Of a stretch of 54,845 nt of DNA, positions 1 to 54,845 are shown one piece after another. The notes under the pieces were generated by a model. That model was given only the letters and a program-made list of their open reading frames with translations, was not told where the DNA came from and made no database searches. Positions within the stretch are counted from its first letter, which is position 1; every line of letters begins with the position of its first letter. Location of the stretch: contig JAGI01000002.1 in NCBI GenBank assembly GCA_000526575.1, positions 3,477,501 through 3,532,345 on the forward strand. Reading direction: 5' to 3'. The stretch is from Clostridium sp. 12(A). GTDB taxonomy: Bacteria > Bacillota > Clostridia > Lachnospirales > Lachnospiraceae. The position numbers and the translations under genes were made by a program.

Positions 1-357
1 GTGGAGGAGAAAAACGAAACCTGTGTTAAAGAATGTGTTAACCTGATTCAGCAGGGCAGTGCTGTTTTATATAACTGGTTTTTACCAGTGATTCGTAAGT
101 TTGAGTACATCGAGCTTTCGAATGACTGATAAACTTCAGTCAGAACGTACCTTGAAAACCACATATTGAAATATATCTAGATAGAGTCTTCGAAAGAAGA
201 CGACATCAAGACATCCGAGGTGTTACATCGAAAGATGTAACCGAATAAAAACTCGTTCAAGTATCGTGACGTACGATATGAGAACAAACCTAAGACCAGA
301 GATACAACGCTATGTATCTTAGATTAGTAGCCCGCACCCGCAGGTGAACATCGAATT
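1..357 (+). other. 16S-23S internal transcribed spacer (partial)
   Basis: This stretch lies directly before the 23S start and has no open reading frame with a ribosome binding site. It looks like the distal part of the 16S-23S spacer. I looked for a tRNA (TTCRA loop, CCA end) and saw none. Positions 147-168 and 171-178 are complementary to 3292-3312 and 3282-3289 behind the 23S, so this spacer carries the 5' arm of the pre-23S processing stem. The 16S gene itself is outside the window. Confidence 0.85.
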
Positions 358-3248
<2,891 letters not shown>

Positions 3249-3359
3249 AGGTTGGTTTAGGTAAGAGGAAGAACGGATGAAAGATATATAACAATGTGTG
3301 GTTTTGAGGGTATGTGTAGGTTTCATATACCAGTTAAGAATATATAATATGTGATAAAT
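3249..3359 (+). other. Pre-23S 3' trailer with processing-stem arm
   Basis: Short trailer between 23S and the operon terminator. Positions 3292-3312 pair with 148-168 over 21 positions with a single mismatch (some G-U pairs), and 3282-3289 (AGATATAT) pairs with 171-178 (ATATATCT). Together they form a helix of about 30 bp bracketing 23S, as expected for RNase III or Mini-III processing. There is no 5S rRNA here, although 5S commonly follows 23S in bacterial operons. Confidence 0.75.
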
Positions 3360-3392
3360 GCGTAAATCCAGGTTTGGGTTTGCGCTTTTTTA
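3360..3392 (+). terminator. rRNA operon terminator
   Basis: A 10-bp stem (3360-3369 with 3376-3385, two G-U pairs) is followed by TTTTTTATTT. It lies about 110 nt after the 23S end, so it likely ends the rrn transcript. Confidence 0.8.
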
Positions 3393-3421
3393 TTTAAAAT
3401 TGTATTGGTTAGAATTATAAG

Positions 3422-3470
3422 AAAACGCTTTGATTGGGAGATAAAGAATATTTCCAGTCAAAGCGTTTTT
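3422..3470 (-). terminator. Terminator of the GntR-family regulator gene
   Basis: A 16-bp nearly perfect inverted repeat (3422-3437 with 3454-3469) has A residues on its left and T residues on its right, so it could work both ways. Its main job is probably to end the minus-strand regulator gene that stops at 3561. Confidence 0.75.
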
Positions 3471-3560
3471 GTTGCTTAGATATTTATGTATTAGGCATAA
3501 AGTACTGTTTGCTAAAACAAACTTTGTTTCCTTAATAGAGACTTATTTAAAAGAATCTAA

Positions 3561-4181
3561 TCAAGTTCCAAAGTCATTGAGGTCATTTTCCAGATAAGAG
3601 ATGGCCTGCTCGATGTTTTTTTCTTTCAAGGATTGAATGATAAGATCGTGGTTCTTCATATCATTGAGCATGGAAAAACGATTCCATTTATCCCAATGGA
3701 GCTGGGCATAGGCACGTCCCAGAACATTCATGCAGCGGCGAAGCTCTTCATATACAAATGGATTTTTGGCAAAGGAAATAAGGGCAGTGTGAAAGTCTGC
3801 ATTGTTTGTCCAGCGTTCCATCAAATCCTCTGTTTCTTTCCAGCAATGTGCATTCAGTTCTTCCAAAGCCTTTAAATCCCGGTCCGTGATATTTGGATAT
3901 CCAAGGCGCAGAAATGAAGTTTCCACCACTTTTCTATATTCTTGTATATGATAAATATCCTCGGCTGTCAGAGGAACTACCTCATAACCATACCTCGGAA
4001 TGCTTTTTAAAACACCTTCGTGGCATAAGGATACCAATGCATCCCGAATCGGGGATTTGCTGTAGCCGAAGCGTTTGATCAGTTCATTTTCTGTTATGAT
4101 TTTATGAGGATTATATTCTGAGGAATATATACTTTTTAATACCTCGTGGTAAACAATTTCCTTTAAGTTCTGTTTTTCCAT
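3561..4181 (-). CDS. GntR/FCD-family transcriptional regulator
   Basis: Probable DNA-binding repressor of the FadR/FCD branch of GntR regulators. The start is placed at the ATG at 4181 because AGGAGG lies just upstream; a longer ORF to 4274 lacks such a site. The 206-residue protein has an N-terminal winged helix-turn-helix (about residues 1-70, with ENELIKRFGYSKSPIRDAL typical of GntR) and a C-terminal all-helical ligand domain (about 75-200) with candidate metal-binding D and H residues in NADFHTAL and KNHDL. It is divergent from the cysteine desulfidase-like gene at 4430, so the simplest reading is that it controls that operon. The ligand is unknown. Confidence 0.9.
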   Translation of the reverse strand: MEKQNLKEIVYHEVLKSIYSSEYNPHKIITENELIKRFGYSKSPIRDALVSLCHEGVLKSIPRYGYEVVPLTAEDIYHIQEYRKVVETSFLRLGYPNITDRDLKALEELNAHCWKETEDLMERWTNNADFHTALISFAKNPFVYEELRRCMNVLGRAYAQLHWDKWNRFSMLNDMKNHDLIIQSLKEKNIEQAISYLENDLNDFGT

Positions 4182-4429
4182 GCAGCCTCCTAAGCTTACG
4201 TTCATAATCAAATGGATAACAAATCTATTATACGTAATATTAGAAAAATATGTAAGGTTATTTTCATAAATCACCTTATTTTCTTCAGTTTTCCTGCTTT
4301 ATGCTTAAGGGTGAGGAGAAATGGAACGGCTTTTAGTAAGAAAATAAAAAAGCAGTGGAAATATAATAATACCAGTGATATTATTAGTAATATAATCAGT
4401 AACAATACTAATGAAATGGGAGGAGAACA
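4182..4429. other. Divergent intergenic control region
   Basis: A very A/T-rich gap between two divergent genes. Between 4360 and 4412 the motifs TTAGTAAT, TCAGTAAC and ATACTAAT recur, and ATATTA/TAATAT form a small dyad. These could be operator half-sites for the GntR regulator. No convincing sigma-A hexamer pair could be fixed by eye. A strong GGAGGAGA ribosome site precedes the ATG at 4430. Confidence 0.4.
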
Positions 4430-5704
4430 ATGGATCGAAAATTATACGACAGCTATGTGAGGATCTTAAGGAATGAACTGATTCCGGCGTTTGGCTGTAC
4501 GGAGCCCATTGCCCTTGCCTATGCTTCTGCAAAAGCCAGGGAGACTCTAGGTGAATTTCCTGAACTGATAGAGGCACATTGCAGCGGAAATATTATTAAA
4601 AATGTAAAGGGAGTGAGAGTACCAAACTCAGGAGGGCTTAAAGGGGTTGAGACCGCAGTGATTTTAGGGGCTCTTGCTGGAGATTCTGATAAAAAGCTGG
4701 AAATACTGGAATCAATCACAGAAAAAGACAGGCGGAATGCAAGAGAACTGCTTGACAAGGATTTCTGCCGTTGTATATTAGTAGAAGAAGTTGGAAATTT
4801 ATTCCTTAAAATAAAGGCGGTTAATAGGGATCAATGGGCAGAAGTGACCATTGAACACGCCCATACCAATATCACATTAATAAAGAAAAATGGAGTGACC
4901 TTATATGAACAGGCCTATAATGTGAATGATACGAGAAGTGATAAATCCCTTCTTAATATAAGGGATATTGTAGCGTTTGCAGATCGGGTCAATATAGAAG
5001 ATGTTAAGGATGTCCTTGATATGCAGATTTCCTATAATTCTGCCATTGCTGAGGAAGGACTTAAGGGGCAATGGGGAGCTCAGATTGGAAGGATTTTTAT
5101 GTCAGGCTATCGGCCTGAGATCCAGTGGCTTGCCATAGCAAAGACGGCTGCCGGATCGGATGCAAGAATGGCAGGATGTCCTTCTCCGGTGGTCATTAAT
5201 TCTGGTTCTGGAAATCAGGGAATGACCTGTTCCATACCGGTCATTGAGTATGCCAGGGAGCTTGGAAAGACGAAAGAGGAGCTTTACCGTGCTCTATGTA
5301 TTTCTAATTTGACGGCTCAGGACCAGAAGCAGTATATCGGGCCTTTGTCGGCATACTGCGGAGTGGTATGTGCCGCCGCCAGTGCAGGAGCTGCCATTAC
5401 CTATCTTTATGGGGGAACCGTGGAGCAGATTGAGCACACCGTGGTCAACACCATTGCCAATGTAGGCGGAATGATCTGTGATGGGGCAAAGGCTAGCTGT
5501 GCAGCAAAGATTGCCTCTGTTCTCCAGGCAGCCATATTAGGGCATCAGATGGCAATGCAGGGCATAACATTTGAACCTGGAGAGGGGCTGGTGCAGGACG
5601 AGCCGGAGGAGACCATCCGTGCCATCGGCTATATGGGAAAAGAGGGAATGAAAAAGACTGATGTGGAAATATTAAATATCATGATTGGAAACCGGTCTAT
5701 TTGA
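4430..5704 (+). CDS. L-cysteine desulfidase / L-serine dehydratase alpha-like protein (CyuA/YhaM, UPF0597)
   Basis: Likely oxygen-sensitive cytoplasmic enzyme that breaks L-cysteine into pyruvate, ammonia and sulfide. The 424-residue length and the N-terminal PAFGCTEPIALA (Cys23) fit the UPF0597/CyuA family. Cysteines in AYCGVVC and in GGMICDGAKASC near the C-terminus match the positions where family members hold an iron-sulfur cluster. Glycine-rich segments GNQGMTC and VPNSGGLKG are also family features. GGAGGAGA precedes the ATG. It is the first gene of a tight operon and is divergent from a GntR regulator. Family members differ in substrate (cysteine, serine, other beta-substituted amino acids), so substrate is less certain than family. 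Confidence 0.88.
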   Translation: MDRKLYDSYVRILRNELIPAFGCTEPIALAYASAKARETLGEFPELIEAHCSGNIIKNVKGVRVPNSGGLKGVETAVILGALAGDSDKKLEILESITEKDRRNARELLDKDFCRCILVEEVGNLFLKIKAVNRDQWAEVTIEHAHTNITLIKKNGVTLYEQAYNVNDTRSDKSLLNIRDIVAFADRVNIEDVKDVLDMQISYNSAIAEEGLKGQWGAQIGRIFMSGYRPEIQWLAIAKTAAGSDARMAGCPSPVVINSGSGNQGMTCSIPVIEYARELGKTKEELYRALCISNLTAQDQKQYIGPLSAYCGVVCAAASAGAAITYLYGGTVEQIEHTVVNTIANVGGMICDGAKASCAAKIASVLQAAILGHQMAMQGITFEPGEGLVQDEPEETIRAIGYMGKEGMKKTDVEILNIMIGNRSI

Positions 5705-5723
5705 GGCAAAAGAAGGAGCTAAG

Positions 5724-6452
5724 ATGAAAAAACCTGTCATAGGAATCGCGGCAAATATTTTAATTGTGGAGGGCGGTACCATGCCCGGAATTTACCGTGC
5801 CTACGTGAACAATGATTATGTGGAAAGCATTGAAATGGGGGGAGGCATCCCGGTTCTGCTACCTGTATTAACGAATCAAGAGGATGGGGCCAGGTTCCTG
5901 GAGCTGGTGGACGGACTGGTTCTTTCCGGGGGATATGATGTGGCACCAGATTTATATGGAGAGCAGCCTTCCCCTTTACAGGGATTTACCATGCGGGAGG
6001 TGGACACCCAGTATTTACAGCTGATTCGAGAGGCAGATCGGCGTAAAAAACCGGTTCTTGGCATCTGTAAGGGAGCCCAGATGATGAACGTGGCATTTGG
6101 GGGAACGCTGTATCAGGATCTTGGCTCCCAGCTGACAGGCTCTTTTCAGCACGTACAAAAGGCACCAAGAGGTGACGCTACACACATGGTAGATACGGAA
6201 GAGGAGAGCTTTATTAAGAGTATTACTGGTAAGAGGGGCTGGGTCAATTCCTTCCATCATCAGGCGATTAAGGACATGGCAGAGGGCTTCTTGGTTACAG
6301 CCAGAGCCGATGACGGAGTGGTGGAATGCATCGAGCGGCAGGAAGGCAGCTTTATGTGCGGCGTACAATGGCACCCGGAAATGATGGCGAAGTTTCAGAA
6401 TGAGACCATGATAAATTTATTTCGTCAGTTTATCCTTAAGTGCATGGATTAA
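5724..6452 (+). CDS. Gamma-glutamyl-gamma-aminobutyrate hydrolase family protein (PuuD-like, peptidase C26)
   Basis: Class I glutamine amidotransferase fold that hydrolyses gamma-glutamyl bonds. The catalytic nucleophile is Cys115 in GICKGAQMMN, completed by His217 and Glu219 in VQWHPE. The 242-residue length is normal for PuuD-type enzymes. The start at 5724 follows AAGGAG at 5713-5718; an in-frame start at 5685 would overlap the upstream gene and is not preferred. It lies 19 nt after the cysteine desulfidase-like gene. In this context it might release amino acids, possibly cysteine, from gamma-glutamyl compounds rather than act in putrescine breakdown; that is inference from the neighbour only. 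Confidence 0.88.
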   Translation: MKKPVIGIAANILIVEGGTMPGIYRAYVNNDYVESIEMGGGIPVLLPVLTNQEDGARFLELVDGLVLSGGYDVAPDLYGEQPSPLQGFTMREVDTQYLQLIREADRRKKPVLGICKGAQMMNVAFGGTLYQDLGSQLTGSFQHVQKAPRGDATHMVDTEEESFIKSITGKRGWVNSFHHQAIKDMAEGFLVTARADDGVVECIERQEGSFMCGVQWHPEMMAKFQNETMINLFRQFILKCMD

Positions 6453-6464
6453 GAGGGGGAGATT

Positions 6465-7382
6465 ATGACAAACCATCTATTTCAGTTCGATATACATGAC
6501 TGGAGCACCTGGGGAGAAGTTTATTGTTCAAAAGAAGAATTTACGCCATTGATTCAATACATATTTGAATGTGAGGGCTTAGAGTTTCAAGCATTACAAA
6601 ATTGCAAACCAGGGACCAACGGAGTTTTCCGGGTGGGAGAATATGTGATAAAGGTGTTTGTCCCTTTGGAATCGGGGTATGACAGTCTGCCGGATTATAG
6701 AGCGGAGCTTTTTGCCATGGAACGAGCAAATGAAGTTGGAGTCAGCGTTCCAAAGCTGATTGCAAAAGGGCAGATACAGGATAAATATTTATTTAGATAT
6801 CTGATTATGGAATGCGTGAAGGGAGAAAACTTAGGGGAGATAAAGGATACCCTAGGAAGAGAACAGAAACTTGAAATTGGAAAGAAGCTTCGTGATATTG
6901 TAAGGGGCTGGGCGACGCCTTGTGAAAATTTTAATGGAGTAGATGCCATTGGCCGGACTTTAAGGAGTAAGCGGTGGGAGGAGGCTTCTGACGAAATAAA
7001 GAATGCGCAGAAAAAGTTCCTGGAAGGTTTAAAGAAGGAATCGTCTGTATTTGTTCATGGGGATCTAACAGAAGATAATTTGATGGTGGATCAGAGTGGG
7101 AAGCTGACGGTGATTGATTTTACAGATTCATTAATTGCACCAGGAATTTATGAAGATATGACACTGATCTGCGACGCATTTCATTTTGACAGAGATTTTT
7201 TAGAAGGATATTATGGAAAGATCAGTACGGAAGAGTTAACAGAGAAATGTATGGGTGCCATTCTATGTCATGAATATGGTTATCACGTGGTTAAAAGTAT
7301 GTTTGGCCCTGTCGCAGATTTAAGGGAATTAAGAGATAAGATAGTGGAACAGCTTACTGATTCTAGTACTGAGAGAAAATAA
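6465..7382 (+). CDS. Phosphotransferase of the APH/choline kinase-like family
   Basis: Small-molecule kinase of the aminoglycoside phosphotransferase fold, 305 residues. Seen: the phosphate-binding segment PGTNGVFRVG with Lys63 (about 49-63), the catalytic loop HGDLTEDN (198-205, Asp200, Asn205) and the metal-binding VIDF with Asp218. The substrate cannot be read from sequence; homologues phosphorylate antibiotics, sugars, amino alcohols or proteins. It is third in a four-gene unit, 12 nt after the amidotransferase and 17 nt before an LMW phosphatase. A kinase and a phosphatase side by side may act on one pathway, but nothing here proves it. Confidence 0.8.
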   Translation: MTNHLFQFDIHDWSTWGEVYCSKEEFTPLIQYIFECEGLEFQALQNCKPGTNGVFRVGEYVIKVFVPLESGYDSLPDYRAELFAMERANEVGVSVPKLIAKGQIQDKYLFRYLIMECVKGENLGEIKDTLGREQKLEIGKKLRDIVRGWATPCENFNGVDAIGRTLRSKRWEEASDEIKNAQKKFLEGLKKESSVFVHGDLTEDNLMVDQSGKLTVIDFTDSLIAPGIYEDMTLICDAFHFDRDFLEGYYGKISTEELTEKCMGAILCHEYGYHVVKSMFGPVADLRELRDKIVEQLTDSSTERK

Positions 7383-7399
7383 AAAAGGAGTAAAGATAA

Positions 7400-7864
7400 A
7401 TGATTCAGATACTATTCGTCTGTCTGGGCAATATTTGCCGTTCCCCTATGGCGGAATTTGTTATGAAGGATCTCGTGAAAAACAGAAATATGGAAGATTT
7501 ATTTTTTATTGCTTCTGCTGCCACCAGCAGTGAAGAGATTGGAAACCCGGTGCATCCTGGAACGAGAAAGAAGTTAAGTGAGTTTGGGATATCCGTAGAG
7601 GGAAAGCAGGCAGTTCAGCTCACCAGAGATGATTATGACAAGTATGATTATATTGTTGGAATGGAATCACGAAACATAACTAACATGATGAGAATATTCG
7701 GCAGTGATCCGGAAGGCAAAGTAAGCCGGCTGCTGGATTATGGGCAAAGGCCAAGAGATATTGCAGATCCGTGGTATACCGGAGACTTTGATACAACCTA
7801 TGAAGATGTTTTAGAAGGGTGCGAAGCTCTCTTTCTCCATATATGCAATCAGAATGACAAATAA
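7400..7864 (+). CDS. Low molecular weight protein-tyrosine phosphatase family protein
   Basis: Cytoplasmic phosphatase of the LMW-PTP family. The P-loop CLGNICRS (Cys8 to Arg14, CX5R) sits at the N-terminus and the general acid Asp123 is in DPWYTGDF. Full length at 154 residues. AAAAAGGAG precedes the ATG. It is the last gene of the operon begun at 4430 and is followed at once by a strong terminator. Substrates in Firmicutes include tyrosine- or arginine-phosphorylated proteins; which applies is not visible. Confidence 0.93.
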   Translation: MIQILFVCLGNICRSPMAEFVMKDLVKNRNMEDLFFIASAATSSEEIGNPVHPGTRKKLSEFGISVEGKQAVQLTRDDYDKYDYIVGMESRNITNMMRIFGSDPEGKVSRLLDYGQRPRDIADPWYTGDFDTTYEDVLEGCEALFLHICNQNDK

Positions 7865-7867
7865 TTT

Positions 7868-7923
7868 AAAATGCGTTTTGAAATGGCTCCTTTTTTTGGC
7901 TGACCATATCAAGACGCATTTTT
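7868..7923. terminator. Bidirectional terminator between convergent genes
   Basis: Nineteen-position inverted repeat (7868-7886 with 7904-7922) with one mismatch and one U-G pair. A residues lie on the left flank and T residues on the right, so it can serve both the phosphatase gene (+) and the HD-GYP gene (-). Confidence 0.85.
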
Positions 7924-7953
7924 CATTGTCTATGTAAAGCTTTTGATAAACGG

Positions 7954-9036
7954 TTAATCATCCATATCATCAAGAATTGTGAGATTTAATGCTTCTATGG
8001 AAAGATCCACCTCTTGTCCGGCTTTTGCAGCAGGAGCGATAAAGCGGATGATAGGCCGCAGGGTGAAGCCAGGCGTGTTATCCTTGACGACTGCCGTGCT
8101 TCCGTCGCTTAGGTGGACAACTGTACCGATTGGGTATGCAGATACACATTGGAGGAAGGCGGTTAAAAGATCCGGGTCAAAATGAGAGCTGCAGCGGCTG
8201 GTCAGATAATCAAATATTTTTTTGGGAGGCCATGCTTTCCGGTAAGGTCTTGTGGAGCTTAAGGCATCGTAGACATCTGCGATTGCCAGAATTCTGGCAT
8301 AAAGAGGAATGCTGTCTCCGATAAGGGCAAAGGGATAGCCGGTTCCGTCGTATTTTTCATGATGAGCACGGATGCCCTGAAGAACCTTCTGAGAAAATAG
8401 CTTGCAAGTGCTTAATTTTTCATAGGAAAGATCAGGGTGCTTTTTCATGATTTCAAATTCTTCGTCACTCAGAGGGCCGGCCTTGTTGGTGATCTCCAGA
8501 GGGATATCGGTTTTCCCTATGTCATGCATCAGTCCGCACAGCGCCAGATCGTTGAGCTGGTCCAGGGACAAGCCAATGAAACGTCCTAAGAGAACGCTTA
8601 ATATACCTACATACAGACTATGAGAGTAGGTATAATTGTCATAATCCCTGATATCGATCATCTGAAACAGGTATTTGTCCATATTTAAAATATTCATTAC
8701 CACTGATTTAGCCACAGAGGTGAGGTCGCGGTAGTTTTGCATACTGGATTGTATGGTCATTTTCTTTAAGCTTTGGTCAAAGGTACTGCGGATGCTGGTA
8801 AGCATTTTGGCTTTTAATTCAGGTTCAACAAAATCCACGGGCTCAATGCCTTCCGTCAGTGCCGTATGGATATAGGCGCCCTGAACCCCGATATTTTTAA
8901 GGCGCATGATGATGCGGTCACTTAGCTGATAACCGGCAACTGCAAATGGAAGTATTGAATTTGTCCCAGGGATATTACGGGCTAGTATCATACCTTCGGT
9001 CAATTTCTCTATAGGAAGATAAATCAATTCTTTCAC
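7954..9036 (-). CDS. HD-GYP domain phosphodiesterase-like protein
   Basis: Probable cyclic-di-GMP phosphodiesterase or related signalling hydrolase. The C-terminal half shows the HD-GYP signature: YSHSLYVG (137-144), MHDIGK (170-175, His171-Asp172), KKHP (198-201), HHEKYDGTGYP (225-235) and AIADVYDALSS. The N-terminal 110 residues resemble the helical partner region often fused to HD-GYP. No membrane segment or signal peptide is visible. The start at 9036 is GTG with a poor ribosome site. An in-frame TTG at 9027 has GAGGTGA, an excellent Shine-Dalgarno match, 5 nt upstream, so the true protein may be three residues shorter. Confidence 0.9.
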   Translation of the reverse strand: MKELIYLPIEKLTEGMILARNIPGTNSILPFAVAGYQLSDRIIMRLKNIGVQGAYIHTALTEGIEPVDFVEPELKAKMLTSIRSTFDQSLKKMTIQSSMQNYRDLTSVAKSVVMNILNMDKYLFQMIDIRDYDNYTYSHSLYVGILSVLLGRFIGLSLDQLNDLALCGLMHDIGKTDIPLEITNKAGPLSDEEFEIMKKHPDLSYEKLSTCKLFSQKVLQGIRAHHEKYDGTGYPFALIGDSIPLYARILAIADVYDALSSTRPYRKAWPPKKIFDYLTSRCSSHFDPDLLTAFLQCVSAYPIGTVVHLSDGSTAVVKDNTPGFTLRPIIRFIAPAAKAGQEVDLSIEALNLTILDDMDD

Positions 9037-9331
9037 CTCAACAGACTAAATGGCAGTCTTTTCTCTATATATTAAGTAGATTCCTTCTTTTGTCAAATTT
9101 GGGAATAATTATGTAACACCACATTAAATTATAGTTGGAATTGACGGCTGAGTCAATGAAATTTTGTAACCACTGGTAAGGAAAAGAATCGTGGAGGATA
9201 GGTTTAAAAGGCATGAAAATAGATTGTATTAAGAGAGAAAATCAGATAAAATAAATAATGAGATGAGAAAAAGCATCCTGTTTTGTTCAGAATTTTGCAT
9301 AAGGACTAAAGGTTAAGACAGAGGGAAAAAT
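9037..9331. other. Divergent intergenic region, no recognised element
   Basis: A/T-rich spacer between the HD-GYP gene and the AraC-type regulator. It holds no plausible ORF, no strong hairpin with a T-run and no convincing promoter pair by eye. Promoters for both neighbours presumably lie here. Confidence 0.4.
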
Positions 9332-10210
9332 ATGATCAAAATATTAAATGGAATGCATGAAACCATAAATTATGAGTGTGCCATGGGGCTTCAGCTATAT
9401 CGTAATGGGAAGCAGGAGGATTATCCAAAGCACTGGCATGTGGGAATTGAGATTATTATGCCATCACAGGGAGATTATGAGGTTACCGTTGGTGAGGAAT
9501 GTTATTTTTTAGAGCCGGATGATATCATCCTGATTCATTCCGGTGTGATCCACTCATTAAGAGCGCCTTCTAAGGGGGAACGATATATTCTTCAGTTTGA
9601 TACTACATTGCTTCATAATCTTCGGGAAATGGAAACACTTTTATTTATGATGCCTCCCGTTATCTTTCTTAAAAAGAAAGAGGGAGACGGACTTCATAGT
9701 TTCTTTAAGGAGAAACTGGATAAGATCATTATGGAGTACCAGGATAACAGTACCTTTCGGGAAGCTTCTATATATGCAGCTCTGATTGAGATTTATGTGG
9801 AACTGGGAAGAAATGAAGTTTATAAAAATGTTTCTCCAGGAATCCAGGAATCCACCAAGGAGAGGCAGTATCTGGAGGCCGTAATGAGTGCCTGCACCTA
9901 CATTAACAAGCATTATATGGAAAATCTTAATTTAGAGGAAGTGGCACAGATCGTAGGATTTTCCAAGTATCATTTTACCAGAATCTTTAAGCAGTATATG
10001 AATATGACATTTTATGAATACTTAAATTCCAAGCGGGTGAAAAAGGCGGAAGAACTTCTTTATTATACCAAGGAGCTAAGTATTACGGAGGTTGCCATGG
10101 GAGCTGGATTTTCATCCATCAGCGCTTTTAACCGCACCTTTAAAATGATTAAGAACTGCTCTCCCAGCGATTATCGTAAGATCCGTTATCAGGCCATTGT
10201 TAAGAATTAA
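9332..10210 (+). CDS. AraC-family transcriptional regulator with cupin sensor domain
   Basis: Sugar-responsive type regulator of 292 residues. The N-terminal part (about 1-110) is a cupin-like arm with HWHVGIEI and the PDDIILIHSGVIHS turn. The C-terminal part (about 185-285) has two helix-turn-helix motifs, LNLEEVAQIVGFSKYHFTRIFK and a second around ITEVAMGAGFSSISAFNRTFK, the classic AraC/XylS signature. It lies 138 nt upstream of a GH3 glycosidase and an esterase on the same strand, so it most likely activates them in response to a plant-derived sugar. The ligand is not known. Confidence 0.92.
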   Translation: MIKILNGMHETINYECAMGLQLYRNGKQEDYPKHWHVGIEIIMPSQGDYEVTVGEECYFLEPDDIILIHSGVIHSLRAPSKGERYILQFDTTLLHNLREMETLLFMMPPVIFLKKKEGDGLHSFFKEKLDKIIMEYQDNSTFREASIYAALIEIYVELGRNEVYKNVSPGIQESTKERQYLEAVMSACTYINKHYMENLNLEEVAQIVGFSKYHFTRIFKQYMNMTFYEYLNSKRVKKAEELLYYTKELSITEVAMGAGFSSISAFNRTFKMIKNCSPSDYRKIRYQAIVKN

Positions 10211-10348
10211 AAAATAATTAGCAATATGTGCTTAAATCGAAGCAAGAAATGAGATGTCTTGTTTTTTATAGAATGCTATGATGGGATTACAGAAAATGGC
10301 TGAATGGTCAGAATCGCATCACTATAAGTAAAGGGAAGGGCATATCTC

Positions 10349-12508
10349 ATGAATAAAGAAAAATTGAAAGAATACCGTAGGAGAGCAAAAGAACTGGTAG
10401 CAGAAATGACATTGGAGGAAAAGGTTTCCCAGACAATTCACGGAGCGGCAGCAATTGAAAGGCTGGGGATTAAATCTTATAACTGGTGGAATGAGGGACT
10501 TCACGGAGTGGCAAGGGCTGGAGTGGCTACTGTTTTTCCACAGGCCATCGGACTGGCAGCTACCTTTGATGAGGATTTACTAAACCAGGTAGCAGATGTT
10601 ATTTCCACAGAGGCAAGGGCTAAATTCCATTTGCAGCAAAAATGCGGAGATACGGATATTTACAAAGGTCTTACCTTCTGGTCTCCTAACGTTAACATTT
10701 TCAGGGACCCGCGCTGGGGCAGGGGACATGAGACTTTTGGGGAGGACCCTTATTTATCCTCCCGTATGGGCGTCCGTTTTATTGAGGGACTTCAGGGAGA
10801 CGATGAGAATTACTTAAAGGTAGCTGCCTGCGGAAAGCATTTTGCGGTTCATTCCGGCCCGGAGGAAGAACGCCATTCCTTTGATGCTGTGGTTTCCAAA
10901 CAGGATATGTTTGAGACATATCTGCCTGCTTTTGAGGCCTGTGTAAAGGAAGGAAAAGTTGAGGCCATCATGGGCGCCTACAACCGGACCAATGGAGAGC
11001 CCTGCTGTGGAAGCAAAACGCTGTTAAAAGATATTTTAAGAGATTTCTGGGGCTTTGAGGGCCATGTGGTTTCCGATTGCTGGGCCATTAAGGATTTCCA
11101 TGAACATCATAAAGTGACTTCATCTGCCGTGGAATCTGTGGCAATGGCCATGGAAAACGGCTGTGACTTAAACTGTGGCAGCTTGTTCCTATACTTGACT
11201 GAGGCAGTGAATCGTGGAATGGTTTCAGAGGAGCGGTTAAATGAAGCCGTGGAAAACCTCATGATGACCCGGTTAAAGCTTGGCGTATTTGACGAGCAGG
11301 AGAAGATTCCATTTAACAAGATTACATATAAGGATAATGATACCAGAGAGCACAAGGAGCTTAACTTCACTGCATCCAGAAAGTCCTTTGTTCTTCTTAA
11401 GAACAAGGATAACCTTCTGCCTCTTGATAAGAACAAAATAAAGACCATTGGCATCATTGGTCCCAACAGCAATAACAGAAAAGCACTGGTTGGTAATTAT
11501 GAGGGCACTGCTTCCAGATACTTTACCATAACAGAAGGCATTCAGGATTATCTGGGTGAGGACGTTCGTGTCATGGTTTCGGAAGGCTGCCATCTTTGCA
11601 GACCGAAGGTCAGCGGTCTTGGTCAGGAGAATGACCGTATATCTGAAGTAAGGGGAGTCTGTGAAGAGAGCGATGTGATTATTGCCTGCATGGGTCTTGA
11701 TTCCAGTCTGGAAGGCGAAGAAGGAGATGAGGGCAATGAGTTTGCCAGCGGTGATAAGCCAAACCTTTCTCTTCCAGGACTTCAGGAAGAGGTATTAAAG
11801 GAAATTTATCAGAGCGGAAAGCCAGTGGTATTAGTGATTTTATCCGGCAGTGCTCTTGCAGTTACCTGGGCAGATGAGCATATTCCGGCTATTTTGGAAG
11901 GCTGGTATCCGGGAGCCCAGGGAGGAAGAGCACTGGCCTCTGTCTTATTTGGAGAGTATTCACCAGAAGGAAAGCTTCCGGTGACCTTTTATAGGACTTC
12001 AGAGGAGCTTCCTGATTTCAGAGATTATGATATGAAGGGAAGAACCTACCGTTATATGAAGCAGGATGCCCTTTATCCCTTTGGATACGGCTTATCCTAT
12101 ACTGATATTACAGTAAGCGGCGTGTCACTGAGCCAGAATACGGTAGTGGAAGGGGAAAACATAACGGTTAAGGCGGTTCTTAAGAACACAGGTACCATGA
12201 AAGGGGCTGAAACCTTACAGGTTTACGTAAAGTCCTGCCAGCCTGATACTCCAAATGCTCAGTTAAAGGCTTTTAAAAAGGTTGAGCTTAATCCTGGGGA
12301 AGAAAAAGAGGTGGCACTTACCTTAAGTGACCGTTCCTTTGGACTTAGAGATGAAAAGGGTGACCTGGTTCTTTACCAGGGCGATTATCTGGTGTATACA
12401 GGAACTCAGCAGCCAGATGCCCGCAGCATGGAGTTGACAGGTAAAGTGCCGGAATGCATGACAGTAACAGCAGCAGATCAGGTAGTTCTTGAAGCGTGCT
12501 GCATTTAA
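10349..12508 (+). CDS. Glycoside hydrolase family 3 protein, beta-xylosidase-like
   Basis: Exo-acting glycosidase removing beta-linked sugars from short oligosaccharides. No signal peptide is visible, so it is probably cytoplasmic and acts on imported oligosaccharides. The (beta/alpha)8 domain carries NWWNEGLHGVARAG (45-58) typical of the xylosidase/arabinosidase branch, KHF (163-165), and the nucleophile Asp243 in VVSDCWAI. The second domain contains the acidic GEEGDEGNEFASGDKPNLSL stretch where the acid/base glutamate lies. A C-terminal fibronectin III-like domain (about 590-700, ETLQVYVKS) completes the usual 719-residue architecture. It is followed 25 nt later by an esterase. A beta-glucosidase role cannot be excluded. 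Confidence 0.9.
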   Translation: MNKEKLKEYRRRAKELVAEMTLEEKVSQTIHGAAAIERLGIKSYNWWNEGLHGVARAGVATVFPQAIGLAATFDEDLLNQVADVISTEARAKFHLQQKCGDTDIYKGLTFWSPNVNIFRDPRWGRGHETFGEDPYLSSRMGVRFIEGLQGDDENYLKVAACGKHFAVHSGPEEERHSFDAVVSKQDMFETYLPAFEACVKEGKVEAIMGAYNRTNGEPCCGSKTLLKDILRDFWGFEGHVVSDCWAIKDFHEHHKVTSSAVESVAMAMENGCDLNCGSLFLYLTEAVNRGMVSEERLNEAVENLMMTRLKLGVFDEQEKIPFNKITYKDNDTREHKELNFTASRKSFVLLKNKDNLLPLDKNKIKTIGIIGPNSNNRKALVGNYEGTASRYFTITEGIQDYLGEDVRVMVSEGCHLCRPKVSGLGQENDRISEVRGVCEESDVIIACMGLDSSLEGEEGDEGNEFASGDKPNLSLPGLQEEVLKEIYQSGKPVVLVILSGSALAVTWADEHIPAILEGWYPGAQGGRALASVLFGEYSPEGKLPVTFYRTSEELPDFRDYDMKGRTYRYMKQDALYPFGYGLSYTDITVSGVSLSQNTVVEGENITVKAVLKNTGTMKGAETLQVYVKSCQPDTPNAQLKAFKKVELNPGEEKEVALTLSDRSFGLRDEKGDLVLYQGDYLVYTGTQQPDARSMELTGKVPECMTVTAADQVVLEACCI

Positions 12509-12533
12509 CAAAAGAAGGATTTAAGGTGAGAGA

Positions 12534-14441
12534 ATGACAGAAAGAGAAGAGTCCTTGAATAGTCAGGCAGAAGGGAGGGGGGCCGAAAGGCCCCTCTGCC
12601 TTTCTAAAATATTCAGTGAAGGCTGTGTGCTTCAGCAGGGAAAAAGCACAAGGATATGGGGAAAAACAGTTCCTTTAAAGGGAGTGGCCGTAGAATTTCA
12701 GCAAAAAACAATTTTTACCAGGGCAGATGATAAGGGGGACTGGCAGCTTTTATTTTCAGACCTAAACCCGGGAGGCCCCTTTACTTTGACCATACGGTCT
12801 GAAACAGAAGAAATCATACGTCTCAAAGAGGTGTATGTGGGAGAGGTATTTGTTTGCTCTGGTCAGTCCAATATGGAGCTGCCTATGGAACGAGTGAAGG
12901 ACCAGTATCCGGAGGAATTGAAACGGCCGGAGAGACCTTATATCAGGCTTTATAAGGTGAAGGAGCATTACGACTTTGACGGTCCTTTAGATGACCATAG
13001 GGAGGCCTCCTGGTACACCTGTTCTCCGGAGACCATCAGAAGCTTTTCGGCAGTTTCCTATTTCTTTGGAAGATACCTTCTGGAGGATAAAAAGGTGCCT
13101 GTGGGCCTTATTAACTTAAGTCTGGGCGGAACACCGGCAGAGGCGTGGATGGGATTGGAGGCGCTTCAGTCCTATCCTGAGGCGCTTAGTACTTTAAAGA
13201 AGTTCCAGGACAAGGAATTTGTGAAAAGCCACATGGCAGAAAATGAAAGACTGCAAAGAGAGTGGCATGAAATTATCGACCAGCAGGATAAGGGCTGTGA
13301 AGGCAGCTTGGAGCCGTGGAAGGAAATCAATCTCCCAGGCTTTTTAAAGGATGGAGGAATTGAGGATTTCTGTGGAAGCATCTGGCTTCGGAGACGGTTT
13401 ATGGTTCCTGAGACTATGGCAGGAGAATCAGCCAGACTGTGGCTCGGCACCATGGTCGACAGTGACAGAACCTATATCAATGGAGTCTTAGTAGGTGAAA
13501 CCGGCTACCAATATCCTCCAAGAAAATATGAGATTCCAAAGGGTGTTTTAAAAAACGGGGAGAATGAAATCACCATCCGTCTGGTCTGTGACCATGGACA
13601 AGGCCGGATGACTCCGGAAAAGAAATACCAGATTTTTACAGAGGATAACAGGATCGATCTGGAAGGGACATGGGAATACCGGATTGGCTTTCGGTGCGGT
13701 CCTGCTCCAGAGATGGATTTTATAAACAGAAAGCCTACAGGACTTTTTAATGCCATGGTGGCTCCATGTCTTCCGTATACTGTAAAGGGGGTTCTCTGGT
13801 ATCAGGGAGAATCCAATGACAGCAGTCCCGATACCTACGAGGACCTTTTAAGACGTCTTATCTTAAATTGGAGAGAGAATTGGAAGCAGGATAAGCTTCC
13901 CTTTGTAGTAGCCCAGCTTCCCGGTTTTTCCATTGATCTTCTGGAGGATTCAGAGGCCTGGCCAAAGCTTAGGCACGCCCAGTCCCAGGCAGCCGGACTG
14001 CCCGAGGTAGCTGTGACGGTGAACCTTGACCTTGGGGAGTGGAATGACCTTCACCCTCTGAATAAAAAGGAAGTGGCAAGACGACTTTCTCTGGCAGTAA
14101 GAGGCATGATTTATGGAGAGCCTGTGGAGTACTTCGGACCAAAGGTACGCTCTTATCAGGTGTCAGAGGGCCGTGTTCTGCTTTCCTTTGAAACTCATGA
14201 AGGTAAGGATATGGTTGTAAAGAATGGAACGGGGGTAGAAGCCTTTTCCCTGGCTGGAGCGGACGGAATCTATTACCCGGCAAAAGGGGACGTAAAAGGA
14301 ACTTCTGTTACCTTATGGAGCAGGGAAGTGGCAGAGCCTAAAGCTCTTCGTTACGCTTACTCCAATGCTCCCTCAAAAGGGCTCTTATTCAGTCAGGGCG
14401 GCCTTCCGGCATCCCCCTTTATTCTAACTCTTAGTATTTAA
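12534..14441 (+). CDS. Sialate O-acetylesterase / SASA-type carbohydrate esterase
   Basis: Carbohydrate acetylesterase of the SGNH/SASA type, 635 residues. The catalytic serine is Ser112 in CSGQSNMELPM; WYQGESND and, near residues 503-507, the NDLHP Asp-His pair complete the active site. Between the two halves of the hydrolase (about 265-375) is an inserted beta-sandwich resembling the sugar-binding domain of GH2 enzymes. No signal peptide is visible. Paired 25 nt behind a GH3 xylosidase-like enzyme, it more likely deacetylates xylo-oligosaccharides than sialic acid; this is context inference. AAGGTGAG precedes the ATG. Confidence 0.85.
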   Translation: MTEREESLNSQAEGRGAERPLCLSKIFSEGCVLQQGKSTRIWGKTVPLKGVAVEFQQKTIFTRADDKGDWQLLFSDLNPGGPFTLTIRSETEEIIRLKEVYVGEVFVCSGQSNMELPMERVKDQYPEELKRPERPYIRLYKVKEHYDFDGPLDDHREASWYTCSPETIRSFSAVSYFFGRYLLEDKKVPVGLINLSLGGTPAEAWMGLEALQSYPEALSTLKKFQDKEFVKSHMAENERLQREWHEIIDQQDKGCEGSLEPWKEINLPGFLKDGGIEDFCGSIWLRRRFMVPETMAGESARLWLGTMVDSDRTYINGVLVGETGYQYPPRKYEIPKGVLKNGENEITIRLVCDHGQGRMTPEKKYQIFTEDNRIDLEGTWEYRIGFRCGPAPEMDFINRKPTGLFNAMVAPCLPYTVKGVLWYQGESNDSSPDTYEDLLRRLILNWRENWKQDKLPFVVAQLPGFSIDLLEDSEAWPKLRHAQSQAAGLPEVAVTVNLDLGEWNDLHPLNKKEVARRLSLAVRGMIYGEPVEYFGPKVRSYQVSEGRVLLSFETHEGKDMVVKNGTGVEAFSLAGADGIYYPAKGDVKGTSVTLWSREVAEPKALRYAYSNAPSKGLLFSQGGLPASPFILTLSI

Positions 14442-14524
14442 CTGGAATAAAAGGAATTGTATGGAATTTTTTTGAAAGATTCAAAAAGATTATGATTTGA
14501 TTTAAGAAATACATTGCAACCCAT

Positions 14525-14553
14525 TCATACTTGTTACACAACCTGCATAAGTA
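14525..14553 (+). promoter_or_regulatory. Candidate sigma-E promoter of spoIIID
   Basis: TCATACT, a 14-nt gap, then CATAAGTA. This resembles the sigma-E pattern (KMATATT, 14 nt, CATACANT) with one mismatch in the -35 and a partial -10. B. subtilis spoIIID is sigma-E dependent, which supports the call. A similar element with the same CCTGCATAA core precedes the SipL-type gene at 24407. Confidence 0.5.
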
Positions 14554-14582
14554 TGTAAAAACGTCCTAGCAGGGGGATTTTC

Positions 14583-14858
14583 TTGAAGGAATATATTGAG
14601 GAACGCGCGGTTGCGATCGCCAACTACATCATAGACTATCATGCGACCGTGAGGCAGACAGCGAAGAAGTTTGGTATCTCCAAATCAACGGTACATAAAG
14701 ATGTAACGGACCGCTTAGAACACATCAATCCATCCCTGGCAGCCCGGGCCAGGGTGATCCTGGACATTAACAAGTCCGAGCGCCACATCAGGGGCGGCCT
14801 AGCCACCAAGGAAAAGTATCAACATCGTTTGCAGATGTGCAGTAAAAAGAATTCTTGA
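14583..14858 (+). CDS. spoIIID: Sporulation transcriptional regulator SpoIIID
   Basis: Mother-cell-specific DNA-binding protein that switches gene expression between the sigma-E and sigma-K programmes. The 91-residue product matches SpoIIID along its length: ERAVAIANYIIDYHATVRQTA, then the helix-turn-helix KKFGISKSTVHKDVTDRL (about 28-45), then the basic tail. The start is a TTG at 14583 placed behind AGGGGG; no ATG in a suitable place exists. It is a single-gene unit with its own candidate sigma-E promoter and terminator. Confidence 0.97.
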   Translation: MKEYIEERAVAIANYIIDYHATVRQTAKKFGISKSTVHKDVTDRLEHINPSLAARARVILDINKSERHIRGGLATKEKYQHRLQMCSKKNS

Positions 14859-14875
14859 AAAAATGGGTAGAGGAT

Positions 14876-14923
14876 CAGCCGCTGTCTGAGAAATAGTAGA
14901 CGTTCTCAGTCAGCGGCTGTTTC
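14876..14923 (+). terminator. spoIIID terminator
   Basis: Seventeen-position stem (14876-14892 with 14903-14919, one mismatch) followed by a short T-tract. It ends the spoIIID unit before the next promoter. Confidence 0.8.
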
Positions 14924-14953
14924 CATTCTAAACAAAAATTCACAAAAAATTTG

Positions 14954-14982
14954 TTGACATGAAACTGCAAAATATGTTATTC
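14954..14982 (+). promoter_or_regulatory. Sigma-A-like promoter for the polyamine leader
   Basis: A perfect TTGACA at 14954-14959. The -10 is less clear: TTATTC at 17-nt spacing or TGTTAT at 15-nt spacing. Transcription would begin near 14988-14992, just before the structured RNA. Confidence 0.6.
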
Positions 14983-14989
14983 TTTTTCC

Positions 14990-15281
14990 CAGTATGAAGA
15001 GACATTATCGTTTTCATGCAAATATCGACCACTTCTTATGAAGTTAAGCCCAGACGGACAGGCGGGTCGGCTGCCGAGCGTGGGAAACCACATTATTGAT
15101 TGAGTTAGAAGCTCAAATTTTATAAGTTGATTACTTTATAATCAGTGCAAATGCACATCATCTTGTGAAACGATCAATAATAGCAGGGACAATATATTTG
15201 CTATGTAGACTCGAAAACGATAATTGTCATGAAAAATTGGAGGGCTTCATGCCCGTTTCCATAATCATTCATGAGATTTTC
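14990..15281 (+). ncRNA. Structured leader RNA of unknown class upstream of the polyamine operon
   Basis: About 290 nt without an ORF that fold into a nested architecture visible by eye. A long closing stem pairs 15001-15015 with about 15212-15228 (one bulge). Inside it GCAAATAT (15018-15025) pairs with ATATTTGC, and ATTATTGATTG (15093-15103) pairs with CGATCAATAAT. Small hairpins include ACTTC/GAAGT, a GC-rich domain around CCCAGACGG and CTGCCGAGCG (about 15049-15085), TTGATTA/TAATCAG, and GTGC/GCAC. A perfect terminator follows at 15282. The layout promoter, structured domain, terminator, operon is that of a transcription-attenuating riboswitch. I could not match it to known riboswitches or to T-box, tmRNA, RNase P or SRP RNA. 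A 6S-like RNA is the main alternative. Confidence 0.6.
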
Positions 15282-15314
15282 AGGCAGGTGATGTACGGTC
15301 ACCTGCCTTTTTTG
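15282..15314 (+). terminator. Intrinsic terminator/attenuator before the polyamine operon
   Basis: A perfect 10-bp stem (15282-15291 with 15299-15308), 7-nt loop and a T-run. It sits 63 nt before the decarboxylase gene and directly after the structured RNA, so it either attenuates the operon or ends an independent small RNA. Confidence 0.9.
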
Positions 15315-15376
15315 TGTGTTAAAACGCCCCAAAAGGCGCTTCCCAAGAATGTGACGAAGGAGAGGTAAATTGCCGT

Positions 15377-16825
15377 ATGAACAAAGAAGATCAAAAAAGA
15401 GCGCCGATTTATGAAGCGCTGGAAACATTCAGGAAGAAAAGGGTGGTTCCTTTTGATGTGCCTGGGCATAAAAGGGGAAGGGGAAACCCCGAACTGGCTC
15501 AGCTTTTGGGAGAAAAATGTGTAGGGCTTGATGTTAATTCCATGAAGCCCCTTGATAATTTATGTCACCCGGTATCCGTTATCCGTGATGCAGAAGAGCT
15601 GGCAGCCAGAGCCTTTGGAGCAGCCGATGCTTTTTTAATGGTAGGTGGTACCACTTCAGCGGTTCAGAGCATGATTTTATCTGTCTGTAAGGCAGGGGAT
15701 AAAATCATACTTCCAAGAAATGTTCACAAAAGTGCAATTAACGCACTTGTTATTTGCGGAGCAATTCCTGTTTATGTAAACCCGGAGGTAAACAGTACCT
15801 TAGGTATTTCTCTTGGAATGGAAATCAGCCAGGTGGAGAAGGCTATTATGGAGAATCCGGATGCAGTGGCAGTTCTCGTTAATAATCCCACTTACTATGG
15901 AATCTGCTCCGATATGCGTTCCATCGTAACCTTGGCTCATGCCCATGGAATGAAGGTGCTGGCTGATGAGGCCCACGGTACCCATCTATACTTTGGGAAA
16001 GGACTTCCGGTGTCCGGCATGGCAGCAGGCGCAGATATGGCGGCAGTATCCATGCACAAATCAGGGGGAAGCCTGACACAAAGCTCCATGCTCCTGATCA
16101 ATGAGGGTGTGAATGGGGATTATGTCCGCCAGATCATTAACTTGACTCAGACCACAAGTGCCTCCTATCTCTTATTATCAAGCCTTGATATCTCAAGAAG
16201 GAACTTGGCTCTTCGTGGTGAGGAGTCCTTTCAAAAGGTGGTAGAAATGGCAGAGTATGCCAGGGAAGAGATTAATTCCATCGGGGGATATTATGCGTAT
16301 GGAAGAGATTTAATCAACGGCACCAGCATCTTTGATTATGATGTGACAAAGCTTTCCATCTATACCCTTGGCATCGGTCTTGCCGGCATTGAGGTTTATG
16401 ACCTGCTTCGGGATGAATATGATATTCAGATTGAATTTGGAGATATCTGCAACATTCTGGCTTACATTTCCATCGGGGACAGGATTCAGGATATTGAGCG
16501 CCTCGTAGGTGCTCTGGCTGACATTGAACGGCTTTATAAAAAGGACCGGAGCGGAATGTTATCAGGAGAATACATAGCACCCAAGGTGGAAATTTCTCCT
16601 CAGAAGGCATTTTACTCCAGTAAGGTATCGGTTCCTGTAAAAGAAGCCGCAGGGAAAATCAGCGGAGAATTTGTTATGTGCTATCCTCCGGGAATCCCCA
16701 TCTTAGCACCAGGGGAGAGAATTACAGAGGAAATTGTGGAATATATCATTTACGCAAAAGAAAAGGGATGCTCCATGCAGGGAACAGAAGACCCGGCCGT
16801 GGAACATCTGATGGTACTAAAATAA
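15377..16825 (+). CDS. speA: PLP-dependent arginine decarboxylase (Orn/Lys/Arg decarboxylase, fold type I)
   Basis: Converts arginine to agmatine, the first step of this operon's route to polyamines. The 482-residue protein has VPFDVPGHKRGRGNPE near the N-terminus and the PLP-binding lysine Lys228 in SMHKSGGSLTQSS; DEAHGTH (about 197-203) supplies the PLP-contacting aspartate. The short form without a wing domain is typical of Firmicute SpeA/YaaO-type enzymes. Orn, Lys and Arg enzymes of this fold look alike. Arginine is preferred because the same operon encodes agmatine deiminase and N-carbamoylputrescine amidase. It is the first gene behind the structured leader. Confidence 0.88.
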   Translation: MNKEDQKRAPIYEALETFRKKRVVPFDVPGHKRGRGNPELAQLLGEKCVGLDVNSMKPLDNLCHPVSVIRDAEELAARAFGAADAFLMVGGTTSAVQSMILSVCKAGDKIILPRNVHKSAINALVICGAIPVYVNPEVNSTLGISLGMEISQVEKAIMENPDAVAVLVNNPTYYGICSDMRSIVTLAHAHGMKVLADEAHGTHLYFGKGLPVSGMAAGADMAAVSMHKSGGSLTQSSMLLINEGVNGDYVRQIINLTQTTSASYLLLSSLDISRRNLALRGEESFQKVVEMAEYAREEINSIGGYYAYGRDLINGTSIFDYDVTKLSIYTLGIGLAGIEVYDLLRDEYDIQIEFGDICNILAYISIGDRIQDIERLVGALADIERLYKKDRSGMLSGEYIAPKVEISPQKAFYSSKVSVPVKEAAGKISGEFVMCYPPGIPILAPGERITEEIVEYIIYAKEKGCSMQGTEDPAVEHLMVLK

Positions 16826-16858
16826 AAAAACTTCCATGGAGAGAGGAGAGTGGGAAAG

Positions 16859-17716
16859 ATGGAGATATGGTTTTCTGAACTGCATACTTCAAACGTGAAG
16901 CTTTCTGTCCGGATTGACAAGCAGCTATTTTCCGGGGAAAGTGAATATCAGAGAATCGACGTGTTTGAGTCACAGGAATTTGGAAAATTCGTGGCTTTAG
17001 ACGGAGACATTGTTTTTTCAGAAAAGGATGAATTTATATACGATGAGATGGTGACCCATGTTCCCATGGCAGTTCACCCATGCGTGAAGCGTGTGCTGAT
17101 CATCGGTGGAGGAGACGGCGGCGTAGCCAAGGAGCTGTTACAGTATCCTTCTATTGAATCCATTGATGTGGTTGAGACGGATAAGCTGTTTGTAGACGTG
17201 TGCAGGGACATCTTTCCTGAGGTAGCATGCGGGCTTTCCGATCCAAGGGTTAAGGTCTATTATGACGATGGTCTTCGATTTTTAAGAAATAAAAAAGAGG
17301 AATACGATCTCATTATCAACGATTCCACAGACCCCTTTGGTCATACGGAAGGGCTGTTTACCAAGGAATTTTACGGCAGCTGTTATAAGGCATTAAAAAG
17401 CGATGGAATTATGGTGTATCAGCATGGAAGCCCCTTCTACGATGAAGATGAGGAGGCATGCCGGAGCATGCACCGGAAGGTATACCGTTCCTTCCCCATT
17501 AGCCGGGTATACCAGGCTCATATTCCCACTTGCCCGTCTGGCTACTGGCTCTTTGGCTTTGCATCAAAAAAGTATCACCCAATCAACGATTTTAAACCGG
17601 AAAACTGGAAAAAATTAAAAATAGAGACCTGGTATTATACCGCGAATCTTCATATGGGAGCATTTATGCTGCCAAAATATGTGGAAGATTTACTGGAAGA
17701 GGAGGAAAAAGAATGA
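16859..17716 (+). CDS. speE: Polyamine aminopropyltransferase (spermidine synthase)
   Basis: Transfers an aminopropyl group from decarboxylated S-adenosylmethionine to putrescine. The 285-residue chain shows the nucleotide loop GGGDGG (83-88), the putrescine-loop sequence NDSTDPFG, and the N-terminal beta-stranded part ending in QEFGKFVALDGDIVFSEKDEF. The ATG at 16859 is chosen because GAGAGGAG (16841-16848) is too close to the GTG at 16850. It overlaps the next gene by 4 nt. No S-adenosylmethionine decarboxylase gene, which it needs, is in this window. Confidence 0.93.
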   Translation: MEIWFSELHTSNVKLSVRIDKQLFSGESEYQRIDVFESQEFGKFVALDGDIVFSEKDEFIYDEMVTHVPMAVHPCVKRVLIIGGGDGGVAKELLQYPSIESIDVVETDKLFVDVCRDIFPEVACGLSDPRVKVYYDDGLRFLRNKKEEYDLIINDSTDPFGHTEGLFTKEFYGSCYKALKSDGIMVYQHGSPFYDEDEEACRSMHRKVYRSFPISRVYQAHIPTCPSGYWLFGFASKKYHPINDFKPENWKKLKIETWYYTANLHMGAFMLPKYVEDLLEEEEKE

Positions 17717-18987
17717 GCAGATTATTAGTTATCGGATGTGGAGGCGTTGCTTCCGTAGCAATTCAGAAATGCTGTCAGAACAGCGAGGTGTTTACAGACA
17801 TCTGTATCGCAAGCAGAACCAAGGAAAAATGTGATGCCTTAAAGGAAAAGCTGGAAGGAAAGACAAGCACTAAGATTGAGACTGCAAAGGTCGATGCTGA
17901 CAATGTGGATGAGGTAGTGGAGCTGATCAAATCCTACAATCCGGATGCTGTGTTAAATGTAGCTCTTCCTTATCAGGATTTGACCATCATGGATGCCTGC
18001 TTAAAGGCAGGAGTCCACTACATCGATACCGCTAACTTTGAGCCGGAAAATACCGATGATCCCCAGTGGCGTGAAATCTATGAGAAACGCTGTAAGGACC
18101 TTGGCTTTACCGCTTACTTTGATTATTCCTGGCAGTGGGATTATAAAGAGCGCTTTGAACAGGCCGGACTTACCGCTCTTCTTGGAACCGGCTTTGACCC
18201 AGGCGTTACCAGTGTATATTCTGCTTATGCCTTAAAGCATTATTTTGATGAAATTCATACCATTGATATCTTAGACTGCAACGGCGGCGACCATGGATAT
18301 CCATTTGCGACCAACTTTAACCCGGAAATCAACTTAAGGGAAGTATCTGCAAACGGTTCTTACTGGGAGAACGGCCACTGGGTAGAGACAGAGCCCATGG
18401 AGCTTAAATCCAAATATAACTTCCCGGAGGTTGGAGAAAAGGACATGTACTTACTCCATCACGAGGAAATCGAATCCCTGGCAAAGAACATCCCTGGCGT
18501 AAAACGGATTCGTTTCTTCATGACCTTTGGACAAAGCTATTTAACACACATGAAATGTCTGGAGAATGTAGGCATGCTTTCTACCTCTCCCATACCGTTT
18601 AATGGACAGGAGATCGTTCCCATTCAGTTTTTAAAGGCTCTGTTACCAGATCCTGCGTCTCTGGGACCAAGAACCGTTGGAAAGACAAACATCGGCTGTA
18701 TCTTCACAGGAGTGAAAGATGGGAAGGAAAAGACCATCTACATCTACAACGTATGTGACCATCAGGAATGCTACAAAGAGGTGGAGTCTCAGGCCATTTC
18801 TTATACCACCGGAGTTCCAGCTATGATCGGTTCCATGATGTTAGTGACCGGACAGTGGAGAAAGCCTGGTGTATTCAATGTGGAAGAGTTTGATCCAGAT
18901 CCATACATGGAGGCATTGAACAAATGGGGCCTTCCATGGGTGGTTTGTGAAGACCCGGAAACTGTTACAGTATGGAAAGCGGAATAA
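17713..18987 (+). CDS. Carboxynorspermidine/carboxyspermidine dehydrogenase (saccharopine dehydrogenase family)
   Basis: Condenses aspartate semialdehyde with a diamine and reduces the imine, giving carboxyspermidine (with putrescine) or carboxynorspermidine (with diaminopropane). The NAD(P)-binding Rossmann motif is VIGCGGVASVA at residues 5-15, and the 424-residue length and C-terminal domain match the saccharopine dehydrogenase-like CANSDH/CASDH branch. It starts inside the stop region of speE (ATGA overlap) and is followed directly by its partner decarboxylase. Since the operon makes putrescine, carboxyspermidine is the likelier product. Confidence 0.92.
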   Translation: MSRLLVIGCGGVASVAIQKCCQNSEVFTDICIASRTKEKCDALKEKLEGKTSTKIETAKVDADNVDEVVELIKSYNPDAVLNVALPYQDLTIMDACLKAGVHYIDTANFEPENTDDPQWREIYEKRCKDLGFTAYFDYSWQWDYKERFEQAGLTALLGTGFDPGVTSVYSAYALKHYFDEIHTIDILDCNGGDHGYPFATNFNPEINLREVSANGSYWENGHWVETEPMELKSKYNFPEVGEKDMYLLHHEEIESLAKNIPGVKRIRFFMTFGQSYLTHMKCLENVGMLSTSPIPFNGQEIVPIQFLKALLPDPASLGPRTVGKTNIGCIFTGVKDGKEKTIYIYNVCDHQECYKEVESQAISYTTGVPAMIGSMMLVTGQWRKPGVFNVEEFDPDPYMEALNKWGLPWVVCEDPETVTVWKAE

Positions 18988-18990
18988 GTG

Positions 18991-20112
18991 ATGAGAATAG
19001 AAGATTTAAAGACTCCCTGCTATGTGGTTGATGAAGGGAAACTGGAAGAGAATTTAAAGGTGTTAAAGCGGGTGAAGGATAATACCGGCTGTACCATTCT
19101 TTTAGCCCAGAAAGCATTTTCCTGTTTTGCCGAATACCCTCTCATTGGGAAATACATCGACGGGACCACGGCCAGCGGACTGTTTGAAGCCAGGCTTGGG
19201 AAAGAGGAGATGGGACTGGAAAACCATGTGTTTGCTCCTGCTTATAAGGAAGAGGATGTGAAGGAGCTTGTTAAGATCTGTGACCATATGATATTTAACT
19301 CCTTTTCTCAGCTGGAGAAGCACAAGGATTCTTTGGAAGGTGTGAGTGTGGGCATGCGGATCAATCCGGAATGCTCCACTCAGGAGGATCATGCCATTTA
19401 CGATCCTTGCGCTCCGGGCTCCAGACTTGGAGTTACGGCAGAGAACTTTAAGGAAGAATGGCTGCCTTACCTTTCCGGCCTTCATTTCCATACTTTATGT
19501 GAGCAGAACTCTGATGACTTAAAAAAGACATTGGATGCGGTGGAAGAAAAGTTTGGTAAGTACTTAATGGGCCTTTCCTGGCTGAACATGGGAGGCGGAC
19601 ACCACATCACCAGAGAGGATTATGATTTAGAGCTTCTGGAATCCTGCATTAGACACATGCAGGATCAGTATGGAGTTAAAGTTTATTTAGAGCCAGGAGA
19701 AGCGGTGGCATTAAACGCCGGATATCTGGTGACAGAGGTTATGGATGTGGTAGACAATGGAATAAAGACTCTGATCTTAGATGCTTCTGCTTCCTGCCAT
19801 ATGCCCGATGTGTTGGAAATGCCTTATCGTCCGCCTCTTAAGGACAGCGGGCAACCAGGAGAAAAGGCCTACACATACCGCCTTTCTTCCTGCACCTGTC
19901 TGGCTGGAGACGTGATCGGAGATTATTCCTTTGACCAGGAGATTAAGCCGGGAGACAAGCTTTATTTTATGGACATGGCCATCTATTCCATGGTAAAAAA
20001 TAATACCTTTAACGGGATGCCCCTCCCTTCCATTGCAGTTATGGATCAGACTGGGGAATGCCGTGTGGTAAAAGAATTTGGATACGAAGATTTTAAAAAC
20101 AGATTGTCATAA
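18991..20112 (+). CDS. nspC: Carboxynorspermidine/carboxyspermidine decarboxylase
   Basis: PLP enzyme of the alanine-racemase fold that decarboxylates carboxyspermidine to spermidine. The PLP lysine is Lys41 in LLAQKAFS; MGGGHHI (about 205) binds phosphate, and SSCTCLAGDVIGDY carries the substrate-side cysteine and aspartate typical of fold-III basic amino acid decarboxylases. Start choice: GTG at 18988 follows the previous stop directly, but the adjacent ATG at 18991 gives the usual MRIEDLKTPCYV start. It has no strong Shine-Dalgarno and is probably coupled to the upstream gene. Confidence 0.93.
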   Translation: MRIEDLKTPCYVVDEGKLEENLKVLKRVKDNTGCTILLAQKAFSCFAEYPLIGKYIDGTTASGLFEARLGKEEMGLENHVFAPAYKEEDVKELVKICDHMIFNSFSQLEKHKDSLEGVSVGMRINPECSTQEDHAIYDPCAPGSRLGVTAENFKEEWLPYLSGLHFHTLCEQNSDDLKKTLDAVEEKFGKYLMGLSWLNMGGGHHITREDYDLELLESCIRHMQDQYGVKVYLEPGEAVALNAGYLVTEVMDVVDNGIKTLILDASASCHMPDVLEMPYRPPLKDSGQPGEKAYTYRLSSCTCLAGDVIGDYSFDQEIKPGDKLYFMDMAIYSMVKNNTFNGMPLPSIAVMDQTGECRVVKEFGYEDFKNRLS

Positions 20113-20138
20113 GACCATAAAGTAAGAGGATAAGAATG

Positions 20139-21296
20139 ATGAAACGACTGACAAGTCTTCCGGCAGAGGACGGATTTTATATGCCAGGAGAATTTGAGCC
20201 TCATGACGGCTGTATCATGATATGGCCGAAAAGGCCGGGATCCTGGCCCTTTGATGCCAGAGAAGCCAGAAAGGCATTTGTGAAGATTGCAGAGGCCATT
20301 GCAGACAGTGAGCATGTGATCATGCTGGCAGAAGAAGAGACAATAGACTCTGCCAGGGAGATGCTTTCTGACCGGATCGAGGTGGTTCTTATGGAGTCTG
20401 ATGATGCCTGGGCAAGGGATACAGGCCCTACCTTTGTAAGAAACCATAATGGGCAGGTCAGGGGAGTTGACTGGCAGTTTAATGCCTGGGGCGGGGAGTA
20501 TGACGGCCTTTATGCGGACTGGAAAAAGGATGAGCTTTTGGCGTCCAGATTCCTGGACAATTACGGGTATGATACCTACGATGCCAGACATTTTGTTTTG
20601 GAAGGTGGCTCCATTCATTCCGATGGGCAGGGAACCATACTGGTAACAGAGCGTTGCCTTTTAAGCCCGGGACGAAATCCTTCCTTAACGAAGCTTGAAA
20701 TTGAAAACCAGCTTAAAAATTATCTGGGAGCGGAAAAGATTATCTGGCTTCCATACGGAATTTATCAGGATGAAACCAATGAGCACGTGGACAATGTCTG
20801 TGCCTTTGTCCGCCCGGGAGAGGTAATCTTAGCCTGGACCGATGATGAGAGCGATCCTCAGTACGAGATGTCTCTTGCAGATTTAAAGGTATTGGAAGAG
20901 GAGACAGACGCGATGGGAAATCATTTTATCGTCCATAAGCTTCCTATTCCCAAAGAGCCTGTTTGTATCAAACCGGAGGAGCTTTGTGGCTTCACCTTTG
21001 AACCGGGAGAGGATACCAGAGAGGCAGGAGAGCGTCTGGCTGCCAGCTATGTGAATTTCTATCTTTCAAACGGCGGGGTCATTGTTCCCCAGTTTGGAGA
21101 TGAGAATGATTCCATGGCTCTTAAGATTTTAGGGGATTGTTTTCCGGAACGAAAGATTTATCCCATATTTGCAAGAGATATTATAGTCGGGGGAGGCAAC
21201 ATTCACTGCATCACCCAGCAGATTCCAAAAGGAGACGTGCATGAGAAAGGTAACAGTCGCAGCGGTTCAGATGAAATGCTGTCAGGACATCAATGA
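20139..21296 (+). CDS. aguA: Agmatine deiminase
   Basis: Hydrolyses agmatine to N-carbamoylputrescine and ammonia. The nucleophile is in GGGNIHC; starting at the second of two adjacent ATGs makes it Cys357, the family's classical number. Other family residues: [11 protein letters not shown] at the N-terminus, [13 protein letters not shown] (substrate aspartates), [11 protein letters not shown] and DETNEHVDN. Most AguA proteins end soon after the cysteine motif ([10 protein letters not shown]). Here the frame runs on about 19 more residues, so its stop lies 56 nt inside the next gene. The added tail looks like read-through of aguB coding sequence and may have no function of its own. Confidence 0.95.
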
Positions 21297-22119
21297 GAAT
21301 ATAGCCAGGGCTGAAGAACTGGTCAGGCAGGCAGCAGGAGAAGGTGCCAACGTGATTCTTCTTCCTGAGCTGTTTGAGCGCCCTTATTTCTGTCAGGAAC
21401 GGCGGTATGAATATTACGATTATGCAACCACCGTGGAAGAAAATCCTGCCATCGCTCATTTTGCATCCATTGCAAAAGAGCTTTCTGTAGTGCTTCCCAT
21501 CAGCTTTTATGAGCGCTCCGGCAATACCATGTATAACTCAGTGGCAGTTCTTGATGGGGACGGAAGGAATCTGGGGATTTACAGAAAGACCCACATTCCC
21601 GATGATCATTATTATCAGGAGAAATTTTACTTTACGCCGGGAGATACCGGCTTTAAAGTCTTTGATACCTTATATGGCACCATTGGAATCGGCATTTGCT
21701 GGGATCAGTGGTTCCCGGAGACTGCCAGATGTCTGGCCCTTTTAGGGGCTGAGATTATTTTATATCCCACAGCCATTGGAAGTGAGCCGATTCTGGAATG
21801 CGACAGCATGGAGCATTGGAGAAGATGTATGCAGGGCCATGCAGCCTCTAACATCGTGCCTGTCGTTGCAGCAAACCGAATTGGAGAGGAAATAGTCACT
21901 CCGTGCGAAGAAAATGGAAACCAAAGCTCTTCTCTTAAATTTTATGGTTCCTCCTTTCTAACGGACAGCACCGGTGCGTTATTAAAATCGTTTGGCAGGG
22001 ATGAAGAAGGGGTTTTATTAGAAACCTATGATTTTGATCAGATCAAACAGGACAGAAGAAACTGGGGCTTATTCCGGGACCGTAGACCGGAGCAGTATAA
22101 GGCCATTGCAGGAAAGTAA
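21241..22119 (+). CDS. aguB: N-carbamoylputrescine amidase
   Basis: Nitrilase-superfamily hydrolase turning N-carbamoylputrescine into putrescine, CO2 and ammonia. The catalytic triad is visible as Glu43 (LLPELFE), Lys116 (YRKTHIPD) and Cys153 ([10 protein letters not shown]), and the 292-residue length is normal. AAAAGGAG at 21226-21233 precedes the ATG at 21241. The start lies inside aguA, so the two genes overlap by 56 nt. It is the last gene of the polyamine operon. Confidence 0.95.
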
Positions 22120-22157
22120 GAACGAAAAACCATAAGGGCACTTTTTTGTGCATAAAA

Positions 22158-22190
22158 AGTCGGGAGCATTCTCCCGGCTTCTGCTATTCT
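22158..22190 (+). terminator. Probable terminator of the polyamine operon
   Basis: Nine-bp stem (22158-22166 with 22171-22179, one U-G pair), 4-nt loop, then a moderately T-rich tail. A smaller GCAC/GTGC hairpin with a T6 loop precedes it. The tail is weak, so some read-through is possible. Confidence 0.5.
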
Positions 22191-22222
22191 TAGGTCATAT
22201 CAAATGAGGGGGAAGGGATTTT

Positions 22223-23083
22223 ATGAACTGGCTTGGTAAGATGAATGAAGCGCTTCAATACATTGAAGATAATCTAACAGGAGAAATTAAGGTGGAAGAA
22301 GCGGCGAAAATAGCCCTGTGCTCCAGCTTTAACTTTCAGCGCATGTTTTCCTATATGGCAGACGTGTCACTTGGAGATTACATTCGCAGAAGGCGGATGA
22401 CCATGGCTGCCACCGAGCTTCTTACAGAAGATACCAGGGTCATTGACGTGGCAGTTAAGTATGGATATGAATCTCCGGTTTCCTTTGCCAGGGCGTTTCA
22501 TGCCATGCATGGAATGAATCCCAGTGAGGTAAAAAAGCCCGGAGCAAAGATAAAATCCTATTCCCGCATTTCATTTGAAATAACCATTAAAGGAGTAGAA
22601 GCTATGAATTATTATGTGAAGGAACTGGAAGGATTTCGTGTCATCGGTTATAAGGAGCGGGTGCCTCTTACGGGCGGAGAGAATTTTAAACGAGTACTTG
22701 ATATGTGGGACCGGTTATCGGAGGACGGCCGATACGACGAACTGCTGGGTTTCAATGACAAGGAAGAGCTTGCCTGCCTTGGAGTGTGTGCAAACTGCAG
22801 TGATGATGAATTTGACTACTATATTGCCACTGGTTCTGACCAGCCGTTAAAAGAAGGTATGGTGGAACTGGCGATTCCTCCAGCTACCTACGTGATTTTT
22901 GAGTGCGTGGGTAAATTACCGGAGAGTCAGCAAACGGTATGGAAACGGATATTTACAGAGTTCTTCCCCACATCAGGATATGAGATCATGGACGGACCTC
23001 AGATCGAATGGTACTCCATGGGAGATCCTTCCAAAGAAGATTATGTCAGCCAGATCTGGATTCCGGTAGGAAAAAAGGCGTAA
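22223..23083 (+). CDS. AraC-family regulator with GyrI-like effector-binding domain
   Basis: Transcriptional regulator of 286 residues with the DNA-binding part first. Two helix-turn-helix motifs occupy about residues 8-105 (IKVEEAAKIALCSSFNFQRM and VIDVAVKYGYESPVSFARAF). A GyrI/Bacterial-Rob-like ligand domain fills about 128-286 (KELEGFRVIGYKERVPL, VELAIPPATYVIFECVG, IEWYSMGDPS). Family members such as Rob and BmrR sense lipophilic compounds. No obvious target lies next to it; the following lipoprotein has its own leader hairpin. AGGGGGAAGG upstream of the ATG is a good ribosome site. Confidence 0.92.
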   Translation: MNWLGKMNEALQYIEDNLTGEIKVEEAAKIALCSSFNFQRMFSYMADVSLGDYIRRRRMTMAATELLTEDTRVIDVAVKYGYESPVSFARAFHAMHGMNPSEVKKPGAKIKSYSRISFEITIKGVEAMNYYVKELEGFRVIGYKERVPLTGGENFKRVLDMWDRLSEDGRYDELLGFNDKEELACLGVCANCSDDEFDYYIATGSDQPLKEGMVELAIPPATYVIFECVGKLPESQQTVWKRIFTEFFPTSGYEIMDGPQIEWYSMGDPSKEDYVSQIWIPVGKKA

Positions 23084-23101
23084 AGTTTTCATAAAAAAGG
23101 C

Positions 23102-23145
23102 ACATTCCCCATATAGATTGTAATAATCAATAAATCGGGGAATGT
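23102..23145 (+). promoter_or_regulatory. Leader hairpin covering the ribosome binding site of the lipoprotein gene
   Basis: A perfect 9-bp inverted repeat: ACATTCCCC (23102-23110) with GGGGAATGT (23137-23145). A smaller inner pair GATT/AATC lies in the loop. The right arm contains the only purine-rich site (GGGGAA) before the ATG at 23149, so pairing would hide the ribosome site. It is not followed by a real T-run, which argues against a simple terminator. Confidence 0.5.
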
Positions 23146-23148
23146 TTC

Positions 23149-23577
23149 ATGAAAAAATTGTCAATCAGAAAACGACTGATTTGCCTGGGATTTATTCTGG
23201 TAGGATTGGTTGCGTTTACCTTAAGTGGATGCCTTGGAAAAGGAGGCGGTAACAAAGTAAAGGATATGGAGTTTTCCGTAACCCCAGATACCGATATCCC
23301 TCAGGAATTAAAGGATATTATTGCACAGAAGCAGCAATCACCGTTTAAGCTGACCTACAGCGATGACAAGAATCTTTACATAGTAGTTGGTTATGGACAG
23401 CAGCCAAGCGGAGGCTTTAGCATCGCCGTCAATGATCTGTATCTCACCGACAATTCCATTGTTTTAAAAACAGAACTCATCGGCCCAGGAAAGGGGGAAG
23501 TCACAGCGACAGACGCCTCTTATCCGTTTATCGTCATTAAAACTGAGATGTCGGAGCTCCCGGTCGTATTTCAATAA
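23149..23577 (+). CDS. Lipoprotein with PrcB C-terminal-like domain
   Basis: Small secreted lipoprotein of 142 residues. Positively charged N-terminus, hydrophobic segment LICLGFILVGLVAF and lipobox LSGC with Cys28 as the lipidation site are clear. The second half (about residues 80-140), GYGQQPSGGFSIAVNDLYL through YPFIVIK, looks like the PrcB C-terminal domain, which in Treponema is part of a surface protease complex. No partner protease gene is adjacent, so the role here is unknown. It is a single-gene unit with its own terminator. Confidence 0.75.
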   Translation: MKKLSIRKRLICLGFILVGLVAFTLSGCLGKGGGNKVKDMEFSVTPDTDIPQELKDIIAQKQQSPFKLTYSDDKNLYIVVGYGQQPSGGFSIAVNDLYLTDNSIVLKTELIGPGKGEVTATDASYPFIVIKTEMSELPVVFQ

Positions 23578-23590
23578 GGAATAAAAACGT

Positions 23591-23630
23591 TAGCCGCTCT
23601 GCTTTTTGATTTGCAGAGCGGCTATTTTAA
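23591..23630 (+). terminator. Terminator of the lipoprotein gene
   Basis: A perfect 12-bp stem (23591-23602 with 23613-23624) with T-rich sequence after it, 14 nt past the stop codon. Confidence 0.85.
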
Positions 23631-23709
23631 AATTTTTCTTTTTTCTTGTGCCTACCTGTGATATACTACCTAAAACAGAAGTCAACAGTAAGAGAAGAGG
23701 AAGGGTTAT

Positions 23710-24381
23710 ATGATATTAAAAGACATATGGCTTGATGTTAAGGCGGTGAAAGAACGGGACCCCGCAGCAAGAAACTCACTGGAAGTACTGTTTTTATATC
23801 AGGGAGTCCATGCATTAATTTGGCATCGGTTTGCACACTGGTTTTATTGTCATAAATTATTTTTCATTGCCAGACTTATTTCTCAGATGGCAAGATTTTT
23901 TACCTTAATAGAAATTCACCCCGGAGCCCAGATGGGCCATGGGATTTTGATTGACCACGGTTGCGGCGTGGTCATCGGAGAGACTGCTGTGGTGGGCGAT
24001 AACTGTACGATTTATCAGGGCGTCACCTTAGGAGGCGTGGGACTAAATAAGGGTAAGCGCCATCCGACCCTAGGAAGCAATGTAACCGTGGGAGCAGGAG
24101 CTAAGATTTTAGGTTCTTTTGATGTAGGAGATAACTGTACCATTGCGGCCAATGCAGTTTTATTAAAGCCACTGGAAAAGAATGTGACTGCTGTGGGCAT
24201 TCCTGCGCGGCCCATTAAGATTCTTGGCGTACCGATTCCAAAGGAAGAGAAGGAAGAGGTAACCATGGAATCCTATTGCCGTATGGAAGAGCGGATCAGA
24301 GTTATGGAACAAACCATAACAGAGCTTCAAAAAGAGCTTTCTCAGTATAAAAATAATGACAGCGAAGAGTCAAATCATTAG
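23710..24381 (+). CDS. cysE: Serine O-acetyltransferase
   Basis: Acetylates L-serine with acetyl-CoA, the first step of cysteine synthesis. The 223-residue protein has the short N-terminal helical region of Firmicute CysE/EpsC (no long SATase extension) and the left-handed beta-helix of hexapeptide repeats (about 70-165), with IHPGAQMGHGILIDHGCG, the catalytic His-Asp environment, VIGETAVVGDN and GKRHPTLG. The last 40 residues are charged and probably coiled. A TGATATACT extended -10-like sequence lies about 45 nt upstream. I see no T-box or S-box leader. Confidence 0.93.
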   Translation: MILKDIWLDVKAVKERDPAARNSLEVLFLYQGVHALIWHRFAHWFYCHKLFFIARLISQMARFFTLIEIHPGAQMGHGILIDHGCGVVIGETAVVGDNCTIYQGVTLGGVGLNKGKRHPTLGSNVTVGAGAKILGSFDVGDNCTIAANAVLLKPLEKNVTAVGIPARPIKILGVPIPKEEKEEVTMESYCRMEERIRVMEQTITELQKELSQYKNNDSEESNH

Positions 24382-24406
24382 AAGTCATTCATTAGGTATA
24401 AAAAAA

Positions 24407-24435
24407 GTATATTGAAACATGCACCTGCATAAACT
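24407..24435 (+). promoter_or_regulatory. Sigma-E-type promoter of the SipL-like gene
   Basis: GTATATT (24407-24413), a 14-nt spacer, then CATAAACT (24428-24435). This fits the sigma-E pattern (KMATATT, 14 nt, CATACANT) with a single -10 mismatch. In C. difficile sipL is expressed in the mother cell, which agrees. Confidence 0.7.
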
Positions 24436-24470
24436 TTCTTAAAGGAATAAAGAAGGTAAGGCAGGTGCTG
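24421..24470 (+). terminator. Possible cysE terminator overlapping the SipL promoter
   Basis: GCACCTGC (24421-24428) pairs with GCAGGTGC (24461-24468), and TTTCTT pairs with AAAGAA inside. The arms span the -10 region of the sigma-E promoter and the ribosome site of the next gene. The tail CTGTTTTA is only weakly T-rich. Confidence 0.45.
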
Positions 24471-24474
24471 TTTT

Positions 24475-26046
24475 ATGTTGGAGCTTTTGAAGAAAAACAT
24501 ACATATGAATCGTTGGAAAGGAAATGCCACATCCCAGGTAACTCTGGATGATGATTTTATTGTTCCAGATACCATGGATGATGTGGACCAGATTATTTTA
24601 AGTGCCGGCGAAATTACAATCGAATCCGTGAAAAACCAGACTGAGAGAGTCACCGTAAGGGGCAAACTGGATTTCACAATCCTCTACCGGGGAGCAGAAG
24701 GCGGACTTCAGACCCTTTCCGGAAGCATCAGCTTTGAGGAGCCGATTAATGTACCTGGTCTGGAAGAACAGGATGTGGTATCACTGACCTGGGACCTTGA
24801 AGACTTAAATGCCGGAATTATCAATTCCAGAAAAATCAGTGTAAAGGCAATCGTAACACTGCAGGTAAAGGTGGAGACTGCCTATGACGTTGACGCTGCT
24901 GTAGAAGTGGACACGGGAAGCGGATATTCTGACTGTCCTCAGGTAGAGGTGCTCCGCCGCAACGTAGATGTGGCAGCTACCGCTCTTCGTCATAAGGACA
25001 CATTCCGCATTAAGGAAAATATTACGCTGTCAGGAAACAAGCCAAACATCGATCACATTTTATGGAGTGAGATGAGGCTGAGAGGCGTCAGCACAAGACC
25101 AATGGATGGCAAAATGATGCTTGACGGTGAACTGATGGTATTTTTGATTTATCAGGGAGAAGGAGAAGGTGCTCCCATTCAGTGGCTGGAGGAGAGCATT
25201 CCATTTTCCGGTGAGCTTGATATGGCTGATGTAACCGATGACATGGTTCCAAGTGTGAATGTACATCTCATTCATAAAGATATGGAAGCAAAGCCAGATG
25301 CCGACGGAGAAATGCGGGAGATGGATCTTGATGCCGTTCTGGAGCTTGATATGAAGCTTTACAGGGAAGAAAATATGGAGCTGTTAAGCGATTTATATTC
25401 CACCAACCGTGAGCTGACGTTACAGACAGGAGAGGCATGCTTTGATAAGATTCTCACCAAGAACATGAGTAAGTGTAAAATCGTAGAGAAGGTGGCACTT
25501 GACAATTCAGACCGGATTCTCCAGATCTGTCACAGCGATGGAACCGTAAAGATTGATGATACGGAAGTTAAGGAAGACGGACTTCATGTAGAAGGTGTAT
25601 TAGAGGTAAGGCTCCTTTTCTTAACCTCTGATGATTCCCAGCCCATTCAGTCGGCCGTAGAAGATGTTCCGTTCCATTACTTAATCGAGGCGCCTGGAAT
25701 CAATTCGGATACCATCAACCAGTTGAATTCCGGTTTAGAACAGCTAAGTGCAGTTATGATGGGCGGAGGAACCGTAGAGATCAAAGCTACTATTTCCCTT
25801 GACTTACTGGCCCTTCAGCCAATCTGTGAGCAGATCATCACCAGTGCTACGGATGCGCCTATGGATTTAAATAATTTACAAAAACTTCCTGGAATTGTTG
25901 GCTATATCGTTCAGCCTGGAGATTCTCTTTGGAAAATTGCCAAAAAATTCCATACCACCATTGATACCATTATGACTGCCAATGGTTTAACGGAAAAAGC
26001 GGTAAAACCAGGGGATCGTTTGATTTTAGTAAAAGAATTGTCTTAA
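24475..26046 (+). CDS. sipL: SPOCS (DUF3794) and LysM domain spore protein, SipL-like
   Basis: Spore morphogenesis protein. In C. difficile SipL binds SpoIVA through its LysM domain to anchor the coat. The 523-residue protein has repeated beta-rich SPOCS/DUF3794 units (about 30-165, 180-320, 340-450), with recurring patterns such as VTVRGKLDFTILYRG and LDGELMVFLIYQGEG. A single C-terminal LysM follows at about 475-520 (YIVQPGDSLWKIAKKFHTT). No signal peptide is present, as expected for a mother-cell protein. A good sigma-E promoter sits upstream. Other SPOCS-LysM proteins exist in Clostridia, so the exact orthology should be confirmed. Confidence 0.85.
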   Translation: MLELLKKNIHMNRWKGNATSQVTLDDDFIVPDTMDDVDQIILSAGEITIESVKNQTERVTVRGKLDFTILYRGAEGGLQTLSGSISFEEPINVPGLEEQDVVSLTWDLEDLNAGIINSRKISVKAIVTLQVKVETAYDVDAAVEVDTGSGYSDCPQVEVLRRNVDVAATALRHKDTFRIKENITLSGNKPNIDHILWSEMRLRGVSTRPMDGKMMLDGELMVFLIYQGEGEGAPIQWLEESIPFSGELDMADVTDDMVPSVNVHLIHKDMEAKPDADGEMREMDLDAVLELDMKLYREENMELLSDLYSTNRELTLQTGEACFDKILTKNMSKCKIVEKVALDNSDRILQICHSDGTVKIDDTEVKEDGLHVEGVLEVRLLFLTSDDSQPIQSAVEDVPFHYLIEAPGINSDTINQLNSGLEQLSAVMMGGGTVEIKATISLDLLALQPICEQIITSATDAPMDLNNLQKLPGIVGYIVQPGDSLWKIAKKFHTTIDTIMTANGLTEKAVKPGDRLILVKELS

Positions 26047-26051
26047 AATGG

Positions 26052-26092
26052 GATGCCAGGCAGAATCTATATAATCTGCCTGGCATCGTTTC
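26052..26092 (+). terminator. Terminator of the SipL-like gene
   Basis: A perfect 13-bp stem (26052-26064 with 26075-26087) followed by GTTTCG. The stem is strong but the T-tract is short. Confidence 0.75.
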
Positions 26093-26140
26093 GTAAAAAA
26101 AGAATGAATCTAAAAAAACAGGGCACTATAAAGAATGTTA

Positions 26141-26300
26141 TTCACATAACGGTTTGTCCTGTTATATAATATACTATAGCTCAGCTATGGTATCAACCAA
26201 TCGATGGCGCCAAAACGCATCCAGCTGGTGCTTTAGATAGATGACAGGTTAGCCTGGGCGGTAGTGACGTGATTGCAAGGCGTTATTACCGTTTACATAA
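26141..26300 (+). promoter_or_regulatory. Promoter and structured leader before the GIY-YIG gene
   Basis: TTCACA (26141-26146), an 18-nt spacer and TATAAT (26165-26170) form a likely promoter. Immediately downstream is a 21-nt dyad (26172-26181 with 26183-26192) that could be an operator. Further down two hairpins are visible: GCGCCA/TGGTGC (26207-26231) and a 10-bp stem 26260-26269 with 26281-26290. I cannot assign this leader to a known RNA family. Confidence 0.45.
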
Positions 26301-26321
26301 TATATCTTTTACGGAGTAAGC

Positions 26322-26597
26322 ATGAATTATACTTATATTTTACAGTGTGCGGATAATACGCTCTACTGCGGATGGACAAACCATCTGGAAAAAAGATTAA
26401 AGGCCCACAACGAGGGAAAGGGCGCAAAATATACCAAAGCCCGAAGACCGGTGCTTCTTGCCTATTACGAGGAGTTTGAATCAAAGACAGAGGCCATGAA
26501 GCGGGAGGCCGCCATAAAGAAGATGTCCAGAAAGGACAAGCTTAAGCTGGTTATGGAAGCACAAAAAGAGGACCGCCAGATTCCAGGAGAGACTTGA
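26322..26597 (+). CDS. GIY-YIG nuclease domain protein (YazA/UPF0213-like)
   Basis: Small 91-residue protein that is essentially a single GIY-YIG domain. The two signature strands read YTYIL (3-7) and LYCGWTN, followed by the conserved arginine in KRLKAHNEGKGAKYT. The glutamate in TEAMKREAAIKK is the likely metal ligand. Family members act on branched or damaged DNA, but YazA-type proteins remain poorly characterised. The gene's 3' end forms part of the shared terminator with the convergent hemolysin III gene. Confidence 0.92.
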   Translation: MNYTYILQCADNTLYCGWTNHLEKRLKAHNEGKGAKYTKARRPVLLAYYEEFESKTEAMKREAAIKKMSRKDKLKLVMEAQKEDRQIPGET

Positions 26598-26618
26598 GAA
26601 TCTGATGGTCCTCTTTTT
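26563..26618. terminator. Bidirectional terminator overlapping two gene ends
   Basis: AAAAAGAGGACC (26563-26574) pairs with GGTCCTCTTTTT (26607-26618), with a second inner pair AGATT/AATCT. The left arm lies inside the GIY-YIG coding sequence and the right arm reaches the stop codon of the convergent hemolysin III gene. Confidence 0.8.
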
Positions 26619-27264
26619 AAGCAACGAACCGATACATCAGCATGTAATGGCAGAAGCTTCCGCCCATAACAAAGAGATGGAATATTTCATGGGAGCCAAA
26701 GCCCTTGTGCCTGGAGTTGAAGATGGGAAGCTTTAAGGCGTAGATCACTCCTCCAACGGTATAAATAATGCCTCCGGCAAGGAGCCAGCCAAATGCAGCG
26801 GGAGAAAGTGCCTGGGTAATCTTACTAAATGCCAGGACACAAGCCCAGCCCATGGCAATGTAGATGCAGGAGGAAAACCACTTAGGACACATGATGAACC
26901 AGGACTTTATAATAATTCCGGTGATAGCAATTCCCCAGACAAGTGCCAAAAGGCCGTATCCGGTTTTATCGCCCAATACAATCAGACAAACAGGAGTATA
27001 GGTTCCAGCTATCAGGATAAAGATCATAAAATGATCGATTTTCTTTAAGAGTTTATTGACTTTTGGCGAGATATCCAAGGTGTGGTAGGTCGTGCTTGCG
27101 GCATATAGTAAAATCATACTGGTGATAAAGACCGTAAGAGCAGTAATATGAAGAGCTCCGGCCGAGGACGCTTTATAAAGCAATGGGACTGCGGCCAAAA
27201 TTGCCAGTACCATCGCAATGAAATGGGTCAGTGCGCTCATTGGATCCTTGATTTTTATGTTCAT
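26617..27264 (-). CDS. Hemolysin III family / PAQR-type membrane protein
   Basis: Integral membrane protein of 215 residues with seven predicted hydrophobic segments. Conserved metal-binding motifs of the PAQR/YqfA superfamily are visible: STTYHT with His near residue 61, DHFMIFILIAGTYTP near 77-91, and HEIFHLFVMGGSFCH near the C-terminus. Related proteins are linked to membrane fluidity or lipid hydrolysis; true haemolysin activity is doubtful. AAGGAGGAG lies 6 nt before the ATG. It is convergent with the GIY-YIG gene. Confidence 0.92.
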   Translation of the reverse strand: MNIKIKDPMSALTHFIAMVLAILAAVPLLYKASSAGALHITALTVFITSMILLYAASTTYHTLDISPKVNKLLKKIDHFMIFILIAGTYTPVCLIVLGDKTGYGLLALVWGIAITGIIIKSWFIMCPKWFSSCIYIAMGWACVLAFSKITQALSPAAFGWLLAGGIIYTVGGVIYALKLPIFNSRHKGFGSHEIFHLFVMGGSFCHYMLMYRFVA

Positions 27265-27404
27265 GATATCTCCTCCTTATTAGTTAATGAAAATATATAA
27301 TGTAGTTATTAATACTATGTAATCTATATTTATATACTATACACTTCCTGTTTAAAATTTGCAAGAGTTTTTTTGAAGGTCAAAGTATTTATTTTTAATT
27401 CTAT

Positions 27405-27433
27405 TTGCCTGTACCTCAGATATTTAATATAAT
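27405..27433 (+). promoter_or_regulatory. Sigma-A promoter of the nitroreductase gene
   Basis: TTGCCT (27405-27410), a 17-nt spacer and TATAAT (27428-27433), placed about 40 nt before the coding start. Confidence 0.7.
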
Positions 27434-27474
27434 AAAAAGATGACAAATGTTTCGGTTTAGAAAGGAAGGCTATG

Positions 27475-28212
27475 ATGAATGAGACAATCAGGGAATTAAC
27501 AGAACGAAAATCAGTGCGGGTATACGAAGATAGAGCAATTGAACCTGAAAAAGAAGATTTAATCCTGGAAGCCGCCTTGCAGGCTCCTACAGCCGGTAAG
27601 ATGACCTTATACTCCATAATAAAGGTAACCGATCAAGAGATAAAGGACCGCTTGGCGGAAACCTGTGATCACCAGCCATTTATTGCAAAGGCGCCCCTTG
27701 TCCTAGTGTTTGTAGCAGACTATCAGAAATGGTATGATCTGTTTTGCCGCCATGTGGAAGAAGTGAGACACCCTGGCCTTGGTGACCTTATGCTTTCCAT
27801 AGACGATGCCTTAATCGCAGCCCAGAACTCAGTCGTAGCCGCTCAGTCCATGGGAATCGGATCCTGCTATATTGGAGATATTATAGAAAATTATGAAATT
27901 CATAAAGAGCTGTTAGGTCTGCCCAAATATGCGGTCCCTGCGGCAATGGTCGTATTCGGATATCCAACGGAGCAGCAAAAGGAAAGAATAAAGCCTGCCC
28001 GACAGCGAAGGGAATGTGTGGTGTTTGAAAATACATACCGCCGCCAAAGCCCGGAAGAATTTGAAAAAGAGCTTACATACAGTGAAGGAGAAAAGCCGGA
28101 TTTTAAGGCCTGGGTCAATGCATTTTGTAACAGAAAATGGAATAGTGATTTCAGTGTGGAAATGAGCCGCTCCGTAAAGGCCATGATAGAAGCCTGGGAA
28201 AAAGAGGAATAG
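27475..28212 (+). CDS. Nitroreductase family protein
   Basis: FMN-dependent NAD(P)H oxidoreductase of the nitroreductase superfamily. The N-terminal LTERKSVRVYEDRAI (flavin-phosphate arginines) and AALQAPTAGKM match NfsA/FRP-like enzymes, as do MGIGSCYIGDI (about 125) and VVFGYPTEQQK. At 245 residues it is full length and carries a C-terminal extension of about 60 residues common in clostridial members. AAAGGAAGG suits the ATG at 27475 better than that at 27472. The substrate is unknown. The downstream pseudouridine synthase follows after 8 nt, so the two are probably co-transcribed. Confidence 0.92.
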   Translation: MNETIRELTERKSVRVYEDRAIEPEKEDLILEAALQAPTAGKMTLYSIIKVTDQEIKDRLAETCDHQPFIAKAPLVLVFVADYQKWYDLFCRHVEEVRHPGLGDLMLSIDDALIAAQNSVVAAQSMGIGSCYIGDIIENYEIHKELLGLPKYAVPAAMVVFGYPTEQQKERIKPARQRRECVVFENTYRRQSPEEFEKELTYSEGEKPDFKAWVNAFCNRKWNSDFSVEMSRSVKAMIEAWEKEE

Positions 28213-28220
28213 AAAAAAAT

Positions 28221-28910
28221 ATGAATTTAAATGTACTATATGAAGACAAAGAAATCCTGATCGTGGAAAAACCGGTGGGTATAGAATCCCAGTCAGCCAG
28301 ATCCTTTGAACCGGATATGGTCAGTGAAGTAAAGAGACATATCCACACCTTATCCCCAAAATCAGGGGAGCCGTACGTGGGTGTTATCCACAGGCTGGAT
28401 AAACCGGTCGGCGGCGTCATGGTTTATGCAAAAACAAAAAATGCCGCAGAGTCTTTAAGCAGGCAGGTTTCCGGCCACCAAACAGAGAAAATGTATTATG
28501 CTGTCGTATGTGGAAAACCTGTGGAAAACTTTGGCACCTACGTGGATTATTTGTGGAAAGACGGAAAAAACAATTGTTCCAAGATTGTGGAAAAGGGGAT
28601 AAAAGGTGCAAAAGCAGCCGAACTTGATTTTAAGATTGTGGATAACAAAGACCTTCAAGGTGAGGAAATAAGCCTTCTTGAAATCATACTGAAAACAGGA
28701 CGCCACCACCAGATCCGGGTACAGATGGCAGGACACGGAACACCTTTATGGGGCGACCAAAAGTACAACCCACGTTTTCAGCAAAAAGGCATTCGGACCA
28801 ATGTAGCTTTATTTGCCTCCAGCCTTACCATAACCCATCCCGTGACAGGCAAAAAGATGACATTTACTGTGAAACCAAAAGGAGAAATGTTTGATCTTTT
28901 CTCCTTATAA
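28221..28910 (+). CDS. RluA-family RNA pseudouridine synthase
   Basis: Isomerises uridine to pseudouridine in rRNA or tRNA. The catalytic Asp60 lies in GVIHRLDKPVGGV; TGRHHQIRVQMA (about 155) is the second family signature. At 229 residues it lacks the N-terminal S4 RNA-binding domain found in RluC/RluD, like the small RluA or YtzG-type enzymes. The target uridine cannot be told from sequence. It lies 8 nt after the nitroreductase gene. Confidence 0.92.
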   Translation: MNLNVLYEDKEILIVEKPVGIESQSARSFEPDMVSEVKRHIHTLSPKSGEPYVGVIHRLDKPVGGVMVYAKTKNAAESLSRQVSGHQTEKMYYAVVCGKPVENFGTYVDYLWKDGKNNCSKIVEKGIKGAKAAELDFKIVDNKDLQGEEISLLEIILKTGRHHQIRVQMAGHGTPLWGDQKYNPRFQQKGIRTNVALFASSLTITHPVTGKKMTFTVKPKGEMFDLFSL

Positions 28911-28936
28911 AAATTCTTTTTTATGAGGAATTTTTT
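28909..28936 (+). terminator. Terminator after the pseudouridine synthase
   Basis: A 7-bp stem AAAATTC/GAATTTT (28910-28916 with 28928-28934) followed by T residues. The stem is weak and A/T-rich but the position is right. Confidence 0.5.
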
Positions 28937-29023
28937 ACTAATTTCAAATCTGAATAATTTAAAGTCCTGACGCTCATACTAGTCAATGTACAAAAGAAGT
29001 ACAAAACAGAAACAGGTGAGTCC

Positions 29024-30139
29024 ATGGAGAAACCGAGCAGGAAACTGAAGAAAACATTATTAATATTGGGAGTTACGGGGGCAGTGTATTTGAGTTTTCG
29101 CTATTTGCTGCCCCTCGTGATTCCCTTTTTGATTGCCTATGTATTTGCATTGTCCTTACGTCCTTCCGCCCTTTGGATTGAACGAAAGACCCGGTTCACC
29201 ATAAAGAAAAAAGTGATTTCCATTCCCCTTGCAGTCATCGGCGGAATCGAAATCATTCTTTTCATGATCGTATTCGGGATTATTCTATATGCCGGAGGAA
29301 GAAAGCTTACCATGGAGGCCAAGCTTCTATTCCAGAATCTTCCCCAGATTATGAGGAGCATCGATGCCTGGCTGACAGAAAACTGCACCTTTGCGGAGCA
29401 GTTTTTAAAGCTGCCTGACGGATATCTCCTTAAGGTGGTTCGGGATATTATATCAGGCGGAGAAGCCGCAATAAAAAGCAGAGCCATGTCATTTGTCATG
29501 TTAAATTCAATGAGCATTATCAAATGGCTGGTGCAGGTGACCATTCTGACTGTCATTTTATTTATTGCCACCATCTTAACACTTCAGGAAATGGATGATA
29601 TCAGAACCAGAAGAGATAATTCCATGTTCTGTTATGAATACGCCATGCTTGGAAACCGTCTGATGTCAGTGGGCAGCGCATGGTTAAAGACCCAGGCCAC
29701 CATCATGATTTTCACCATGATCATCTGCTCTGTGGGTCTGTTTCTCATGGGGAATCCATATTTTATCCTCCTTGGAATCGGAATTGGCTTTTTAGATGCC
29801 CTTCCTATCTTTGGTACGGGAACTGTCTTAATTCCCTGGGCAATTGCTGCTATGGTGGGGAAAAACTGGGTATATGGTATTGGCCTGATAGTCATTTACA
29901 TTATCTGTTATTTCATAAGAGAAGTGATGGAAGCAAAGATTATGGGAGGAAAGGTAGGTCTGACACCTCTGGAAACCCTGGCGTCCATGTTTGTAGGACT
30001 TCAGCTTTTTGGGCTATTTGGCTTTATTATGGGGCCGATCGGATTATTAATTATTGAAGATATTGTGGAGCTGTATGGCGGATCGTGCTATAATTGCAGA
30101 GAACAAACGAATCGGGAAGGAAATGAAAAGGCACGATGA
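29024..30139 (+). CDS. ytvI: Sporulation integral membrane protein YtvI-like (AI-2E transporter family)
   Basis: Polytopic membrane protein of 371 residues in the PF01594 (AI-2E exporter/PerM) family. Paired hydrophobic segments occur near residues 12-45 and 60-90, and several more lie between 165 and 350, including GIGIGFLDALPIFGTGTVLIPWAI, the conserved family signature. The length and the FGTGTVLIPW motif fit the spore-specific YtvI subgroup. A loosely sigma-E-like AATAATT...CATACT sequence (15-nt gap) lies upstream near 28949-28980. The transported substrate is unknown. It overlaps the next gene by 4 nt. Confidence 0.82.
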   Translation: MEKPSRKLKKTLLILGVTGAVYLSFRYLLPLVIPFLIAYVFALSLRPSALWIERKTRFTIKKKVISIPLAVIGGIEIILFMIVFGIILYAGGRKLTMEAKLLFQNLPQIMRSIDAWLTENCTFAEQFLKLPDGYLLKVVRDIISGGEAAIKSRAMSFVMLNSMSIIKWLVQVTILTVILFIATILTLQEMDDIRTRRDNSMFCYEYAMLGNRLMSVGSAWLKTQATIMIFTMIICSVGLFLMGNPYFILLGIGIGFLDALPIFGTGTVLIPWAIAAMVGKNWVYGIGLIVIYIICYFIREVMEAKIMGGKVGLTPLETLASMFVGLQLFGLFGFIMGPIGLLIIEDIVELYGGSCYNCREQTNREGNEKAR

Positions 30140-30708
30140 ACCCAAAGGAATTGATTGAGTTTTTAGGATTGATAGAAACGTTAAAATGCAATACAAGGCA
30201 CAACTGGACAACCTCCGGACGCCAGGAAAGTGTGGCAGAGCATACCTGGCGGCTGGCGGTTCTTGCTATGTTAATGGAGCCGGATTTTAAAGACCTGGAT
30301 ATGAATAAGGTGATTCGCATGTGCCTCATCCATGACTGGGGCGAGGCGGTAACCGGAGATATTCCAGCCTTTGTTAAGACCGATAGTGATGAGGCAGTAG
30401 AGGAAGAAGCCATTTATTCCTTATTAGCCAAATTGCCAAAGGCCGCTTCTGACCGCTTTACCTCTCTTTTTTTAGAATTGTTAGAGTGTCAGACAAAGGA
30501 AGCAAAGCTGGTTAAAGCCCTTGATAAGATTGAAACCGTAATTCAGCACAATGAGGGAGGTACCAGCTACTGGCTTCCCCTGGAATATGATTTAAACTTA
30601 ACCTATGGAAATGAAATCTGTGACAGCTTTCCCCAGACAAAGGATTTAAGGAACCAGGTAAGGGAGGACAGCATAAGGTTAATGGAGGAAGAGAAGGGCA
30701 GGAAATAA
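30136..30708 (+). CDS. HD-domain phosphohydrolase (YfbR/HDDC2-like 5'-nucleotidase)
   Basis: Metal-dependent phosphohydrolase of 190 residues. The HD signature is spread over ESVAEHTWRLAVLAML (first His), CLIHDWGEAVTGDIPAF (His-Asp) and ALDKIETVIQHNEGG (final Asp). This order is that of the YfbR/HDDC2 family, which removes phosphate from deoxynucleoside 5'-monophosphates. The start overlaps the YtvI-like gene in an ATGA junction, so the two are translated together. Confidence 0.88.
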   Translation: MNPKELIEFLGLIETLKCNTRHNWTTSGRQESVAEHTWRLAVLAMLMEPDFKDLDMNKVIRMCLIHDWGEAVTGDIPAFVKTDSDEAVEEEAIYSLLAKLPKAASDRFTSLFLELLECQTKEAKLVKALDKIETVIQHNEGGTSYWLPLEYDLNLTYGNEICDSFPQTKDLRNQVREDSIRLMEEEKGRK

Positions 30709-30728
30709 ACAAAAGCCAGGCCTTCCTC

Positions 30729-30757
30729 TTGACAAACATATGCAAATAACGTAAAAT
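30729..30757 (+). promoter_or_regulatory. Sigma-A promoter of the T-box/proS unit
   Basis: TTGACA (30729-30734), exactly 17 nt, then TAAAAT (30752-30757). It lies just after the HD-domain gene. Confidence 0.85.
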
Positions 30758-30763
30758 CAACCA

Positions 30764-31000
30764 AAAGACGTTGAAGAGGATTACTAAGTGATGATGTATT
30801 CCAGAGAGAAGGCCATTTGGTGAAAGGCCTTTATACCCCTCATGACCCAACCTACCTCGGAGTCCCGCAGCAAACTGCGGCGCAATTTCCGGCGTTATCG
30901 GATCTAAAAGTGAGCCATTGAATGTATCTTTGGCTAAATTGGGTGGCACCGCCGAGTTGTTCGGTCCCTTTTATAGAGGGAACGGATGGCTCTTTTTTAA
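30764..31000 (+). promoter_or_regulatory. T-box leader of prolyl-tRNA synthetase
   Basis: tRNA-sensing transcription attenuator. The T-box sequence AATTGGGTGGCACCGCC lies at 30937-30953. Stem I carries AGAGAG and the GGTGAAAGG loop segments; the specifier region contains TACCCCTC, offering a proline codon (CCC or CCT). A CCGCAG/CTGCGG hairpin lies in the middle. The terminator pairs about 30954-30970 with 30979-30993 and is followed by T6. Uncharged tRNA-Pro would bind and allow read-through into proS. Confidence 0.95.
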
Positions 31001-31024
31001 TTCAAAGAATAAAGGAGAATTGTC

Positions 31025-32458
31025 ATGGCAAAGGACAAGAAATTAGTAGAAGCAATCACATCCATGGATGTGGACTTCGCCCAGTGGTACACGGATGTAG
31101 TAAAAAAAGCAGAATTGATTGATTATTCCAGCGTAAAGGGCTGTATGGTCATTAAGCCTGCAGGCTATGCCATTTGGGAAAACATTCAGAGCGAGCTGGA
31201 CCGCAGATTTAAGGAAACAGGCGTTGAAAATGTCTACATGCCCATGTTTATTCCAGAAAGTCTTCTCGAGAAGGAAAAAGACCACGTGGAAGGCTTTGCA
31301 CCGGAGGTTGCCTGGGTCACTCATGGCGGACTGGAGCCGCTTCAGGAGCGCCTTTGTGTCAGACCTACCTCAGAGACCTTATTCTGTGATTTCTATTCCA
31401 GAGAGATCCAGTCCTATCGTGACTTACCTAAATTATATAATCAGTGGTGCTCCGTAGTCCGCTGGGAAAAGACGACCAGACCATTTTTACGCTCCAGAGA
31501 GTTCTTATGGCAGGAAGGCCATACCGCACATGCCACAGCGAAAGAAGCAGAGGCAAGAACCGAGCAGATGCTTAACTTATACGCAGATTTCTGCGAAGAA
31601 GTTCTTGCAATGCCCGTAATCAGAGGCCAGAAGACCGAGAAAGAGAAATTCGCAGGTGCTGAGGCGACTTACACCATTGAAGCCCTCATGCATGACGGAA
31701 AGGCACTTCAGTCCGGAACCAGCCATAACTTTGGAGACGGATTTGCCAAAGCCTTTGAGATTCAGTATTCCGATAAAGAAAATAAGTTAAGCTATGTACA
31801 TCAGACCTCCTGGGGCTTAAGTACCAGATTAATCGGCGGTATCATCATGGTACACGGCGATGATAACGGTCTTGTCCTCCCTCCAAGAATTGCTCCGGTT
31901 CAGGTGATTATCGTTCCGGTTCAGCAGCAGAAGGAAGGCGTTCTTGATAAGGCATTAGAATTAAAAGGCATGCTTTCTAATTACAGAGTGAAAGTAGATG
32001 ACAGCGACAAGAGCCCGGGCTGGAAGTTCAGCGAATCTGAGATGAGGGGTATCCCCATTCGTGTGGAAATCGGACCGAGAGATATGGAACAGAATCAGGC
32101 AGTCTTAGTACGCCGTGATACCCATGAAAAGATGACCGTATCCATTGATGAACTGGATGAAGAGGTAGGAAAGCTCCTTACCGCTATCCAGAAGGATATG
32201 TTTGAGCGGGCAAAACGCCACAGAGATGAACATACCAGTGAAGCCATTACTATGGAGGCCTTTACAAAAACCGTAGAAGAAAAGCCTGGCTTTGTAAAGG
32301 CTATGTGGTGCGGCAATCAGGAATGTGAAGATAAAATCAAGGAATTAACAGGAGCAACTTCCCGTTGTATGCCATTTAACCAGGAAAAACTCAGCGATAC
32401 CTGTATCTGCTGCGGAAAGCCTGCGGTTAAGATGGTTTACTGGGGAAGAGCGTATTAA
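31025..32458 (+). CDS. proS: Prolyl-tRNA synthetase, archaeal/eukaryotic-type (ProS type 3)
   Basis: Charges tRNA-Pro with proline. At 477 residues with no internal editing insertion it belongs to the archaeal-type ProRS found in many Clostridia. Seen: class II motif 2 region [24 protein letters not shown], the [13 protein letters not shown] strand, motif 3 near [18 protein letters not shown], and a C-terminal zinc-binding region with CGNQEC and CICCG. AAAGGAG precedes the ATG at 31025. The upstream T-box fixes its regulation by tRNA-Pro charging. Confidence 0.97.
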
Positions 32459-32490
32459 TCTTATATAGGAACAAGGAAAAGGAGAGCGTG

Positions 32491-33693
32491 ATGAAGATTT
32501 TAGTGCCCCAGGCTGCAGGGAACATCATAGAACAACTGAATGCCCATGGATTTGAAGCGTATGTGGTAGGCGGGTGTGTCAGAGACAGTCTGCTCAATCG
32601 GACCCCTGAAGACTGGGACATCACAACCTCCGCAAAGCCGGAGCAGGTAAAGGATATATTTCCAAGGACCGTTGACACTGGAATTCAGCACGGGACGGTT
32701 ACAGTGCTTTGTGACAAGACTGGGTATGAAGTAACCACCTACCGCATTGACGGAGAATATGAGGATGGACGCCATCCAAAATCTGTGGAGTTTACAAGAA
32801 ATCTGGAAGAGGATTTAAAACGGCGCGATTTCACAATTAATGCCATGGCATACAGTGACCGGGATGGTCTGGTGGATATCTTTGACGGGCAAAAGGATTT
32901 GGAGCAGGGTATCATCCGGTGTGTAGGCAATGCAAGGGACCGGTTCACTGAGGATGCCCTGAGGATTTTAAGGGCTGTACGGTTTTCCGCCCAGCTTGGC
33001 TTTTCCATCGAAGAGGAGACGAGAAAAGCAATCACTGTGATTGCTCCCAATATGGCAAAGGTCAGTAAGGAGCGGATTCAGGTGGAGCTTTCCAAGCTGC
33101 TGGTATCAAAGCATCCGGAAACAATTGTTAAAGTAAATGAATGCGGAATCTCTCCTTATATATCAGGTGTGTTTCACCAGGCTTTAAAAACACTTTCCGG
33201 TGAGGAGAACCTGGTACGGCTCCCAGACAAGAAGCATATGCGCTGGGCTGGGATTTTGAGGCATCAGAAGCCGGAAATAGCAGTAGAGATATTAAGGGAT
33301 TTAAAGCTGGATAATGACACCATCAGCCAGGTTAAGACCTTAGTCGCCCTCTGGGATCAGGAGATACCGGAAGATAAGCCTGCCATCCGAAAGGTGATGA
33401 GCGGACTGACTCCGGAGCTCTTTCAAGATCTCCTTTATTTTCAAAATATATTCGGAAGAAAACCTTATTTAGAAAGTCTTAAAAAGGTGGAAGAATTCGC
33501 CAATGAAATCATAAGGGACAAGGACTGCATCCGATTAAAGGACATGGCAGTGACCGGCAGGGAGCTGATAGCAGCAGGCAGGAAGCCAGGACCCGAGATT
33601 GGAGAGGTTTTAGACGCTCTGTTTGAAGAAGTCTTAAAGAATCCAGAACATAATAAAAAAGATACCCTCATGAATCTGGCTGAAATGTTATGA
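32491..33693 (+). CDS. cca: CCA tRNA nucleotidyltransferase
   Basis: Adds or repairs the 3' CCA of tRNA. The class II nucleotidyltransferase motifs are all at the N-terminus: VVGGCVRDSLL, DWDITTSAKPEQV (metal aspartates), RRDFTINAMAY and the EDALRILRAVRFSAQLGF body motif. The 400-residue length is usual for Firmicute enzymes. The ATG at 32491 is preferred over the GTG at 32488 because of its spacing from AAGGAG. It follows proS by 32 nt and may share its T-box control. Confidence 0.95.
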   Translation: MKILVPQAAGNIIEQLNAHGFEAYVVGGCVRDSLLNRTPEDWDITTSAKPEQVKDIFPRTVDTGIQHGTVTVLCDKTGYEVTTYRIDGEYEDGRHPKSVEFTRNLEEDLKRRDFTINAMAYSDRDGLVDIFDGQKDLEQGIIRCVGNARDRFTEDALRILRAVRFSAQLGFSIEEETRKAITVIAPNMAKVSKERIQVELSKLLVSKHPETIVKVNECGISPYISGVFHQALKTLSGEENLVRLPDKKHMRWAGILRHQKPEIAVEILRDLKLDNDTISQVKTLVALWDQEIPEDKPAIRKVMSGLTPELFQDLLYFQNIFGRKPYLESLKKVEEFANEIIRDKDCIRLKDMAVTGRELIAAGRKPGPEIGEVLDALFEEVLKNPEHNKKDTLMNLAEML

Positions 33694-33799
33694 AAAACGG
33701 GCTGCTGGCCCGCATAACTTTCAGCCAGATTTTGCATATTTTTTCCTGCCCATTCATACCCTAGAAGTAGCTGATGAGCTAAGAGTTGGAGGGGTGGTT

Positions 33800-34777
33800 G
33801 TGAACGAGAAATACACAGAGGTGCTTTCGCAGTATGAGCTTGAAGTTCTTGATGTAAAGCGCGGCCGGGGCGCCTGGTTGTGTGAAACGAATCAGGGTCT
33901 GAAGCTGCTTCGGGAATATAAAGGAACTTTAAAGCGCCTGGAATTTGAAGATCAGGTATTTTCACAGATGGAAGAAGCCGGCCATTTGAACGTGGATCGT
34001 TACGTCAGGAATAAGGAAGGGGAACTCCTCTCCGTCGCTGAGGACGGTACAAGGTGGATTGTAAAGGACTGGTATGCGGACCGGGAATGCAACTTAAAGG
34101 ACAGCAAGGAAGTACTGTGTGCCATTGAACAGATAGCCTGCCTACATAAAATTCTAAGAGGGATTGAATTTAAGGAGGAATGGAACTTAGGTTCCATTTT
34201 AGTGCAGCAGCCGGCAGAGGAAATGGAGCGTCACAACAAAGAACTGGTAAGGGCCCGTTCCTTTATCCGGAATAAGAGAAAAAAATCGGAATTCGAACTT
34301 TGCGTGATGGGTAATTATGATACCTTTTATGAACAGGCTATGGAGGCCTGTATCGGAATGGCAGGCTTTTTGGAGAACCGGGAGATAAGAGAGGAGTACT
34401 TATGCCACGGGGATCTAAACCAGCATCACATTTTAATGTGTGCCCATAATGTCGCAATTGTAGAATTTAACCGTATGCATAAAGGGATGCAGATGGAAGA
34501 TCTGTATCATTTTATGCGCAAAGCCATGGAAAAACATGACTGGAACTTAAAGCTTGGAATGGCAATGCTTGATGCTTATTCTGATATCCTTCCTCTTTCG
34601 GATGCAGACAGGACCTGCCTTTACTATTTATTCTTATACCCGGAAAAATACTGGAAGCAGATTAACTTCTATTACAATGCCAACAAGGCCTGGATACCGG
34701 CAAGAAACATCGAAAAACTGAAGGATCTTGAGATTCAGCAGTCGGTGAGGAACTCATTTCTGTCAAGAATAAAATAG
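33800..34777 (+). CDS. CotS-family spore coat protein (kinase-like fold)
   Basis: Spore coat protein of the CotS/YtaA/CotI family, with a degenerate APH-like kinase fold. Lysine-containing LKLLREYKGT is the ATP-binding-like strand; CHGDLNQHHILM (about 200-210) is the catalytic loop and IVEFNRMHKGM replaces the usual IDF/IDW metal site. Such proteins sit in the inner coat, and some may keep phosphotransferase activity. The start is taken as the GTG at 33800, spaced correctly from GGAGG at 33788-33792; the GTG at 33794 is too near. Expected to be expressed in the mother cell, though no clear sigma-E/K promoter was found. Confidence 0.88.
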   Translation: MNEKYTEVLSQYELEVLDVKRGRGAWLCETNQGLKLLREYKGTLKRLEFEDQVFSQMEEAGHLNVDRYVRNKEGELLSVAEDGTRWIVKDWYADRECNLKDSKEVLCAIEQIACLHKILRGIEFKEEWNLGSILVQQPAEEMERHNKELVRARSFIRNKRKKSEFELCVMGNYDTFYEQAMEACIGMAGFLENREIREEYLCHGDLNQHHILMCAHNVAIVEFNRMHKGMQMEDLYHFMRKAMEKHDWNLKLGMAMLDAYSDILPLSDADRTCLYYLFLYPEKYWKQINFYYNANKAWIPARNIEKLKDLEIQQSVRNSFLSRIK

Positions 34778-34853
34778 CACAATCCGCTTTTCTTTTGTTA
34801 TGTTATGTTTTATAATAGCCATAACAGGAATGGAGAGAAGGGAGTAATTTGCT

Positions 34854-36590
34854 ATGAAAGATTACAGGAGCATTTTTGAAGAATGGCTTTTGAATCCATA
34901 TTTTGATGAGGCTACCAAAAAGGAACTTCGGGAAATCCAGGAAGATGACAATGAGATCAAGGAACGCTTTTATCAGGACCTTGAATTTGGGACTGCCGGT
35001 TTAAGGGGAATCATCGGAGCAGGCATTAACCGAATGAACATATACGTTGTAAGAAGAGCTACACAAGGGCTTGCAAATTATATTATAAAACAGGGCGGCG
35101 CCCACAAAGGCGTAGCCATCGCATATGACTCCAGGCATATGTCTCCGGAGTTCGCAGAGGAAGCTGCACTAACATTAGCTGCCAATGGTATCAAGGCATA
35201 CAAATTTGAATCTCTGCGACCGACACCGGAGCTTTCTTTTGCCGTAAGGGAATTAGGCTGTATCGCTGGTATTAATGTAACCGCCAGCCATAACCCGCCG
35301 GATTATAATGGATACAAGGTTTATTGGGAGGATGGCGCCCAGTTCACGCCCCCACATGACAAAGGGGTAACAGAGGAGGTCTTAGGCATTACAGACCTTT
35401 CCACTGTGAAGACTACCACCAGAGAAGCTGCTGTGGCAGCGGGGAACTATGAGATCATAGGAGCTTCTGTGGATGACAAATACATTGCTCATGTAAAGGC
35501 CCAGGTCGTGAACCAGGACGCCATTGACCGTATGCAGGATGAGATCTCCGTTGTCTATACCCCTCTTCATGGGACTGGCAATCTTCCTGTAAGAAGAGCG
35601 TTAAAAGAGATTGGTTTTACTCATGTCTATGTAGTTCCGGAGCAGGAACTGCCAGATGGGAATTTCCCTACGGTCAGCTATCCAAACCCGGAGGCAGAGG
35701 AAGCCTTTGCCTTGGGACTGGCTCTTGCAAAAGAGAAGAATGCGGATCTGGTTCTGGCAACAGACCCTGACGCAGACCGTCTTGGAGTGTATGTAAAGGA
35801 TAGTAAAACAGGGGATTATATCCCTCTTACCGGCAATATGTCAGGCTCTCTCCTGTGTGAATACGTGCTCAGCCAGAAAAAGGAACGGGGAAAGATTCCA
35901 GGGGATGGACAGGTTGTAAAATCCATCGTTACCACCAATCTGGTGGACGCAGTTGCCAAATCCTATGGCTGTGAGCTCATTGAAGTGCTGACTGGCTTTA
36001 AATACATCGGACAGCAGATCTTAAAGAATGAGTCTTCCGGGCACGGAACGTATCTCTTCGGTCTGGAAGAAAGCTATGGCTGTCTCATCGGAACGTATGC
36101 CAGAGATAAGGATGCCATTTCCGCTTCCGTGGCTTTGTGCGAGGCAGCTGCCTATTATAAGACAAAGAACATGACTTTATGGGATGCCATGACAGCCATG
36201 TATGAAAAATATGGTTATTATAAGGATTCGGTTCAGGCTATTTCCTTAAAGGGAATTGAAGGCCAGGCAAAAATCAGGTCAATCATGGAGACCATGAGAG
36301 GAGAGATTCCTCCGATGGTTGGAAGCTACAAGGTACTTTCTGCCAGAGATTATAAGCTAGATACCATTAAGGATATGGCAACTGGTGAGGTGAGACCAAC
36401 CGGGCTTCCTCAGTCTGATGTTCTCTATTATGATTTATCCGACGATGCATGGCTTTGCGTAAGACCATCAGGAACAGAACCAAAGATTAAGTTCTATTAT
36501 GGAATCAAGGGTGCTTCTAAGGAAGAAGCAGAGGAAATGTCTAACAATCTGGGAGAGGCTGTTATGGCCATGGTCAACCAGATGCTATAA
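34854..36590 (+). CDS. Phosphoglucomutase/phosphomannomutase family (alpha-PGM, PgcA-like)
   Basis: Interconverts glucose-1-phosphate and glucose-6-phosphate (or mannose equivalents). All four functional regions are visible: TASHNPPDYNGYKVYW with the phosphoserine (about 141), DPDADRLGVY (metal loop, about 302), GLEESYGCL (sugar loop), and RPSGTEPKIKFYY (phosphate loop) at the C-terminus. The length, 578 residues, fits bacterial PgcA. Glucose-1-phosphate is the substrate of RmlA encoded about 9 kb away, so the two may be metabolically linked. AGAAGGGAG precedes the ATG. Confidence 0.95.
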   Translation: MKDYRSIFEEWLLNPYFDEATKKELREIQEDDNEIKERFYQDLEFGTAGLRGIIGAGINRMNIYVVRRATQGLANYIIKQGGAHKGVAIAYDSRHMSPEFAEEAALTLAANGIKAYKFESLRPTPELSFAVRELGCIAGINVTASHNPPDYNGYKVYWEDGAQFTPPHDKGVTEEVLGITDLSTVKTTTREAAVAAGNYEIIGASVDDKYIAHVKAQVVNQDAIDRMQDEISVVYTPLHGTGNLPVRRALKEIGFTHVYVVPEQELPDGNFPTVSYPNPEAEEAFALGLALAKEKNADLVLATDPDADRLGVYVKDSKTGDYIPLTGNMSGSLLCEYVLSQKKERGKIPGDGQVVKSIVTTNLVDAVAKSYGCELIEVLTGFKYIGQQILKNESSGHGTYLFGLEESYGCLIGTYARDKDAISASVALCEAAAYYKTKNMTLWDAMTAMYEKYGYYKDSVQAISLKGIEGQAKIRSIMETMRGEIPPMVGSYKVLSARDYKLDTIKDMATGEVRPTGLPQSDVLYYDLSDDAWLCVRPSGTEPKIKFYYGIKGASKEEAEEMSNNLGEAVMAMVNQML

Positions 36591-36602
36591 TATGATTCAA
36601 TT

Positions 36603-36642
36603 AAAAAAAGTGGGAACGAGATAAAATCGTTCCCACTTTTTA
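36603..36642. terminator. Bidirectional terminator
   Basis: AAAGTGGGAACGA (36607-36619) pairs perfectly with TCGTTCCCACTTT (36627-36639), with A-tract before and T-tract after. It serves the convergent phosphoglucomutase and membrane protein genes. Confidence 0.9.
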
Positions 36643-36647
36643 TACAA

Positions 36648-37502
36648 TCAGGATTTTTTATATTTCTTAGAATATTCTTTTAATTCCTTTAACGCTTCCC
36701 CAAACAGCTTAGAGGAAGCAGTAGGATTCCGGCGAAGGATTCCTTTCCGGTAAAAGTTTAAATATCCACTTAGCTTTTCTTTGGTCTCTGTCAAGGACTG
36801 AAGCCGTTCCACCAGAGCGGATTCCTTGATCACACTGGCTGTCTCTGATTTTAAATTGGTGATCTTCACCAGAGTTTCAGTCTTAAATTCCGATACCTTT
36901 TGTGTGGTCTCTGCTTTTAAAAGAGCCATCTGAACCTGAACCTCTTCTAACTCTGCCTTTAGCTTTGTCATAGATTCCAGGATCCGTCCAAGATCCAGTG
37001 CTTCCTTCACAGAATGAACGGTATCAATGGTAAATACAATGGAAATCCCTATGACCAGATAGATGGTTACGCTACTATCTAATTTAAGGACCAGCCATTC
37101 TAAAGGTCTGTGAACCACCTCAGTCAAAAGAAGCGTTAAAAAGCCCCATGCAATGGAGGTACCCAGACAGACGTAACCATTGATATTAAAAGGGTTGTTG
37201 CTGTAATCCCAGTATTTCATCTTAAACAGACGTTCCATCACGTATCCGGTCACATATTCTAAAAGGGAAGCCCCCGCCATACCAAACAAAAAGACAAGGA
37301 TTAAATTACCCTTAACAGGGAGAGACAGCCATAGCATAATAATGGCTCCGCTTCCATACAAAGGAAGCATCGGAAGGCGCAAAAATCCACGGTTTACAAA
37401 ATGAAGACTTCTTACGGAAACATAGGTAGATTCAATGATCCAGCCAATAAAACAATAGATGAAAAAGAACAGCAGCCATTGAGACCAAGAATATACGTAC
37501 AT
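36648..37502 (-). CDS. CmpB-family (DUF1113) putative ABC transporter permease with coiled-coil tail
   Basis: Membrane protein of 284 residues in the PF06541 family, annotated as a putative ABC transporter permease though no ABC ATPase partner has been shown for it. About five hydrophobic segments fill residues 5-165 (WLLFFFIYCFIGWIIEST, LPLYGSGAIIMLWL, YWDYSNNPFNINGYVCLGTSIAWGF). The last 110 residues are polar and heptad-like (LKAELEEVQVQMALLKAE), predicted coiled coil in the cytoplasm. GAAAGGAGTC lies before the ATG. Function is unknown. Confidence 0.85.
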   Translation of the reverse strand: MYVYSWSQWLLFFFIYCFIGWIIESTYVSVRSLHFVNRGFLRLPMLPLYGSGAIIMLWLSLPVKGNLILVFLFGMAGASLLEYVTGYVMERLFKMKYWDYSNNPFNINGYVCLGTSIAWGFLTLLLTEVVHRPLEWLVLKLDSSVTIYLVIGISIVFTIDTVHSVKEALDLGRILESMTKLKAELEEVQVQMALLKAETTQKVSEFKTETLVKITNLKSETASVIKESALVERLQSLTETKEKLSGYLNFYRKGILRRNPTASSKLFGEALKELKEYSKKYKKS

Positions 37503-37605
37503 AAGCGTGACTCCTTTCGATCAATCACTGTATTGGAACTATCATATACGGTTTTGTCCTTTTTTGCAACTGGAAAAAAGTCTTAGAAGAATCAAGGTAT
37601 TTTAC

Positions 37606-37634
37606 TTGCCTTAATTGCTTCTGTCATGTAGAAT
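37606..37634 (+). promoter_or_regulatory. Sigma-A promoter of the ABC-F gene
   Basis: TTGCCT (37606-37611), 17-nt spacer, TAGAAT (37629-37634); 45 nt before the start codon. Confidence 0.65.
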
Positions 37635-37679
37635 TATGATGTTTCGTATTGTATACCCATGAATAAAGGAGTTATATCA

Positions 37680-39236
37680 ATGAGCATATTAAATGTTGAG
37701 CATCTCACCCACGGATTTGGAGACAGAGCTATATTTCAGGACGTCTCCTTTCGGCTGTTAAAGGGAGAGCACATTGGACTAATCGGAGCCAATGGTGAGG
37801 GTAAATCCACATTTATGAATATCATAACCGGAAAATTACAGCCGGATGAAGGAAAAGTGGAATGGTCAAAGAGAGTCCGGGTCGGATATTTAGATCAGCA
37901 TACGGTTCTTGAAAAGGGAATGACCATTCGTGAAGTGTTAAAAGGCGCCTTTGCATTCCTGTTCCAGATGGAAGAGCAGATGAATGATATCTGTGACCGC
38001 ATGGGAGAGGCAGACGAAGAGACCATGAACTCAATGATGGAAGAGCTTGGAACCATTCAGGATCTTCTTATGGCTCATGACTTTTACATCATTGATTCCA
38101 AGGTGGAAGAAGTGGCAAGAGCCCTGGGATTAACGGAAATGGGTCTTGATAAAGATGTGACCGAGTTAAGTGGAGGACAGAGAACCAAGGTCCTTCTTGG
38201 AAAGCTTCTTCTGGAAAAACCGGATATTCTTCTTCTTGACGAGCCGACCAACTATCTGGATACGGTTCATATCGAATGGCTGAAACGCTACTTACTGGAA
38301 TATGAGAATGCATTTATCCTGATTTCTCACGATATTCCTTTCTTAAACAGCGTAATCAATATCATTTACCACATGGAAAATCAGAATCTTGACCGCTATG
38401 TAGGCGATTATGATAAGTTCCAGGAAGTATATGCGGTAAAACGCTCCCAGCTGGAGGCAGCCTATAAGCGCCAGCAGCAGGAGATCGCAGAGCTTGAAGA
38501 TTTCGTAGCCCGGAATAAAGCCAGGGTATCCACCAGAAATATGGCAATGTCCCGGCAGAAAAAGCTGGATAAGATGGATGTCATTGAGCTTGCAAGAGAG
38601 AAACCAAAGCCGGAATTTCATTTTATGGAAGCAAGGACAGCGGGAAAAGTTATCTTTGAAACAAGTGATATGGTGATTGGATATGATGAGCCATTGTCAA
38701 GATCTTTAAATCTCTCTATGGAGCGTGGAGAAAAGGTGGTTTTAGTCGGTGCCAACGGAATTGGAAAGACCACTCTTTTAAAGAGTATTCTTGGTCTTGT
38801 TCCGGCTTTAAGCGGAAGCGTTGAGCTTGGTGATTATTTATCCATCGGTTATTTTGAGCAGGAGATGACACCAGGAAATAACACCACCTGCATCGAAGAA
38901 ATCTGGAAGGAGTTCCCCTCCTATACTCAGTATCAGGTCCGTTCCGCTCTTGCAAAATGCGGACTGACCACAAAGCACATCGAGAGCCAGGTCCGTGTAT
39001 TAAGCGGTGGAGAGCAGGCTAAGGTGCGTCTATGTAAGCTGTTAAACCGGGAATCTAACGTTCTACTTTTGGACGAGCCGACCAACCATCTTGATGTAGA
39101 TGCAAAGGATGAATTAAAGCGGGCATTAAAAGAATATAAGGGAAGCATACTTTTAATCTGTCATGAGCCAGAGTTTTACGAGGGTCTTGCAACAAGAGTC
39201 ATCGACTGTCGGGAATGGGCTTTAAGGCTGTCTTAA
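37680..39236 (+). CDS. ABC-F family ATPase (YbiT/YkpA-like)
   Basis: Soluble twin-ATPase of the ABC-F group that acts on the ribosome; no membrane segments. Two nucleotide-binding domains are present: Walker A GANGEGKST and GANGIGKTT, signatures LSGGQRTKVLLG and LSGGEQAKVRLC, and Walker B LLLDEPTNYLD and LLLDEPTNHLD. The linker between domains (about 245-320) is charged and helical, as in P-site tRNA interaction motifs. The ATG at 37680 is used because AAAGGAG lies just ahead; a start at 37659 has no ribosome site. Whether it is a translation factor or an antibiotic-protection protein cannot be told; the sequence fits the housekeeping YbiT type. Confidence 0.93.
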   Translation: MSILNVEHLTHGFGDRAIFQDVSFRLLKGEHIGLIGANGEGKSTFMNIITGKLQPDEGKVEWSKRVRVGYLDQHTVLEKGMTIREVLKGAFAFLFQMEEQMNDICDRMGEADEETMNSMMEELGTIQDLLMAHDFYIIDSKVEEVARALGLTEMGLDKDVTELSGGQRTKVLLGKLLLEKPDILLLDEPTNYLDTVHIEWLKRYLLEYENAFILISHDIPFLNSVINIIYHMENQNLDRYVGDYDKFQEVYAVKRSQLEAAYKRQQQEIAELEDFVARNKARVSTRNMAMSRQKKLDKMDVIELAREKPKPEFHFMEARTAGKVIFETSDMVIGYDEPLSRSLNLSMERGEKVVLVGANGIGKTTLLKSILGLVPALSGSVELGDYLSIGYFEQEMTPGNNTTCIEEIWKEFPSYTQYQVRSALAKCGLTTKHIESQVRVLSGGEQAKVRLCKLLNRESNVLLLDEPTNHLDVDAKDELKRALKEYKGSILLICHEPEFYEGLATRVIDCREWALRLS

Positions 39237-39296
39237 GGGAGAAGCATCCTATTATAATGGGGTTTGGAAAAAGATAAGAAAAAAATTTCAATAAAA

Positions 39297-39336
39297 AACA
39301 GGACCTGGTTCACAAGGAAAGCCAGGTCCTGTTATC
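39297..39336 (+). terminator. Terminator of the ABC-F gene
   Basis: AACAGGACCTGG (39297-39308) pairs with CCAGGTCCTGTT (39322-39333), with A-rich sequence before and a short T/A tail. Confidence 0.8.
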
Positions 39337-39382
39337 ACGTTCTATCAGAAATGATTCAAAAATGTAATCAAATTGTTATTTA

Positions 39383-39484
39383 GGGGGGCCGGACGGTTTG
39401 CACCGTCCGGTATGAGTATGAAAAAGCTTTGTGATTTCAAGTAAGTTACTTGAAACAAAAGGCCCGTTATCCTTTTGGATAACG
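39383..39484 (+). other. Three consecutive perfect hairpins of unknown function upstream of mreB
   Basis: Within a 350-nt non-coding gap three hairpins follow each other: CCGGACGG/CCGTCCGG (39389-39410), TTTCAAGTAA/TTACTTGAAA (39435-39455) and CGTTATCC/GGATAACG (39465-39484). GGGCC at 39386-39390 could also pair with GGCCC at 39461-39465, linking the ends. None has a T-run, so they are not ordinary terminators. I could not match the set to a known riboswitch. The rest of the gap holds a TATAAT at 39590 close to mreB and an A/T-rich stretch. Confidence 0.5.
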
Positions 39485-39688
39485 TATCATAAGTATACAA
39501 TGAAAATGTGTCGAAAATGTGTACGATACATTAAAAATTAATAAAGATAATAAAAATAAAAAAACCCCTTTAAAAACCTGGGGTTATTGTATATAATAGG
39601 GTAGAAAGTGCGACCTAATTTGCGAATTACACATAAATTTGAAGATAAAGGAAACTTTGGGAACAGGATACAGGAATCAGGAGGAAGA

Positions 39689-40696
39689 ATGTTTATGATG
39701 TCCAATGATATTGGAATTGACTTAGGAACCGCCAGTATACTGGTGTATATTAAAGGCAAGGGCGTTGTTTTAAAAGAGCCCTCAGTGGTTGCCATAGACC
39801 GTGACACCAATAAAATAAAGGCCATTGGAGAAGAAGCCAGACTGATGATCGGTAGAACTCCTGGTAATATCGTTGCTGTCAGACCCCTCCGTCAGGGAGT
39901 CATTTCTGATTATACGGTAACTGAAAAGATGCTGAAGTATTTTATCAATAAAGCTGTAGGTAAAAAGACTTTAAGAAAGCCAAGAATCAGCGTCTGTATC
40001 CCAAGCGGTGCTACAGAAGTCGAAAAAAAGGCTGTAGAAGATGCAACCTATCAGGCAGGCGCAAGAGAAGTATCGATTATTGAAGAACCGGTAGCAGCGG
40101 CTATTGGTGCAGGAATCGACATTTCCAAAGCATGCGGAAACATGATTGTCGATATTGGCGGCGGTACTTCCGACATTGCAGTTATCTCTCTTGGCGGAAC
40201 GGTGGTAAGCACCTCCATTAAGGTTGCTGGTGATGATTTCGATGAAGCTTTGGTACGCTATATGCGTAAGAAACATAACCTTTTAATCGGTGAGAGAACT
40301 GCCGAGGAAATTAAGATCAACATCGGTGCTGCATACCGCAGACCAGAAGTATTGACCATGGAAGTAAGAGGACGTAACCTGGTTACCGGCCTTCCAAAGA
40401 CCATTGTAGTTACCTCTGATGAGACTCTTGATGCATTAAAAGAGCCGGCAATGCAGATCGTTGATGCGGTTCATAATGTACTGGAACGCACACCACCGGA
40501 GCTTGCAGCAGATATTTTTGACCGCGGAATCGTCCTTACAGGCGGCGGCTCTCTCTTAAGCGGCCTTGATGCTCTCATTGAAGAGAAGACAGGCATCACT
40601 ACCATGATCGCAGAAGACCCGCTCACAGCAGTAGCCATTGGAACTGGTAAATTTATCGAATTTACCCACGGCGGAGATAATAAAAGAGAATTTTAA
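39689..40696 (+). CDS. mreB: MreB/Mbl-family rod shape-determining protein
   Basis: Actin-like filament protein guiding cell wall synthesis. The start at 39689 follows CAGGAGGA; the frame is open back to 39608 but without a ribosome site. The 335-residue product has the actin-fold motifs: phosphate 1 DIGIDLGTASILVYIKGKG (about 6-24), VRPLRQGVISDY, phosphate 2 IVDIGGGTSDIAV (about 153) and IVLTGGGSLLSGLD (about 285). Length suits MreB or Mbl equally. No mreC/mreD follows, which favours an Mbl or MreBH-like paralogue; this is only context. Confidence 0.93.
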   Translation: MFMMSNDIGIDLGTASILVYIKGKGVVLKEPSVVAIDRDTNKIKAIGEEARLMIGRTPGNIVAVRPLRQGVISDYTVTEKMLKYFINKAVGKKTLRKPRISVCIPSGATEVEKKAVEDATYQAGAREVSIIEEPVAAAIGAGIDISKACGNMIVDIGGGTSDIAVISLGGTVVSTSIKVAGDDFDEALVRYMRKKHNLLIGERTAEEIKINIGAAYRRPEVLTMEVRGRNLVTGLPKTIVVTSDETLDALKEPAMQIVDAVHNVLERTPPELAADIFDRGIVLTGGGSLLSGLDALIEEKTGITTMIAEDPLTAVAIGTGKFIEFTHGGDNKREF

Positions 40697-40729
40697 ACTG
40701 AGTACACAACATATAAATTTGACTGCTTT

Positions 40730-40778
40730 AAAACAGCCCTGGCGGTATCTTATGATTCCGTCAGGGATTGTTTTGGGG
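40730..40778 (+). terminator. Terminator after mreB
   Basis: A long imperfect stem (about 40730-40745 with 40758-40774, one bulge) followed by TTTT. It separates mreB from recD2. Confidence 0.65.
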
Positions 40779-40806
40779 CAGTCTGTCTGTGTTTACGGGA
40801 GGGATT

Positions 40807-43032
40807 ATGGCGACTGTCTGCGGATTTGTAGAGAGAATTAAATACAGGAACGAAGATAACGGCTATACGGTCTTAAGTCTCGTAAATGAAGGCGAAGAAT
40901 ATACCCTTGTAGGTAATTTTCATTACATAAGCGAGGGGGAGATGGTGGAAGCGGTTGGTGCCATGACCGAGCATCCGGTCTACGGCGAACAGATGACGGT
41001 GGAAACCTATGAGATCAAGACACCGGAGGATACCGCTGCCATGGAACGGTATCTGGGGTCCGGGGCCATTAAGGGAGTAGGAGCGGCTTTAGCTGCAAGA
41101 ATTGTCAAGCGCTTTAAAGCGGATACCTTCCGCATTATGGAGGAGGAGCCGGAGCGGCTTTCTGAGGTCAAGGGAGTCAGCGAAAAGATGGCAATGGCCA
41201 TTTCCCAGCAGGTGGAGCAGAAAAAGGAGATGCGTCAGGCTATGATGTTTCTCCAGGAGTATGGAATATCCATGAATCTGGCTGCAAAAATCTATCAGGA
41301 ATACGGCCCCAGACTCTATGGAATTATTAAGGAAAATCCTTACCAGATGGCAGATGATATTCCGGGCGTGGGATTTAAGATGGCAGATGAGATTGCCAGA
41401 AAGGTAGGCATTTTCACGGATTCCGATTTCCGGATCAAGTGCGGAGTGCTCTACAGTCTTTTACAGGCCACGTCAAATGGTCACACCTATCTTCCGGAAG
41501 AGGAGCTTCTCTGCCAGGCCTCAGAGCTTCTTAAGGTGGATCGCCAGCTGATTGAAAAGCATCTTATGGACATGCAGCTTGATAAACGCCTGGTCATCAG
41601 AGAGACTGACGGCAGGCGGGTGGTCTATGCTTCCCAGTATTACTATATGGAACTAAACTCCGCCAAGATGCTTCACGACCTTAATATACGGGGACAGATG
41701 CCGGAGGGTGAGATACGGACCAAGCTGTTAAAAATACAGAAGGAAGAGCAGATCGAGCTTGACGAAAAGCAGGTAAAGGCTGTGGTGGAGGCCGTAAACA
41801 GCGGTCTTTTAATCATCACCGGAGGACCTGGAACCGGTAAGACCACAACCATTAATACCATAATCCGCTTCTTTGAAAGCGAGGAGATGGAAATCCTTCT
41901 GGCAGCGCCTACAGGACGTGCGGCCAAACGAATGACAGAGGCGACCGGCTATGAAGCCAGAACCATTCACAGGCTTTTAGAGCTGTCCGGTGCACCGGGA
42001 GATGATCGTTCTGCCTCCATGCATTTTGAACGGAACGAGGAAAATCCCCTGGATGCAGATGCAGTTATCATAGACGAAACCTCCATGGTGGATATCCATT
42101 TGATGCAGTCCCTCCTAAAGGCAATAAACCCTGGAACCAGACTGATCCTGGTGGGTGACGTAAACCAGCTTCCAAGCGTGGGACCTGGTAATGTGCTTCG
42201 GGATATGATAGACTCTGAGTGCTTTAATGTGGTCATGCTGACAAAGATTTTCCGTCAGGCCACCCAGAGCGATATCGTGGTCAATGCCCATAAAATTAAT
42301 GGGGGAGAGGTCATTCCCTTGGGAAAGAAAAGCAATGACTTTCTTTTCATCAAACGGGAAGACCCCAATACCATTATTAATGCAATGATTACTCTGGTGC
42401 AGCAAAAACTGCCGGATTATGTTCATGCAGACACCTTTGATATCCAGATTATGACCCCTATGAGAAAAGGGGCCATGGGAGTAGAACGGCTTAATACCAT
42501 TTTACAGGAGTTTTTAAATCCTCCTTCCGAGGACAAACCACAGAAGGAGACTCCAGGAACCATCTACCGGGTGGGCGATAAGGTCATGCAGATTAAAAAT
42601 AATTACAACATTGAATGGGAAGTACGGAACAAGTACGGAATTCCTGTGGACAAAGGAACCGGAATCTATAACGGAGATATGGGAATTATCCGGGAGATCA
42701 ACAGCTTTGCAGAGCTGATTACCGTAGAATTCGACGAGGGAAGGCTGGTAGAATACAGCTACAAGCAGCTGGAAGAGCTGGAGCTTGCTTACGCCATCAC
42801 CATTCACAAATCCCAGGGAAGTGAGTACCCAGCCGTGGTGATTCCTGTATTTTCAGGCCCCCGGATGCTGATGACCCGAAATTTAATCTATACCGCAGTC
42901 ACCCGGGCAAAGTCCTGTGTGTGTCTTGTGGGAATCCCTGAGATCTTTCAGGAAATGGTAAATAACGAAACAGAACAGCGCAGATATTCCGGCCTTAAGG
43001 ACCGGATCTGTGAAATCAATCACCTTTCATGA
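40807..43032 (+). CDS. recD2: RecD2-type ATP-dependent DNA helicase
   Basis: SF1B 5'-3' helicase involved in replication fork repair, unrelated to a RecBCD complex. The ATG at 40807 follows GGGAGG. The 741-residue protein has the N-terminal OB-like region, tandem helix-hairpin-helix modules (GSGAIKGVGAALAARIVKRF, VKGVSEKMAMAI, IPGVGFKMADEIARKVG, about 80-205), Walker A GGPGTGKTTT (about 340), DETSMVD (Walker B), GDVNQLPSVG and the C-terminal AYAITIHKSQGSEYPAV and YTAVTRAK motifs. Its stop overlaps the frame open into comF, so the two are probably co-transcribed. Confidence 0.96.
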   Translation: MATVCGFVERIKYRNEDNGYTVLSLVNEGEEYTLVGNFHYISEGEMVEAVGAMTEHPVYGEQMTVETYEIKTPEDTAAMERYLGSGAIKGVGAALAARIVKRFKADTFRIMEEEPERLSEVKGVSEKMAMAISQQVEQKKEMRQAMMFLQEYGISMNLAAKIYQEYGPRLYGIIKENPYQMADDIPGVGFKMADEIARKVGIFTDSDFRIKCGVLYSLLQATSNGHTYLPEEELLCQASELLKVDRQLIEKHLMDMQLDKRLVIRETDGRRVVYASQYYYMELNSAKMLHDLNIRGQMPEGEIRTKLLKIQKEEQIELDEKQVKAVVEAVNSGLLIITGGPGTGKTTTINTIIRFFESEEMEILLAAPTGRAAKRMTEATGYEARTIHRLLELSGAPGDDRSASMHFERNEENPLDADAVIIDETSMVDIHLMQSLLKAINPGTRLILVGDVNQLPSVGPGNVLRDMIDSECFNVVMLTKIFRQATQSDIVVNAHKINGGEVIPLGKKSNDFLFIKREDPNTIINAMITLVQQKLPDYVHADTFDIQIMTPMRKGAMGVERLNTILQEFLNPPSEDKPQKETPGTIYRVGDKVMQIKNNYNIEWEVRNKYGIPVDKGTGIYNGDMGIIREINSFAELITVEFDEGRLVEYSYKQLEELELAYAITIHKSQGSEYPAVVIPVFSGPRMLMTRNLIYTAVTRAKSCVCLVGIPEIFQEMVNNETEQRRYSGLKDRICEINHLS

Positions 43033-43103
43033 TACTCTTAAGGCAGGAAGGGATCCCTTCCTGCCTGTCTCGCCATTCTTATTTGCAAGGAGAACATTCT
43101 GCT

Positions 43104-43814
43104 ATGAATCCTTCTTTTTTTGTCGATCTTCTTTTTCCCAGGCGATGCCCTGTCTGTGATGATATTGTTATGCCAAAAGGCCGGCTCATTTGCCCGGCAT
43201 GTTTTAAAAAGCTATCCTTTGTCAAAGGTCCTGTATGTAAAAAATGCGGCAAGGAAGTCATGAGTGAAAACATAGAATACTGCTTTGACTGCGTCAGGCA
43301 CAAACGATCCTTTGATTATGGGCTGGCCCTTCTTAATTATGATGAAACGGCCAAAAATTCCATGATAAAGATAAAATACAAAAACAGACGGGAGTACCTG
43401 GATTTTTATGGGGAAGCCATTGCAGCCCGTTACGAAAAGCAGATACGCCGGATGAATGCCGGTGTATTAGTTCCGATTCCTGTTCACCCTAAAAGAGAAA
43501 GAGAACGGGGATTTAATCAGGCCGAAGTGCTGGCAAATAAGGTGGGGAATGCCTTAGACCTTCCGGTGGCTTCCGGGATGCTTCTTAGAAATAAAAACAC
43601 CATGCCTCAAAAGGGCCTGGATCCTAACGAGCGGCTTAAGAATCTGGAGGCGGCCTTTGTGCCTGGAGAAAGAAAACCAGGAATAGAAGGAGCCATATTA
43701 ATGGATGACATTTATACCACAGGAAGTACCATGGAGGCCTGCACCAGAGCGTTGAAAAAAGCAGGAATAAAGAGGATATATTTCCTCACAATTTGTATTG
43801 GACGAGGGTATTAG
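43104..43814 (+). CDS. comFC: ComF-family phosphoribosyltransferase-like protein
   Basis: Double-zinc-ribbon protein with a phosphoribosyltransferase domain; in B. subtilis ComFC takes part in DNA uptake. The N-terminal cysteines CPVCDD, CPACF, CKKCGK and CFDC (about residues 14-62) form zinc ribbons. The C-terminal ILMDDIYTTGSTMEACTRAL is the PRPP-binding loop, and HPKRERERGFNQAEVLA is the ComF signature. The start at 43104 is chosen from AAGGAG at 43087-43092 and gives 236 residues; a start at 43029 would add 25 residues with no family match. The ComFA helicase gene is not adjacent. Confidence 0.92.
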   Translation: MNPSFFVDLLFPRRCPVCDDIVMPKGRLICPACFKKLSFVKGPVCKKCGKEVMSENIEYCFDCVRHKRSFDYGLALLNYDETAKNSMIKIKYKNRREYLDFYGEAIAARYEKQIRRMNAGVLVPIPVHPKRERERGFNQAEVLANKVGNALDLPVASGMLLRNKNTMPQKGLDPNERLKNLEAAFVPGERKPGIEGAILMDDIYTTGSTMEACTRALKKAGIKRIYFLTICIGRGY

Positions 43815-43856
43815 AATGATGTATGATAAGATAAATTATAATTTGGAGGAATGCGT

Positions 43857-44348
43857 ATGATAATTAGAACTGCCGAAGAAAAGGATATGCCAGAGTTACT
43901 GGCCATCTATAATTACGAAGTAGAGCATGGATTTGCCACCTTTGATTTGACCCCAAAGACCTTGGAAGAGAGAATGGTATGGTTTCGCGAACATAATATA
44001 GGAAACCATCCCCTCATTTTAGCAGAAGAAGACGGAAAAGCGGTAGGCTATGCAAGCCTTTCCTCTTACCGGCCCAAGGAAGCTTATAAAACGACTGTGG
44101 AGCTGTCCATTTATATAAGCAGAGACTACAGACGGAAAGGAATCGCAGGAAAGCTGGCTTCTTCTATAATAGAGATTGCAAGGGAAAGAGATGATGTGCA
44201 CACCGTTATTTCTGTTATTACGGGTGGAAATGAGGCCAGCATTCTTCTTCATGAGCATCTGGGCTTTGAATACTGCGGTACCATGAAAGAAATGGGAATG
44301 AAATTCGGCAAAATGCTTGATATTATAAATTACCAGCTCATGGTATAG
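43857..44348 (+). CDS. GNAT N-acetyltransferase (phosphinothricin acetyltransferase-like)
   Basis: Acetyl-CoA-dependent acyltransferase of 163 residues. Motifs: IIRTAEEKDMPELLAIYNYEV at the N-terminus, RRKGIAGKLASSII (acetyl-CoA pyrophosphate loop, about 92-105) and ASILLHEHLGFEYCGTMKEMGMKFG near the C-terminus, which is characteristic of the PAT/YwnH branch acting on phosphinothricin, methionine sulfoximine or similar amines. The ATG at 43857 is better spaced from GGAGG than that at 43851. It lies 17 nt before a MerR-type regulator. Confidence 0.9.
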   Translation: MIIRTAEEKDMPELLAIYNYEVEHGFATFDLTPKTLEERMVWFREHNIGNHPLILAEEDGKAVGYASLSSYRPKEAYKTTVELSIYISRDYRRKGIAGKLASSIIEIARERDDVHTVISVITGGNEASILLHEHLGFEYCGTMKEMGMKFGKMLDIINYQLMV

Positions 44349-44365
44349 AAAGGAAGGATTTTAGA

Positions 44366-45556
44366 ATGAGTCAAATAGATGGATTTTATACCTCCGGCCA
44401 GTTCGCCAAAAAAGCAAATGTAACCATACGTACCATCCGCTATTATGACAAGCAGGGGCTTTTAAAGCCGGCAGGGGTCAGTGAGGGCGGATACCGCCTT
44501 TATACGGACTCTGATTTTGCCAAGCTGCAGAAAATTCTATCCTTAAAATACCTTGGCTTTTCCCTGGACGAGATTCGCTCCATTACCATCAATGATGATG
44601 ACAACGATTATGTGGACGAGTCCTTACGACTTCAGCTTAATCTGGTGCGCAAGCGGATCGAGCATTTAAAGCTTGTGGAGCAGACACTTTCGGAGACCTC
44701 CAGGCTGGTGACGGATAACCAGGCTGTGGACTGGAACAAGATCCTTCACCTGATACATATTACTAATATGGAAAAAACACTGGTGGAACAATATAAAGAT
44801 GCCGCTAATATTAATATACGGATTGGACTTCACAAAAAATATGCCAAAAGCCCAATCAGCTGGTTCCAGTGGCTGTTCGGGCTGATGGAACCCCTTGCTG
44901 GAAAAAACATTCTTGAGCTGGGCTGTGGAAATGGAGAACTGTGGCTCACTAATCGGGACCGGATTCCAGAAGGTGCAGCCATCTGTCTTTCTGATGTGTC
45001 AAAAGGAATGATTCGGGACGTGGAAGAAAACTTTAAACACGTATCCGGTAATTTCTCCTTTGAAGTATTTGACTGCAGACAGATTCCAAAGCCATCAGAA
45101 ACCTTTGATTTGGTGGCAGCAAACCATGTGCTGTTCTATCTTTCCAATTTAGATGGTGCATTCCGTCAGGTGCAGCGGGTACTAAAGCCGGGCGGAACCT
45201 TCTGCTGCAGTACCTACGGAGCCGGTCACATGAAAGAAATCAGCCAGCTGGTTAAGGAATTCGATTCCAGAATCACACTTTCCGAAGTAAACCTCTATGA
45301 TGTGTTCGGGCTTGAAAATGGAGAAGAACAGCTGGCACCCTATTTTCATTCGGTAGAGAAAAGGGAATTCAATGATCATCTTGAGGTCAGGGATGCCGGA
45401 GCCTTGATGGAATACATTCTCTCCTGTCATGGAAACCAGCAGGAGTATCTAAGCGACCGATTTGGTGAGTTCCGGGAGTTTCTGGAGCGAAAGATGGAAA
45501 AAAAGGGGTATATTCACATCACAAAACAGGCCGGTGCCTTTCTTTGCGTCAAATAA
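44366..45556 (+). CDS. MerR-family regulator fused to a SAM-dependent methyltransferase
   Basis: Two-domain protein of 396 residues. Residues about 8-125 are a MerR winged helix-turn-helix plus dimer helix (YTSGQFAKKANVTIRTIRYYDKQ, SEGGYRLYTDSDFAKLQ, LGFSLDEIRSI). Residues about 175-390 are a class I methyltransferase: NILELGCGNGELW (SAM-binding glycine motif), CLSDVSKGMI, FDLVAANHVLFYL and RVLKPGGTFCCSTYG. Fusions of MerR with a methyltransferase, instead of a ligand-binding tail, occur in Firmicutes but are uncharacterised as far as I know. The promoter 25 nt downstream, ahead of rmlA, has MerR-type geometry. The methyl acceptor is unknown. Confidence 0.9.
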   Translation: MSQIDGFYTSGQFAKKANVTIRTIRYYDKQGLLKPAGVSEGGYRLYTDSDFAKLQKILSLKYLGFSLDEIRSITINDDDNDYVDESLRLQLNLVRKRIEHLKLVEQTLSETSRLVTDNQAVDWNKILHLIHITNMEKTLVEQYKDAANINIRIGLHKKYAKSPISWFQWLFGLMEPLAGKNILELGCGNGELWLTNRDRIPEGAAICLSDVSKGMIRDVEENFKHVSGNFSFEVFDCRQIPKPSETFDLVAANHVLFYLSNLDGAFRQVQRVLKPGGTFCCSTYGAGHMKEISQLVKEFDSRITLSEVNLYDVFGLENGEEQLAPYFHSVEKREFNDHLEVRDAGALMEYILSCHGNQQEYLSDRFGEFREFLERKMEKKGYIHITKQAGAFLCVK

Positions 45557-45579
45557 AACAGTAAAATGGCAGAAAGTCC

Positions 45580-45610
45580 TTGACAGTGACCTTACGTCAC
45601 CCTGTATGAT
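45580..45610 (+). promoter_or_regulatory. rml operon promoter with 19-bp spacer and internal dyad
   Basis: TTGACA (45580-45585), 19 nt, TATGAT (45605-45610). Within the spacer is the dyad GTGAC-CTTAC-GTCAC (45586-45600). A long spacer with a dyad between -35 and -10 is the hallmark of promoters activated by MerR proteins, and a MerR gene lies directly upstream. Confidence 0.7.
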
Positions 45611-45643
45611 AGAGATATGAAATAATATGGAGGATTTGTAAAA

Positions 45644-46528
45644 ATGAAGGGAATTATTCTTGCCGGGGGTTCCGGCACCAGACTTTACCCGCTGACCATG
45701 GTAACATCAAAGCAGCTTCTGCCTATCTATGACAAGCCAATGATCTATTATCCATTATCCGTGCTTATGAATGCAGGGATTCGTGATATCCTGATCATCT
45801 CTACCCCAGATGACACTCCAAGGTTTGAAGCACTTTTAGGAGACGGAGCTCAGTTTGGCATCCAGTTATCCTACGCCGTACAGCCATCTCCAGATGGTCT
45901 TGCTCAGGCATTTATCATTGGAGAGGAATTTATCGGTGATGACAGCGTTGCCATGATATTAGGCGACAACATCTTTGCAGGCCATGGTCTCACCAAGCGC
46001 TTATTAAACGCTGCCAACAAAAAAGACGGAGCTACTGTATTCGGCTACTATGTGGATGATCCGGAACGCTTTGGTATTGTGGAATTTAATTCAGACGGAA
46101 AAGCTATTTCTATTGAAGAGAAGCCAGAGAAGCCAAAGAGCAACTACTGTGTTACAGGACTTTATTTCTACGATAATAAAGTCGTGGAATATGCAAAGAA
46201 TTTAAAGCCATCGGCTAGAGGAGAGCTTGAGATCACGGATCTGAACCGCATTTACCTGGAAGACGGCCAGCTTGATGTAGAACTGTTAGGTCAGGGCTTT
46301 ACCTGGCTGGATACAGGAACTCATGAATCCCTGGTAGATGCCACGAACTTCGTGCGCACCATGGAAACTCATCAGCATAGAAAGATTGCCTGCCTGGAAG
46401 AAATCGCATACTTAAACCACTGGATTACAAAGGATCAGCTTATGACAAGCATTGAGCCTTTAAAGAAGAACCAGTACGGACAGTATCTAATGGATGTCCT
46501 TGCCGGAAAATATATCGATAAACTGTAG
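45644..46528 (+). CDS. rmlA: Glucose-1-phosphate thymidylyltransferase
   Basis: Makes dTDP-glucose from glucose-1-phosphate and dTTP, the first step to dTDP-rhamnose. The nucleotidyltransferase signature [16 protein letters not shown] is at residues 3-18, with [16 protein letters not shown] after it and [13 protein letters not shown] further on. Family landmarks [19 protein letters not shown] and [13 protein letters not shown] are also present. The 294 residues are full length. TGGAGG precedes the ATG. First gene of rmlABD. Confidence 0.97.
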
Positions 46529-46556
46529 AGTGAAAGAAAGTTAGGAGGAACGATCA

Positions 46557-47579
46557 ATGAAAATCATCGTTACAGGCGGAGCCGGATTCATCGGCGGAAA
46601 TTTCGTACATCACATGGTAAATAAATACCCGGATTACCAGATCATTAATTTAGATCTTTTAACATACGCAGGAAACTTGGAAACCTTAAAGCCAGTGGAG
46701 GATAAGGCGAATTATAAGTTTATCAAAGGTGACATTGCAGACAGAGATTTTGTATTCCAGCTTTTCGAGAATGAAAAGCCAGATATCATCGTAAACTTTG
46801 CAGCAGAGAGCCATGTAGACCGCTCCATTACCGATCCGGAAGCATTTGTAAGAACCAATGTAATGGGAACCACAACCTTACTTGATGCCTGCCGTACCTA
46901 TGGCATTAAGCGCTACCATCAGGTTTCTACCGATGAAGTATACGGCGACCTTCCATTAGACCGCCCTGATTTATTCTTCACCGAGGAAACCCCTCTTCAC
47001 ACCTCAAGCCCTTATTCATCCTCAAAGGCAAGTGCGGATTTATTTGTTCTGGCATACCAGAGAACCTTTGGACTTCCGGTGACTATTTCCAGATGCTCCA
47101 ATAACTACGGCCCTTACCATTTCCCAGAGAAGCTCATTCCGCTGATCATCAGCCGTGCTCTTGCAGATGAAGAGCTTCCGGTATACGGAACAGGTGAGAA
47201 TGTAAGAGACTGGCTCCATGTATCAGACCACTGCGAGGCCATTGATTTAATCATCCACAAAGGAAAAGAAGGAGAAGTCTACAATGTAGGCGGACACAAC
47301 GAGCGCACCAATCTGGAAGTGGTAAAAACCATTCTGGAAGCTCTTGATAAACCAGAAAGCCTGATTAAATATGTAAAAGACCGTCCAGGTCATGACAGAC
47401 GTTATGCCATTGATCCTAAGAAGTTGGAAACAGAGCTTGGCTGGAAGCCAAAATATAACTTTGACACCGGAATCCGTCAGACCATTCAGTGGTATCTGGA
47501 TAATGAAGACTGGTGGAAACATATTATAAATGGAGAGTATCAGGGTTATTTCGACACAATGTACGGAAACCGTTTATAA
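46557..47579 (+). CDS. rmlB: dTDP-glucose 4,6-dehydratase
   Basis: Short-chain dehydrogenase-type enzyme converting dTDP-glucose to dTDP-4-keto-6-deoxyglucose. NAD-binding GGAGFIGGNFVHH is at residues 7-19; FAAESHVDRSI and the catalytic HQVSTDEVYGDL, SPYSSSKASADL (Tyr-x3-Lys) and SRCSNNYGPYHFPEKLIPL motifs are all intact. The 340-residue length is normal. Second gene of rmlABD, 28 nt after rmlA with GGAGGAACG as ribosome site. Confidence 0.97.
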   Translation: MKIIVTGGAGFIGGNFVHHMVNKYPDYQIINLDLLTYAGNLETLKPVEDKANYKFIKGDIADRDFVFQLFENEKPDIIVNFAAESHVDRSITDPEAFVRTNVMGTTTLLDACRTYGIKRYHQVSTDEVYGDLPLDRPDLFFTEETPLHTSSPYSSSKASADLFVLAYQRTFGLPVTISRCSNNYGPYHFPEKLIPLIISRALADEELPVYGTGENVRDWLHVSDHCEAIDLIIHKGKEGEVYNVGGHNERTNLEVVKTILEALDKPESLIKYVKDRPGHDRRYAIDPKKLETELGWKPKYNFDTGIRQTIQWYLDNEDWWKHIINGEYQGYFDTMYGNRL

Positions 47580-47604
47580 AATCCATCTGTAAAGTGAGGC
47601 AGCT

Positions 47605-48450
47605 ATGAAAGTATTAGTAACTGGCGTAAAAGGCCAGCTTGGATTTGACGTTGTAAACGAACTTTTAAAGCGGGGACATGAAGCCATTGGTGTTGACATT
47701 GAAGAAATGGATATCACCGATGAGGAGAGTGTGAACCGTGTCATAAAAGCAGCAGCTCCAGACGCAGTAATTCACTGTGCCGCCTACACTGCTGTTGATG
47801 CAGCAGAGGACAATGTGGACATTTGCCGGAAGGTAAATGCAACAGGCACCGGATACATCGCCAAAGTATGTAAGGATTTAGATATTAAGATGATGTACAT
47901 CAGTACGGATTATGTATTTAACGGCCAGGGAACCCGCCCGTGGGAGCCAGATGATGTAAGAGAGCCGCTGAATATTTATGGTCAGACCAAATACGAAGGA
48001 GAGCTTTTGGTAGAAGAAACTCTTGATAAGTTCTTTACTGTTCGTATTGCCTGGGTGTTCGGTGTGAATGGAAAGAACTTTATTAAGACCATGCTGAACC
48101 TTGGAAAGACCAGAGATAAGCTTACGGTGGTAGCTGACCAGATCGGTTCCCCTACCTATACGTATGACCTTGCCCGTCTTTTGGTGGATATGATCGAGAC
48201 TGACAAGTACGGCCGCTATCATGCCACCAACGAAGGACTTTGCAGCTGGTACGACTTTGCCTGTGAGATTTTTAAGCAGGCTGGGATGAATGTTTCTGTA
48301 GAGCCTGTAGGCTCAGACCAGTTTCCGGTCAAGGCAAAACGGCCGATGAACAGCCGTATGAACAAGGATAAGCTGACAGAAAACGGCTTTGTCCCCCTTC
48401 CTTCCTGGCAGGATGCACTTGCCCGGTATTTGACGGAAATCGAGTATTAA
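47605..48450 (+). CDS. rmlD: dTDP-4-dehydrorhamnose reductase
   Basis: Last enzyme of dTDP-L-rhamnose synthesis. The N-terminal NADPH-binding VTGVKGQLGFDVV (5-17), the catalytic YTAVDAAED and STDYVFNG strands, YGQTKYEGE (Tyr-x3-Lys) and IAWVFGVNGKNFIKTML all fit RmlD. The 281 residues are full length. It follows rmlB by 25 nt. The epimerase RmlC, needed between RmlB and RmlD, is not in the window. Confidence 0.96.
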   Translation: MKVLVTGVKGQLGFDVVNELLKRGHEAIGVDIEEMDITDEESVNRVIKAAAPDAVIHCAAYTAVDAAEDNVDICRKVNATGTGYIAKVCKDLDIKMMYISTDYVFNGQGTRPWEPDDVREPLNIYGQTKYEGELLVEETLDKFFTVRIAWVFGVNGKNFIKTMLNLGKTRDKLTVVADQIGSPTYTYDLARLLVDMIETDKYGRYHATNEGLCSWYDFACEIFKQAGMNVSVEPVGSDQFPVKAKRPMNSRMNKDKLTENGFVPLPSWQDALARYLTEIEY

Positions 48451-48455
48451 TTAAA

Positions 48456-48498
48456 AACACGGGAAACTTTTTACTTGCTTTTTATAGTTTCCCGTGTT
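48456..48498 (+). terminator. rml operon terminator
   Basis: A perfect 13-bp stem AACACGGGAAACT/AGTTTCCCGTGTT (48456-48468 with 48486-48498). Its right arm lies in the spacer of the next promoter. The tail is not T-rich, so termination may be incomplete. Confidence 0.65.
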
Positions 48499-48503
48499 AT
48501 AAT
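48475..48503 (+). promoter_or_regulatory. Promoter P1 of rpmG-secE-nusG
   Basis: TTGCTT (48475-48480), exactly 17 nt, TATAAT (48498-48503). The spacer contains the right arm of the rml terminator. Confidence 0.7.
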
Positions 48504-48543
48504 GTCAAGACATTGCAATTTCATAGATTTTTGTAAAAAAAGA

Positions 48544-48573
48544 TTGACGAATCCTGCCCCTATGTGTTATAGT
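48544..48573 (+). promoter_or_regulatory. Promoter P2 of rpmG-secE-nusG
   Basis: TTGACG (48544-48549), 18-nt spacer, TATAGT (48568-48573). About 110 nt of leader follow before rpmG, including GCTTAGGTC then a T8 tract (48592-48608) that could pause or attenuate transcription. Confidence 0.7.
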
Positions 48574-48682
48574 AATTGGGCGAATGGAAGAGCTTAGGTC
48601 TTTTTTTTATGCTCAAAAATGTTTACAGCGGATAAAAAGAGACTGAAACACAACAACGAAAATTTAAGTGGAGGTGGAAGTC

Positions 48683-48832
48683 GTGCGCACAAAAATCACA
48701 CTGGCATGTACAGAATGCAAACAGCGTAATTACAATATGACCAAGGATAAGAAGACTCATCCGGACAGAATGGAAACTAAGAAGTACTGTAAGTTCTGTA
48801 AGAGCCATACAATGCACAAGGAAACAAAGTAA
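48683..48832 (+). CDS. rpmG: 50S ribosomal protein L33
   Basis: Small ribosomal protein of 49 residues starting at a GTG (48683) behind GGAGGTGG. The sequence begins [17 protein letters not shown] and ends with SHTMHKETK. It carries two CxxC pairs (Cys9/Cys12 and Cys36/Cys39), so it is the zinc-binding form of L33. First gene of the rpmG-secE-nusG unit, the usual Firmicute order. Confidence 0.97.
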
Positions 48833-48856
48833 TCAGTTTGTAAAGGATGTGAAATT

Positions 48857-49060
48857 ATGGGAGATACAGTGAACAACGAGGGCGCTCAGAAGAGAAGCTT
48901 TTTTAAAGGTTTAAAAGCTGAGTTTCATAAAATCGTTTGGCCTGACAAAGATACCGTAACGAAACAGACAATTGCTGTTGTATCAGCATCGATTGCTTTA
49001 GGACTGGTTATTGCGATTATTGATCTGATCATCAAGTTCGGTCTCAGTTTTATCTTATAA
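48857..49060 (+). CDS. secE: Preprotein translocase subunit SecE
   Basis: Small membrane subunit of the SecYEG channel, 67 residues. An N-terminal amphipathic region with FFKGLKAEFHKIVWPDKD, the conserved SecE motif before the membrane, is followed by one transmembrane helix (about 38-62, AVVSASIALGLVIAIIDLII). Placed between rpmG and nusG as usual. Confidence 0.97.
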   Translation: MGDTVNNEGAQKRSFFKGLKAEFHKIVWPDKDTVTKQTIAVVSASIALGLVIAIIDLIIKFGLSFIL

Positions 49061-49083
49061 TTCGTAAGGGTTAAGGTGATTTT

Positions 49084-49599
49084 ATGTCAGAAGCAAATTG
49101 GTATGTAGTCCATACCTATTCAGGTTATGAGAACAAAGTAAAAGTCGATATTGAAAAAACAATCGAGAACAGAAACCTGCAGGATCAGATTCTGGAAGTA
49201 TCGGTACCTCTTGAGTCCGTCATTGAGCTTAAAAATGGCGTGGAGAAAAAGGCCGATAAAAAGATGTTTCCCGGCTATGTACTGATTCACATGGTCATGA
49301 ATGATGACACATGGTATGTGGTACGTAATACCCGAGGAGTGACAGGCTTTGTAGGTCCTGGATCAAAACCAGTTCCTCTGACAGAAGAAGAGATGGAGAA
49401 ACTTGGATTCAGAAACGAAGAGGTCATTGTTGGCTTTGAAGTGGGAGATACCGTAGTGGTAACTTCCGGTGCATGGAAGGATACTGTTGGTGCCATCAAG
49501 TCCATCAACGAAGGTAAGAAAACCATCACCATCAATGTTGAGATGTTTGGCCGGGAGACCCCGGTGGAACTGAATTTCAGCGAGATAAAGAAGATGTAA
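49084..49599 (+). CDS. nusG: Transcription termination/antitermination factor NusG
   Basis: RNA polymerase-associated elongation factor of 171 residues. The NGN domain starts with WYVVHTYSGYENKVK and contains FPGYVLIHMVMND; the C-terminal KOW domain begins at VGDTVVVTSGAWKDTVG (about residue 122). It is followed by the first L1-type leader motif and rplK. Confidence 0.97.
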   Translation: MSEANWYVVHTYSGYENKVKVDIEKTIENRNLQDQILEVSVPLESVIELKNGVEKKADKKMFPGYVLIHMVMNDDTWYVVRNTRGVTGFVGPGSKPVPLTEEEMEKLGFRNEEVIVGFEVGDTVVVTSGAWKDTVGAIKSINEGKKTITINVEMFGRETPVELNFSEIKKM

Positions 49600-49633
49600 C
49601 AAGTAAAAGCGGCTTATACAGGCGTATAGGCTC

Positions 49634-49661
49634 GTGGGAGGGAAATCCCCGACAATACCAC
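49634..49661 (+). promoter_or_regulatory. L1-type mRNA leader motif before rplK (copy 1)
   Basis: A 28-nt element with outer pair GTGG/CCAC and inner GGGA/TCCC separated by an asymmetric loop with GACAATA. An almost identical copy lies before rplA. Ribosomal protein L1 controls rplKA mRNA in other bacteria by binding a mimic of its 23S site; this fits in place and form. Confidence 0.65.
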
Positions 49662-49684
49662 ATTTATTTAGGAGGTGCCTAATT

Positions 49685-50113
49685 ATGGCAAAGAAAGTAA
49701 CAGGATATATCAAATTGCAGATTCCAGCAGGAAAGGCTACACCAGCTCCTCCTGTAGGTCCAGCTCTTGGACAGCATGGTGTAAACATCGTTCAGTTTAC
49801 AAAGGAATTTAACGCAAGAACAGCTGATCAGGGTGATTTAATCATACCAGTCGTTATCACTGTTTATGCTGACAGAAGCTTCAGCTTCATCACAAAGACT
49901 CCACCAGCTGCTGTATTGTTAAAGAAAGCTTGCAAGCTTAAATCCGGATCCGCAGTTCCGAATAAGACAAAAGTAGCTACGATTTCCAAAGCTGAATTAC
50001 AGAAGATTGCTGAACTTAAGATGCCTGACTTAAACGCTGCATCTGTAGAAGCAGCTATGAGCATGATCGCTGGTACCGCAAGAAGTATGGGTATCACCGT
50101 TGAAGAGGCTTAA
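49685..50113 (+). CDS. rplK: 50S ribosomal protein L11
   Basis: Ribosomal protein of the GTPase-associated centre, 142 residues. It begins [20 protein letters not shown] and contains [17 protein letters not shown] and [16 protein letters not shown], all classic L11. The ATG at 49685 follows AGGAGG. A longer frame from 49634 only covers the leader motif and is rejected. Confidence 0.98.
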
Positions 50114-50139
50114 TTTTCAGACCTAGTCGAAAATGAGCC

Positions 50140-50167
50140 GTTCGGCAAGGCATTAGGCCAGCCGAAC
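50140..50167 (+). promoter_or_regulatory. Intercistronic hairpin rplK-rplA
   Basis: GTTCGGC (50140-50146) pairs with GCCGAAC (50161-50167). It is flanked by AGCC before and TTCC after, the same context as the hairpin between rplJ and rplL at 51733. It could be a processing or stability element. Confidence 0.45.
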
Positions 50168-50200
50168 TTCCTTTGTTGCAATCATCGAAGTTTTGAGAAC

Positions 50201-50229
50201 GTGGGAGGGAAAATCCCCGACAATACCAC
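50201..50229 (+). promoter_or_regulatory. L1-type mRNA leader motif before rplA (copy 2)
   Basis: Same element as at 49634 with one extra A in the inner loop (50201-50229). It ends 17 nt before the rplA start, so a protein bound here would block initiation. Confidence 0.65.
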
Positions 50230-50245
50230 TAGGAGGTTATTTAGA

Positions 50246-50941
50246 ATGAAAAAAGGAAAAAGATACGTAGAAGCAGCTAAGACAGTAGACCGTACTGTCC
50301 TCTACGATGCACCAGTAGCAATCTCTTTAGTTAAGAAGAATGCAAGTGCTAAATTTGATGAAACCATTGAAGCTCATATCAGAACCGGTTGTGACGGACG
50401 TCACGCAGACCAGCAGATCCGTGGTGCCGTTGTACTTCCACACGGTACAGGAAAAACTGTTCGTATCTTAGTTTTCGCTAAGGGACCTAAGGCTGACGAA
50501 GCTTTAGCTGCAGGCGCAGACTATGTTGGAGCTGAGGAATTAATTCCGAAGATCCAGAACGAAGGCTGGTTGGAGTTTGATGTAGTTGTTGCTACACCAG
50601 ACATGATGGGTGTTGTTGGTCGTTTAGGACGTGTCCTTGGACCAAAAGGCTTAATGCCAAACCCAAAAGCTGGTACCGTTACTATGGACGTAACCAAGGC
50701 AATCAACGATATCAAAGCTGGTAAGGTTGAGTATAGACTTGATAAAACAAATATTATCCACGTGCCAGTTGGAAAAGCTTCTTTCACAGAAGATCAGTTA
50801 GCGGACAACTTCCAGACGCTTGTTGATGCAATCGTCAAAGCAAAACCAAGTACAGTTAAGGGTGCTTACTTAAAGAGCGTAACTCTGGCTTCCACCATGG
50901 GACCTGGCGTTAAGCTTAACGTAGCAAAGTTAATGAACTAA
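50246..50941 (+). CDS. rplA: 50S ribosomal protein L1
   Basis: Ribosomal protein of the L1 stalk and likely translational repressor of its own mRNA. The ATG at 50246 follows TAGGAGG and gives 231 residues starting [15 protein letters not shown]. The signature [21 protein letters not shown] (about residues 126-146) and the [21 protein letters not shown] segment are intact. Confidence 0.98.
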
Positions 50942-50954
50942 TTTTGTTTTGTGG

Positions 50955-50983
50955 TTGACATTGATTATAAATAATGTTATACT
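50955..50983 (+). promoter_or_regulatory. Promoter of rplJ-rplL
   Basis: TTGACA (50955-50960), 17 nt, TATACT (50978-50983), just after the rplA stop. Confidence 0.85.
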
Positions 50984-50989
50984 AACTTA

Positions 50990-51119
50990 GTATTGACTGC
51001 CGAAGACAGCAGGTGCCGTAAGGCATAAGGTGTAAACGCCTGCCGAGGAACATACAAAGATCATTTTTTGTAAATGAATTGTAGACCTCTCTGTCCATTT
51101 TTGGCGGAGAGGTTTTTTC
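50990..51119 (+). promoter_or_regulatory. L10 leader with attenuator
   Basis: The conserved L10-leader pattern is present: CTGCCGAAGACAGCAGGTG, a hairpin with GCCGTAAGGC, then GCCTGCCGAGGAACATAC. It is followed by an intrinsic terminator (51085-51091 with 51107-51113, T6). The L10-L7/L12 complex is known to bind this leader and lower expression of rplJL. Confidence 0.9.
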
Positions 51120-51187
51120 TTTGCGGTTTATACGAGCGGGTTTTGTGGACAACCATGGGACTCAGACTAAACAGGAGGTAAACCATA

Positions 51188-51682
51188 ATGGCAAAAGTTG
51201 AATTAAAGCAGCCGATCGTAAGCGAGATCAAAGAATTACTGGACGGCGCTGAGACAGCAGTAGTTGTTGACTACCGCGGTATCACCGTTGCACAGGATAC
51301 AGAGCTTCGTAAGAAATTAAGAGAGGCTGGTGTTGCTTACAAAGTTTATAAGAACACTATGATCCGTTTTGCAGCAGAGGGTACAGCTTTTGAAGCACTG
51401 GCCCCAAGTCTGGAAGGACCTACAGCTATCGCTGTATCCAAGACAGACGCAACAGCTCCTGCAAGAATTCTTGCAGAGTTTGCTAAAACAGCTCCGAAAT
51501 TAGAGATTAAGGGCGGTGTTGTTGAAGGCGTATATTATGACGCAAAAGCTATGGAGAAGATTTCCAGCATTCCTTCCAGAGAGATCCTTCTTGGAAAGTT
51601 ACTTGGAAGCATCCAGTCTCCTATCACAAACTTTGCTCGTGTTCTCAAGCAGATTGCAGACGGACAGAGCGCAGAGGCATAA
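51188..51682 (+). CDS. rplJ: 50S ribosomal protein L10
   Basis: Base of the L7/L12 stalk, 164 residues. Recognised by the N-terminal TAVVVDYRGITVAQDTELRKKLREAGVAYKVYKNTM segment (about 25-60) and the C-terminal helix region that binds L7/L12 (ITNFARVLKQIADGQSAEA). AGGAGG precedes the ATG. First cistron behind the L10 leader. Confidence 0.98.
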   Translation: MAKVELKQPIVSEIKELLDGAETAVVVDYRGITVAQDTELRKKLREAGVAYKVYKNTMIRFAAEGTAFEALAPSLEGPTAIAVSKTDATAPARILAEFAKTAPKLEIKGGVVEGVYYDAKAMEKISSIPSREILLGKLLGSIQSPITNFARVLKQIADGQSAEA

Positions 51683-51732
51683 TTTTCTTCATGAAAGCAA
51701 GCGAATCGCAGCTTGAATTTAGAAAATTAGCC

Positions 51733-51759
51733 GTTCGATGAGCCAAAGGCGAATCGAAC
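51733..51759 (+). promoter_or_regulatory. Intercistronic hairpin rplJ-rplL
   Basis: GTTCGAT (51733-51739) pairs with ATCGAAC (51753-51759), set in AGCC...TTCC like the hairpin after rplK. The arms differ by paired changes while the flanks are kept. Confidence 0.45.
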
Positions 51760-51803
51760 TTCCATTAAAAAAACACTCATATTAAATACGGAGGTATATT
51801 ATC

Positions 51804-52175
51804 ATGGCAAAGTTAACAACAGCTGAATTTATCGAAGCGATCAAAGAATTATCTGTATTAGAATTAAACGAATTAGTAAAGGCATGTGAGGAAGAATTCG
51901 GTGTATCTGCAGCAGCAGGCGTAGTAGTTGCAGCAGCAGGCGGCGCAGCAGAAGCTGAAGAGAAGACAGAATTCGACGTAGAATTAACTGAGGTTGGTCC
52001 TAACAAGGTTAAAGTTATCAAAGTTGTTCGTGAAGCTACTGGCTTAGGCTTAAAAGAAGCTAAAGACGTAGTTGACGGAGCTCCTAAGGTATTAAAGGCT
52101 GGCGCTTCTAAGGAAGAGGCTGAGCAGATTAAGACTGCATTAGAAGCAGAAGGCGCTAAAGTTACTTTAAAGTAA
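51804..52175 (+). CDS. rplL: 50S ribosomal protein L7/L12
   Basis: Stalk protein that recruits translation GTPases, 123 residues. N-terminal dimer domain ([20 protein letters not shown]), alanine-rich hinge (about 35-52) and globular C-terminal domain ([28 protein letters not shown]) are in the normal order. Strong GGAGG precedes the ATG, as expected for a protein made in excess over L10. Confidence 0.98.
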
Positions 52176-52190
52176 TTATAGACCTATTTT

Positions 52191-52231
52191 CAGAGCCCCA
52201 TCTTTTTCGAAGGATGAGGGCTCTGTTTTTT
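52191..52231 (+). terminator. Terminator of the rplJ-rplL unit
   Basis: CAGAGCCC (52191-52198) pairs with GGGCTCTG (52218-52225), then T6. Confidence 0.9.
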
Positions 52232-52255
52232 CCTATTTTAAATGTCTAAACAGTC

Positions 52256-52284
52256 TTGACATTTTTCCAAAAACGGGTTAGAAT
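52256..52284 (+). promoter_or_regulatory. Promoter of the cold-shock gene
   Basis: TTGACA (52256-52261), 17-nt spacer, TAGAAT (52279-52284). The predicted leader is about 135 nt. Confidence 0.85.
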
Positions 52285-52314
52285 GTACGTGTATTATCGA
52301 ATGGAGTTATGATT

Positions 52315-52374
52315 TCACATATTTTTGTAAGTCATTATTTTCGGATGATGATTTACAAAAATATGTGATTTTTT
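52315..52374 (+). promoter_or_regulatory. Terminator-like hairpin inside the cold-shock gene leader
   Basis: A perfect 16-bp A/T-rich stem (52315-52330 with 52353-52368), a 22-nt loop with a small inner pairing, then T6. It sits between promoter and coding region, so it must be read through for expression. Weak pairing and position suggest a temperature- or factor-dependent attenuator. Confidence 0.65.
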
Positions 52375-52427
52375 GTTTCAGGCGATAAATCAAAAATTAT
52401 TTTTTTATTTTATAGGAGGTACACGTA

Positions 52428-52631
52428 ATGAACAACGGTACAGTAAAATGGTTTAATGGTGCTAAGGGTTATGGTTTCATTGTTAATGATGCTACAGGAG
52501 AAGAAGTATTCGTACATTTCTCTGGTATCATGTCTGATGGTTACAAGACTTTAGAAGAAGGCCAGAAAGTAACTTACGAAACAACAGAAGGAAACCGTGG
52601 TCTTCAGGCAGTTAACGTTTGCATGGCTTAA
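52428..52631 (+). CDS. Cold shock domain protein (CspA family)
   Basis: Single-strand nucleic acid binding protein of 67 residues, one OB-fold. RNP1 KGYGFI (14-19) and RNP2 VFVHF (27-31) are intact, and the N-terminus [14 protein letters not shown] is typical. It probably acts as an RNA chaperone. TAGGAGGT precedes the ATG. Single-gene unit with long leader and own terminator. Confidence 0.97.
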
Positions 52632-52657
52632 TCAAAGCTTCTGTATAAAGTGAGCTT

Positions 52658-52699
52658 TAAGGGTTGTTCCCCATTTCGATGGAGGAACAGCCCTTTTTT
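52658..52699 (+). terminator. Terminator of the cold-shock gene
   Basis: AAGGGTTGTTCC (52659-52670) pairs with GGAACAGCCCTT (52684-52695), one U-G pair, T-run after. Confidence 0.9.
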
Positions 52700-53077
52700 T
52701 GCTGAAAGGACAGGACGTAACATGGCACATTTCATGTGATAGGAAATTCAGACCTATGACAATAAAGGTCCTGGCGGGAGAGAGTCATAGGACAGTTGAG
52801 GAGAATTGGTCGCAGATGTGAATTACTAAATGGCCTTACATCACCTTACATCGTATTACGCAGACATATGCAATGCCGGATTCCAATGACGTGCGGATGT
52901 AGGAAGTCGCTAACATAACATCTTGGCAGTGTTAAAGTCTGACCAGCTATTTTCGCTCCATTTAATAAGGAGTGTGTTTTTTCTGATTTTACACAAGCCC
53001 TGGGAAGGTTTCAGTGTTATTTTCCAGTTATCGCCCATAGATTAAATAATAATGGCAGAAAGCTGGGCTTGTGAATT
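52700..53077 (+). other. 378-nt non-coding region with several inverted repeats
   Basis: No credible ORF; the longest ATG frame is 19 codons without a ribosome site. Visible pairs: CCTATGAC/GTCATAGG (near 52753-52793), a CGCTCC/GGAGTG hairpin followed by TGTGTTTTTT (about 52955-52981, terminator-like), and CACAAGCCC/GGGCTTGTG (near 52993-53071) enclosing the region just before the deacetylase start. The terminator-like hairpin suggests a short transcript ending at about 52980. Confidence 0.4.
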
Positions 53078-53797
53078 ATGAAAATGAGATGGAAAGTTGC
53101 CGTTTTTTTGGCTGTTTTTATACTGGACGTTCTATGTGTCAAAGCAATGTATGAATCCTACATAAATACAAAGGACACTTTATTCCTTCCAGCAGATGCG
53201 GGGGCAGATGCAAAAGATGAGGTAAAAGAGCAGTTTTCCGGAAGCAAGCAGATTGCGTTGACCTTTGATGACGGACCCCACTCTGTTTATACCCCAATGC
53301 TGCTCGATGGACTTAGAGAACGAGGGGTTCACGCTACATTTTTTCTCTTGGGAGAAAATGTGGTAGGAAAAGAGGCCATAGTGAAACAGATGCAGGAGGA
53401 CGGCCACTTAATCGGAAACCATGGCTACAGCCATGTTCAAATGAGCAAAGAGTCTGTAAATACAGCCTGTGATCAAATCGAGGAAAACAATAAACAGATT
53501 GAGAAGATTACGGGGGTGCGGCCTCAATATCTTCGACCGCCATATGGTGCATGGACAGAAGAGCTTGGATGCACCACAAATATGACGGTAGTTCTTTGGA
53601 ATAAAGATCCCTTAGACTGGAAAACGCAAAGCACCAAGAGGATCGTACGTAGTATAACAAAGCATATTGAACCAGGGGATGTTATTTTGCTGCATGATGT
53701 TTATCCCACTTCCGTGGAAGCGGCACTTGAAGTAATAGATACGCTAACCAAACAGGGCTACTCCTTTGTTACGGTTGATGAGCTGTTGATTGATTAA
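53078..53797 (+). CDS. Polysaccharide deacetylase (NodB domain), membrane-anchored or secreted
   Basis: Metal-dependent deacetylase of cell wall or other acetylated polysaccharide, 239 residues. An N-terminal hydrophobic segment (about 5-24) anchors or exports it. NodB motifs in order: ALTFDDGPHS (catalytic Asp pair), HLIGNHGYSHVQMS (metal histidines), LRPPYGAWT, DPLDWKT and ILLHDVYPTS. The start at 53078 has no clear Shine-Dalgarno; the preceding bases lie in a predicted leader stem. Homologues include PdaA/PdaB (spore cortex) and PgdA (vegetative peptidoglycan); which applies is uncertain. Confidence 0.92.
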   Translation: MKMRWKVAVFLAVFILDVLCVKAMYESYINTKDTLFLPADAGADAKDEVKEQFSGSKQIALTFDDGPHSVYTPMLLDGLRERGVHATFFLLGENVVGKEAIVKQMQEDGHLIGNHGYSHVQMSKESVNTACDQIEENNKQIEKITGVRPQYLRPPYGAWTEELGCTTNMTVVLWNKDPLDWKTQSTKRIVRSITKHIEPGDVILLHDVYPTSVEAALEVIDTLTKQGYSFVTVDELLID

Positions 53798-53810
53798 ACC
53801 TTAAAATAGT

Positions 53811-53847
53811 AAAAGAGACCTGAAAAAAATCAGGTCTCTTTATTTTT
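53811..53847. terminator. Terminator after the deacetylase gene
   Basis: A stem AAGAGACCTGA/TCAGGTCTCTT (53813-53823 with 53830-53840), followed by TATTTTTG. Its A-rich left flank lets it also act on the opposite strand. Confidence 0.85.
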
Positions 53848-53942
53848 GAATTCTTTATGATTTGTCTCCTTATTTTCTGTTTGTCAGATGGTAATGAACA
53901 GATGTGGTTTTACTATTTCATCAGTGTAAACTCGTATAAAAA

Positions 53943-54845
<903 letters not shown>

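Follow-up and report, generated by a model that had tools for sequence, protein, structure and literature searches.

Within the window, the whole 54,845-nt stretch of Clostridium sp. 12(A) DNA considered here, a structured leader RNA with its own promoter and terminator (14990–15313) lies on the forward strand, 5′ of a polyamine operon. The first gene of this operon (15377–16825) is a speA-like Orn/Lys/Arg decarboxylase (PF01276, 230.5 bits; its NCBIfam matches all fall under cut-off) that probably encodes an arginine decarboxylase (speA), a call made by analogy because aguA and aguB lie downstream and because the pneumococcal SP_0916 has been characterized (PMC7531197, in its accessible portions). 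It is followed on the same strand by speE, a polyamine aminopropyltransferase (16850–17716; PRK00811, 365.5 bits, cut-off 260), a CASDH-like carboxy(nor)spermidine dehydrogenase (17713–18987; NF043000, 418.8 bits, below the cut-off of 800, with Pfam saccharopine dehydrogenase domains), nspC, the carboxy(nor)spermidine decarboxylase or CASDC (18988–20112; TIGR01047, 475.3 bits, cut-off 409), aguA, an agmatine deiminase (20136–21296; TIGR03380, 498.4 bits, cut-off 381.8), and aguB, an N-carbamoylputrescine amidase (21241–22119; TIGR03381, 448.7 bits, cut-off 410). The preliminary description of this DNA had placed the leader in front of arginine decarboxylase and a polyamine operon; the operon is borne out by NCBIfam and Pfam, some members by domain only, and the arginine specificity stands by analogy. 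A search of the same genome for E. coli-type AdoMetDC (SpeD; TIGR03331, the sole AdoMetDC family searched, the B. subtilis type being TIGR03330) returned no match, which points to the carboxyspermidine route. That speE sits in the operon of a genome without a TIGR03331 match poses a puzzle as to the aminopropyl donor, and the same speE-without-AdoMetDC gap has been noted for pneumococcus in the available text of PMC7531197. The gene 5′ of the leader is spoIIID. A hairpin (CAGCCGCTG..CAGCGGCTG, then TTT; 14876–14922) lies 3′ of it, just 5′ of the leader promoter, and is possibly the spoIIID terminator.

The promoter is of the sigma-A type (14954–14983), with TTGACA at 14954–14959, an 18-nt spacer, and TATTCT at 14978–14983 preceded by TG. 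Promoter-type matches occur three times in the window versus 2.7 expected in shuffles, so that a single match is within chance; both hexamers of this one, whose TTGACA had been recognized from the outset, are invariant across all 23 aligned same-genus loci (the 24th, L001, is truncated at a contig end and lies outside the promoter alignment). Transcription is expected to start near 14990. The stretch 14990–15325 folds with −102 kcal/mol (z = −4.75), an energy equaled by none of 100 shuffles. The outer closing helix P0 (15004–15015 with 15213–15224; 12 of 12 pairs in a base-by-base check), in place of which AGAGTC/GACTCT-type outer pairing is predicted in some other clades, encloses the long-range helix P1 (GCAAAUAU/AUAUUUGC; 15018–15025 with 15194–15201; 8 of 8 pairs). 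Within P1, the 5′ domain (15026–15077) comprises P2 (15026–15030 with 15065–15069), P2a (15031–15035 with 15040–15044), P2b (15048–15050 with 15061–15063), and a possible CGG/CCG pseudoknot (15055–15057 with 15074–15076) that is invariant and to which covariation lends no support. Beyond the variable hairpin P4 (15080–15091), the 3′ domain (15092–15180) contains P3 (15094–15100 with 15173–15179; 7 of 7 pairs), P5 (15101–15104 with 15112–15115), P6 (15122–15128 with 15160–15166; 6 of 7 pairs in the window), P7 (15129–15133 with 15139–15143), the weak P8 (15145–15148 with 15153–15156), and a conserved CUUGUGAAA at 15162–15170. The three nested long-range pairings of the preliminary description are thus all present in full as P0, P1, and P3, its coordinates being correct within a few bases. 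A conserved tail (15171–15212) follows the consensus GGUCAAUAAGAGUAGUAAAAGUA..UUUGCUAUAUAGACUC, from which the window copy departs mid-tail; its landmark UUGCUAUAUAGACUC, at three or fewer mismatches, is found at 139 of 195 loci, and several of the loci without it are contig ends, others a clade with a different tail. The leader closes with an intrinsic terminator (15282–15313) that is as perfect as first described, 11 of 11 pairs (15282–15292 with 15298–15308) and then TTTTT; terminator-like sites number 2 against 1.0 expected.

Part of this RNA is already in Rfam. RF02440 (SpF59_sRNA, “ldcC RNA”) matches 15026–15077 with 64.2 bits (gathering score 37.2, E 2.7e-9), so that the initial label “uncharacterised” was too strong; a strong match to a known RNA did turn up, and the known RNA is this same leader. 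The GC-rich stretch 15049–15085 had been put forward as a ligand-binding core, a proposal that stands insofar as the stretch largely overlaps the RF02440 core. Rfam types the family as “Gene; sRNA”, with an entry line that gives neither function nor ligand. The name ldcC echoes a 2017 list of 224 candidate motifs. The 54 positions of RF02440 are the 5′ domain only of an RNA of about 200 nt: conservation among homologues continues well over 100 nt beyond the model, through P1, the 3′ domain, and the conserved tail, and blastn to a Paenibacillus record covered bases 46–223 of the leader. In pneumococcus, F59, by Rfam score the same RNA as the window leader, was mapped between SP0915 and SP0916 (PMC3395615), and its listing, as srn235/F59/Spd_sr49, gives it a span of 327 nt (PMC12323649), according to the accessible parts of both papers. 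It precedes SP_0916, and SP_0918 (speE), SP_0920 (nspC), SP_0921 (aguA), and SP_0922 (aguB) repeat the gene order of the window, an order taken from the available published descriptions.

Homologues are widespread. RF02440 matches 26 of 61 relatives, including all 24 genomes of the genus (the own genome counted), as well as 40 of 391 class genomes and 18 of 398 phylum genomes, with one match per genome and a single copy in the genome under study. Two models were built in this analysis, the full-length R1 and the 3′-domain R2. R1 finds 47 of the 391 class genomes versus the 40 of RF02440, and R2 finds 47 of 391 class and 21 of 358 phylum genomes. Among the matches listed (80 of at least 118), record titles name Bacillus, Paenibacillus, many Clostridia, Acidaminococcus, Phascolarctobacterium, and one Spirochaetes MAG as carriers. 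In this last (L144), the RNA lies 5′ of speD-speA-speE-speB-CASDH, an occurrence for which horizontal transfer or deeper ancestry are possible. No exact match to a sequence pattern was found in viral contigs, nor any blastn match in phages; in the plasmid collection, the one matching record is a 2.7-Mb Paenibacillus replicon (query coverage 52%). For the comparative analyses, loci were collected by RNA sequence, not by genes, and 195 were kept. L034 and L070, whose match lies at another offset close to a contig start, were omitted at first and refetched as L217 and L218, and an Actinomycetes MAG locus (L159) was excluded as a chance match, its sequence being repetitive and coding-looking and its R1 score 11 bits. 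The loci are partly dependent: about 25 come from one genus, the sets overlap, and L017 and L094, whose contigs have equal lengths, seem identical.

The fold is conserved and covaries in several helices, as expected of a transcriptional riboswitch leader. In alignment A1 (49 of 108 candidates, length-restricted, from the 152 of 195 loci carrying all landmarks), 92.6% of cells are paired versus 30–40% in slid controls, a comparison that partly favors its own structure since the nine helices were set by hand from the same sequences. Seventeen pairs changed on both sides (10.0 in shuffles), as did 130 cells (37.2 in shuffles). P2 and P2a covary strongly, and P2b flips from GGC/GCC to GCC/GGC in five of the 49 rows, the window included. 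For P1, each 5′ strand forms a duplex of −11.8 kcal/mol on average with its own 3′ strand versus −8.5 kcal/mol with that of another locus (75 loci; 0 of 5000 permutations as low), in a test that preserves column make-up, not relatedness. The expectation that the long-range stems covary therefore holds for helices including P1, and P3 together with most of P6 hardly varies, so that covariation there speaks neither for nor against. P8, at 58.7% paired, is weak and gains no covariation support. RNAalifold on A1 returns 32 pairs, most of them shared with the hand-set structure, and omits P2b, P7, and P8. An earlier MAFFT alignment, of 78 representatives over their whole length, contained too many gaps (RNAalifold −9.7 kcal/mol, most helices absent) and was replaced by A1; a GAGU/ACUC hairpin in the tail was left out after alignment A2 showed one-sided, uncompensated changes.

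The expression platform turns on a strand shared between two partners. In the window, ACAUCA(U)CUUG at 15155–15165 is complementary to CAGGUGAUGU at 15285–15294, and their pairing as an antiterminator (15155–15160 with 15289–15294 and 15162–15165 with 15285–15288; 10 bp, U15161 bulged) is exclusive with both P6 and the terminator. The finder detected the CUUG strand and a terminator at 143 of 195 loci, 92 of which were kept as non-redundant (75 of these entered the P1 test). Across the 92, the duplex between the terminator arm and the CUUG strand of the same locus averages −15.0 kcal/mol versus −11.8 kcal/mol when permuted (0/10000). When the comparison is made by sliding along each leader, which sets stretches inside one leader against each other and is thus less tied to relatedness (related loci are still non-independent), the terminator 5′ arm pairs best with the CUUG strand in 66 of 92 loci (5.5 expected); by class, the score is 25/35 for speA, 19/28 for speD, 21/25 for potA, and 1/4 for CASDH, in which last group the finder reports a terminator at just 9 of 21 loci. 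A count over six antiterminator columns, in the 75 of 92 loci with CRRG as anchor, gives 294 of 450 cells paired versus 234.5 shuffled (0/2000), a weaker result than the duplex test. Within the genus, 23 loci show no change in the terminator 5′ arm versus 36 in the 3′ arm, the pattern that two partners for the 5′ arm would produce. The sole variable base of the aptamer strand is the predicted bulge, missing in 8 of the 23; the outermost antiterminator pair (15155 with 15294) is lost in 8 of 23, and the aptamer–terminator linker varies, with a mean identity of 0.64.

The leader thus has the order first proposed for it, that of a transcriptional riboswitch, a polyamine-linked cis leader with an attenuator in which terminator and antiterminator exclude each other through an aptamer strand, although energies alone do not favor the antiterminator. 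In nearest-neighbor folding, which is without pseudoknots or tertiary contacts, the forced antiterminator is 1.9–8.0 kcal/mol worse for window transcripts ending at 15290–15304 and about 12 worse when they include the whole terminator; at 15297, the antiterminator pair probability is about 0.003 versus about 0.9 for P6. By the same energies, the CUUG strand is mostly aptamer-paired in 78 of the 92 loci and antiterminator-paired in 12. Antitermination by default is therefore not what energy modeling shows, and an ON resting state is suggested by conservation, not by energies. In the window, moreover, the CUUG strand (−15.1) is narrowly outscored as a partner by a GC-rich stretch of the 5′ domain (−15.7), and two further same-genus representatives show the same preference.

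The linkage to polyamine genes suspected from this one locus holds among its homologues: at 202 of 203 loci, a polyamine gene lies within about 660 nt 3′ of the RNA. Downstream sequence exceeds 260 bp at 186 loci, and at 185 of these a same-strand polyamine gene starts 217–661 nt (median 330) after the core; the sole exception, L082, has a contig that ends after 262 bp, and the 17 extra loci (8 found by R1 only, 2 refetched, 7 by R2 only) all agree. Linkage was scored by tblastn with 14 reference proteins only, and the 9 of 195 loci with 260 bp or less downstream were left out. The first gene at the 185 loci is speA-like in 72, speD in 50, potA in 42, and CASDH in 21. Representatives of speD, potA, and speB score above NCBIfam cut-offs; those of potB, potC, and potD have their own families as best or near-best hits, yet below cut-off. 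Where CASDH comes first, CASDH and CASDC are the genes seen under the control of the RNA. Sampled genomes usually carry a single copy, which suggests that some species use it to control synthesis and others to control import. The genome under study has a PotA-family gene above cut-off that is without a copy of the RNA, which counts against the riboswitch reading set out below.

Considering this architecture together with the gene contexts, the leader probably acts in cis as an OFF riboswitch that terminates transcription in response to a polyamine, most likely spermidine. Once transcription starts near 14990, the RNA would fold into a two-domain aptamer closed by P0/P1, in which the strand 15155–15165 (ACAUCAUCUUG) could pair either within the aptamer (P6/P8) or with the terminator 5′ arm (15285–15294). 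When polyamine is scarce, this strand would capture the terminator arm, and RNA polymerase would read into the operon. With polyamine bound, the aptamer would retain the strand and the terminator (15282–15313) would form, shutting off spermidine synthesis in the case of the window operon, or potABCD uptake in other genomes. The OFF direction is favored because of this wiring and of pneumococcal expression data. In a potABCD deletion mutant, in which putrescine and spermidine are reported to be lower, qRT-PCR gave a 16.9- to 17-fold rise in SP_0916 mRNA and a 14.4-fold rise in speE mRNA (accessible portions of PMC8540371 and PMC4887915, whose near-identical values may be one measurement); the RNA-seq in PMC8540371, in the part of that paper available, does not show the rise. 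If the proposed mechanism is correct, it would explain the published 14- to 17-fold rise of speA/speE on uptake loss seen by qRT-PCR.

Which polyamine, or which related metabolite, would the RNA sense? Spermidine is favored because it is the product or cargo common to the speA, speD, CASDH/CASDC, and potABCD contexts. The pneumococcal data do not single it out, since agmatine is also lower in the potABCD mutant (PMC7531197, in its accessible portions). A riboswitch for another ligand, be it putrescine, agmatine, arginine, SAM, or decarboxylated SAM, is conceivable though rather unlikely: speA yields agmatine and, through later steps, putrescine, speD draws on SAM, and pot transporters carry putrescine too, but only spermidine is common to all four contexts, putrescine being next best, and the CASDH-first loci hold CASDH and CASDC, which lead from putrescine to spermidine. 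Decarboxylated SAM is further disfavored because the genome under study has no match to TIGR03331, the one AdoMetDC family searched. Of the ligands suggested in the preliminary description, a polyamine therefore stands, and arginine, agmatine, and SAM recede because the same RNA precedes potABCD and CASDH/CASDC operons. No ligand for this leader RNA was found in the literature searched, which stopped short of most subscription papers and of the 2017 motif paper, and the words ldc, speA, and spermidine are absent from the texts of PMC11109978 and PMC7266159. A spermidine riboswitch would be expected to change at CUUGUGAAA and the AAGAGUAGUAAAAGU-like stretch when spermidine is added, and much less with putrescine, and the leader with its terminator would offer a defined RNA for direct ligand tests.

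The two domains are separable, and the 3′ domain is the steadier part of the leader. Among the class genomes with RF02440, 39 of 40 also match R2 (in the 40th, G305, the contig stops at the match), and 8 further genomes match R2 only. None of the 15 loci found by R1 or R2 alone (L209–L216, L223–L229), which were chosen because first searches gave no RF02440 match, has one even at E up to 10 with laxer filters, and 14 of them match R2 at E ≤ 2e-5, L216 reaching only 0.096. By eye, some (L210, L216, and L228) retain a diverged 5′ domain and others none. At their most minimal, in L226 and L227, these leaders consist of a promoter-like hexamer pair directly 5′, P1, ACTTGTGAA, GGTCAATAAGAGTAGTAAAAGT (GGTAAATAAGAG.. 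in L226), and the P1 partner; both lack a 5′ domain and are candidates for structure work. The tail is not universal either, as one group of potA leaders has a different tail, and a few loci, such as L223, are without CUUGUGAAA. In a potABCD leader (L215, 3751–4024, minus strand), about 270 nt bounded by inverted repeats (AGCCGAACAG..CTGTTCGGCT) separate the P8 region from the CUUG strand, so that the models match the element in two pieces; the insert looks like a small mobile element within the aptamer. Such separability, with 15 of 15 loci without RF02440 and 14 of them matching the 3′ model, could also mean that the leader is a tandem of two sensors, in which the 5′ (RF02440) and 3′ domains bind different ligands and the 5′ one was lost in some lineages. 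We regard this as unlikely, since the reverse is unseen (every RF02440 class genome but the one at a contig end matches R2) and in the loci read, P1 and a single terminator serve both domains.

The sensor need not be the RNA itself. Terminator/antiterminator architecture is by itself compatible with the same attenuator being governed by a polyamine-responsive RNA-binding protein or by the translation machinery. This alternative is doubtful, as conservation reaches across a fold of several helices and takes in unpaired stretches that never vary, much like that of aptamers, the RNA spans Bacillus, Paenibacillus, Clostridia, Acidaminococcus, Phascolarctobacterium, and a Spirochaetes MAG among the matches listed, and the segment between aptamer and terminator is variable, at a mean identity of 0.64 in the genus. 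An independent, trans-acting small RNA (SpF59) with an incidental place 5′ of the operon is very improbable: the annotation as sRNA (F59/srn235/M7, in the accessible pneumococcal sources) is also what a terminated leader would earn, the window RNA being expected to give a short terminated transcript from its own promoter and terminator, but 202 of 203 loci lie 5′ of a polyamine gene and the aptamer strand follows the terminator arm of its own locus, a match that action in trans would not call for.

We accordingly place the leader in a widespread class of cis-regulatory RNA, in contrast to the sRNA gene of Rfam, on the grounds of its linkage and own-terminator complementarity; its 5′ part is already in Rfam without stated function, and it is not the SAM-I-derived spermidine class. 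The latter, a SAM-I variant that likewise lies 5′ of polyamine biosynthesis genes, binds spermidine, and turns OFF by transcription termination with an antiterminator (Salvail et al. 2023, PMC10853860, in its accessible text), was the first candidate after the literature search and was rejected, as no SAM-family match to Rfam was found in the window at gathering or in 14600–15500 at E up to 10. Only 13 examples of the variant are reported in that text, in contrast to the 40 (RF02440) or 47 (R1) of 391 class genomes with the window RNA. The potE and odc1 motifs are also structured RNAs near polyamine genes, but they belong to other lineages (Veillonella; alphaproteobacteria), odc1 being one hairpin with a pseudoknot and the potE model weakly supported (Brewer et al. 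2021, PMC8632094, in the available portions). With 6S RNA, the alternative raised in the preliminary description, the leader shares a long closing helix around a large interior, but it differs in its cis position and gene linkage, and neither 6S nor a known riboswitch gives an Rfam match at the leader, even at E up to 10.

Polyamine-sensing riboswitches have long been sought. Whether the leader represents a second natural class of spermidine riboswitch, not derived from SAM-I and far more widespread, is in our estimation an even call; it would be modular, with a dispensable 5′ domain, the one that Rfam models, and a 3′ domain as the sensor, which would shrink in some species to about 100 nt made up of P1, CUUGUGAA, and a GGUCAAUAAGAGUAGUAAAAGU-like stretch (L226, L227). 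RF02440 would then model only the dispensable part of its RNA. If it does sense spermidine, the RNA would give gut Clostridia, Bacillales, Negativicutes, and, by annotation, pneumococcus a common polyamine switch; in pneumococcus, polyamine synthesis and transport affect capsule and virulence.

Three further RNAs match elsewhere in the window: a COG2827 RNA (26224–26299), a T-box leader (30762–30972; 97.1 bits, just over the gathering score of 93), and a ribosomal protein L10 leader (50982–51127).
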